DNA of 35,135 nucleotides, taken from positions 1 through 35,135 of the forward strand of contig JAUSPO010000125.1 in the NCBI GenBank assembly GCA_030656575.1, written 5' to 3'. Below the pieces are notes generated by a model. It worked only from the letters and a program-made list of their open reading frames with translations, had not been told where the DNA came from and made no database searches. The position numbers were made by a program, and so were the translations under genes. Origin of the DNA: Bacillota bacterium. Its GTDB lineage: Bacteria > Bacillota > Dethiobacteria > DTU022 > UBA8154. Numbering within the stretch: the first letter of the stretch is position 1; each line of letters opens with the position of its first letter. This document shows, one piece after another, positions 1-35,135 of the stretch.

Positions 1-2
1 AC

Positions 3-599
3 CCCGTTTTGATAGGAACAACAAATGCTACTGGCTTTAATGTAGTACAGCAAGCACAGCGTAGAATTTATTATCTTGGAATTAATAATGCTTTTGATGA
101 AAAGCGTAAAACCGATTCAGAAGAATATTTACACGGTCTTATGAACCGAGTTGATTCAACGCTTTTTCAGGACTTTTCTTTTCGTTTAGCCAGAATGATT
201 CGAGAAGGAGAAGAATTCTACAGCCTGGATGATATGCTAAATGTAGCCCGTACGATATTTCGGCAATATTATGAAGAATGTAGTGAAAAATTGCCTTTAT
301 GGTTCCCTCAATTTCCATTTGATGATTACAAACAGCGAGGACAAATGGTTTGGAAGGAGCTTTACGATACTCACAGCCAACATTTTATGGTAAAGAGCGA
401 TAATATAATAGTTGTGGCCATTGATAAAATTAAGCAACGCCCATCCGAACAAAAGGCACTGATAAATTACCTACCTAGCGAGTGTATAAAAGAAGATACA
501 AATATACTCATTCTTAACAAACGGGAGTTCTTTGATTACATAAACCGTCCTTCCAGAAACATGTGGTATAGAATTAAAAGCATATTTGAGAAGGGATAA
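3..599 (+). CDS. C-terminal part of an ATPase-like protein (5' end outside window)
   Basis: The frame is open from the first bases of the window, so the start lies upstream; the TTG at 9 is not a convincing start. About 198 residues are visible. They begin with P-V-L-I-G-T-T-N-A and continue Q-Q-A-Q-R-R-I-Y-Y-L, which resembles the sensor and arginine-finger part of an AAA-type or helicase-like ATPase. The rest is charged and aromatic with no membrane segment. It ends in TAA, and 16 bp later there is an 11-codon ORF (616-651) that looks like the truncated start of the next gene. The ATPase assignment is inference from the short motif only; the family is not recognised. Confidence 0.5.
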   Translation, partial: PVLIGTTNATGFNVVQQAQRRIYYLGINNAFDEKRKTDSEEYLHGLMNRVDSTLFQDFSFRLARMIREGEEFYSLDDMLNVARTIFRQYYEECSEKLPLWFPQFPFDDYKQRGQMVWKELYDTHSQHFMVKSDNIIVVAIDKIKQRPSEQKALINYLPSECIKEDTNILILNKREFFDYINRPSRNMWYRIKSIFEKG

Positions 600-814
600 A
601 AGAGAGTGGAAAAAGATGAACAAAGAGAATGAAGGTGCCTATTTGATATAAGTGTGACGCTTTTCCTTGTACCAGAAATGCCACGGGAACGGGGTTGTTA
701 AGACAACCACGGGGGACGGTCTTCTAGGATAATCTCGGGACACAATGAAAATTATTGGCAAATGATTACTCCCTACGAGAAAGGGAGTAAGTCCACAAAA
801 ATATTTACACTCCC
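600..814. other. Intergenic stretch with a truncated ORF start, a RAYT-repeat end and a hairpin
   Basis: Contains a short ORF at 616-651 (M-N-K-E-N-E-G-A-Y-L-I), probably the stump of a deleted downstream gene. It also holds a RAYT-family left end at 727-757 and a perfect 9-bp inverted repeat (TTACTCCCT at 766-774, AGGGAGTAA at 782-790). The hairpin lies just past the stop of the minus-strand nuclease gene, but it has no T-run, so it is only a weak terminator candidate. Confidence 0.45.
727..757 (+). repeat. RAYT-family repeat, left end only
   Basis: GGATAATCTCGGGACACA followed by ATGAAAATTATTGG. It matches the left ends seen near 7467, 16412, 18543, 19755, 23121, 31955 and 34043. No transposase start or right end follows, so this is an orphan terminus. 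Confidence 0.75.
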
Positions 815-1513
815 TCAGAAATCCCTTGTAAACCTGCATTTTGGAAACGAGCTGCAACCCCAGAAACTTCCACGTTTGCCATTTCGTAAAACTAATTGAT
901 TTCCACAATTTGGACAGTCGTTACTGCTTATCTGTTTTGTTGCTACTTCTTCTGCCATTTCTTTCCCTCTGGCCTTGCTTAAGAAATCTATTAATGAGTC
1001 CCTATTCCAGAGTTCTATATTATTAGATCTAGCTAGCTTTTCAGCATTGGAGGTAAAATAGCTATTTGTGATAACCATTCCTTTATTAGCGTTATAGTGA
1101 TTAATAGAGGCCACAGTTTGTTGTACAGCCTCGATGCCAACTTTTTGCTTCCATCGTTTTATCTGTGCTACTAGTCTTTCTTCGTCTTTTTCCAAAACTA
1201 AATCCGCGCCATAGTCAGCAGTGGCCGGAGTCATATGCCCCTTGTAACCAAGTTTTCTGAAATGCTCCAGTATTAGTTCCTCAAACATTTGGCCGGTCAT
1301 ACTGTCAATAACGTTAATACCACTGTCTAAAAGCTTTTGTTTTCTCCTGCGGATTAAAAGAATTATTATACCTAATGTTAAAATAAATACTGACCCAATT
1401 ATCACATAAAAGGTCGTATTACCTACTTTTGACCATACCCAAAAGGCGGCAAGTATAAGCAAGCCACCTATTCCTGCTATCGGGTCTTCTCCTCTACGTC
1501 TTCTTCTGGCCAT
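815..1513 (-). CDS. Membrane-anchored Mrr-type restriction endonuclease with topoisomerase zinc finger
   Basis: 232 aa. After an Arg-rich N-terminus come two hydrophobic segments (about residues 14-30 and 35-54), then an Mrr-type nuclease fold (about 70-175) with D-Y-G-A-D-L-V-L followed by the metal-site Q-I-K. A C-terminal four-cysteine zinc ribbon of the type I topoisomerase kind (C-P-N-C-G then G-C-S-S-F-P-K-C, about 198-225) ends the protein. This architecture is known in Firmicutes as a restriction endonuclease-like protein. It is expected to sit in the membrane with the nuclease inside the cell, cleaving foreign or modified DNA; the substrate is unknown. The ATG is preceded by GAAGGGAG at good spacing. 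The gene stands alone with no methyltransferase beside it. Confidence 0.88.
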   Translation of the reverse strand: MARRRRRGEDPIAGIGGLLILAAFWVWSKVGNTTFYVIIGSVFILTLGIIILLIRRRKQKLLDSGINVIDSMTGQMFEELILEHFRKLGYKGHMTPATADYGADLVLEKDEERLVAQIKRWKQKVGIEAVQQTVASINHYNANKGMVITNSYFTSNAEKLARSNNIELWNRDSLIDFLSKARGKEMAEEVATKQISSNDCPNCGNQLVLRNGKRGSFWGCSSFPKCRFTRDF

Positions 1514-1914
1514 AGTGAACTCCCTTCAAAATAGAAAATATATAACCAAAACGCTGCAATTCTTTTGTTGCAAGTTGTGGTCTATAAAACACTTTAACAA
1601 GTAAATTTCTACCTTTTACCATATTTTCCTTTGTTGGGTAGTAATTTAATTATGGAATATGTTATTTTGGGAAATATTCTACTTCCATCAGTTTTTTAGC
1701 AAAAATTCTTTTAGCCTTGTTTCTTTGGATGGGCCCTAAGTTTGGCGTAATATTCCTTTATATGCAGGAATTTCAGAAATTATTGACGAATTGGACAAAT
1801 AATTGTTGTAACCACAATAGCAAAATTAATGTCAAGTGATTCAAAATGCAATTGTTCTGTTGCAAACAAATAACCTGGTTATCTCTTCAAAAACTCTTAA
1901 TAGGGAGTGAAAAT
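1514..1914. other. Intergenic, nothing recognisable
   Basis: AT-rich region between the divergent nuclease gene and the next plus-strand gene. It presumably holds promoters for both, but no convincing -35/-10 pair, repeat or structured element was identified. Confidence 0.4.
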
Positions 1915-2412
1915 GTGATAGACAAATTTATTTTACCGGACAACTTAAGGGGTAGGGGCCTCCATACCAATGTAATACCAACGGTTTGTAATTTAGAGAC
2001 CATGTTAAACAAGTTAGTAGATTTAAATGGTGAGGATTCAAAGCTTAAGCAATGGGAAAAACGAAGCTATAAAGCTTATAAGATTAATGATATTAAATTT
2101 GACATTTTGAATTCTCCAGCATCAGAGTGGAGATGTATTATTCGAGAAAACATTCTACAATCACATCCTGACGAACTTGGCCCCAGCTGTATTGATATAT
2201 ACCTGGTGGCATATGTCGCAGAAGAATACGGAATTGGCAAAGAGACGTTTTTTGAATACGTTAAAAGAACCGGCATATCAGAAAAAACTAATTCTGCTCA
2301 GGCAATTTGGCAGGTCGGTAAAGGTGATGGAGTTTTTCTCGGGATATTAAACAACAATGGAACGGTTAAAGACTGGAGTTTTATAAAGAGGTGGTTATCT
2401 AGGCCGATTTAG
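1915..2412 (+). CDS. Hypothetical protein
   Basis: About 165 aa from a GTG at 1915, chosen because GGGAG lies 7 nt upstream. The frame is also open to an ATG at 1846, but that start has no ribosome site and would add a Cys/Leu-rich N-terminus. The protein is soluble, mixed alpha/beta by composition, with no signal peptide, membrane segment or catalytic motif that I recognise. Its C-terminal part (K-G-D-G-V-F-L-G-I-L-N-N-N-G) suggests a beta-hairpin. It stops with TAG and is followed about 90 bp later by the next gene. Function unknown. Confidence 0.55.
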   Translation: MIDKFILPDNLRGRGLHTNVIPTVCNLETMLNKLVDLNGEDSKLKQWEKRSYKAYKINDIKFDILNSPASEWRCIIRENILQSHPDELGPSCIDIYLVAYVAEEYGIGKETFFEYVKRTGISEKTNSAQAIWQVGKGDGVFLGILNNNGTVKDWSFIKRWLSRPI

Positions 2413-2504
2413 ATAAATGTTACTGGGACGGAGATTTGACACATTTTTGATTATGGAGTAACTAGTTAAGGTTCCCCATCCGATCTCTTAGAGGAAGTGA
2501 AACA

Positions 2505-3286
2505 ATGGATAAAGCAATAATCGTGCTGCTTATTTCTTTTTGGTCCTTCTTGTTTATGTCATATTAATAGTAAGACAAGTAATGACTACCAACACAGGCC
2601 AATGTGTAGCAACTGAAAGTAAAGAGCAGTCGTTAAATGAACATACCGAACCTTCCCTGGAGAAAGAGTATTTATCTTTAATTAATGATACCCCTGACGG
2701 AAAAAAATATAACATTACACGACATTGTTTTAACCGCCTGCCAGATTCCTTTGCTCTGCTTGAAAAACTATGGTTGCTACAAAAAGAGTCAATAGCTGAC
2801 AATACTAAACCCAGCATAACAAGAAGAGAATTGATAGGGGATATGTTCGACGCTGTTTCTCTTTTTCGTAAAACCTGCCCTGTTTCTGATATTGAAAAAG
2901 CAGACGGCATAGGAGAAGAACTGGACGATCTATCCAAAAATGTCCTTGAGCAATTGAGACAAGACGAGGTTAATGAATTGTCCAAATTGATAAAAGACCT
3001 TGAAGAATGTGTTCACAATCTGGGCAATGATATCAAAGACAACGAGCTGCTTGAAGCCACAGAAAAAATTGACAGGAGAATAAACAAAGGTAGATTAGAA
3101 CTTTATCCGGAGTTGAAACAAAGGTATGGAGTGTGCTCATCAAAGCTTATGGATATTTTTAAGAATGATCATTTGAGCAACACCAATAATGACAAGGTGC
3201 TGGATTATAATAGGCAGGCAATAAGTTCTCACAAAAATGTACAGAGAAGATTAAGCATCATATCCAAACGGGGTTTTTGGAAATGA
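2505..3286 (+). pseudogene. Membrane-anchored coiled-coil hypothetical protein, frameshifted in its N-terminal anchor
   Basis: A strong site (GAGGAAG) precedes ATG 2505, whose frame codes M-D-K-A-I-I-V-L-L-I-S-F and then runs into a stop at about 2565. The frame one base back continues from 2540 (L-V-L-L-V-Y-V-I-L-I-V) to 3286. Joining the two at the T5 run near 2536-2540 makes one perfect transmembrane helix followed by an acidic, helical cytoplasmic domain of about 230 aa, so the gene is shifted by one base (a T6 run would restore it). The last residues (S-I-I-S-K-R-G) are coded by sequence shared with a RAYT repeat at 18.6 kb, so the original C-terminus may also be lost. Function unknown. 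Confidence 0.6.
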
Positions 3287-3472
3287 GTGATTTATTTCCG
3301 ATCTTGAAGAAAGATTTGATATCGATTTTAAGCCACTCAAGCGAGCCCTAAAGGACTATGGAAACATAAAAAAACCCTACTGATAACCAATGAGTGTCTG
3401 AGTAAAGCTGGGTAGCTTGTAATTAATGCTTATGCAAAAGATTAAAAATCTTAATGTGTCCCAAAATTATTC
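3254..3472 (+). repeat. RAYT-element remnant, internal part and right end
   Basis: Shares a 20-base block (AGCATCATATCCAAACGGGG) and then the decayed transposase C-terminus (GATCTTGAAGAAAGATTTGAT) with the copy at 18.54-18.81 kb. It finishes with the right terminal repeat TGTGTCCCAAAATTATTCC. No left end is present. The DUF4391 relic begins directly after it, so the element or a recombination event cut that gene. Confidence 0.75.
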
Positions 3473-3631
3473 CGGCAGACCATAGAAAAACAAAAGGCCT
3501 TGGAAAAGCTGGAACGGGAGATCGGTTTCCTACAGAAGGAAATAACCAAAGAGCTTTAGTTCAACCGCAAGGTAAAATATAACCTGGAACTGCAGGAAAA
3601 AATGAAAGAATTGGAGAAACTATGTGAATAA
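3473..3631 (+). pseudogene. DUF4391 family, C-terminal relic
   Basis: Reading from the RAYT right end gives a charged coiled coil (K-A-L-E-K-L-E-R-E-I-G-F-L-Q-K-E-I), then K-E-L-TAG-F-N-R-K-V, then helical sequence to a TAA at 3629-3631. DUF4391 proteins end with such a coil and a conserved Q-F-N-R-K-V-E-x-N. The TAG at 3557-3559 sits exactly where the conserved Gln (CAG) is expected, a single C-to-T change. The TAA overlaps the GTG start of darT by 8 bases, so the two genes were translationally coupled. DUF4391 genes commonly lie in type III R-M or helicase clusters. Confidence 0.7.
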
Positions 3632-4016
3632 GATATATCATATAACTCATGTGGATAATCTATCATCAATAATTGAAGATGGTGGGCTATGGTCGGATGC
3701 AGAGATGCTTGAACAGGGCAAGTTAACAGCACTCATCGGTATGAGCGATATTAAACAAAGGCGCTTAACCTTGCCCGTAAAGTGTTATCCTCAGGATTGT
3801 GTTGGTGATTATGTACCGTTTTATTTCTGCTATCGTTCAATTATGTTGTATATAATCTATCGTGCTAATAACCCGGACTTGAGTTATGTTGGCGGACAAA
3901 GGCCAATCATACATCTGGAAGCAGATTTGTCCAAGACCATTGAGTGGGCCGAGGCCGAAGGGTATCGCTGGGCATTCAGCCTGTCCAATGCTGGGGCTGT
4001 TTTAACTGAGTTTCGT
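3624..4016 (+). CDS. darT: DarT DNA ADP-ribosyltransferase toxin, exon 1 (N-terminal part)
   Basis: DarT (DUF4433) transfers ADP-ribose from NAD+ to bases in single-stranded DNA and blocks replication. Exon 1 carries the family N-terminus (I-Y-H-I-T-H-V-D-N-L), the NAD-binding R-x3-P-V region, D-Y-V-P-F-Y-F-C and S-x-M-L-Y. It ends at A-V-L-T-E-F, where a group II intron begins. The rest, including the conserved Q-A-E-F-L-V, is in exon 2 from about 6016. Spliced length is about 209 aa, normal for DarT. GTG start, overlapping the DUF4391 stop. The unspliced message yields a toxin without its catalytic glutamate. No other lesion is visible, so the toxin should be active if the intron splices. 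Confidence 0.88.
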
Positions 4017-6015
4017 TGCGCCAGGAAAAGGCTGGTAGAAGGGAATTCGAAAGATGAAACTTCTTGTAGGAACCTAGTGGGTGAGAAACCCATCCGGTAA
4101 AGTTTGGCCAACAGCCGGGAGCGAGTCTTGCGCGGTGTTGGGGTGACCCACAGCGTGAAGCGTAGACAACGAGTATAAAAGCTGTGTGATTGAGCCTCGA
4201 AAGGGCGTCGTTGGAGCCTTCGTTGTCGAAATGGCGGGGGCAGCACTGACATGCTGAATGGCCTGGCATGAGCAGTCCGACCGGGGTCGAAGAGCAGGGC
4301 AGATATACAAAGGTTCCCCAGAAACCTGGGAAAATCTGTATGTTTCCATCTTGTTATCCTGATGGGGGATCCAGGTAAAAGCTCCTGGCTTCTCGCAGTT
4401 TCACTCCTACGGCGGGAAGAGACGCGAAAGCGTAAACCACAAACAAAGCGAGTGAGGGGATGGTACTGACAAGGAGAAGGAAACGAACCGAGTCAGGATG
4501 AACTGCAGAAGTCTTAGCACCTCCATAGTACCAAGGAAACAGGGGAACTCACCCGAGAGGACCCTGTGGAGGGAAGGGAGATGCCTTAAAATGGAACCGT
4601 TGGGAGGAAACACAATGAGTGCGAGGGAACTCAGTAACGTGTCAACGAAACAACAACGGATAGCGGAACTGGCCAAACAACTACCGGATGTCTGTTTTAC
4701 TTCGCTAACATACCACATGGACTTGGAATGGATGCGGGAAGCCTACCGGCAAACCCGAAAAGACGGGGCAGTGGGGGTTGATCAGGTAACGGCAGAAGAG
4801 TATGAAGCCAACCTTGATGAAAACCTGGCGAACCTCTTGGAGCAAGCCAAGGCGGGCACGTACTTTGCGCCGCCAGTAAGGCGAGTATATATACCCAAAG
4901 GTGGCAACCGGGAAGAGATGCGCCCAATCGGGATACCGACCCTGGAAGACAAAGTGCTACAGCGAGCAGTAAAGATGTTGCTGGAACCACTTTTCGAGCA
5001 GGACTTTCTAGAATGCTCATACGGTTTTCGACCGGGGAGATCACCGCATCAGGCCCTGCAATCAATTTGGCAGGAGATTATGGGTATGCGCGGAGGGTGG
5101 ATCATCGATGTTGACATACAGAAGTATTTTGACACGATAGACCATGGACATCTCAGGGAAATAATTGGTCAGCGGGTGAATGACGGAGTAATACGAAGAC
5201 TGATAGGCAAGTGGCTAAACGCGGGTGTTCAAGAAGATGGAAACATTAGTTTTCCAGAAACTGGAAGCCCCCAGGGCGGAGTCATATCACCGCTTCTCAG
5301 CAACATCTATTTGCACAAGGTGCTGGATGTATGGTTCAAGGAGATGGTCAAACCACGCATGAAAGGGAAAGTTTTCATGACGAGGTTCGCTGATGATGTA
5401 ATCCTCGGCTTCGAGAAGGAAGAGGATGCACGGAAAGTGCTAGAAGTATTACCCAAGCGTTGTGCAAAGTTTGGGCTGACACTACATCCGGAGAAGACTC
5501 GCCTAGTACAATTTATAAGTCCACAGCGGGGTTCGGAAAAGCCAAGCTCATTTGACTTCCTGGGGTTCACCCACTACTGGGACAGGAGCAGGAAGAAGAA
5601 TTGGATAGTTAAACGGAAGACAGAAAAGAAACGCCTGAGCAGGAAAATCAAAGAGGTAAGGGAATGGTGCCGCCAAAACCGGCATGGACCTATTCGTGAA
5701 CAACATGCTACCCTTGTAAAGAAGCTAAAGGGCCATTTCCAGTATTATGGGATCACCAATAACGGTCCGAGCTTGGGATACTTCCGCATTGAACTAATAC
5801 GGGCATGGCGAAAATGGCTAAACAGAAGGACCCATAAAGGTAGATACACGTGGGAAGCGTTTCTTGAAATGTTGCGCTTTCTACCACTACCTCAAGTCAG
5901 GATAGTTCACTCCGCTTATTCTGCGAAACCGTGATAAGAGGAACCGGATGCGAGAAACTCGCACGTCCGGGTCTGTGGGGGTTCCGGGCGAGTAATTGCC
6001 CGGTTCTACCCGGAC
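4015..6015 (+). mobile_element. Group II intron with its own reverse transcriptase, inserted in darT
   Basis: The 5' end is near GTTGCGCCAGG (consensus GTGYG; one extra T here). The 3' part holds domain V (34 nt at 5941-5974, with GCGAGAAACTCGC as apical hairpin) and domain VI (about 5978-6008, a GGGC/GCCC stem with a bulged A at 6008). By analogy with the second intron in this window, whose ends are exact, the 3' end is about 6015. Removing 4017-6015 or 4014-6015 joins the darT frames with the spacing found in other DarT proteins; the 5' edge is uncertain by a few bases. About 2.0 kb, noticeably richer in GC than its neighbours, as expected of a recent arrival. Confidence 0.88.
4615..5934 (+). 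CDS. ltrA: Group II intron reverse transcriptase/maturase
   Basis: 439 aa from ATG 4615, chosen because GGGAGG lies 7 nt upstream; the frame is open back to 4498. Fingers-palm reverse transcriptase: G-A-V-G-V-D (RT1), R-P-I-G-I-P (RT2), Y-G-F-R-P-G-R-S (RT3), D-V-D-I-Q-K-Y-F-D (RT4), G-S-P-Q-G-G-V-I-S-P (RT5) and the catalytic F-A-D-D at about 258-261. A maturase X domain (about 310-430, with G-H-F-Q-Y-Y-G) follows. There is no HNH endonuclease domain, so mobility should rely on ssDNA at forks or on relaxed targets. It assists splicing of the host intron and reverse-transcribes it into new sites. No lesion seen; the element looks active. Confidence 0.95.
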   Translation: MSARELSNVSTKQQRIAELAKQLPDVCFTSLTYHMDLEWMREAYRQTRKDGAVGVDQVTAEEYEANLDENLANLLEQAKAGTYFAPPVRRVYIPKGGNREEMRPIGIPTLEDKVLQRAVKMLLEPLFEQDFLECSYGFRPGRSPHQALQSIWQEIMGMRGGWIIDVDIQKYFDTIDHGHLREIIGQRVNDGVIRRLIGKWLNAGVQEDGNISFPETGSPQGGVISPLLSNIYLHKVLDVWFKEMVKPRMKGKVFMTRFADDVILGFEKEEDARKVLEVLPKRCAKFGLTLHPEKTRLVQFISPQRGSEKPSSFDFLGFTHYWDRSRKKNWIVKRKTEKKRLSRKIKEVREWCRQNRHGPIREQHATLVKKLKGHFQYYGITNNGPSLGYFRIELIRAWRKWLNRRTHKGRYTWEAFLEMLRFLPLPQVRIVHSAYSAKP

Positions 6016-6252
6016 AACCGTTTGGACCAGATAGACGAGGTTGATTGGGAAGCAGTAGCAACCACGGATTTTCGGAATCCGGAAGTGAAAGAAGGAAAAC
6101 AGGCCGAGTTTCTGGTTTACGAGTTTTTTCCCTGGCACCTGATACAACGCATTGGAGTACAGTGTTCATCAACACACAACCGTGTGATTAGAGCATTGAG
6201 GGAATGTGCAGATAAACCAGCCGTGGAAATTCTCCCTAACTGGTATTATTAA
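6016..6252 (+). CDS. darT: DarT toxin, exon 2 (C-terminal part with the catalytic glutamate)
   Basis: Continues the DarT reading frame immediately after the intron: N-R-L-D-Q-I-D-E-V-D-W, then D-F-R-N-P-E-V-K-E-G-K-Q-A-E-F-L-V and F-P-W, ending N-W-Y-Y-stop. The Glu in Q-A-E-F-L-V corresponds to the catalytic glutamate of characterised DarT enzymes. The piece has no start codon or ribosome site of its own near its beginning, so it should be made only from spliced RNA. Its stop is 17 bp before darG, with the AGGAGGAG ribosome site of darG in between, as in a two-gene toxin-antitoxin operon. Confidence 0.87.
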   Translation, partial: NRLDQIDEVDWEAVATTDFRNPEVKEGKQAEFLVYEFFPWHLIQRIGVQCSSTHNRVIRALRECADKPAVEILPNWYY

Positions 6253-6269
6253 GATAGGAGGAGTAGGTA

Positions 6270-7304
6270 ATGATTCAATACATGCAAGGCGATATATTAC
6301 AGGCCGAGGCTGAAGCTTTAGTTAATACCGTTAACTGCGTGGGAGTGATGGGACGTGGCATTGCCCTCATGTTCAAAAAGACCTTTCCTGATAACTTTAA
6401 GGCATATGCTGCAGCATGCAAACGTGGAGAAGTCCAGCCCGGACGCATGTTTGTCTTCGAGACGGGCAGGCTGATCCATCCACATTACATTATTAACTTT
6501 CCCACCAAACGCCATTGGCGTGGGAAAAGTCGCATCGAGGACATTGAAGCCGGACTTGCTGCTTTAGTGAAGGAAATTCAGATACGCAACATACGCTCCA
6601 TAGCTATTCCACCCCTGGGTAGTGGGTTGGGGGGGCTTGATTGGAACGATGTGCGGATCCGTATCGAACGGGCCATGATCACTTTGCCCGATGTCAATGT
6701 GCAGGTATATGAGCCAGGAGGTCAACCAACGGATAAGCGTGCCAATAATTCAACCGAGGTTCCCAGGATGACAACCGGTCGGGCTGCGCTGGTTGGTTTG
6801 ATGGATCGGTATTTGGCAGCACTATTGGATCCGACTATCACCTTGCTGGAGGTTCATAAGTTAATGTATTTCCTGCAAGTTGCCGGCGAGCCGCTACGGC
6901 TACGTTATGTGAGAGCACCCTACGGTCCTTATGCAGAAAATTTGCACCATGTGCTCCGTACTATTGAAGGCCATTTAGTTGCAGGATATGCCGATGGCGG
7001 TGATGCGCCTGACAAACAATTGACCCTGGTACCGGGGGCGGTACGAGATGCCGAAGCCTTCCTTGAAACACATACGGCAACGTGTGAACGCTTTGAACGG
7101 GTGGTGCGGTTGGTTGAAGGTTTTGAGACGCCGCTGGGATTGGAGTTGCTTGCCACAGTGCATTGGCTGACGACAGAGGAAAAGTTGCATGACCAGGATG
7201 TCTTGGTACAGGCTGTTCATAATTGGATACCAAGGAAACGACGCTTTACCCCAGCACAGATTGAGTTAACTGCAGACAGGCTACGGTCAGAGTCATGGAT
7301 ATAA
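6270..7304 (+). CDS. darG: DarG macrodomain antitoxin (DNA ADP-ribosylglycohydrolase)
   Basis: 344 aa, full length. Residues 1-150 form a macrodomain: G-D-I-L, then the ADP-ribose-binding N-T-V-N-C-V-G-V-M-G-R-G-I-A and P-P-L-G-S-G-L-G-G-L. It removes ADP-ribose from DNA modified by DarT. Residues about 165-344 form the separate C-terminal domain typical of DarG (L-M-D-R-Y near its start, then W-L-T-T-E-E-K near its end), which in known systems binds and neutralises DarT directly. ATG start with AGGAGGAG 8 nt upstream. The gene is intact while its toxin partner is intron-split, so the cell is protected whatever the splicing level. Confidence 0.93.
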   Translation: MIQYMQGDILQAEAEALVNTVNCVGVMGRGIALMFKKTFPDNFKAYAAACKRGEVQPGRMFVFETGRLIHPHYIINFPTKRHWRGKSRIEDIEAGLAALVKEIQIRNIRSIAIPPLGSGLGGLDWNDVRIRIERAMITLPDVNVQVYEPGGQPTDKRANNSTEVPRMTTGRAALVGLMDRYLAALLDPTITLLEVHKLMYFLQVAGEPLRLRYVRAPYGPYAENLHHVLRTIEGHLVAGYADGGDAPDKQLTLVPGAVRDAEAFLETHTATCERFERVVRLVEGFETPLGLELLATVHWLTTEEKLHDQDVLVQAVHNWIPRKRRFTPAQIELTADRLRSESWI

Positions 7305-7379
7305 ATAATGATAAGCATTCTATAAGTGCAAAACAGGCTTACTGAATATACTGGATGTTATATTTAGGACAAGCTGAAA

Positions 7380-7469
7380 ATGGAGACGAAAGACCTGGTG
7401 CAGACTAACATGGAGAAGCTGGCGGAGTTGTTCCCCGGGGTTATTACGGAGTCGGCAGATGGGAGATAA
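7380..7469 (+). pseudogene. Type III DNA methyltransferase (Mod), N-terminal stump
   Basis: 29 codons: M-E-T-K-D-L-V-Q-T-N-M-E-K-L-A-E-L-F-P-G then V-I-T-E-S. This is the characteristic beginning of type III or related site-specific adenine methyltransferases (Mod). The frame is then cut by the left end of a RAYT repeat, which supplies the stop codon (GGG-AGA-TAA). With the DUF4391 tail upstream, it shows that DarTG was embedded in a type III restriction-modification cluster, now lost on both sides at RAYT repeats. Confidence 0.65.
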
Positions 7470-7515
7470 TATCCACAATGAAAATTATTGACTGTAATTG
7501 AAGTTTGATAGCACC
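7465..7515 (+). repeat. RAYT-family repeat, degenerate left end
   Basis: GATAATATCCACAATGAAAATTATTGACTGTAATTGA is closest to the copy at 31.95 kb. It truncates the Mod stump. It is followed by TTGATAGCACCTGCCCACACTG, which recurs near 20302 (TTGATAGCACATGCCCCACACTG), so a second short repeat abuts it. Confidence 0.65.
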
Positions 7516-7866
7516 TGCCCACACTGTGTCAGGCGGCGGGGTACTTGACAACACCATCAAGGTGGGAATAATATCGGTGTGGTTAAACAAGTATTGTAAT
7601 ACAGTTGGAGCAGTGGGGGGGCGGCACCATTATTTAGTATGGTGTCCCTCTAATTTTGGTGTCCCTCTAATTTCAATTATCAGCCGATAATAGCTTTATT
7701 GCAAAGAATATTACAAACGAAGGGGTGAAATGTTTAATAGTTGAATTTGATTAGCTTTTCTGACCTAATAAGAAAACATGTTTGTAGCATTTGTTTTTAT
7801 AAACAGATAAAGTAGAGAAAAAATGATGTTAAATTTAAAGGTATGATTGGCTTTACCCCGATTTGA
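7516..7866. other. Non-coding stretch between Mod stump and IS3 remnant, with a tandem repeat
   Basis: No gene recognised. At 7641-7673 GGTGTCCCTCTAATTT occurs twice in tandem, 17 bp apart; its complement contains GGGACACC and so resembles RAYT-type ends in reverse orientation. The remainder is AT-rich with no clear coding frame. Confidence 0.4.
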
Positions 7867-8500
7867 TGGACACGTAGAATGGCTGATATAATAAAGGTAG
7901 CGGAGGTGTCCATCAATGAGAAGAAAATTTGATAAAGACTTTAAACAGGAATCTGTAAAACTAGTACTGGAACAGAAGCGACCGGTGTCGGCAGTAGCCA
8001 GGGAGATTGGTGTTCATGCGAATACACTGCATAAGTGGATCGCCCAGTACCAAGACCACCAAGAAAACGCCTTCCCCGGGAGCGGTAATTTAAGGCCCGA
8101 GGATGAAGAAACCAGGCGCTTGCATAAAAGAATAGCCGATTTAGAGGAAGAAAACAAAATCTTAAAAAAGGCCACGGCCATCTTCGCAAAACACCAGAAA
8201 TAGCATATGCATTTATTAAGCAGCACCGCTTCGAATTTCGGATAGAAGATGTGCAGGGTATTGGGAGTATCTCGAAGCGGCTACTACGCCTGGCTGACAC
8301 GACCGGAAAGTAACAGAGCAAGTAATAACAACAAACTGCTCAAGGAAATCCGAAGGGTGTATATACAATCCTGCAAAACATACGGTAGCCCGAGGATAAT
8401 CCGGAAGCTCCAGAAAGATGGTATCAACTGCGGCAAGAACCGGGTAGCACGGCTGATGAGCAGCCATGGTATCTTTGCCCGAAGTATAGATCATGAAAGG
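7867..8500 (+). mobile_element. IS3-family insertion sequence, 3'-truncated
   Basis: The left inverted repeat begins near TGGACACGTAGAATGG at 7867, followed by orfA and the first third of orfB. The integrase core and right end are missing, so the element is dead. The truncation point lies near 8483-8500, after which orfB runs into unrelated sequence. Confidence 0.8.
7916..8203 (+). CDS. IS3-family transposase OrfA
   Basis: 95 aa. The N-terminal helix-turn-helix (R-R-K-F-D-K-D-F-K; then A-V-A-R-E-I-G-V-H-A-N-T-L-H-K-W) binds the element ends, and the C-terminal leucine-zipper-like coil (residues 62-90) mediates dimerisation and OrfAB assembly. GCGGAGGTG upstream is a good ribosome site. The ORF itself is intact, but its partner orfB is truncated, so it cannot transpose the element. 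It might still bind related IS ends. Confidence 0.9.
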   Translation: MRRKFDKDFKQESVKLVLEQKRPVSAVAREIGVHANTLHKWIAQYQDHQENAFPGSGNLRPEDEETRRLHKRIADLEEENKILKKATAIFAKHQK

Positions 8501-8584
8501 ATATACCAAGAAACCCTAAGGCAGGTGATAGCAGGCGAAGCGGATCATCTCGATGAGCTTTATTATGATCCGGTAATACTCTAA
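8200..8584 (+). pseudogene. IS3-family transposase OrfB, frameshifted and truncated
   Basis: Begins in the -1 frame relative to orfA ([13 protein letters not shown]) and should continue [15 protein letters not shown], but two bases are missing near 8247, which puts the second part in another frame. The HTH_21 region runs to about [11 protein letters not shown] (near 8483). After that the sequence ([10 protein letters not shown]) is unrelated to IS3 transposases, and the DDE integrase core is absent. It stops at 8584. Confidence 0.8.
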
Positions 8585-8761
8585 AACAATATAGATGTCA
8601 AAATGTGGAAAGGGCTACCTTTAAGAGATTGCTCTTTTAACCACAGGGGGAAAAAGTGACTGTAAGAATATAACATACTTAGGAAAAAAAGTAATACGTA
8701 TTATTAGCATTTTGAGCTTGATATAGTTTTAAATTTTTTATGCAACGTTAGTGATAAGACT

Positions 8762-9469
8762 ATGATTATTAAAGAAATAAAGGCAAAAACAATTCTCTCT
8801 GCATCCAAGATATATGATTGGGTTATTAATCCATATGTGGGCTGTCAGCATGCCTGCTCATATTGTTATGCTCGTTTTATGAAAAGGTTTACTGGACATA
8901 AAGAGCCCTGGGGAGATTTCGTTGATGTTAAAATAAACGCAGCAGATTTACTTCTTGTGGAGATAACGAAAAAAAAGCGGGGAAGAGTGTGGGTAAGTGG
9001 CGTGTGCGATCCGTACCAACCTCTTGAGGAAAAATATAAATTGACCAGACAATGCCTGGAAATACTGGCTCAAAATAACTGGCCTGTGATAATTCAAACA
9101 CGTTCACCGTTAGTACTTAGGGATATTGATATTCTGAAAGAAATGCAAGATTTAGAAGTCGGTCTTTCAATCACCACGGCAGACGAAGCCATTAAAAAGT
9201 TATTTGAGCCCAATGCACCTTCGATAAAGGATAGGATAAAAGTATTAGATGAATTGCATAAAGCTAGTATAAAGACTTACGCTATGGTTGCACCCATGCT
9301 TCCAGGGGCAGATGGGCTTTCAGAACCACTTAAAGGAAAGATTGATTATTTGTTGATTGATCGGATGAACTATCACTATGCTGACTGGGTGTATCGGAAA
9401 AATGGTCTGGAGGATAAACTTACTGATGATTTTTTTAACGAAACGAGGCAGAAGCTTGACTTTGTATAA
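8762..9469 (+). CDS. Radical SAM protein, SPL/Rv2578c-like
   Basis: 235 aa. The cluster-binding cysteines are in G-C-Q-H-A-C-S-Y-C-Y-A (C28, C32, C35), a CxxxCxxC that binds the 4Fe-4S cluster and S-adenosylmethionine. W-V-S-G-V-C-D-P-Y-Q-P and I-I-Q-T-R-S-P are typical of the family related to spore photoproduct lyase. Substrate unknown; many such proteins are annotated only as SPL-family radical SAM. It is slightly shorter than most relatives (about 250-300 aa). A 42-codon gene with its own ribosome site follows 28 bp downstream. No obvious ribosome site in front of the ATG, so expression may be weak. Confidence 0.9.
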   Translation: MIIKEIKAKTILSASKIYDWVINPYVGCQHACSYCYARFMKRFTGHKEPWGDFVDVKINAADLLLVEITKKKRGRVWVSGVCDPYQPLEEKYKLTRQCLEILAQNNWPVIIQTRSPLVLRDIDILKEMQDLEVGLSITTADEAIKKLFEPNAPSIKDRIKVLDELHKASIKTYAMVAPMLPGADGLSEPLKGKIDYLLIDRMNYHYADWVYRKNGLEDKLTDDFFNETRQKLDFV

Positions 9470-9497
9470 ATAGTGTAACTAGTGGAAGGGAGAAGTA

Positions 9498-9626
9498 ATG
9501 AAAGAATACCTATACCAACTCTCAGAAGAACTCAGGCGGCTATCTGGGGAAATTGCCGCAATGAAATCTAAAGCTTTAAAAATGGAGCATGGTCCTGAGA
9601 AAGAGAACCTTAATATGGTCACATAA
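9498..9626 (+). CDS. Small helical protein of 42 aa
   Basis: ATG preceded by GGAAGGGAG. Codes a short amphipathic, charged helix (Y-Q-L-S-E-E-L-R-R-L-S-G-E-I-A-A-M) ending TAA, 28 bp after the radical SAM gene and on the same strand, so likely co-transcribed. Such small coiled proteins often accompany radical SAM or restriction genes, but I do not recognise this one. It may be the intact remainder of a longer gene. Confidence 0.45.
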   Translation: MKEYLYQLSEELRRLSGEIAAMKSKALKMEHGPEKENLNMVT

Positions 9627-9727
9627 AATCAGATCATGGTTATTGCAGACATAATTTAGAACAATATCAGGCACGGAGCCCTGCTTTAACAGGGAAGAAA
9701 TAATTACGTTGGTATCAATCATAATTT

Positions 9728-9976
9728 TCATGATTGCTTTTTCTCGCTGTAGCGTATATCCATGATATCTTGCAATATTTCATCCTCAGAAAGCTGAATG
9801 TCGTCTAGTTTACTCTGTGCTTGCTGAATGGCGATAACGGAGGAATTTTGAAGAACAATTTCACCATTGGGTTTTTCTAAAAAAATAATCTTGTCTCCTT
9901 CTTTGATATTGAGTTTGCGTCTTATATCAACAGGTACAGTGATTTGACCGTTTGAAGAAACTTTCGCCAGGTTCAT
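9728..9976 (-). CDS. AbrB/MazE-type DNA-binding antitoxin
   Basis: 82 aa. Residues 1-45 are a swapped-hairpin AbrB domain: A-K-V-S-S-N-G-Q-I-T-V-P-V-D-I-R-R-K-L-N, then G-D-K-I-I-F. The C-terminal part is acidic and helical, like antitoxins that hold a toxin. Its start codon overlaps the stop of the DUF3644 fragment (ATGA). No PIN or MazF toxin follows downstream on the minus strand; the next minus-strand gene is more than 8 kb away in the window, so it is an orphan antitoxin or regulator. ATG start with GGGAAAGGGG about 12 nt upstream. Confidence 0.88.
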   Translation of the reverse strand: MNLAKVSSNGQITVPVDIRRKLNIKEGDKIIFLEKPNGEIVLQNSSVIAIQQAQSKLDDIQLSEDEILQDIMDIRYSEKKQS

Positions 9977-10170
9977 AAAAGCACCCCTTTCCCTTCTTTA
10001 TCATAGTGATAATAATCTACGCCTGTTTGCTCAAATATTGCATGCAACAATGAAGTCCATGCAATTACCATCATCACAGTAAAGCCTTGCGTTCTGAAAG
10101 CAGTCATAGGGCGATTGTAGAAATCAATTGATAGTATGACCGCTTCTTCGATAGTAGCTCTTGAAGCTTC
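9973..10170 (-). pseudogene. DUF3644 protein, N-terminal fragment
   Basis: Residues E-A-S-R-A-T-I-E-E-A-V-I-L-S-I-D-F-Y-N-R, then F-R-T-Q-G-F and V-I-A-W-T-S-L-L-H-A-I-F, match the conserved start of DUF3644 proteins, which are usually several hundred residues and often lie in defence islands. The frame stops about 20 residues later, overlapping the abrB start, so the main body is gone. The frame extends upstream to 10266 with non-family sequence and no credible start. Confidence 0.6.
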
Positions 10171-10397
10171 GGCATACGGTGAACTTACGATACCAGCTAT
10201 CTTTGGCGTAGATAAGAAATATATTCTTGATCTAAGGCAGACACAGTGGAAGAACAAGCTGATCAATATCGGCTTGCACTGAAAAGCTGTTTAGACAAAC
10301 CAGTTCAATGCTAAAGCTTATGGAGAGGTTCACTCCTATACTCCCAATCCTGTTTACGAGATCAAAGATACGGAAATGGTGGTGCAATTCAAGGCCC

Positions 10398-10562
10398 TGG
10401 ATTCTGCTCATAGGTTGGGAACTTTGTATCACCCATCTTGTTGTGGGAGCTTCCATATGCCTGACGATTATCGGCATCCCTTTCGGTTTACAGCACCTGA
10501 AGCTGGCGAAGCTTGCTATTTTGCCCTTTGGTGCGAGAATTAGCCGGTCAGACTGGCACTAA
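10398..10562 (+). pseudogene. YccF-family membrane protein, fragment
   Basis: About 50 residues: W-E-L-C-I-T-H-L-V-V-G-A-S-I-C, then L-T-I-I-G-I-P-F-G-L-Q-H and A-I-L-P-F-G. The G-I-P-F-G-x-Q and P-F-G motifs are diagnostic of YccF repeats. The frame is open back to 10308, but that part (M-L-K-L-M-E-R-F) is not YccF-like, and the first YccF repeat is missing. A relic of an inner-membrane protein of unknown role. Confidence 0.55.
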
Positions 10563-10986
10563 GGGACACAGGGGTGTCAGAGGTGGGGAAGCATGTATCT
10601 TTATATGACTGCGGTCAATCCCGCATATTAATCTCCCCCTGTTCACCTTTTACTGCGGTACTGATGGGTGTCAGTCCGGAGGAAATATGGCCGGTTTTGG
10701 GGAGTGCGATAAGTGTATGAAGTATGTTCAATCCCTTCTGACCCTATAAAATGGACAAAATGGTCTATTAACCACTGAAGGAGTATCCCGAAATAACGAA
10801 ATATCTTCATCCTGATGACGAAGTTGTATTTAAGTTTCATTCAGTGCCATTTGAAGCTAGAAAAGGTCAAACCGTAAAAGATTGCAGCTGGAAAAGGATT
10901 TGCATAACTTGTGTGCTGGAGTTTCGAGAAGTACTATAATGCCACATTGTCTTTTAAGTTATAGTTGAGGTATAATACTGGTAGAG
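10563..10986. other. Non-coding, gene relics only
   Basis: No intact gene. A short open trace at about 10788-10938 (Y-P-E-I-T-K-Y-L-H-P-D-D-E-V-V-F) has no start and no family I recognise. It appears to be eroded coding DNA between the YccF relic and the VbhA/Fic pair. Confidence 0.4.
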
Positions 10987-10995
10987 GTGAGGATT

Positions 10996-11196
10996 TTGGA
11001 AAATAGAGCCTTAAATAACACAAAAACAAAAACAAAAAGAGTAATTGAAAGTGTGGGTGCATCACTAGCGTTTGAAAATTTAAAGCCTAGTAAGCATGCG
11101 CAGGAAGTTGGGAAACAGTATCTTGAAGACAAAATTAGCAGCAGGGAGGCTGTTGCAAAAGTAAAGAAAATGCATGCTTCTAGGTTTGGAAAATAA
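10996..11196 (+). CDS. VbhA-like antitoxin of Fic
   Basis: 66 aa from TTG 10996 with GAGGTGAGG just upstream; a GTG at 10987 is an alternative. The helix S-L-A-F-E-N matches the inhibitory [S/T]-x3-[E/D]-[G/N] motif of class I Fic antitoxins, whose Glu blocks ATP binding in the toxin. The second half (A-Q-E-V-G-K-Q-Y-L-E-D-K-I-S-S-R-E-A) is the usual VbhA-type helical tail. Fic begins 2 bp after the stop, the normal antitoxin-toxin order. Intact, unlike the toxin. Confidence 0.82.
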   Translation: MENRALNNTKTKTKRVIESVGASLAFENLKPSKHAQEVGKQYLEDKISSREAVAKVKKMHASRFGK

Positions 11197-11198
11197 CA

Positions 11199-11822
11199 AT
11201 GGCTAAAAGGAGTGGCTTTTCTAAATATAACCGTAAAGAAACGGGTCAATCTATTTATTGCTATGAGGGTACAGACATACTGATAAATAAAGAGAATATT
11301 ATGGATGCAAAAGCTTTGGCTTAGTATGAAGCTGATATTACACTGATTCGGCAGTACGAACTTGAAAAAGAGCAGTCATTTAAAGGCAGATTCGGAGTTG
11401 CACATATCACGAAGATACACAGGTACATTTTTCAAGACATATATCCCTTTGCCGGTAAATTCCGAACAGAGAATATTAAGAAAGGCTCAACGAAATTTTG
11501 CAAAAGTCAATTTATTAAGGAAAACCTTGAAGTGATATTTGATGAATTAAAAAGGGACAGGTTTTTAAAGGAGCTGAATGTGGAGGAATTTTCCCAAAAG
11601 GTGGCCTATTACCTGTCAGAAATTAATATGATTCACCCGTTTAGGGAAGGAAATGGCAGGACTATAAGGGAGTTTATACGTCAATTAGCTCTTCAATGTG
11701 GTCATATTATTAACTGGTCCTTAATTGGGAAAGAAACACTGTTAGAAGCAACCATTAGATCTGTTGATAAGAATTATGATCCGTTGGCTGAATGCATTTA
11801 TCAAAGCATTGAAAGCAAGTAA
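11199..11822 (+). pseudogene. fic: Fic-family AMP-transferase toxin with an in-frame amber codon
   Basis: 207 codons. Fic toxins move AMP from ATP onto target proteins such as topoisomerases. The active-site loop H-P-F-R-E-G-N-G-R-T-I-R (His about 146) is complete, and the flap and alpha-inhibitor pocket region Y-P-F-A-G-K-F-R is normal. Codon 42 (11322-11324, A-L-A-TAG-Y-E-A-D) is a stop in the middle of the first helices, with unbroken homology on both sides. The product would end at 41 aa; an internal start after the stop could give a shorter Fic core. The toxin is probably silenced by one point mutation while its antitoxin stays intact. Followed by a good terminator. Confidence 0.88.
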
Positions 11823-11839
11823 ATAGAAATCATGGTTTG

Positions 11840-11862
11840 GCACCTAAGAGGGTGCTTTTTTT
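11840..11862 (+). terminator. Rho-independent terminator of the VbhA/Fic operon
   Basis: Stem GCACC / GGTGC with loop TAAGAG and a run of seven T, 17 bp after the fic stop. Confidence 0.85.
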
Positions 11863-12029
11863 GTGCTCGGAAGTAATTTGGGGACACCTCTAGTTAGAGG
11901 GTGAAAGGAGCAATGAAGGAACAAACACAAAAAGCCGTTGATAAAATCGCAGAAACTTCATTCTTTCAATGATGTGCAAATGTTTTTTCATGTTAAAAAA
12001 ATAGAAGAGGTTAGGTAGTACCTAACGTC
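11863..12029. other. Intergenic with RAYT-like end, short ORF and palindrome
   Basis: AATTTGGGGACACC at about 11875 resembles a degenerate RAYT left end. A 19-codon ORF (11913-11972) with GAAAGGAG upstream (M-K-E-Q-T-Q-K-A-V-D-K-I-A-E) looks like the stump of a gene. GTTAGGTA-G-TACCTAAC at 12010-12026 is a 17-base palindrome next to the IS1634 left end. Confidence 0.45.
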
Positions 12030-13750
12030 CCGCACATTTTGTAACTATGAAACAGCATAAACCAAGTAAATTAGCTGCTTAATAGCCATATTTTAGCTTG
12101 CAATTCCCCGATATTATAGTTATAATTGTAACTATGAAAGGGGGATGTTTTGCATGACATATTGCTCTAATCACGTCAACAAGAAAACCGGTGTTACATA
12201 CGTCTATGAAGCAACCGCTGTCTGGGATAAGGGAAAGAAACAACCCCGCAATAAACAGGTCTGCATCGGAAAGCTCGATCCTGAGACAGGGGAATTCATT
12301 CCGTCCAAGCGGCTTGACCCGGAACTGGCAGCAGTCAGGGATCCGGCGGTTACTGCAACTGCCAAGATTATCGGTCCGGCATTACTGTTAGACAGTATTA
12401 AAGCTGAACTTGAACTGGACAAAGTTTTAAAAGCCTGCTTTCCTGGGGCATACCAGCAAATTCTGTGCATGGCTTATTACCTAACCATGAGGGGAGATCC
12501 CTTAACCCACTGTGAAGGCTGGAGTAAGAGCCACGCCCATCCTTACAAAAGCACACTTACCAGTCAACGTATCAGCGAAATCCTTAAGTCCTTGAATAGT
12601 GACGGGCAGCAAACCTTCTTTGCCAAATGGGGCAAGAAAGTGTTGGAGAATGATTACCTGTGTTATGATATTACTTCTGTCTCCTCCTATGGGGAGTTGA
12701 ATGAATTCGTTAAATACGGCTACAACCGGGACGGGGAGAAACTACGACAGATTAACCTGGCCCTTCTCTTTGGCCAGGAAAGCCAACTGCCGGTCTACTA
12801 CAATTGCTTACCGGGTAATATCACTGATGTCACTACGTTGCACAATATTTTGAAGACCCTCAGCTACCTCAACCTCTCTAAACTGCACCTGGTGATGGAT
12901 AGAGGTTTTTACAGTCAAAAGAATGTGGATGAATTGCTGGCGGCACGGGAAAAATTTACGATTGCAGTCCCCTCCCGAAAGTGGGTCCAACAAATTATTG
13001 ATGAGGTTCGGGATACCATTCAGAATCCGGATGGCTACCGTAAGCTTGACGATGAGATCCTATATGTCCACACAAAGCTGTATCCCTGGGGAAAAGAGCG
13101 TCGGCGCTGTTATGCGCATCTGTACTACAATGCTCATGCTGCAGCAGCTGCCACCGATGGCTTTACTGAAGAACTGCTAGCCTACAAAGAAGAACTGGAA
13201 AGCGGTCAGATTTTCAGCGATCACGAAGATGCTTACAAAGCCTTCTTTACCATTAAAGAGACACCTGTACGGGGCAGAAAAGTACTCTTTAACAACGAAG
13301 CCATCCAGAAGTACCGTAACCGTTATGCCGGCTTTTATGTGCTCCTGACTAACGATATCAAAGATCCTGTGGAAGCGCTCAGGGTTTACCGGAACAAAGA
13401 TGCCGTGGAGAAGTGTTTTGATGATCTGAAAAACCAGTTGGATATGAAACGTCTGCGCATCCACAGTTCGGCCGCCATGGACGGCAGGCTCTTTGTCCAG
13501 TTCATTGCTCTTATCTTCATGAGTGCGCTGCGTAAAAAGATGCGAGACGCCGGACTTATGGAGAAATATACGACCCGCGAACTCCTTTTGGAAATGGAGA
13601 CGCTGACTAAGGTCAATTATTCAGGCAAGTACGGGCATATCCTCACGGAGATTACCAAACCACAGCGTCACATTATGGAGAGATTGGGGATTAATCTGGA
13701 AACATAGTTATAATTTTACCGGGAATTTAGGGTAGTAATGTAAAATGCGC
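12030..13750 (+). mobile_element. IS1634-family insertion sequence
   Basis: About 1.7 kb with one intact transposase. Imperfect terminal inverted repeats: CGCACATTTTGTA at about 12031 and, reversed, CGCATTTTACATT ending at about 13749. The boundaries are approximate and no target duplication could be fixed by eye. It separates the VbhA/Fic pair from the TOTE relic. Confidence 0.7.
12154..13707 (+). CDS. IS1634-family DDE transposase
   Basis: 517 aa from ATG 12154, chosen because GGGGG lies 9 nt upstream; an ATG at 12145 is too close to that site. RNase H-like transposase of the IS4/IS1634 superfamily. The catalytic aspartates are in Y-D-I-T-S (about 172) and V-M-D-R-G-F (about 250), and the glutamate is in K-D-A-V-E-K-C-F-D-D-L-K (about 415; the Y-R-E-K-like signature). 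The N-terminus (V-N-K-K-T-G-V-T-Y-V-Y) and central G-Y-N-R-D-G are typical. Normal family length and no lesion, so the IS may still be active, unlike the IS3 and IS200 remnants here. Confidence 0.93.
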   Translation: MTYCSNHVNKKTGVTYVYEATAVWDKGKKQPRNKQVCIGKLDPETGEFIPSKRLDPELAAVRDPAVTATAKIIGPALLLDSIKAELELDKVLKACFPGAYQQILCMAYYLTMRGDPLTHCEGWSKSHAHPYKSTLTSQRISEILKSLNSDGQQTFFAKWGKKVLENDYLCYDITSVSSYGELNEFVKYGYNRDGEKLRQINLALLFGQESQLPVYYNCLPGNITDVTTLHNILKTLSYLNLSKLHLVMDRGFYSQKNVDELLAAREKFTIAVPSRKWVQQIIDEVRDTIQNPDGYRKLDDEILYVHTKLYPWGKERRRCYAHLYYNAHAAAAATDGFTEELLAYKEELESGQIFSDHEDAYKAFFTIKETPVRGRKVLFNNEAIQKYRNRYAGFYVLLTNDIKDPVEALRVYRNKDAVEKCFDDLKNQLDMKRLRIHSSAAMDGRLFVQFIALIFMSALRKKMRDAGLMEKYTTRELLLEMETLTKVNYSGKYGHILTEITKPQRHIMERLGINLET

Positions 13751-13895
13751 TCTCTTGACAACTTAATCTATCGCTAATTGGGTGTATTGTTTTCTGTTTT
13801 TCGAAGATAGACAAAAAAAGTGTTTGGCAGGATTAAATGATTTTAAGCCGAAATTTAAACATTGCTATTATCTAAACAGTGTTAGAGGTGCAGTT

Positions 13896-15480
13896 GTGAA
13901 TTATGAAGAGTTGTTTCAAAAATATCAGGCAGTATCGATGGAAAATGTTAAATTAAAAGATGAGATAGAAAAACTGAAGGTGCAGTTCTCAAAAGCTCAT
14001 GGCAGTACTGAGGATATTACTTTTGGGGCATCTAAACCTGTAAAAAATGAGGCAGAAAACAAACATGCTTTGGATATCGACAATATGTCAGCTCCCGAAG
14101 AAAAAATTAAATTGTTCATGTCACTGTTTAAGGGACGAGATGATGTTTATGCGAAAAGGTGGGAGGACCGTAAAAAGTGGACTGCAGGGTATTCACCGGT
14201 TTGTTTAAATGAATGGAAGCCAGGATTATGCAATAAGCCAAAAGCATATTGCTATAGCTGCCAAAATAAGGATTATGCTGCTTTGGACGAAAACACTGTG
14301 GATGACCATTTGCGGGGGCATAACAACTTTGTTGCGGGAGTATATCCGTTGTGTCTTGATGAAACCTGTTATTTTCTCGCAATAGATTTTGATGGAGAAG
14401 ACTGGCAAAAGGATATACCTGTGCTTCGTGAAGTATGCTCGGAATTTTCTATTCCATTAGCTGTTGAACGCTCCCGTTCCGGCAGAGGTGCCCATGCATG
14501 GTTTTTTTTCAATGAGCCAATATCTGCCGCATTAGCGAGGAAATTCGGCAGTTCGTTGCTTACTAATGCTATGACAAAGAGGCATGAGATAAAATTTAAA
14601 TCATATGACAGGTTTTTTCCCAATCAGGATACTATGCCAAAGGGTGGATTGGGAAACCTGATAGCTCTGCCTTGCAAAAAGCTGCTAGAAACAATGGTAA
14701 CAGTGAATTTATTGATGAAAACGGCAGATCGTATGACGATCAATGGTTATATTTATCAGGTATACGACGAATCTCTGAAAACGAAATTGAGCAGTTAATA
14801 ATGAAATTATGTCATGGCAGTGAACTTGGGGAATTAAGAAAAGACGGAGAAGAACAAAAGCCATGGGAAATAAAAAAGCGAGAATTACTGAGAAATGATT
14901 TTCCCGCAAGTATTGAAATTATAAAGGCTGAAATGCTGTATGTTCCTAAGAAAGATTTTTCTCACCAGGCACTTAATTATCTGAAGCGTTTAGCAGCGTT
15001 TAAGAACCCGGAGTTTTATCGTGCACAGGCAATGCGTTTGCCTGTTAAAAAAATGCCCGTGACAAGCAGCTTACATTGGTAGCCACGGGAAAATACATAG
15101 GCGAAGGTTTTGATGAGCCGAGACTTGATACAATGTTTCTGGCTATGCCGATCTCATGGAAAGGTACTTTGCAGCAATATGCCGGCAGGCTGCACAGATT
15201 GTTTGATAACAAGGACGAAGTACAGATTTATGATTATGTTGATATCAATGTAAGAATGCTGGAGAGGATGTATCATAAGCGGCTTTCCGGCTATGCGGCC
15301 ATCGGGTATAAAGCAAAAGGAGAAAGCATTGCAGCAGAATCAATTGACATTATCTTTAATAAAACCACCTTTTCTCCTGTATACGCTAATGATATATTAA
15401 ATACGGCAAGAGAGATTTTAATTATAAGCCCGTTTGTAACCAGAATACGCACCATGCAGATGTTACATGCAGTTGAATAG
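13896..15480 (+). pseudogene. TOTE conflict system protein (primase-helicase-PLD), frameshifted and internally deleted
   Basis: Starts at GTG 13896 (GAGGTG upstream) with a coiled coil, then a helicase/primase-associated Cys region (W-K-P-G-L-C-N-K-P; C-Y-S-C) and an archaeo-eukaryotic primase core (F-L-A-I-D-F-D-G-E-D; R-S-R-S-G-R-G-A-H-A-W). The frame breaks at about 14670 (one base lost after A-L-P) and continues Q-K-A-A-R-N-N-G-N-S. At about 15057 the sequence jumps from the linker (F-Y-R-A-Q-A-M-R-L-P) to the helicase C-lobe (V-A-T-G-K-Y-I-G-E-G-F-D-E-P-R-L and Q-Q-Y-A-G-R-L-H-R-L), so the whole DEAD core is gone. It ends in the start of a phospholipase D-like nuclease (I-L-I-I-S-P-F-V). 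TOTE systems are mobile-element-linked conflict modules. Confidence 0.82.
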
Positions 15481-15584
15481 AAAAGGTTATCAAGGAGTGT
15501 GCGGAATCATAAAAAGATACAAAAAGGTTGCCGGAAAGAAAAAACAGGAGGAAATGATAAAAGAATTAGCAATCTTATATTATA

Positions 15585-15621
15585 AAGGGCTATCACAAAA
15601 TTAAGTTTTGTAATAGCCCTT
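15585..15621. terminator. Bidirectional hairpin terminator
   Basis: 16-bp stem AAGGGCTATCACAAAA / TTTTGTAATAGCCCTT (one mismatch) with a 5-nt loop, between the TOTE relic and the converging hicB-like gene. Flanking A/T runs make it usable in both directions. Confidence 0.75.
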
Positions 15622-15640
15622 CAATATTACTTTGGGACAT

Positions 15641-16144
15641 TTAAAGCTTTTTGTTCCTCAGTGAAGGTTTAGTTCCAAGCGCGGTTGAAACCAGAAATAA
15701 CAGTTCTTGATTAAGACTAGTACCGTCTTCTTTTGCTTTTTGTAACAGTCGATAGTGTAATTCTTTGGGAACACGTAATAGAATTCGCCCGGAGCAGTCT
15801 TCAATTTCAGATTTCGTTCCAGGTTCAGGTATGAGCATTTCATGAGATAATGCAGAATAAATCCAGCCTTTCTTTGCGTCATCTAAATTTGCAAGGGCCT
15901 CTTCTTTAGTGTATCCATGTGTCATGCAACCGGGAAGGTCAGGATGTTCAGCAACCCAATAAGTGCTATGTTCATCTGAGGTTTTTTGTAGTTTAATTGG
16001 ATATTCCAATTGTTCGTAATGTTTATTTTTAAGTTCAATTTCTTTGTAATTATCGGACACAGTGATAAATTCTTCAACATCCTTTATTGAGTTAAACTTC
16101 TTAGAATCAACTTTTCCAAGGTTAAATTTTAGTTTTTTATTCAT
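15641..16144 (-). CDS. hicB: HicB-family antitoxin (orphan)
   Basis: 167 aa. Central partial RNase H-like HicB fold (Y-W-V-A-E-H-P-D-L-P-G-C, G-Y-T-K-E-E-A-L-A-N-L-D-D-A) preceded by about 45 extra N-terminal residues. A C-terminal ribbon-helix-helix (G-R-I-L-L-R-V-P-K-E-L-H then L-N-Q-E-L) binds the operator. AGGAGG lies upstream of the ATG. The hicA toxin gene directly upstream on the same strand is broken, so this antitoxin has no local partner; it could still repress its promoter or neutralise HicA from another locus. Confidence 0.88.
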   Translation of the reverse strand: MNKKLKFNLGKVDSKKFNSIKDVEEFITVSDNYKEIELKNKHYEQLEYPIKLQKTSDEHSTYWVAEHPDLPGCMTHGYTKEEALANLDDAKKGWIYSALSHEMLIPEPGTKSEIEDCSGRILLRVPKELHYRLLQKAKEDGTSLNQELLFLVSTALGTKPSLRNKKL

Positions 16145-16146
16145 AC

Positions 16147-16346
16147 TTAATCCTCCTGAACAATTCCAATGTTTTCAAGGAGTTCTCTAACCAGTTTAAC
16201 CTGGTATGGGCGAACTAACTCCGTATTCATTAAGGTAATGATTTTAGGGAAATCAGGATGTTTGCAATTTCACTATACCTAATGTCGTTTGGAATTGGAT
16301 GGTTAAAGATTTTGTGTAATAGTTTTTCTATCTTTCCCAAAATCAT
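16147..16346 (-). pseudogene. hicA: hicA toxin, internally deleted and frameshifted
   Basis: On the minus strand ATG at 16346 codes G-K-I-E-K-L-L, then N-D-I-R-Y-S-E-I-A, the typical start of HicA toxins that pair with long HicB. The sequence then moves to another frame that codes K-H-P-D-F-P-K-I-I-T and R-P-Y-Q-V-K-L-V-R-E-L-L-E, the C-terminal half of HicA. The middle (about 25-30 residues with the catalytic G-S-H) is missing. The stop (16147-16149) is 2 bases before the hicB start, the native operon spacing. The toxin cannot be active. Confidence 0.72.
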
Positions 16347-16411
16347 ACCCCCGTTACTCCTATGATATTATATGTAATATTAAATTGTCAAGGGCGGAAA
16401 TTGTTTATGGT

Positions 16412-16636
16412 ATAATTTCGGGACACAAAGAGAATTATTGCCTGCTATTTAATTGGGGATAATAATGTAGCTATGCTAAGAATAGCCAGAGTTGTAGTTC
16501 CGGGAATGCCACACCACGTTACGCAATTTGGAATCGTCTTTTCCAACTCTGATCTTGCAGAAAGATTTGATATGGATTTTATGACACGCAAGCGAGGCCC
16601 GAAAGGATCCTGGAAACATAAAAAGTATCCTTAAAG
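16412..16636 (+). repeat. RAYT element with internal deletion and in-frame mini-ORF
   Basis: Left end TATAATTTCGGGACACA at 16412, then the transposase start ATG 16473: M-L-R-I-A-R-V-V-V-P-G-M-P-H-H-V-T-Q, the signature N-terminus of REP-associated tyrosine transposases (Y1_Tnp). After 22 residues it jumps in frame to the C-terminus (S-D-L-A-E-R-F-D-M-D-F then R-K-R-G-P-K-G-S-W-K), stopping at 16634. The His-x-His is present (P-H-H-V), but the catalytic Tyr region is deleted. It serves as the key copy for recognising the other remnants. The right terminal repeat is missing. Confidence 0.82.
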
Positions 16637-16827
16637 GCCAGGACACCGGCAGCCTTCCTGAAAAGGCCGGTTTTCTGGGCAGGAATTTGCACAATATTGT
16701 GGAATACTGTGACAAAGCAGGTGGATTCTTGCAGGGGGTCCTATTGCTCCCTGTTATTCAGGTGCGGCCTTTGTCGGATTCCGAGTTGCAGACTATCGAA
16801 ATTATGAAACAGAAAAGGAAAGGATGA
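16636..16827 (+). pseudogene. 5'-truncated ORF coupled to the 572-aa gene
   Basis: Open from about 16585 through G-F-L-G-R-N-L-H-N-I-V-E-Y-C-D-K-A-G-G, ending TGA at 16825-16827 and overlapping the next start as ATGA. No start codon with a ribosome site is visible, and its 5' end runs into the RAYT remnant, so it is probably the tail of a gene that preceded the 572-aa gene in an operon. Family not recognised. Confidence 0.42.
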
Positions 16828-18542
16828 GCAGCATGGTTGTCCTAGGTTATAAAGAGTTTATGGAAGAAGCACGGATACGTTTAGAAAATCTCTCTTCAGA
16901 AAATCTCTTAAAACTGATTTTGAATTGGGCCAGCGAAGAACATCCTTCAAAAAGACAAGAGTTTTTGGATAAGTTAATTCTACCTAAGCAGGAAAAAGAT
17001 GCTGTGCTCGATGTAGAAACGCTGTTGGAAGAGATAGAGTCTTTTGCACAGAGAGTTGATGATGGTGAATATTGCGACGGATGGGGCTGGGATGATGATA
17101 TCCATGAAGAAAGAGATTGGGGCGGTGAAAGTTGGGCAGAGGAGATGGACGATTTTTTTCTGGAAGCCAGAAGAATATTGCTGCAAGAGCAGTTTAAAAC
17201 GGCTGAGGAAGTTTATAGAAGACTGTTTGACATATTGAAGATGGGACAGGAACCGGGACATCTTCCTGGCGATCCCGATTTTCGTAATCAGTTAAAGGTA
17301 GATATGGATGAACATGTTGCGCTCTTTCTAAGGTCTGTATATATGAATACGCCTACCGAAGAGCGTTCTGTTTCTTTGTATAAATCAATGAATGAATATA
17401 GATATATGGCTAGTAGAATCAAATTTAAAAACATAATTAATGCTTTAGACTCTGTGTTACCAGATTTGAATTTGTTTTTAGCAGAATGGATTGAGTTTTT
17501 GAAAGACCAAAGGCAAATGGGTGCCAGCGAGTCGTATTTTACTAGCGAGTTACTTAGGGAAGCTGTTTTTTTAAAGGGTGGTATTTCTGCTATTTCAGAA
17601 TTTGCACGACAATACGGAGATAAATTTCCCAGGGCATACATTGATTGGATTACAGCTTTAGAGATGGAAGAGGATATAGATTTGGTCCTTAAGGTGGCCA
17701 GAGAAGGTTTGTCCAGGATTCCCCGGGATTATACAATAAGGGCTGAAGTAGCAGAAACCATTTCAAGAATAGGGGAAAAGTTGAAAGATGATAAGTTGAA
17801 ACTGGAAGCGTATAGAGAATGTATGTATTCCAAACCTTCTATGGAATATTTGCTTGACTTATATTATGCTGCTATTGAATGCTGTTGCTTTGAAGAGATC
17901 CGGGATGAAGCTGAACAAAGGATTATGGAACTTCGAGGTAAAAGCAGGGTGCCTGATAATAACTACTACGGTAATGAGCGAAATACATCTTATGCCTCAG
18001 AGGCGGTTTTAATCAACGCCCTACTTTTAGGCGGAAGATATGAAAAGGTATTTGAGATGTGTAAAGGCAAAGGTCCGCTTGGGTGGAGTTCCAGTGATAA
18101 TCCAAAACCTCTCTTTGTCACTTTTATGATGACGATCTTATCAAAGGAAGGAAGTTATGCTAAAATTCTCAGCAAGCAATGGGATGATACGATTGGAAAT
18201 ACGGGCTATTATCCAAGTAAGGAGTATATTGAAAAGTATCGGAAAATTGTTGGTCTTATGATAGAGTCAATAAAGCTAACTAGTGAGCAAGAGGAACTTT
18301 TTATGAAATGGTGTATGAATGCAATTGAAGGCAGGATAGTAGCAATTGTCAGTAACCAGTATCGGGGAAGTTATCATAAAGCGGCAGGGTTGTTGGTTGC
18401 AATGGCTGAAACTTTGGCGAACAGGGGGAAAAAGCAGGAAGGTATGGATTTAGTTGAAAGATATAGAAGTAAATATCCCAGGCATACAGCTTTCAGAAGA
18501 GAGGTTACCCAAGCAGTACAAATATCTAGTTTGTTTGGATAA
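16824..18542 (+). CDS. TPR-like protein resembling the C-terminal part of SWIM zinc-finger proteins
   Basis: 572 aa, soluble, mostly helical. The opening L-E-N-L-S-S-E-N-L-L-K-L-I-L-N-W and the acidic W-G-W-D-D-D segment followed by A-E-E-V-Y-R-R-L-F-D-I-L resemble the helical-repeat region that follows the zinc finger in bacterial SWIM proteins; no SWIM finger (C-x-C-x-n-C-x-H) is present, so the protein is either a SWIM-less paralogue or 5'-shortened. AAAGGAAAGG precedes the ATG, which overlaps the stop of the upstream ORF. The stop TAA lies at the edge of a RAYT repeat (GGA-TAA), so the last residues may be altered. Role unknown. Confidence 0.6.
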   Translation: MSSMVVLGYKEFMEEARIRLENLSSENLLKLILNWASEEHPSKRQEFLDKLILPKQEKDAVLDVETLLEEIESFAQRVDDGEYCDGWGWDDDIHEERDWGGESWAEEMDDFFLEARRILLQEQFKTAEEVYRRLFDILKMGQEPGHLPGDPDFRNQLKVDMDEHVALFLRSVYMNTPTEERSVSLYKSMNEYRYMASRIKFKNIINALDSVLPDLNLFLAEWIEFLKDQRQMGASESYFTSELLREAVFLKGGISAISEFARQYGDKFPRAYIDWITALEMEEDIDLVLKVAREGLSRIPRDYTIRAEVAETISRIGEKLKDDKLKLEAYRECMYSKPSMEYLLDLYYAAIECCCFEEIRDEAEQRIMELRGKSRVPDNNYYGNERNTSYASEAVLINALLLGGRYEKVFEMCKGKGPLGWSSSDNPKPLFVTFMMTILSKEGSYAKILSKQWDDTIGNTGYYPSKEYIEKYRKIVGLMIESIKLTSEQEELFMKWCMNAIEGRIVAIVSNQYRGSYHKAAGLLVAMAETLANRGKKQEGMDLVERYRSKYPRHTAFRREVTQAVQISSLFG

Positions 18543-18807
18543 TAATTTCGGGACACAATGAAAATTATTGAATATAATTGAAACTAAATAATATGTAACA
18601 AAGCATCATATCCAAACGGGGACTTGTCTTAGGGGTTAATTCTGATCTTGAAGAAAGATTTGATATGGATATTAAGGCACTCCCGAAAGGAACCCTGCAA
18701 ACATAAAAAAAGTTCCTACTGATAACCATTGAGCATTTGAGTAATGCAGTGTGGATTGTACCCAATGCAAAAGAATAAAAATTATTAATGTGTCCCGAAA
18801 TTACCCC
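18541..18807 (+). repeat. RAYT-derived MITE with both ends
   Basis: About 267 bp. Left end TAATTTCGGGACACAATG, right end TGTGTCCCGAAATTACCCC, forming terminal inverted repeats. Inside are the 20-base block shared with 3254-3273 and a decayed transposase C-terminus (GATCTTGAAGAAAGATTTGA). No transposase ORF. It sits between the 572-aa gene and the truncated symporter and supplies the latter's apparent 5' coding sequence (a GTG at 18751). Confidence 0.8.
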
Positions 18808-19404
18808 AGCTATATGAAAAAAGACGATAGCCAGCAGCTCATACCCAACGGAGTGGTAATTACTTTGGCAGATGCCTTGGTAGCCGTTTTGGCAGGTTTT
18901 ATGATATTTCCTGCAGTCTTTGCATTTGGCCTGGAGCCTTCAGGAGGGCCGGGACTGGTATTTGTCACCATGCCAAATGTATTTAATATGATGCCGGGCG
19001 GCCTGTTCTGGGGGACCCTGTTCTACTTGGGGTTCTATATTGCAGCCTTTACATCAGCCATTGCCGTCTGGGAGGCGGTCATAGCATTTTTAAAAGACGA
19101 GTTTGGCTTTACCCGGGCCAAGTCCGCAATAATTACCCTGATCCTTGTGGTAATCATCGGCTTTTCCTCCATTATTTCCATGGAGATATTTGAGTTTATC
19201 GACTACGTGGAGAACAATATAATTCTCATATTCGGTGCATTGTTCATGGCCATCTTCGTAGGATGGGTCTGGGGTATTGAAAACTTCTCAAAAGAAGTTG
19301 CCGTCCAAAAAGAAAGTACCAAGAAGCTCTGGGCATTTCTACTGAAATTCCTGGCTCCTATTGTCATTATCGTCCTTGCCCTTAACCTGTTTGGTATACT
19401 GTAA
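18808..19404 (+). pseudogene. Sodium:neurotransmitter (SNF) symporter, C-terminal half
   Basis: About 198 residues of real homology. It starts in a loop (M-K-K-D-D-S-Q-Q-L-I-P-N-G), then membrane helices beginning L-A-D-A-L-V-A-V-L-A-G-F-M-I-F-P-A-V-F-A-F with the family motif G-P-G-L-V-F-V-T-M-P, and three or four further helices to the end. SNF symporters are about 450 aa with 11-12 helices and use Na+ to import amino acids or amines; the N-terminal half, including most Na+ ligands, is missing. The frame continues upstream into the RAYT MITE, a chance fusion. A strong terminator follows. Confidence 0.85.
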
Positions 19405-19493
19405 AAAACCTGAGCGGGTGCTTGGCCGGTCTTTGGAGTTATGGAGTGCCAATATAAACTGCCTGTGCCCTAATTTAATATTCCTAACGCTTT

Positions 19494-19518
19494 GGCCACC
19501 TTGAGTGGCCTTTTTTTT
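19494..19518 (+). terminator. Rho-independent terminator
   Basis: Perfect 6-bp stem GGCCAC / GTGGCC, loop CTTGA-like, run of eight T. Located 90 bp after the symporter stop; probably the original terminator of that gene. Confidence 0.85.
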
Positions 19519-19754
19519 GCTCCTGCCTGAGAAGGTATATGAAAGTAAAATGATACAGAGGTATTGGATAGAATTATATGCAGGATTTTCTTTATTTATT
19601 GACAAAATCTATCAGTACTGAGTTAAATACAAATGCAGGGAGAGTGAGAACAATGATAAGGACCCAGGGGATGCTTTGTTGGATGTGATGGAAGGTTTGA
19701 AGGCCTTCGCCCAGCGGATGGAGGAGAATCGGCTCTCCTTTAAAGCGTTTTGGC
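19519..19754. other. Intergenic with a short coding relic
   Basis: A frame from about 19646 codes E-N-N-D-K-D-P-G-D-A-L-L-D-V-M-E-G-L-K and A-Q-R-M-E-E-N-R and then reads into the RAYT left end at 19755. No start codon or recognised family. It looks like another gene end cut by the repeat. Confidence 0.35.
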
Positions 19755-19806
19755 ATATAATTTCGGGACACAAAGAAAATTATGACTGCTATTTAATGTC
19801 TGTATA
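19755..19806 (+). repeat. RAYT-family repeat, left end only
   Basis: TATAATTTCGGGACACAAAG followed by AAAATTATGACTGCTATTTAA, nearly identical to the copies at 16412 and 34043. It is cut by an IS200 left end directly downstream. Confidence 0.78.
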
Positions 19807-20045
19807 ATGGGGTTAAATCCCTCGGCTTTAGCCGAAACCCTTAGGTTAACCTGGTGAGGCGTATTTTCACCTCTAGTAAAAAAGATACTTTAACTAAGAG
19901 GTGAGTGGAAATGCAAAATTACAGAAGGAGTTCCCATGCAACTTATGATATCAAATATCATTTGGTATGGATAACAAAATACAGAAAACCGGTACTAGTG
20001 AGGAGATTAGCAGAAAGAACAAGAGAACTAAACCGTTGGAGGTGA
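19807..20045 (+). mobile_element. tnpA: IS200/IS605-family element, left end with truncated tnpA
   Basis: The left end carries the hairpin CCTCGGCTTTAGCCGA (about 19819-19836) typical of subterminal structures cut by TnpA. tnpA begins at ATG 19911 (GAGGTGAGTGG upstream): Y-R-R-S-S-H-A-T-Y-D-I-K-Y-H-L-V-W-I-T-K-Y-R-K, the standard IS200 N-terminus. It is lost after about 40 codons (R-E-L-N), before the H-x-H and the catalytic Tyr. No right end follows. Dead element. Confidence 0.85.
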
Positions 20046-20290
20046 TTAATGGATATAAAAGTCTTTATTATTTAAAGTTTGAAGTGTCGTCACTTTTTAA
20101 TTGGCCAGTTTGGTTAGACGTTAGAGGATATTATAAAGTAGATAATTTTGAAGCTTTAAAAATTGCACAAACATTTGCTCATGACAAATACAAAAAATTC
20201 CATAGCGACAATTTAAAACTTATTGTTGAAAAGTTTTATGATCATGGTTCGTTTTGTAAAATTTATAATTTTATTTGGAGGAAGAATTAA
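20042..20290 (+). CDS. Hypothetical protein fragment downstream of the IS200 stump
   Basis: 82 residues if started at GTG 20042 (G-Y-K-S-L-Y-Y-L-K-F-E-V then F-N-W-P-V-W-L-D-V-R-G-Y-Y-K). A strong GGAGGTGATTA motif is followed by ATG 20053, but that frame stops after 8 codons, so the original gene may be frameshifted here. Aromatic-rich, no recognised family. It could be the body of a small gene whose start was scrambled by the IS200 event. Confidence 0.35.
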   Translation: MINGYKSLYYLKFEVSSLFNWPVWLDVRGYYKVDNFEALKIAQTFAHDKYKKFHSDNLKLIVEKFYDHGSFCKIYNFIWRKN

Positions 20291-20501
20291 TAATATATTA
20301 ACTTGATAGCACATGCCCCACACTGGATCATGATGTTTATAATCGTCAGTTTTGTCTATTGGGGAAGTTGGCGAAGACTTAAAGAACGGCATCCCTTGCA
20401 GTGTAAGCAGCAAACGTTATATGAAATTACAATAATCTTTTGGGTACAAAAAAGTCTCATTCCAAGTATGGAGTGAGAGTAATTGAAAAAAGGTCTGCAA
20501 A
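20291..20501. other. Intergenic, nothing coding recognised
   Basis: Contains TTGATAGCACATGCCCCACACTG at about 20302, shared with 7506 in a slightly different form. AT-rich otherwise. Confidence 0.4.
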
Positions 20502-20729
20502 CTATAATTGTTCTAAAAAATCTTCTAATTTAATTGATGCTTGTTCTAGAATACTTTTTAAAGTTCCCTTGGCAATTTCTTTATGCATCGGTATTATCGC
20601 GACTCTGGATGGGTTTTCAATCCCTTTATACTTAACATGACTACCTTTTTGAGAAACCTTTTTAAAACCGAATATTTCAAGTACTTTTATAATTTCTTGA
20701 GGTGTTAACACAGGATATTTTGAACCCAT
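20502..20729 (-). CDS. hicA: HicA mRNA interferase toxin
   Basis: 75 aa, complete. The double-stranded RNA-binding-like fold has P-Q-E-I-I-K-V-L-E-I-F-G-F-K-K-V, the catalytic His in Q-K-G-S-H-V-K-Y, and the C-terminal I-P-M-H-K-E-I-A-K-G-T-L-K-S-I-L. HicA cleaves mRNAs independently of translation. It is the second gene of the pair; its ATG overlaps the hicB stop by one base (TAATG), so the toxin depends on antitoxin translation. No lesion. Confidence 0.93.
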   Translation of the reverse strand: MGSKYPVLTPQEIIKVLEIFGFKKVSQKGSHVKYKGIENPSRVAIIPMHKEIAKGTLKSILEQASIKLEDFLEQL

Positions 20730-20935
20730 TATAAAGCAACCTCCAAAGTTGTTACAAATGCAGGGAACTTAGGATTGTCTGGAGTTTCATCCTCAAAGTA
20801 TAATTCCAAAGCTTCACGAAGATTTTCTAACGATTCTTCTATTGTTTTACCCTGAGAGGCAACATTATTTTCTACGCATTTGGCAACATACCAATTTTCT
20901 TCTTTTTGAACTATAACAGTAACTTTAATTGTCAT
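20729..20935 (-). CDS. hicB: HicB antitoxin (short form)
   Basis: 68 aa. HicB fold: V-I-V-Q-K-E-E-N-W-Y-V-A-K-C-V-E-N, then A-S-Q-G-K-T-I-E-E-S-L-E-N-L-R-E-A. Too short for a C-terminal DNA-binding domain, as in many Firmicute and cyanobacterial HicB proteins. GAGGTGATTTC lies ahead of the ATG. The AT-rich upstream stretch (20945-21000) contains TATAAT on the minus strand and is the likely promoter. Pairs with hicA directly downstream. Confidence 0.92.
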   Translation of the reverse strand: MTIKVTVIVQKEENWYVAKCVENNVASQGKTIEESLENLREALELYFEDETPDNPKFPAFVTTLEVAL

Positions 20936-21057
20936 GAAATCACCTCATTTTAAGTTAATGTTTGTATAATATTATATCATAAAAAGTATTAAAAAAACCG
21001 ATCTACTAGAAGGCGTTCGCTTCCTCTTGATTCCCTGACCCTCTATTTATTGTGTAA

Positions 21058-21686
21058 CTTTCGCAAATATATTGGACAAAATATGAATCTGAGGAAAAAT
21101 TGGGCAGATGGATTAGCGCATTCTCTCTTAAGGATCTTCTTGTCTCAGTGGCCAAAGCAAAAAAAGGCGAAAGAATTATAAAAGATGAGTACAACGATTC
21201 AGGCGGCTTGTATTCTGAAGGGGCTGCTTTTTTTCAACATATGAGATTCTTTGGTTTGGGTGAGCTTGAAGAAATCCAAGGAGCAAAAGGCAAATATAAG
21301 GATTCAATAAAAGCGTTTATCCCAAATGAAATTGGGAAATAAACGTTTCTCATCGACATTCTCTTGACGATTTGCACCTTGCAATCCAGAAAGCTTTTGA
21401 ATTTGACAATGACCATCTTTATGCATTCTATGTTGGGGGAACCCGCCGTACTGGAAAGCCTGTTTATTGCTCTAATGTTGAGGAAGTTGGAAAACCGGCC
21501 GAGGAAACAACGATTGAAGAGATGGAGCTATATAAAGGTCAAAAGCTGTATTACCTTTTTGATTTTGGTGATATGTGGGAATTTGATATTGAACTTATTC
21601 AAATCGAAAAAAACATGCCATTGCCGCTAAGACCAATAATCATTGAGACAAAAGGGGAATCCCCGGAACAGTATAGTGGTTGGTAG
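21058..21686 (+). pseudogene. Plasmid pRiA4b ORF-3-like protein, frameshifted
   Basis: The first half (21058-21342) reads W-I-S-A-F-S-L-K-D-L-L-V-S-V, then G-L-Y-S-E-G-A-A-F-F. The second half is in another frame from about 21325: W-E-I-N-V-S-H-R-H-S-L-D-D-L-H-L-A-I-Q-K-A-F, D-N-D-H-L-Y-A-F-Y, then Y-L-F-D-F-G-D-M-W-E-F, the conserved core of pRiA4b ORF-3 (IS1096 TnpR-like) proteins. Near 21340 the first frame stops (G-K-TAA), so one or two bases are lost or gained there. No start codon is evident at the 5' end either. Family function unknown; often found on mobile elements. Confidence 0.72.
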
Positions 21687-21915
21687 AAAAAATCAAGAAG
21701 AAGGATGTCGCCTTGCTCCGGTGTATATTCCATTAAAATACCTCTATGCCAGCCCATGGGCCATGCTATTAAAAGGCAAGAGAGGTTGACTGGGATAAAT
21801 AGAAACATTTAAAAGCTCAAAGGTGACAATAACCCCGTCCCCGCGTCAGTAGGCTCACATTTTCCGATTTACTGAATAACTAATATCTTTAAAAATAGTT
21901 TTAGGGGAGTAATGA
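21687..21915. other. Intergenic
   Basis: No gene or repeat recognised. A good ribosome site (AGGGGAG) for the next gene lies at its 3' end. Confidence 0.4.
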
Positions 21916-21918
21916 TTG

Positions 21919-23100
21919 ATGAAGTATGTATGCTCACTGATTGTTGTAAAAGATGTAAAGACAGCAAGAAACTTTTATGAAGATATGTTGGGACAAAAAG
22001 TAAAATTTGACTTTGGCGAGAATGTCATTTTTGAAGGTGACTTTGCAATTCATTTAGAGGAACACTACCTAAGGCTTTTGGGAGAAAGAAATAGTAACGT
22101 ATTAAGGAAAACGCATGACTTTGAACTATATTTTGAAACGGACGAGATGGAAAGTATCTTGGGGAAACTTAAAGAGAAGAATGTGGAATTTCTTCATGAG
22201 ATAAAGGAGCAGTCCTGGGGGCAAAGAGTTATGCGTTTTTATGACCCGGATTTACATATCGTTGAAGTGGGGGAAACTATGGAGTCAGTAGTTTTGCGAT
22301 ACCATGGAACAGGTATGAGCATAAAGGAAATAAGTGATAGAACTTCGATACCCAAAGAGTTTGTTGAAAAAGTAATTTCACCTTCTAAATGGTATTATGA
22401 TGAATTAAAACAGGTTGGGGTGGATTATGCGGATAAAAAAAAGGTAGAAGAATATGATTCTGGTATGCAAAATTTAAGAGATATTAAAAAAGAGATAGAG
22501 GAGATTTCAACTGCTATTAATTTATAGGCGGAACAGGTAATTATTGAAATTGGTACGGGAACGGGAGATTTTGGAATAGAAGTGTCTAAATACTGTAAAA
22601 AAGTTATTGCTTTAGATGTATCAAGAACAATGCTGGATTTCGCAAATGAAAAAGCAAAAAAGATGAAGAGAAGCAATATAGAATTTATTCATAGCGGATT
22701 CTTAACATATATTCATCAAGGGGAATCAGTGGACGCTGTAATAACACAATTTGCTTTACATCATCTTCCTGACTTTTGGAAAATGGTTGCCTTAAAACGA
22801 ATTTCTGAAATGCTAAAAGTCGGAGGCAAACTATATTTGCGGGATGTAGTTTTTCCATCAAGTGTTGAAGATTATGACGATTTTTTAAATAAAATAATAA
22901 ACAGGCTTGAAAATGATGTTAGTGCAAAAATTGCAGAAGAAACTAAAATACATATAAAAGAAGAGTATTCAACTTTTGACTGGATCATGGAAAGTCTATT
23001 AAAAAAATCCGGATTTACGATCGATGAAGTAAGCTATTTTAATGGGTTTTTAGCAACTTATCTATGCACAAAAGAAAATGTAGTTAGTACCGATGAGTAG
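21919..23100 (+). pseudogene. VOC (glyoxalase-like) domain fused to a SAM methyltransferase, split by an amber codon
   Basis: One frame from ATG 21919 to TAG 23098-23100, broken only by TAG 22525-22527. Residues 1-155 are a glyoxalase/bleomycin-resistance (VOC) protein: A-R-N-F-Y-E-D-M-L-G-Q, F-Y-D-P-D-L-H-I-V-E-V-G-E and the usual tail M-S-I-K-E-I-S-D-R-T. Then K-W-Y-Y-D-E-L-K-Q-V-G-V-D-Y begins a class I methyltransferase. The amber codon sits just before V-I-I-E-I-G-T-G-T-G-D-F (motif I), followed by A-L-D-V-S-R-T-M and L-H-H-L-P. The fusion, without the methyltransferase's own start, suggests a deletion between neighbouring genes. The N-terminal 203 aa (VOC plus tail) is still made; the methyltransferase probably is not. 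Confidence 0.8.
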
Positions 23101-23120
23101 TGCCCGAACTGATAACTTCG

Positions 23121-23910
23121 GATAATTTCGGGACACAAGTGTGCCACGAACACACTGACAGATAGTGTGGAACTGTACAGAAGATGGGGGTAGGCCCCTC
23201 AAAGCCGGCTTGCAGGAGCAGGCTTTAAACCACCTTAAGCTGCGCAGGTAAAGAGCCTGGGTGGTGAGCGTTAAGGAAAAGGCAGGATGAAACCTGTCAG
23301 GTATGGTATAAGGAGACGAGCGCGAGCGAACCGCTGACGAAGTGTCGAAACCAATTTGATGGCGTCAAAACCGGGGGGGGTGTGTTAATCCGGGATAAGT
23401 CTGGAGGAAACCTGCTTACTGTCCAGTCGGCGTCCGGCATAAAGGCGGCGTGAACTTATACTAGGCTTCTGTATGGAACGTGGGAACCTGTCGCTCCGAT
23501 GCTAAGGGAGAAATCCGATAGGGAGGCCCCCTTTAGGATGAGAGTACCGATGCGGGGCACAGGGGCGGAGCAGCTCGTATTAGTGAGGAAGGCTCGTAAT
23601 TGAGCTGGAGCGAAGGGGTTGCACAGTCTGGCCTTATTCTAAAGGTCAACCATAAAATGGGAGGAGCCAGGTGAATAAAGCAAAACCGTTTAGAACGGTT
23701 TAGACTGTAAGAGCCGTATGACGCGAGAGTGTCATTTACGGTTCCGTGAGAGCGTGGGGGTGAAACTCCCCCACGCCACTCGACTGAAAATTATTGACCA
23801 ACATAAAAAACTCCTTCTAAATAACCCCGTTGAGCACTCGATTAACATTAGAATATTTGTACCCAAAACGTATAGGAAACATTAAAAATTATATTGTGTA
23901 CCGATTATCC
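23121..23910 (+). repeat. RAYT-derived MITE interrupted by a group II intron
   Basis: Left end GGATAATTTCGGGACACAA (23120-23138), then the intron, then TGAAAATTATTGACC at 23785 continuing the repeat exactly as in uninterrupted copies. It ends with the degenerate right terminal repeat TTGTGTACCGATTATCC at 23910. Without the intron the element is about 145 bp. Confidence 0.85.
23139..23784 (+). ncRNA. ORF-less group II intron (ribozyme only, 646 nt)
   Basis: Begins GTGTGCCACGAACACAC (consensus GTGYG) and ends CCACTCGAC. Domain V at 23711-23744 is the canonical 34-nt hairpin: GAGCCGTATGAC, GCGAGAGT, ending TTTACGGTTC, with the AGC catalytic triad. Domain VI (about 23750-23778) is a long GCGTGGGGG/CCCCCACGC stem followed by the bulged A at 23778. 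The ends are certain because flanking bases join to give the intact repeat seen elsewhere. No reverse-transcriptase frame is present, so it must be mobilised and perhaps spliced in trans. TGTGTT at 23381 is a possible EBS1 for GACACA in the exon. Confidence 0.9.
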
Positions 23911-24144
23911 ATAAGAGTATCCTTCCCTAAGAAAAGTACAACAGGCAATGTAATTAGTTTCATTTATTGGTAACTAGCTAAATTAAAGAGTAATACGACA
24001 AAATTGTGGGATAGATGGTATTATTTAGAACTTAATGCAGGATTTTCTTATTTTAAGAAGAAATTAATGATAATAGAAAATATTCGTGACAATAGAGATA
24101 TATGTTTGATAAATAGTTTATTTTTTTTAGAGAGAGTGTTGGGT
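23911..24144. other. Intergenic, nothing recognised
   Basis: AT-rich; the frame from 24004 is open into the next pseudogene but has no family similarity before 24145. Confidence 0.4.
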
Positions 24145-24443
24145 ATGAATAATCAATTATTCGAAAAACCAATCCTAAACTCCCCTTATGAGTATCCGGC
24201 ACGTCATTGGGAACTTGATGAGCAGCGCCAGTCGACACAGCGCATTTTAAATAACCGACGTAGGGCCGAATTCATTACTCCTATTCCGAAACCAAAAAGA
24301 CGAAAAGGTGCAGGACGAAGAAGCCTGGACCACACTCCACAGCAACACCTCTCGCCCCTTTAACAAACCAAAAACCGGCCGCATCGCTGTCAAAGTAATA
24401 TAACCACCTTGGGGACGAAGTTATGAAGGTGTTTAAGGTGTAG
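24145..24443 (+). pseudogene. BPTD_3080-type restriction endonuclease/helicase, collapsed to its two ends
   Basis: ATG 24145 starts L-F-E-K-P-I-L-N-S-P-Y-E-Y-P-A-R-H-W-E-L-D, the unmistakable N-terminus of large (about 900-1000 aa) type III-like restriction helicases, continuing R-R-A-E-F-I-T-P-I-P-K-P-K. Within 60 codons the sequence jumps (near 24310) to the C-terminus in another frame: E-A-W-T-T-L-H then S-R-P-F-N-K-P-K-T-G-R-I-A-V-K-V-I, and after a one-base shift N-H-L-G-D-E-V-M-K-V-F-K-V-TAG at 24443. About 2.7 kb of helicase and nuclease sequence has been removed, leaving both ends. Non-functional. Confidence 0.75.
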
Positions 24444-24488
24444 GGATCACCTAACAGAGGCTTGAAAATTTTATAGGAGGACTTATTG

Positions 24489-24904
24489 ATGAAGAAATTT
24501 TTAGTGGATATCCTTTCAGGCACAGGAAAGCGTATTGAAGGCCCTACCTTAAAGAATTTGAGGACTCCAATACATTGATTGGTGAGTTAGATGCTATTGC
24601 AAGTTCTGTTAAGGATGCAGCGATTCAGGATGAAATAGATATGGATATTGGATTTATTAAAGCTGGAGACCAAGGTGAAAAGAATGTTTGCTATGAATTG
24701 AAGAATTAATTTATCCCTATGTTAATATTACACAATGTTGTAATTCAATATGATGACTACAAGGCTCAAATGGATTATATTCTCATCACCAATAGGTTCA
24801 TTTGCATTTTAGAAACCAAGAAGCTGAACGGAAACATTACAATTAATTCAGATGGTGACTTCATCCGATCTTTTACTAATCGCAAAAGCAAGATTTTAGC
24901 CTAA
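24489..24904 (+). pseudogene. NERD-domain (nuclease-related) protein, frameshifted and nonsense-mutated
   Basis: ATG 24489 has AGGAGG upstream. After K-R-I-E-G-P a one-base shift (near 24544) leads to Y-L-K-E-F-E-D-S-N-T-L-I-G-E-L-D-A-I, then A-G-D-Q-G-E-K-N-V-C-Y-E-L-K-N, a TAA at about 24707, F-I-P-M-L-I-L-H and Q-M-D-Y-I-L-I-T-N-R-F-I-C-I-L-E-T-K-K-L, the NERD nuclease-like core. The expected G-I-Y-S-P-I-T-Q-N and tail are missing; the frame stops at 24904. NERD genes often follow restriction helicases, as here. Dead gene. Confidence 0.68.
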
Positions 24905-25161
24905 ATAAGGAATTACTTGAAGATTATATTGATGCTGTATGGCGAATAGCTAATGCATTACGCTTAGGGCTATCTAACCCATTTAATACAAAGGAGTCTC
25001 AACTAAAATAATTAGACCTACCTGGCACGATGGCTAGGGTAGCTTTAAGAGTATCCCATTTTCACATTTGGCTAATACCGGGAATCTGAACAAACGCAAG
25101 TGATTTTCTTATTGGTTAAGTATTACACTGTAGCAACTAATTAAAGATTGGAGGGAAGGAC
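24905..25161. other. Non-coding with one gene relic
   Basis: A short frame to 25011 (L-N-K-E-L-L-E-D-Y-I-D-A-V-W-R-I-A-N-A) has no start or known family. After that the sequence is AT-rich up to the strong GGAGGGAAGG site of the TIR gene. Confidence 0.4.
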
Positions 25162-26031
25162 TTGGCTAAAGCATCAGCCCACTATACTCCAAATACCTTT
25201 GATAGTGCCGCTTTTCGTAAGGTTTTGGAACGCCTTGCTACTGCGTGGGGCAGCAATGTTGAAGATTTAGGGTTTAAAGCCTTTTATTCTCAAGGACAGG
25301 CTTCTGACGAAAAAGAAATTACGTTGGGTGAAGCGGAGACATTATCAGGTATTGTCCCGCCTCTGGATCACTTAATGATTAGCTATGGGATTGGAACGAC
25401 TTCCTATCGTACTGCTCACTTTATTCGAAGGCTTGATGGTATGGAGATCACTGTCTATGCAGATGACATGATTAGTTCTAATAGCTTGCTAAAATATATT
25501 GTAGAAGTACTCAGCCTCTCCCCATATGAACTTCGGTTCTCGGACGAACTGCTTGAACGCCGTATCGATGATATTGAATCACGTGTTACGGCATTGGAGA
25601 CTACTGTAGCCGAGACGCCACTTAAGTGCTTTTTATCGTTTCGTTTCTCAGATACTTCGTCTGCTATCGCCCGAGAGGTTGAACAGTTTCTTTCTCTCCT
25701 CGGGATAGAAGTTGTTTCAGGAATTGAGTATGAACCACGTAGAGTTGAAGACAAGGTACGAGATCGAATCTTAAGTGGTGTCGATTTCGTCGTGTATCTG
25801 ATCACGTCGGAAGGTGAGTCATCATGGCTTAGAGATGAATTAGCAACGGCAACTGCACAAGGCGCGATTCCTATACCTCTAATTGAAGACGGTTGCATAT
25901 TAGAAGAGGGACTACTAGGTAATATTGAATATATCCCATTTTCGCCCGGTCACCCAGGGGACTCTTGGATACGCCTAGTTCAGGCCGTACGTTACATTGA
26001 AACAGTAAAATTTGGTCGCCACGGTCATTAA
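25162..26031 (+). CDS. TIR-domain protein with an uncharacterised N-terminal domain
   Basis: 289 aa from TTG 25162 with GGAGGGAAGG immediately upstream. Residues about 1-120 form an alpha/beta domain I do not recognise (P-N-T-F-D-S-A-A-F-R-K-V-L-E-R-L). A short coiled coil follows (R-R-I-D-D-I-E-S-R-V-T-A-L-E-T). Residues about 152-285 are TIR-like: C-F-L-S-F-R-F-S-D, a BB-loop region, D-F-V-V-Y-L-I-T-S-E and S-S-W-L-R-D-E-L-A-T-A with the position of the catalytic glutamate. Bacterial TIR proteins in defence islands cleave NAD+ or make cyclic ADP-ribose when phage is sensed. It lies about 370 bp upstream of Hachiman and is intact; likely a single-gene defence effector. Confidence 0.8.
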   Translation: MAKASAHYTPNTFDSAAFRKVLERLATAWGSNVEDLGFKAFYSQGQASDEKEITLGEAETLSGIVPPLDHLMISYGIGTTSYRTAHFIRRLDGMEITVYADDMISSNSLLKYIVEVLSLSPYELRFSDELLERRIDDIESRVTALETTVAETPLKCFLSFRFSDTSSAIAREVEQFLSLLGIEVVSGIEYEPRRVEDKVRDRILSGVDFVVYLITSEGESSWLRDELATATAQGAIPIPLIEDGCILEEGLLGNIEYIPFSPGHPGDSWIRLVQAVRYIETVKFGRHGH

Positions 26032-26399
26032 ATTTATAATGCTTTTTAAAGCATTTCGTTAGATGGTAAAGCTTTGAAATACATTCTGCTCTCTTACAGG
26101 GATGTAATTTCACAAGAATTTCATATTGTATTTGACATTTTGTGAAATCCACTGGTAATAGCTGATAAGTTCAATCCGTGCAAACCCCAATTCTGCGGAC
26201 ATCTCCGGCACATGTTGATACTATTTTCCCTTCCGATGATAGCATCAAAGTAATTAAGGGAATCCAGATGGAGGCAGAAGTTACTGATATTGAAACAGAT
26301 TCTGATTTGGCTAATAATCGGCAGTTCATGTAACTGAATGTTTTAGCAATTATGGGAAGCTTGGATTGTTACCGTTTTTATTTATGAAAGAGGCAATAT
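26032..26399. other. Intergenic with a 51-codon relic
   Basis: TGCTTTTTAAAGCA (about 26040) is a small hairpin after the TIR gene, without a long T-run. A frame from GTG 26178 to 26333 (Q-T-P-I-L-R-T-S-P-A-H-V-D-T-I-F-P) is unrecognised and probably an eroded gene. The Hachiman promoter should lie in 26300-26395, but no clear boxes were found. Confidence 0.4.
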
Positions 26400-27209
26400 A
26401 TGAATTCACCTGAATATGTCAAATGGTTTGTGGAAGAAAGCACCGTCACTTTGGAAGATGGGGCTCTGCTTTCATGCTACCGATTAGATTACACGGTGGA
26501 TGAAGCTGTTTATTGTGACTGGGCACTGCATCTTCGCCAGCACTATGAATCTGATGATGAATTAGCTGAATCTCTACAAACAACAGGATTATCAGCGGAA
26601 GAATATCTTAGGAGTAATGTAATCCCACAAAAAAGCGACGAGTTTGGTCCTACATCGCGTTCTAACGATTTTACTGAAATAATGATTTCTGATTTGTTGG
26701 AGTTCATACATAAGTATAATGTGCCGCGTTGTAAACAACGTAACCGATCAGGAAAATCTTTGAGTGAACACGGCACAGATATTCTTGCTTATAAATTTGA
26801 CAAGCAGGATAAGTCGCCAAGCACAAAGGATGAATTGCTGGCTGTCGAAGTAAAGGCAGGATTGTCATCTGATGAATATGCCCCGATAAGTAAAGCCGTG
26901 ACTGATTCGCACAAGTATGATGAAGTCAGGCATTCGCATACCCTCAATTATTATAGAAAGAAATTGCGTAGCATTAACAACCATCAGCAGGCTGACGAGA
27001 TTTCCCGTTTTCAGCAAAAGTCAGAGCATGATTTTATTATCACCTATATAGCTGCCGCGATTATCAATTGTGAGGTAATTCCTAACAATGTCGTTTTGGG
27101 CATCAAAGGCGAAGATCTGGAACTGCGCCAAGACAACAAAGTATTCCTGGTTCACGGAAAAAAACTAATGGTTTTGGCACATGACATATTTGAGAGGTGT
27201 GTGAAATGA
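26400..27209 (+). CDS. hamA: Hachiman system nuclease HamA (DUF1837)
   Basis: 269 aa. DUF1837 (HamA) is the effector of the Hachiman anti-phage system; in studied examples it is a PD-(D/E)xK nuclease held inactive by HamB and released on DNA damage or infection. Here H-G-T-D-I-L-A-Y-K (Asp127) and L-L-A-V-E-V-K-A-G (Glu150, Lys152) give the D..ExK site. The region N-D-F-T-E-I-M-I-S-D-L-L-E upstream is the usual family helix. The ATG has AGAGG upstream, and its stop overlaps the hamB start (ATGA), so the two proteins are translated in step. Full length, no lesion. Confidence 0.9.
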   Translation: MNSPEYVKWFVEESTVTLEDGALLSCYRLDYTVDEAVYCDWALHLRQHYESDDELAESLQTTGLSAEEYLRSNVIPQKSDEFGPTSRSNDFTEIMISDLLEFIHKYNVPRCKQRNRSGKSLSEHGTDILAYKFDKQDKSPSTKDELLAVEVKAGLSSDEYAPISKAVTDSHKYDEVRHSHTLNYYRKKLRSINNHQQADEISRFQQKSEHDFIITYIAAAIINCEVIPNNVVLGIKGEDLELRQDNKVFLVHGKKLMVLAHDIFERCVK

Positions 27210-30200
27210 TTTTTGATAGTCGATCAAATTATATGCTCAAATATGAAAAATCTAAATCCAAGCTGGTTGAGTTTAATGTGGAAGAAAAAGATTACCCGAA
27301 ATTCCCTCTAAACCCTGATGATTTGACTTATACTACGCTTTTTGCTCTATCACGCTATTGCGAAGAAATCATTGAAAACCCATCAACACCACAGTTGCCA
27401 GAACTAAAAGCAGAATTAACTGCTGTTTCGCAATATTATGATTCAACAGTAAAAACGCAACTTCGACAGGAATATAGCATGCTGTTTTTGCTGTTGGGTT
27501 CAACTGCATACTTTTTATCAGAAAACTTTGGAAGCGCCAAGGTTCTTATTGAACAGATTGATGAATGGATACTCAAAGATAGCGTTATGACGCTGCTATA
27601 TACCACATTGCGTTTTCTGCTTGCTGGAGAATGGATGGAGGTTCCAACAAAAAGGAAATCCTACCGTCAATATTTAGATAGCCTAAAAAGTCATTTTGAA
27701 ACAGGCGATTCTCCTGAAACTATCTTTGATGCTCTACGCAGGATGCGCAGCAGAATATATCAATCCACCAACGTAACTGCAGTCAGCTATATTGATTTTC
27801 TTTTTTCTGTGATAATCTGCTCAGTAGATCATTCTGCATGGATTTTATTACCGGAGTACTCTCATGCAAAATTTGAACAATGGAAAGACTATTTGTCCAA
27901 ATCGGACAGTGTAAAATTGTTGTGGCCTGCACAAAAAGCTATTCTGCAAGCCGGTGCCCTCACTGGGAATGACCTCGTTGTCCCTCTACCCACTGGAGTA
28001 GGTAAAACAAAAAGCATCGAAATTCTTTTGCGAGCCAAATTTATGGACAGAGGAACTTGCATTGCTATTATTATTGCCCCTTTGCGTGCATTGTGTAATG
28101 AGATTACTGCGGACTTAACCTCTGCTTTGGCAGACGAGGCGGTCATAAATCAGTTCACCGACACCACACAAGAAGATTTTGATCTTGAACTGCTTTTCAA
28201 CACAAAGTATGTATTTATTTGCACTCCGGAGAAGTTTTCGTACATTCATCGACATGAGCCTGATTTTCTTGCATCCATTCAGTTTTTTCTATTCGATGAG
28301 GCTCATTTATTTGACGATACTTCAAGAGGTGCGCAATATGAATTGCTGGTATCTGAAATAGCCAAAAGTCGGAATGATTCTGCACAAATGGTATTGTTTT
28401 CAGCCGTCCTATCAAATGCAAATCAAATTAGTGAATGGCTATTTGATGATGAAATGGCGACAATCGACTATTCATTGGTAAAATCAACGGAAAAGTCGAT
28501 AGGCTTCCTTTCTTCTGATCAAACAATACATTACTACGAAAAAGACGACATGGCAGAAGAAAGTTTTTATGTTCCTAAAAGTATAGCTTTTACACAGCTT
28601 CAACTTCGAGGGAAAGAAACTAAGCAACGGATTTTCCCCGAAAAAAAAGCGCAAGATATAGCAATATATTATGCAAACAAATTGTGTAGCCAAGGAGGTG
28701 CGGCAATTTACGCTGGTCAGGTGCGTAGTATTCCTCCAATCATGCGCCGAATCGTTGAAATAAGTGAGCGTGGCTATGATTTGTCTAACCTGCTTATAAA
28801 TGGAAACCCAAATGAAGTTGTTAAATTATCCAACCTATTTGCACTCCACTATGGAGAAAATTTTGAACTTACACAAGCATCCAAATTAGGGGTACTCCCG
28901 CATTATGCAAATCTGCCTACGGGGATAAAAATGGCAACAGAACATGCCTTGCGCAAAAGGCACGTTTCTTTTGTTGTTTGCACAACAACATTAGCAGAAG
29001 GTGTAAACATCCCGATAAAATATCTATTTCTCACCACTTTCAGTCTTGGAAATACCAGCGTGCAAATACGAAAAATGCAAAATCTGGTGGGCAGAACAGC
29101 TAGATCGGGTATACATACAGAGGGCAGTGCCATAATCACCGACTTCAAATTCTATGATAAGCGTTTAGAATGGCGAGGCGGTGGTACATATAAGTGGGCC
29201 GACTGCAAAAAAATGTTTGATTATGGCAATACCGAAGCATGTTTAAGTGCTATTTTGTCATTGGTAAGTAGTTTGCAAATAGACTATAAGAGTCACTATA
29301 AAGGTAGTGCTTTGATTTCTTATCTTATAGAAAATTATAATAAACCATCGTGTTTTCCAACACTGATAAGCACTATTCAAGAGGGTTATAGAAAGCATGT
29401 GTCGGATGAAAGAAGGTATGACCGTTACAGTCCTGAAATCGAGCTAAAAATCACACAATTAGAGCATGTAGTCGAAAGCATTGAAAATTATTTATGCTAC
29501 ATATATAACTTACAGCAAAATCCCGATCAATTCTTTGATTCAGTAGAAACACTTGTCGCTCAAACATTTGCATATTATTTGGGGGACGAGGAGCAGAAAA
29601 AAGCATTGAGGAAGATCTTTCATTTAATCGCTCAAAAAATTGTGTCTGATGTTAAGCCAGAAAAGGCGGCGTACTTTGCCAGGTCACTTTATGGTATTGA
29701 TATATCAAAACAAATATTAAATTGGGTCGATGAAAAGATTGAGAACCTTAAAGATTGCTCAACTGCTCAGCTTCTCGAGGCAATGGCTAACCTTTTTATG
29801 CAACTGTTTCATGATAAAGCAAAGGTGGATATTGATGAACTAATAGCTGTTTCACGACTATGGGTTGCAGGCGAACCCTATGTAAAGATTTACAACGACC
29901 TGAAAGAGATACTTCAAATTAGCCAGATTGAAAAGCTATGTAGTAATACTCTCTCATATCATCTTTGCTTTCTGATCGGAAATATCTTGGATGCTGTTGG
30001 AGATCGTGCAGATGAATTGGCTGAAAAGTTAGCCATACTGCAAAAAAAGATTAAGTATGGGGTGCCCTCCCGTTTTCAAATCCTTGTTTGTGAAAATATA
30101 TTCGATGATAGAATTATCGCCAAACAGCTCGATGAATTGATTGGGCAAACACTTACAACAGATAAAGAGTTTAAAAACTATATGACTATTAAGCGGAATG

Positions 30201-30268
30201 AGATTTTACAAATCCTTAAGTCCTATCCTGACTACTTTAGTTATAAATTTCGTATGTATGTCAGATAA
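27206..30268 (+). CDS. hamB: Hachiman system helicase HamB
   Basis: 1020 aa from ATG 27206 (GAGAGGTG upstream). SF2 helicase: Walker A P-T-G-V-G-K-T-K at about 260, motif Ia A-P-L-R-A-L, motif II D-E-A-H at about 364, S-A-V in motif III, and the C-lobe with T-T-L-A-E-G-V-N-I-P and motif VI Q-N-L-V-G-R-T-A-R-S-G at about 627. The first 240 residues and the C-terminal 350 are helical accessory regions. HamB scans DNA and gates the HamA nuclease. Length is normal for the family and all motifs are present. Followed by 180 bp of non-coding DNA and a broken SF1 helicase gene. Confidence 0.93.
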   Translation: MIFDSRSNYMLKYEKSKSKLVEFNVEEKDYPKFPLNPDDLTYTTLFALSRYCEEIIENPSTPQLPELKAELTAVSQYYDSTVKTQLRQEYSMLFLLLGSTAYFLSENFGSAKVLIEQIDEWILKDSVMTLLYTTLRFLLAGEWMEVPTKRKSYRQYLDSLKSHFETGDSPETIFDALRRMRSRIYQSTNVTAVSYIDFLFSVIICSVDHSAWILLPEYSHAKFEQWKDYLSKSDSVKLLWPAQKAILQAGALTGNDLVVPLPTGVGKTKSIEILLRAKFMDRGTCIAIIIAPLRALCNEITADLTSALADEAVINQFTDTTQEDFDLELLFNTKYVFICTPEKFSYIHRHEPDFLASIQFFLFDEAHLFDDTSRGAQYELLVSEIAKSRNDSAQMVLFSAVLSNANQISEWLFDDEMATIDYSLVKSTEKSIGFLSSDQTIHYYEKDDMAEESFYVPKSIAFTQLQLRGKETKQRIFPEKKAQDIAIYYANKLCSQGGAAIYAGQVRSIPPIMRRIVEISERGYDLSNLLINGNPNEVVKLSNLFALHYGENFELTQASKLGVLPHYANLPTGIKMATEHALRKRHVSFVVCTTTLAEGVNIPIKYLFLTTFSLGNTSVQIRKMQNLVGRTARSGIHTEGSAIITDFKFYDKRLEWRGGGTYKWADCKKMFDYGNTEACLSAILSLVSSLQIDYKSHYKGSALISYLIENYNKPSCFPTLISTIQEGYRKHVSDERRYDRYSPEIELKITQLEHVVESIENYLCYIYNLQQNPDQFFDSVETLVAQTFAYYLGDEEQKKALRKIFHLIAQKIVSDVKPEKAAYFARSLYGIDISKQILNWVDEKIENLKDCSTAQLLEAMANLFMQLFHDKAKVDIDELIAVSRLWVAGEPYVKIYNDLKEILQISQIEKLCSNTLSYHLCFLIGNILDAVGDRADELAEKLAILQKKIKYGVPSRFQILVCENIFDDRIIAKQLDELIGQTLTTDKEFKNYMTIKRNEILQILKSYPDYFSYKFRMYVR

Positions 30269-30447
30269 GTGTTTAAATAATAGAGACTTTCATTCAAGGT
30301 AAATTGACTTGAAATTCCCATTATGTTTATAACGTTCCATACTTATATTGGCCCTGAGTTGCACATTATCCTTAATTATATTAACTTCATATCAAGGAAT
30401 CAGCATATATCTTTACCTATCACCAACGAAGGGTAATATATACAAAC

Positions 30448-31948
30448 ATGAATATTGAAAACCACCTCATTCTTATAAAAGGTGAGGAAAAGACTGAAGA
30501 GATAAGCCATTGTGAATATGCAAATGGCAGGTGGCAGGTTAAATTCGTAAGAGGCAGGGTTTATTCTTACAATTATTCCAGTGTTCAATGGTTAAAGAAT
30601 CCGGTTTCCTTTAATGGGGAAACGACAGTCGTATATGAAAAAAACCAGCCTTTATCGGGTGTTGATAAAATATTTGATTTTGGGGCCTATATACGGATTT
30701 GTTTTGTGACAGGTTATCAAAAACTGTACCGCAGCCATGAATTAACTGTTGAGCAAAGCTTCCTCACAAATCCAAATGCACACAATTGCTTTGAATATTT
30801 AAAGAAACTGGCAGAGAAGGTCAGTGTGGTCAACGAGGAAGACGGTAGTTTTCTAAGCAGGCAGTATCAAAAAATATCCTGCGTTATTCCCAGTAGCGTT
30901 TTAGCAAAATATCTATATCCATCTGAACTGAACACCCCTCTACGTGGGCAGATGCGAATATTTCCATTCGGCTTTAATTTAAGCCAAAAAGAAGCGACAG
31001 AGAAAGCCTTGAGCGAACAGATAAGTGTCATTGAAGGCCCCCCCGGAACAGGTAAAACCCAAACCATCCTAAACATCATCGCTAATGCAATTATAAATAG
31101 AAAAACAGTAGCAGATTGACGTGATATTGGAGGAAATACTTCCAGGGTTAAACGGTGATCATAATAAGGATTCGATCGGTATTATTTCACCTTATCGAAT
31201 GCAAACAGATAAACTGAAAGAGTCTATAGGAACACAAGACTTCGAGGTAGACACTGTGCATAAATACCAGGGCCGTGAAAGGGATGTAATTATTCTCACC
31301 ACAGTTGTGAATGAAATAAATGAATTTGTGAATAATCCTAACTTACTTAATGTGGCCGTTTCCCGTGCGGTGGACAAACTAATTGTTGTTGTGTCAGATA
31401 GCGAAAAGAACGACAATTCGAATATTGGAGATTTGGTAAGATACATAGAGTATAACAATTTTGAGATCATCAATAGCGGTATATATTCGGTCTTTGATTT
31501 ATTGTACCATAGCTATTCAGAACGATTAGTCGCAGTGATGGAGAAAAGAAAAAAAGTATCATCCTATGAATCGGAAAATCTGATGAACGTGGTGATTGAA
31601 AAAGTCCTAAGCCTGCCGGAGTTTCATAATCTTGGCCGGGTGATGCATCAACCCCTTAGAATGCTCATTCGAAACCCGGAAAAGATGGATGAGCAAGAGT
31701 GTAGATATGCCATGAATGTTTTAACACATACGGATTTCGTCATCTTCAATAAGCTGGATAAAATGCCTGTGTTGGTGGTGGAGGTGGATGGTTATGCGTT
31801 CCATGCCAATAATCCAAAGCAGCTTGAGCGGGATAAGATGAAGGATACCATTTTGCAGAAGTATGGTATCCCCATATTAAGAATGAAAACCAATGAAAGC
31901 CGCGAGGAAACAAGGTTGCGTAATAAGCTTAACCAAATTTTAAATTGA
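30448..31948 (+). pseudogene. SF1 (DNA2/UPF1-type) helicase with DUF2726 nuclease domain, internally deleted
   Basis: The N-terminal part (30448-31119) ends with N-L-S-Q-K-E-A and Walker A E-G-P-P-G-T-G-K-T-Q-T-I-L-N-I-I. A few codons later (about 31115) the sequence jumps, with a change of frame, to the second RecA lobe: I-G-I-I-S-P-Y-R-M-Q, V-D-T-V-H-K-Y-Q-G-R-E-R-D and N-V-A-V-S-R-A-V-D-K-L. It ends with a DUF2726/Vsr-like nuclease: V-L-V-V-E-V-D-G-Y-A-F-H. Family proteins exceed 900 aa; motifs Ia to III are gone. Often found in defence islands; dead here. Its stop is directly followed by a RAYT left end. Confidence 0.82.
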
Positions 31949-31951
31949 TAG

Positions 31952-32105
31952 TTTGGGGACACAATGAAAATTATTGACAGTAATTGAAAACTTGAATATA
32001 GAGTAGCTATGCCAAGAATAGCCAAAGTTGTAGGGCAGGTTCCTGAGGCTCTGCAGGGAGTTTATAAAATTAGCGGTTATGGCGTCGGGTTTAATCCGCC
32101 ATAAC
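31952..32105 (+). repeat. RAYT element remnant: left end, transposase start and inverted repeat
   Basis: GTTTGGGGACACAATGAAAA followed by the transposase start ATG 32009 (M-P-R-I-A-K-V-V), cut after 8 residues. GTTATGGCG (32076-32084) and CGCCATAAC (32097-32105) form a perfect 9-bp inverted repeat that could be a REP-like hairpin. Confidence 0.72.
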
Positions 32106-32402
32106 ATCAATATAAGGACAGGGACGATTTTCTGTCAGCCATGTTATTGGTTGCATAAGGTGGAACTGCATCGGGGAATGAGTTGATTATATTGTTTGTG
32201 CGTCATCTAAAATCTTTTATACTGCCAATTGGGGTATTAGTAATAATCCCTGTAATATTACTGTCGGTGCTCAGCCCCATATATCACAGATACTATCTTG
32301 AAAAGTTACGATAACCCAATACCCAGGGGCTGCGTAAACTATGAAATCTACATATCCGTCAAGGTATCAACGTATCTTCGGACTAAGGCCCACCCCTATT
32401 GA
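32106..32402. other. Stretch with one short membrane-protein ORF
   Basis: TTG 32183 to 32314 codes 43 residues with one membrane helix (F-I-L-P-I-G-V-L-V-I-I-P-V-I-L-L) after R-H-L-K-S. This resembles the beginning of an isoprenylcysteine methyltransferase-type membrane protein, probably a truncated stump; confidence is low. Nothing else recognised. Confidence 0.4.
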
Positions 32403-32639
32403 TTAGATAGGTTTACTATTAGAGTATAGCTCATTTGGACAAATATCTTCACCTGTTGCCCACTCAAGTGTAATATCGCTCACCTTGACCGTTTTAAACA
32501 AGTGCTTATTTCTTAATTTGCAGTAAAATGGCTTCGCAATCATTGCTGACATATCATATAGTCTGGTTTCACCATTATCGAAAGAAATTACAAGACGGTA
32601 GTCTTCCAACGGCTTAACAGTTTTAGGTCTTGGTACCAA
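32403..32639 (-). CDS. DUF2442 protein
   Basis: 78 aa. Y-R-L-V-I-S-F-D-N-G-E-T-R-L-Y-D, then F-K-T-V-K-V-S-D-I-T-L-E-W and D-I-C-P-N-E-L-Y match DUF2442, a small family usually beside DUF4160 in toxin-antitoxin-like pairs. The would-be partner upstream on the minus strand is reduced to a short helical frame (about 32650-32730, L-H-L-E-E-L-E-A-L-W). Start codon ATG; the ribosome site is weak. Role unproven; it may be an antitoxin-like orphan. Confidence 0.82.
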   Translation of the reverse strand: MVPRPKTVKPLEDYRLVISFDNGETRLYDMSAMIAKPFYCKLRNKHLFKTVKVSDITLEWATGEDICPNELYSNSKPI

Positions 32640-32729
32640 TGAAAATCACTCCAAACCCTTTATTTTAAAATATTCTCCGGTATCCTGTATAGATTTCCAG
32701 AGCGCCTCTAGTTCTTCTAGATGTAACCG

Positions 32730-32999
32730 TCACAGGATATGATGCCAATCGCGTCTTGCGTATAGGATTCTCTCCACATCAACGACTTTTGACTTTTCAT
32801 CTATCGAAAAAAAGAAGATATAGTTTTTTACAGGAGGGCATTTTTTTGGCATGACCGCCAAACCCGTTATGGCTTCCTCAATGGTGTCCATCATCTTCAG
32901 TGCGGTCATCGGTGCTGACAGTTGCGCAGAGATATATCGGACAATGTCACGCAGGTCGTTTTCGGCAGGTTCCGATACGTCAACCCTATATTTTGCCAT
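32730..32999 (-). CDS. RelE/ParE-family toxin, internally shortened
   Basis: 89 aa. Y-R-V-D-V-S-E-P-A-E-N-D-L-R-D-I-V-R-Y-I is the family start, and the end V-K-N-Y-I-F-F-F-S-I-D-E and V-E-R-I-L-Y-A-R-R-D-W is normal. Between M-P-K-K-C-P and P-V-K-N-Y about 12-15 residues usually found there (the D-E-R-L-A and R-K-L segment) are missing without loss of frame, so activity is doubtful. It overlaps its antitoxin by 14 bases. Confidence 0.85.
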   Translation of the reverse strand: MAKYRVDVSEPAENDLRDIVRYISAQLSAPMTALKMMDTIEEAITGLAVMPKKCPPVKNYIFFFSIDEKSKVVDVERILYARRDWHHIL

Positions 33000-33258
33000 C
33001 AGTTATTTCCTGCCGGATGTCTCGCATGACATCTTCAAGTGGACGCTTTCTGCCCCCTATTACCGCCGCCCTGCCCTCATCAAGCAGACGGTAAAGTTCG
33101 AGTTTGCCGTTGAGCATCTCATAGGTCTCAATACTCATAACGGCCAAATCTCCCTGTCCATTTTTAGTAATAAAGATGGGCTCTCTGCTTTCATGGCAGA
33201 ACTTCGAAATTTCATTGTAGTTGTTCCTTAAGTCCGTGCTGGATTTAATATTTGGCAT
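32986..33258 (-). CDS. Phd/YefM-type antitoxin
   Basis: 90 aa from ATG 33258, chosen because GGAGG lies about 10 nt upstream (an earlier in-frame start at 33297 lacks a site). S-S-T-D-L-R-N-N-Y-N-E-I-S then P-I-F-I-T-K-N-G and L-A-V-M-S-I-E-T-Y-E is the Phd/YefM fold, which binds the operator; the C-terminal helix holds the toxin. Typical antitoxin-first order with overlapping toxin gene. Confidence 0.9.
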   Translation of the reverse strand: MPNIKSSTDLRNNYNEISKFCHESREPIFITKNGQGDLAVMSIETYEMLNGKLELYRLLDEGRAAVIGGRKRPLEDVMRDIRQEITDGKI

Positions 33259-33516
33259 GAAACCAGCCTCCTTGCCTAATCTAAAGATATTATACAAGAA
33301 TTTCTTTAGCTTATCAAGACTGAGTGAACGAGTTTGTAAACGAGTTTGAATGAGAAAGAACAGTAAAATAATAGGCCTTAATGAGTGAAACCCTTATTGT
33401 TTCAATAACTTTACTATTATAGGCGTACAAGCTGGGAGCCGCCTTCACTAACGCTCGAAGGAAATATCAACAACTTCGGAGTCGTGAGCAAAAGCGCCCG
33501 GCTGTCCAGTGCGTAA
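33259..33516. other. Intergenic, no gene seen
   Basis: Holds the promoter region of the Phd/RelE pair near 33290-33330. GAGTGAACGAGTTTGTAAACGAGTTTGAATGAG contains GAGTTTG-type short repeats that could be operator half-sites, but this is unproven. Confidence 0.35.
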
Positions 33517-33521
33517 TAAAA

Positions 33522-33541
33522 AACCCCCGGCTTCAGGGGTT
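33522..33541 (-). terminator. Rho-independent terminator of the hicBA operon
   Basis: Read on the minus strand: ACCCCTGAAGCCGGGGGT followed by TTTTTT, 12 bp after the hicA stop. Confidence 0.8.
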
Positions 33542-33552
33542 ATCATCTTATC

Positions 33553-33780
33553 CTACAATAATCGAATAAAATCTTCTACAGTAAGACCTGCATCATTTAA
33601 TATTTTTTTTAGCAATCCTGGACGAAGCTCTTTGTGATCTGGCACTGTTACCGGAGGCAATTTTCCGTTCTTTTCCTTTAACCTGATATGGCTACCCTTT
33701 TGCCTGACTACTACATACCCAATTTTTTCAACAGCTTTAATGCAATCCATACCGGAAACTACAGGTATCTTAGGAGTCAT
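33553..33780 (-). CDS. hicA: HicA mRNA interferase toxin
   Basis: 75 aa, complete. I-K-A-V-E-K-I-G-Y-V-V-V, catalytic His in Q-K-G-S-H-I-R-L, V-P-D-H-K-E-L-R-P-G-L-L-K-K-I-L. Its start overlaps the hicB stop by 4 bases (ATGA). It follows hicB and is followed by a terminator, a compact, intact toxin-antitoxin operon. It is clearly different in sequence from the HicA at 20.5 kb, so the loci are separate acquisitions rather than a recent duplication. Confidence 0.93.
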   Translation of the reverse strand: MTPKIPVVSGMDCIKAVEKIGYVVVRQKGSHIRLKEKNGKLPPVTVPDHKELRPGLLKKILNDAGLTVEDFIRLL

Positions 33781-33977
33781 CTCTCTAACACCACATTGCC
33801 AACAATTATACTGCCAACTGGATTTTCTTCATCATCAATACACAATTCTATTGCTTCTTTAATATTTTTCAAAGCTTCATCTATTGTATTCCCTTGAGAA
33901 TAACACCCTTTAAAAACAGGACAAGATACAACGTAGCCGGTCTCATCCTGTTCAATAATTATGGGATAGCTTTTCAC
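33777..33977 (-). CDS. hicB: HicB antitoxin (short form)
   Basis: 66 aa from GTG 33977, chosen because GGAGGTGAT lies 7 nt upstream; an upstream TTG (33992) would place that site inside the gene. S-Y-P-I-I-I-E-Q-D-E-T-G-Y-V-V-S-C-P then G-C-Y-S-Q-G-N-T-I-D-E-A-L-K-N-I is the HicB core. No DNA-binding tail. Pairs with the overlapping hicA. Confidence 0.9.
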   Translation of the reverse strand: MKSYPIIIEQDETGYVVSCPVFKGCYSQGNTIDEALKNIKEAIELCIDDEENPVGSIIVGNVVLER

Positions 33978-34042
33978 AGCAATCACCTCCAAATTTCATT
34001 ATACCCCATTTCTTGCTTTCTTTACAATGTCGTATAATTTCG

Positions 34043-34122
34043 GGGGATAATTTCGGGACACAAAGAAAATTATTGACTGCTATTTAATTTGAAAATAAAT
34101 AATGTGTTCCGAAATTATCCCC
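34043..34122. repeat. 80-bp minimal RAYT-derived MITE
   Basis: GGGGATAATTTCGGGACACA at the left and TGTGTTCCGAAATTATCCCC at the right form near-perfect 20-bp terminal inverted repeats around a 40-bp AT-rich core (AAGAAAATTATTGACTGCTA and onwards). A partial extra copy of the end (TATAATTTCGG, 34033-34043) directly precedes it. It is the smallest complete member of the family here. Confidence 0.85.
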
Positions 34123-34152
34123 TACTTTATTAGGCCGAAAAGCTTGTGAATT

Positions 34153-34178
34153 AAAAAAACAGCCAATTAGGGCTGTTT
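34153..34178 (-). terminator. Rho-independent terminator of hicAB
   Basis: Minus strand: ACAGCCCTAATTGGCTGT followed by TTTTTTT. The upstream arm overlaps the last codons of hicB. Confidence 0.82.
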
Positions 34179-34574
34179 AATTCCAAGATGATTTTTTAAG
34201 GCATCCTGTAGAAGTTGAGAATAATTTATTTTTTCTTTTTCTGCAATAGTGTTTAACCAAGCTGGGATTGTTAAAGTCTTTTTCACAGCTTTATTGCTAT
34301 GTTTCTTGGAATACTCATCTAAATCAACACTAATTATGCTTACAAAGCCGTTCTCATATTCATTGGCTACAATATCTTTAATATCCGAAGCTTTTGGTAC
34401 GGGTTTTTGATTCTCAACTTCATCCAGTAACCATCCTGCTGCTGCTTCAATTGCCATATCTACAGCTTCAGCCAATGTATCTCCTTCAGTTATACAACCA
34501 AGTAAGTCCGGAAAAATAACGGTATAGCCGCCTTCTTCACAGGGATAAAAGCAGGCTGGATAAACTAATTTCAC
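34167..34574 (-). CDS. hicB: HicB antitoxin (long form with ribbon-helix-helix)
   Basis: 135 aa. N-terminal HicB fold (Y-P-A-C-F-Y-P-C-E-E-G-G-Y-T-V-I-F-P-D-L-L-G-C, then A-E-A-V-D-M-A-I-E-A). C-terminal DNA-binding part (K-K-T-L-T-I-P-A-W-L-N, then Y-S-Q-L-L-Q-D-A-L). The long form can repress its own operon. AGGAGG upstream of the ATG. It is the second gene after hicA, 57 bp away; the order is the reverse of the two short-form loci in this window. Confidence 0.93.
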   Translation of the reverse strand: MKLVYPACFYPCEEGGYTVIFPDLLGCITEGDTLAEAVDMAIEAAAGWLLDEVENQKPVPKASDIKDIVANEYENGFVSIISVDLDEYSKKHSNKAVKKTLTIPAWLNTIAEKEKINYSQLLQDALKNHLGIKQP

Positions 34575-34631
34575 TATTTAAAACCTCCTTGTCATTATTT
34601 TTTTATTTTGTTATCCCCCATAAGTGGGGAC

Positions 34632-34817
34632 TTATTTCAGCCCCGCTTGTTTGAGGATAGAGTTAATTGTTTTAGTTTTAATCTCTTTACCTGGATGATA
34701 AGGAATTGTTACTTTTCCGGGTTTGGTTGGGTGTATGTAGTAATAATGCGAACCTGTTGAGTATGAGTATTTCCAATCATCTTCTTTAATGATTTTCTCT
34801 ATTTCCCGGAATTTCAT
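34632..34817 (-). CDS. hicA: HicA mRNA interferase toxin
   Basis: 61 aa from ATG 34817, chosen because AAGGAG lies about 9 nt upstream; a TTG at 34826 is the alternative. K-F-R-E-I-E-K-I-I-K-E-D-D-W-K, catalytic His in S-T-G-S-H-Y-Y-Y and V-T-I-P-Y-H-P-G-K-E-I are the family motifs. Upstream AT-rich DNA repeats AACACGTATA twice (about 34850-34868), a likely operator for the long HicB. Intact. Confidence 0.93.
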   Translation of the reverse strand: MKFREIEKIIKEDDWKYSYSTGSHYYYIHPTKPGKVTIPYHPGKEIKTKTINSILKQAGLK

Positions 34818-34849
34818 TTGTTTCAACTCCTTCGTGCGAGTTAATTATA

Positions 34850-34869
34850 ACACGTATAACACGTATAGT
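34850..34869. promoter_or_regulatory. Possible hicAB operator/promoter repeat
   Basis: AACACGTATAACACGTATAG: the 10-mer AACACGTATA occurs in direct tandem just upstream of hicA. CACGTATAA could contribute to the -10 region on the minus strand. Inferred from position and repeat only. Confidence 0.4.
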
Positions 34870-34918
34870 AAAGGGGGTTTAATATAAAAATTATCGACCT
34901 GTGCAATAGCAATCAGAC

Positions 34919-35113
34919 TCATGCAGCCCACGTGAATGAGAGGGTGTCTTTAGAACACCACAGTTCCTGCTCATTGTTTAAGTGCAGGGAGATTACTGAT
35001 GCAAGAGCTACCGATCCCGATTTGGACCAACTCATTCCATTATGCTTTTGTCGGTCGGCTACACATAAATCGTTCGCTTTTTCGCCCTTATTGCTGGAAT
35101 TGCGCAAACCCAA
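34919..35113 (-). pseudogene. Possible transposase C-terminal fragment at the window edge
   Basis: On the minus strand a frame reads V-A-D-R-Q-K-H-N-G-M-S-W-S-K-S-G-S-V-A-L-A then L-N-N-E-Q-E-L-W. The R-x-x-x-x-G-M-S-W-S pattern occurs near the end of some large Firmicute transposases (ISLre2-like), but I cannot confirm the family. The upstream part would lie beyond the window. The plus strand is also open here (34932-35132) without recognisable content. Confidence 0.35.
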
Positions 35114-35135
35114 TTGTTTTCGTAACGCGTAACAC

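Follow-up and report, generated by a model that had tools for sequence, protein, structure and literature searches.

A class D group II intron that has lost its reverse-transcriptase gene in a RAYT-derived REP of a Bacillota genome: probably a decaying member of a lineage that tends to land in such repeats

The DNA analysed here, called the window, is a stretch of 35,135 nucleotides from a Bacillota bacterium and corresponds to contig C66 of a draft genome of 2.99 Mb in 195 contigs that is 99% complete. On its forward strand, positions 23139-23784 form a complete group II intron of 646 nt without a reverse-transcriptase gene. The intron lies inside a short repeat, a REP, of which uninterrupted copies are found elsewhere in the window. 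The features of the window are listed below (+, forward strand).

727..757, +: uninterrupted REP (empty site), matching the joined flanks of the intron
4084-6015: second group II intron (type D1D4-6), encoding an intact group II reverse transcriptase of 478 aa (TIGR04416) at 4498-5934
16411..16634, +: REP with a RAYT gene that carries an internal deletion (MLRIARVVVPGMPHHVTQ... fused to the C-terminal part, from 16473), the same protein as the RAYT of genome G020
18541..18571, +: uninterrupted REP (empty site) by the repeat pattern, at the left end of a RAYT-derived element that spans about 270 bp, to 18810
23121..23138, +: 5' exon, the left part of the REP, GATAATTTCGGGACACAA; its first 17 nt match the repeat pattern exactly
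23124..23127, +: putative IBS2 core AATT, read from the sequence in the register of CGAACT/AGTTTG in a G011 copy
23133..23138, +: IBS1 ACACAA, placed by the EBS1 register; the first five of six positions pair
23139..23784, +: group II intron of 646 nt without an ORF, RmInt1-like class D (IIB), from Rfam RF01999 and RF00029 and similarity to S. meliloti; ends fixed by the empty repeats
23353..23356, +: putative EBS2 core AATT, read from the sequence in an alignment of ten introns
23380..23385, +: EBS1 GTGTGT, in the register of the EBS1 of eight relatives
23660..23693, +: remnant of the lost IEP gene, GGAGGA and GTG AAT AAA GCA AAA CCG TTT AG (VNKAKPF...), aligning with the start of the IEP in G181 (MNKTKPFRI) and in S. 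meliloti (MDRAKPYDI), which lies in the same position
23711..23744, +: domain V, which retains the AGC triad and the GAGA loop and has a TT bulge for CG, from RF00029 and relatives
23745..23784, +: domain VI (RF00029); read from the sequence, the branch point is predicted to be the A at 23778, 7 nt away from the 3' end
23785..23798, +: 3' exon, the right part of the REP, TGAAAATTATTGAC, in agreement with the empty copies
31947..31977, +: uninterrupted REP, followed by a translated remnant of a RAYT start (MPRIAKVV at 32009)
34044..34124, +: palindromic REP pair of 81 bp, MITE-like, by the repeat pattern

Two Rfam families match the intron above the curators' cut-offs, namely RF01999 (D1-D4-2), for the 5' half of domain I, at 23186-23302 with 114.6 bits (gathering 36) and RF00029 (domains V/VI) at 23709-23784 with 51.4 bits (gathering 40). 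The junctions carry the GUGYG start and AY end of group II introns, with GTGTG at the 5' end and CTCGAC at the 3' end. When the intron is removed, the joined flanks read ATAATTTCGGGACACAA/TGAAAATTATTGAC and are identical to the uninterrupted copy at about 18541 (through TGAAAATTATTGA), with one or two mismatches to the empty copies at about 727 and 31947. Both junctions are unambiguous, as a G follows the 5' match where the empty sites have T, and a C precedes the 3' match where they have A. The exon-joined product expected on splicing is, as predicted from sequence, ATAATTTCGGGACACAATGAAAATT. No ORF of at least 90 aa was found inside 23139-23784. The predicted RNA fold is much stronger than that of shuffled sequences (z = -6.1), and 141 of the 146 consensus pairs from an alignment of ten related introns are formed, 77 of them with two-sided compensation in at least one sequence each. 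The original prediction of an ORF-less group II intron with natural empty sites in the same window was thus borne out by the Rfam matches, the fold and the lack of an ORF; its two ends proved right to the base, and the fold and consensus pairs speak against the failure to fit a group II structure that it had named as a possible refutation.

The host repeat is a RAYT-derived REP. In genome G020 (contig C186, L158:777-1466), an intact RAYT-type Y1 transposase of 229 aa (MPRIARVVVPGFPHHVMQRGNRR...; Pfam Y1_Tnp, 49.2 bits) is flanked by a copy of AAAATTTCGGGACACAATGAAAATTATT upstream and an inverted copy downstream. The window itself holds REPs and RAYT gene remnants and no intact RAYT; these remnants beside REPs, together with the intact gene between inverted copies, indicate the origin of the repeat and uphold the RAYT derivation proposed earlier. 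REPs of the GGGGACGGTTCTTCTGTC type also flank Y1 genes elsewhere in the window's own genome. The REP stem has 8 bp (AATAATTT/AAATTATT), with the intron located in the loop, and the hairpin is weak: its DNA folds at -2.2 kcal/mol, a value that 14 of 200 shuffled sequences match. The repeat family is present in 18 of the 200 genomes searched, with at most 40 copies in one. A search of plasmids with the 36-nt repeat gave a partial match of 21 nt only, and nothing useful was found in the literature on RAYT in Firmicutes. The palindromic copies at 34044-34124 and 18541-18810 had suggested a DDE-type MITE with terminal inverted repeats, an assignment that was dropped on account of the RAYT starts and the intact RAYT between inverted repeats. 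An IS200-type TnpA fragment adjoins a REP copy at 19941-20290; as parent of the repeat, the IS200-like fragment at 19941-20030 was rejected.

Ten of the 16 matches to the REP pattern in the genome lie in the window and three on contig C111, so this REP family clusters in an apparent foreign or defence-gene island. The window also has a defence-island flavour in its genes, with a Mrr-type restriction endonuclease, a weak TIR domain, a DEAD helicase and an AAA_12/DUF2726 protein (815-1513, 25162-26031, 27197-30268, 31121-31948).

By sequence comparison, the intron is an RmInt1-like member of bacterial class D, a designation of RmInt1-like introns taken from PMC5894124. Among blastn matches in a plasmid collection, the best-matching annotated relatives included ltrA-bearing introns of S. 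meliloti, Rhizobium and Mesorhizobium, and the identity to those of S. meliloti was 79% over 86% of the intron. Domain I is of the class D type, as RF01999 is also matched by IEP-bearing introns of S. meliloti (123 bits). A tree of the ribozymes grouped the window intron with other copies from Bacillota (98/94). A search of phages gave one partial match only.

Of the class D reverse transcriptase in domain IV only the first codons remain, and the window intron is a deletion derivative rather than an autonomous class D member. In these rhizobial relatives and in those from Bacillota the IEP starts with MNKTKPFRI, MDRAKPYDI or similar just 3' of GGGAGGA; in the window, GGGAGGAGCCAG is followed by the codons listed above and then by the base of domain V. 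This ribosome-binding site and gene start indicate that the intron arose by internal deletion of the ORF. A partial ORF-less copy in G054 has a gene remnant with the same 5' breakpoint, CCGTTTAG, and in both ORF-less G011 copies the remnant is shorter than in the window. In R. leguminosarum (L173), the same kind of remnant is found independently. ORF-less class D introns in a Methylomonas plasmid (L174 1450-2107) and a Ca. Syntrophoarchaeum MAG (L076 1900-2549) have nearly identical short domains IV and are a separate ORF-less lineage; the Ca. Syntrophoarchaeum copy sits in an apparent RT gene. In pSymB of S. meliloti ml59 (L175 714-4435), two class D introns stand in direct tandem, the second beginning exactly where the first ends.

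The pairing of TGTGTT (23381) with GACACA that had been proposed earlier is real, and lies in EBS1 GTGTGT (23380-23385) and IBS1 ACACAA, where five of six positions pair and a G.A mismatch occupies -1. A single hairpin loop of domain I carries EBS1, and in the same register five or six of six positions are paired in relatives (6/6 for AACCGT and ACGGTT in G011). Nine introns, which among them have eight different IBS1 sequences, pair at 52 of 54 positions, a value that shuffling of exons among the nine introns reached 4 times in 100,000, and positions -2, -3 and -4 covary on both sides. EBS1 varies along with the target. The putative EBS2 of the window intron offers four A-U pairs only. Alignment column 331 complements the +1 base in eight of nine introns; it is not claimed as EBS3, as S. 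meliloti fails and all columns had been searched.

The insertion sites of relatives were obtained by locating 5' ends from intron sequence alone and reading the exons afterwards; for the shortest 5' relics, clade membership rests on similarity of the first 20-150 nt. GGGAC stands at exactly -9 to -5 in nine of 13 lineage 5' ends (G181 excluded), and one further end is off by one. Targets include the following (^, insertion site).

ATAATTTCGGGACACAA^: REP target in the window
TTTCGGGACACGA, ACACGA^: REP target of the same family as the window's, at a related intron 5' end in a Syntrophomonadaceae MAG (L073)
GGGGACGGTT^CTTTTTCTTGC: REP target in G011, with two ORF-less copies; similar 5' halves in G016 and G111
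GGGGACGGGG^: REP target in G062, matching a REP that adjoins a RAYT gene of the window's genome
AGGGACGTTC^: target in a Pelotomaculum MAG (L074)

A third G011 copy was added by pattern scans at the order and class level, which overlapped. G181 holds four identical class D introns with an intact protein (RVT_1 and GIIM domains), all in AACCAGGGGGACGGTT^C and with 3' exons such as CCTCTGGTT. As all four IEP-bearing copies sit in REPs, ORF-bearing class D introns do home to REPs, and those without the ORF follow. These sequences support a tendency of the whole lineage to land in RAYT REPs. Outside the clade, several related introns have non-REP targets. In several copies (L049, L050, L059, L062, L091), the intron 5' end is kept beside the REP and the remainder is lost; incomplete reverse transcription would be expected to truncate the 5' side instead, and a later deletion is assumed.

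A D1D4-6 intron of the window's genome (159.5 bits) also abuts a RAYT REP, ACAAGGGGACGGTTC^GTGCGCCGGGA, one base from the class D site (L208 C105:1-350, L113 C99). The 3' exons of several multicopy introns (3' ends L007-L015) begin with TCYTGTCTG or TCYTGCTTC, which is the other half of such REPs. We infer that these 5' and 3' ends belong to one family.

In domain V, the triad, loop and helices of the window intron are kept and the bulge reads TT versus CG in most relatives, which makes activity of this copy doubtful. One of the ORF-less G011 copies lacks a bulge base and the other has a stem mismatch, so that all three full-length ORF-less copies of the clade have an abnormal domain V, each in a different way. 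A domain V search by loose patterns returned noise only. From sequence, these defects read as decay after loss of selection, and the window intron probably belongs to a class D lineage that homes to REPs, as a member that has lost its ORF and is decaying.

Spread by homing to other repeat copies had been suggested, and a search for other RAYT repeats carrying the intron proposed. In the genome assembly there is one copy only, and such spread is not supported there; at the level of the lineage, landing in RAYT REPs is well supported, given the position of GGGAC and the related 5' end that L073 has in this repeat family. The genome assembly, in which five of 40 sampled contigs, all below 3 kb, read N, yielded no class D maturase. 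The sole RT is that of the second window intron, which is of another type, and it shares 35% identity with the class D protein of G181. None of the genome's other strong RF00029 matches has a class D-like 3' end, and the search for a class D maturase in G011 returned short RT fragments only. The genome has 12 further strong intron 3' ends, each no more than about 140 nt from the end of a contig, which indicates that multicopy introns were collapsed and left unassembled. With collapsed introns and small contigs that read N, the absence of a helper maturase is not conclusive. The original prediction of a candidate for trans-mobilisation stands as plausible, and its driver did not turn up.

Three other explanations bear on the history of this copy. 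An assembly chimera or a chance resemblance would suit a fragmented draft genome in which introns often stand at contig ends, but this intron lies mid-contig, both of its ends coincide exactly with the repeat boundaries and with end motifs of group II introns, and other assemblies show this arrangement too; such an artefact is hardly credible. It is somewhat unlikely that a full-length, protein-encoding intron homed into the REP, later lost its gene in place and was never helped in trans. The intact, in-frame gene start, the homing of IEP-bearing relatives themselves to REPs and the different extents of the deletion in the window and in G011 would agree with such a course. However, the gene remnant in G054, from another family, stops at the same breakpoint, which suggests an older common deletion, and the two ORF-less G011 copies are 92% identical at two sites, so the ORF-less form seems to have multiplied, at least there.

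That the intron is active now, splicing and being mobilised in trans by a class D maturase missing from the assembly, we consider quite unlikely. It would be favoured by the conserved consensus pairs, by five of six EBS1 positions, by the kept lower stem, triad and loop of domain V and the kept stem of domain VI, and by the collapsed intron bodies and N-reading contigs of the assembly. The same order also holds an IEP-bearing relative with a similar 3' end (L038), and trans-driven ORF-less introns are documented in T. elongatus (PMC2882425). Against it stand the single copy, the finding that no other strong RF00029 match in the genome has a class D-like 3' end, and the difference of both domain V bulge bases from most relatives.

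We therefore favour, with good though not full confidence, an internally deleted RmInt1-like class D intron from a lineage homing to GGGAC-containing RAYT REPs, which would have come by retrohoming and is now probably drifting. The intron RNA would have paired with the REP via EBS1 and EBS2 and reverse spliced 4 nt 3' of GGGAC. A class D reverse transcriptase may then have copied it, supplied by an ORF-bearing relative, or by an ORF-bearing ancestor if the ORF was lost in place. The domain V bulge of this copy is now substituted, and the copy probably drifts. As the REP is non-coding and downstream of a gene, insertion or loss of splicing would cost the host little. The mismatch at -1, the four A-U pairs of EBS2, the single copy, the class D maturase sought in vain and the non-REP targets outside the clade are counterpoints; given the abnormal domain V of all three full-length ORF-less copies, recent mobility is unproven.

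Group II introns need targets that are numerous and harmless, and RAYT REPs are both. REP hairpins may also expose single strands, which would suit class D introns with a protein lacking an endonuclease domain, as is the case for the RmInt1 protein (PMC5894124). A broader possibility, which we put forward tentatively and hold to be slightly less than even, is that group II introns of these anaerobic Bacillota generally find safe harbours in RAYT REPs: the class D lineage would track diverging REPs via EBS1, repeatedly shed its gene and persist as ORF-less forms driven by relatives, and the D1D4-6 type would independently use the REP one base away. In the intron set, target repeats and EBS1 sequences form natural pairs for studying target change, and its ORF-bearing and ORF-less relatives are material for testing help in trans.

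Among known systems, RmInt1 and RmInt2 of Sinorhizobium meliloti (class D) share the ribozyme type, with about 79% nucleotide identity to S. meliloti ltrA-bearing introns, have the gene start at the same place in domain IV as the window remnant, and home into mobile elements, namely ISRm2011-2 for RmInt1 and the ISRm17 inverted repeats for RmInt2 (PMC5894124). The window intron differs in its deleted gene, in its target, a RAYT REP instead of ISRm2011-2 or ISRm17, and in the phylum of its host. The ORF-less TeI3 introns of Thermosynechococcus elongatus resemble it in internal gene deletion, N-terminal remnant and ORF-bearing relatives in the family, and there mobilisation in trans was proven (PMC2882425); they belong to a different intron class and have many copies with drivers proven by experiment, whereas the window has one copy and no driver shown. 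As to RAYT/REP elements, the host repeat corresponds to the REP that flanks a Y1 transposase gene in a related genome, with REPs and gene remnants alone retained in the window. REPs are known targets of insertion sequences, and two of nine group II intron copies listed in P. putida KT2440 are REP-associated (PMC1525189); in the literature searched, REP-associated group II introns were mentioned for P. putida only. REP-targeting elements of Pseudomonas and enterobacteria likewise use REP hairpins as landing sites, whereas most members of the window lineage sit at one fixed REP position with an EBS1 that matches the REP. Within that literature, a class D lineage that keeps to one RAYT-REP position in several REP families, and whose EBS1 changes accordingly, is a new variation on known systems.
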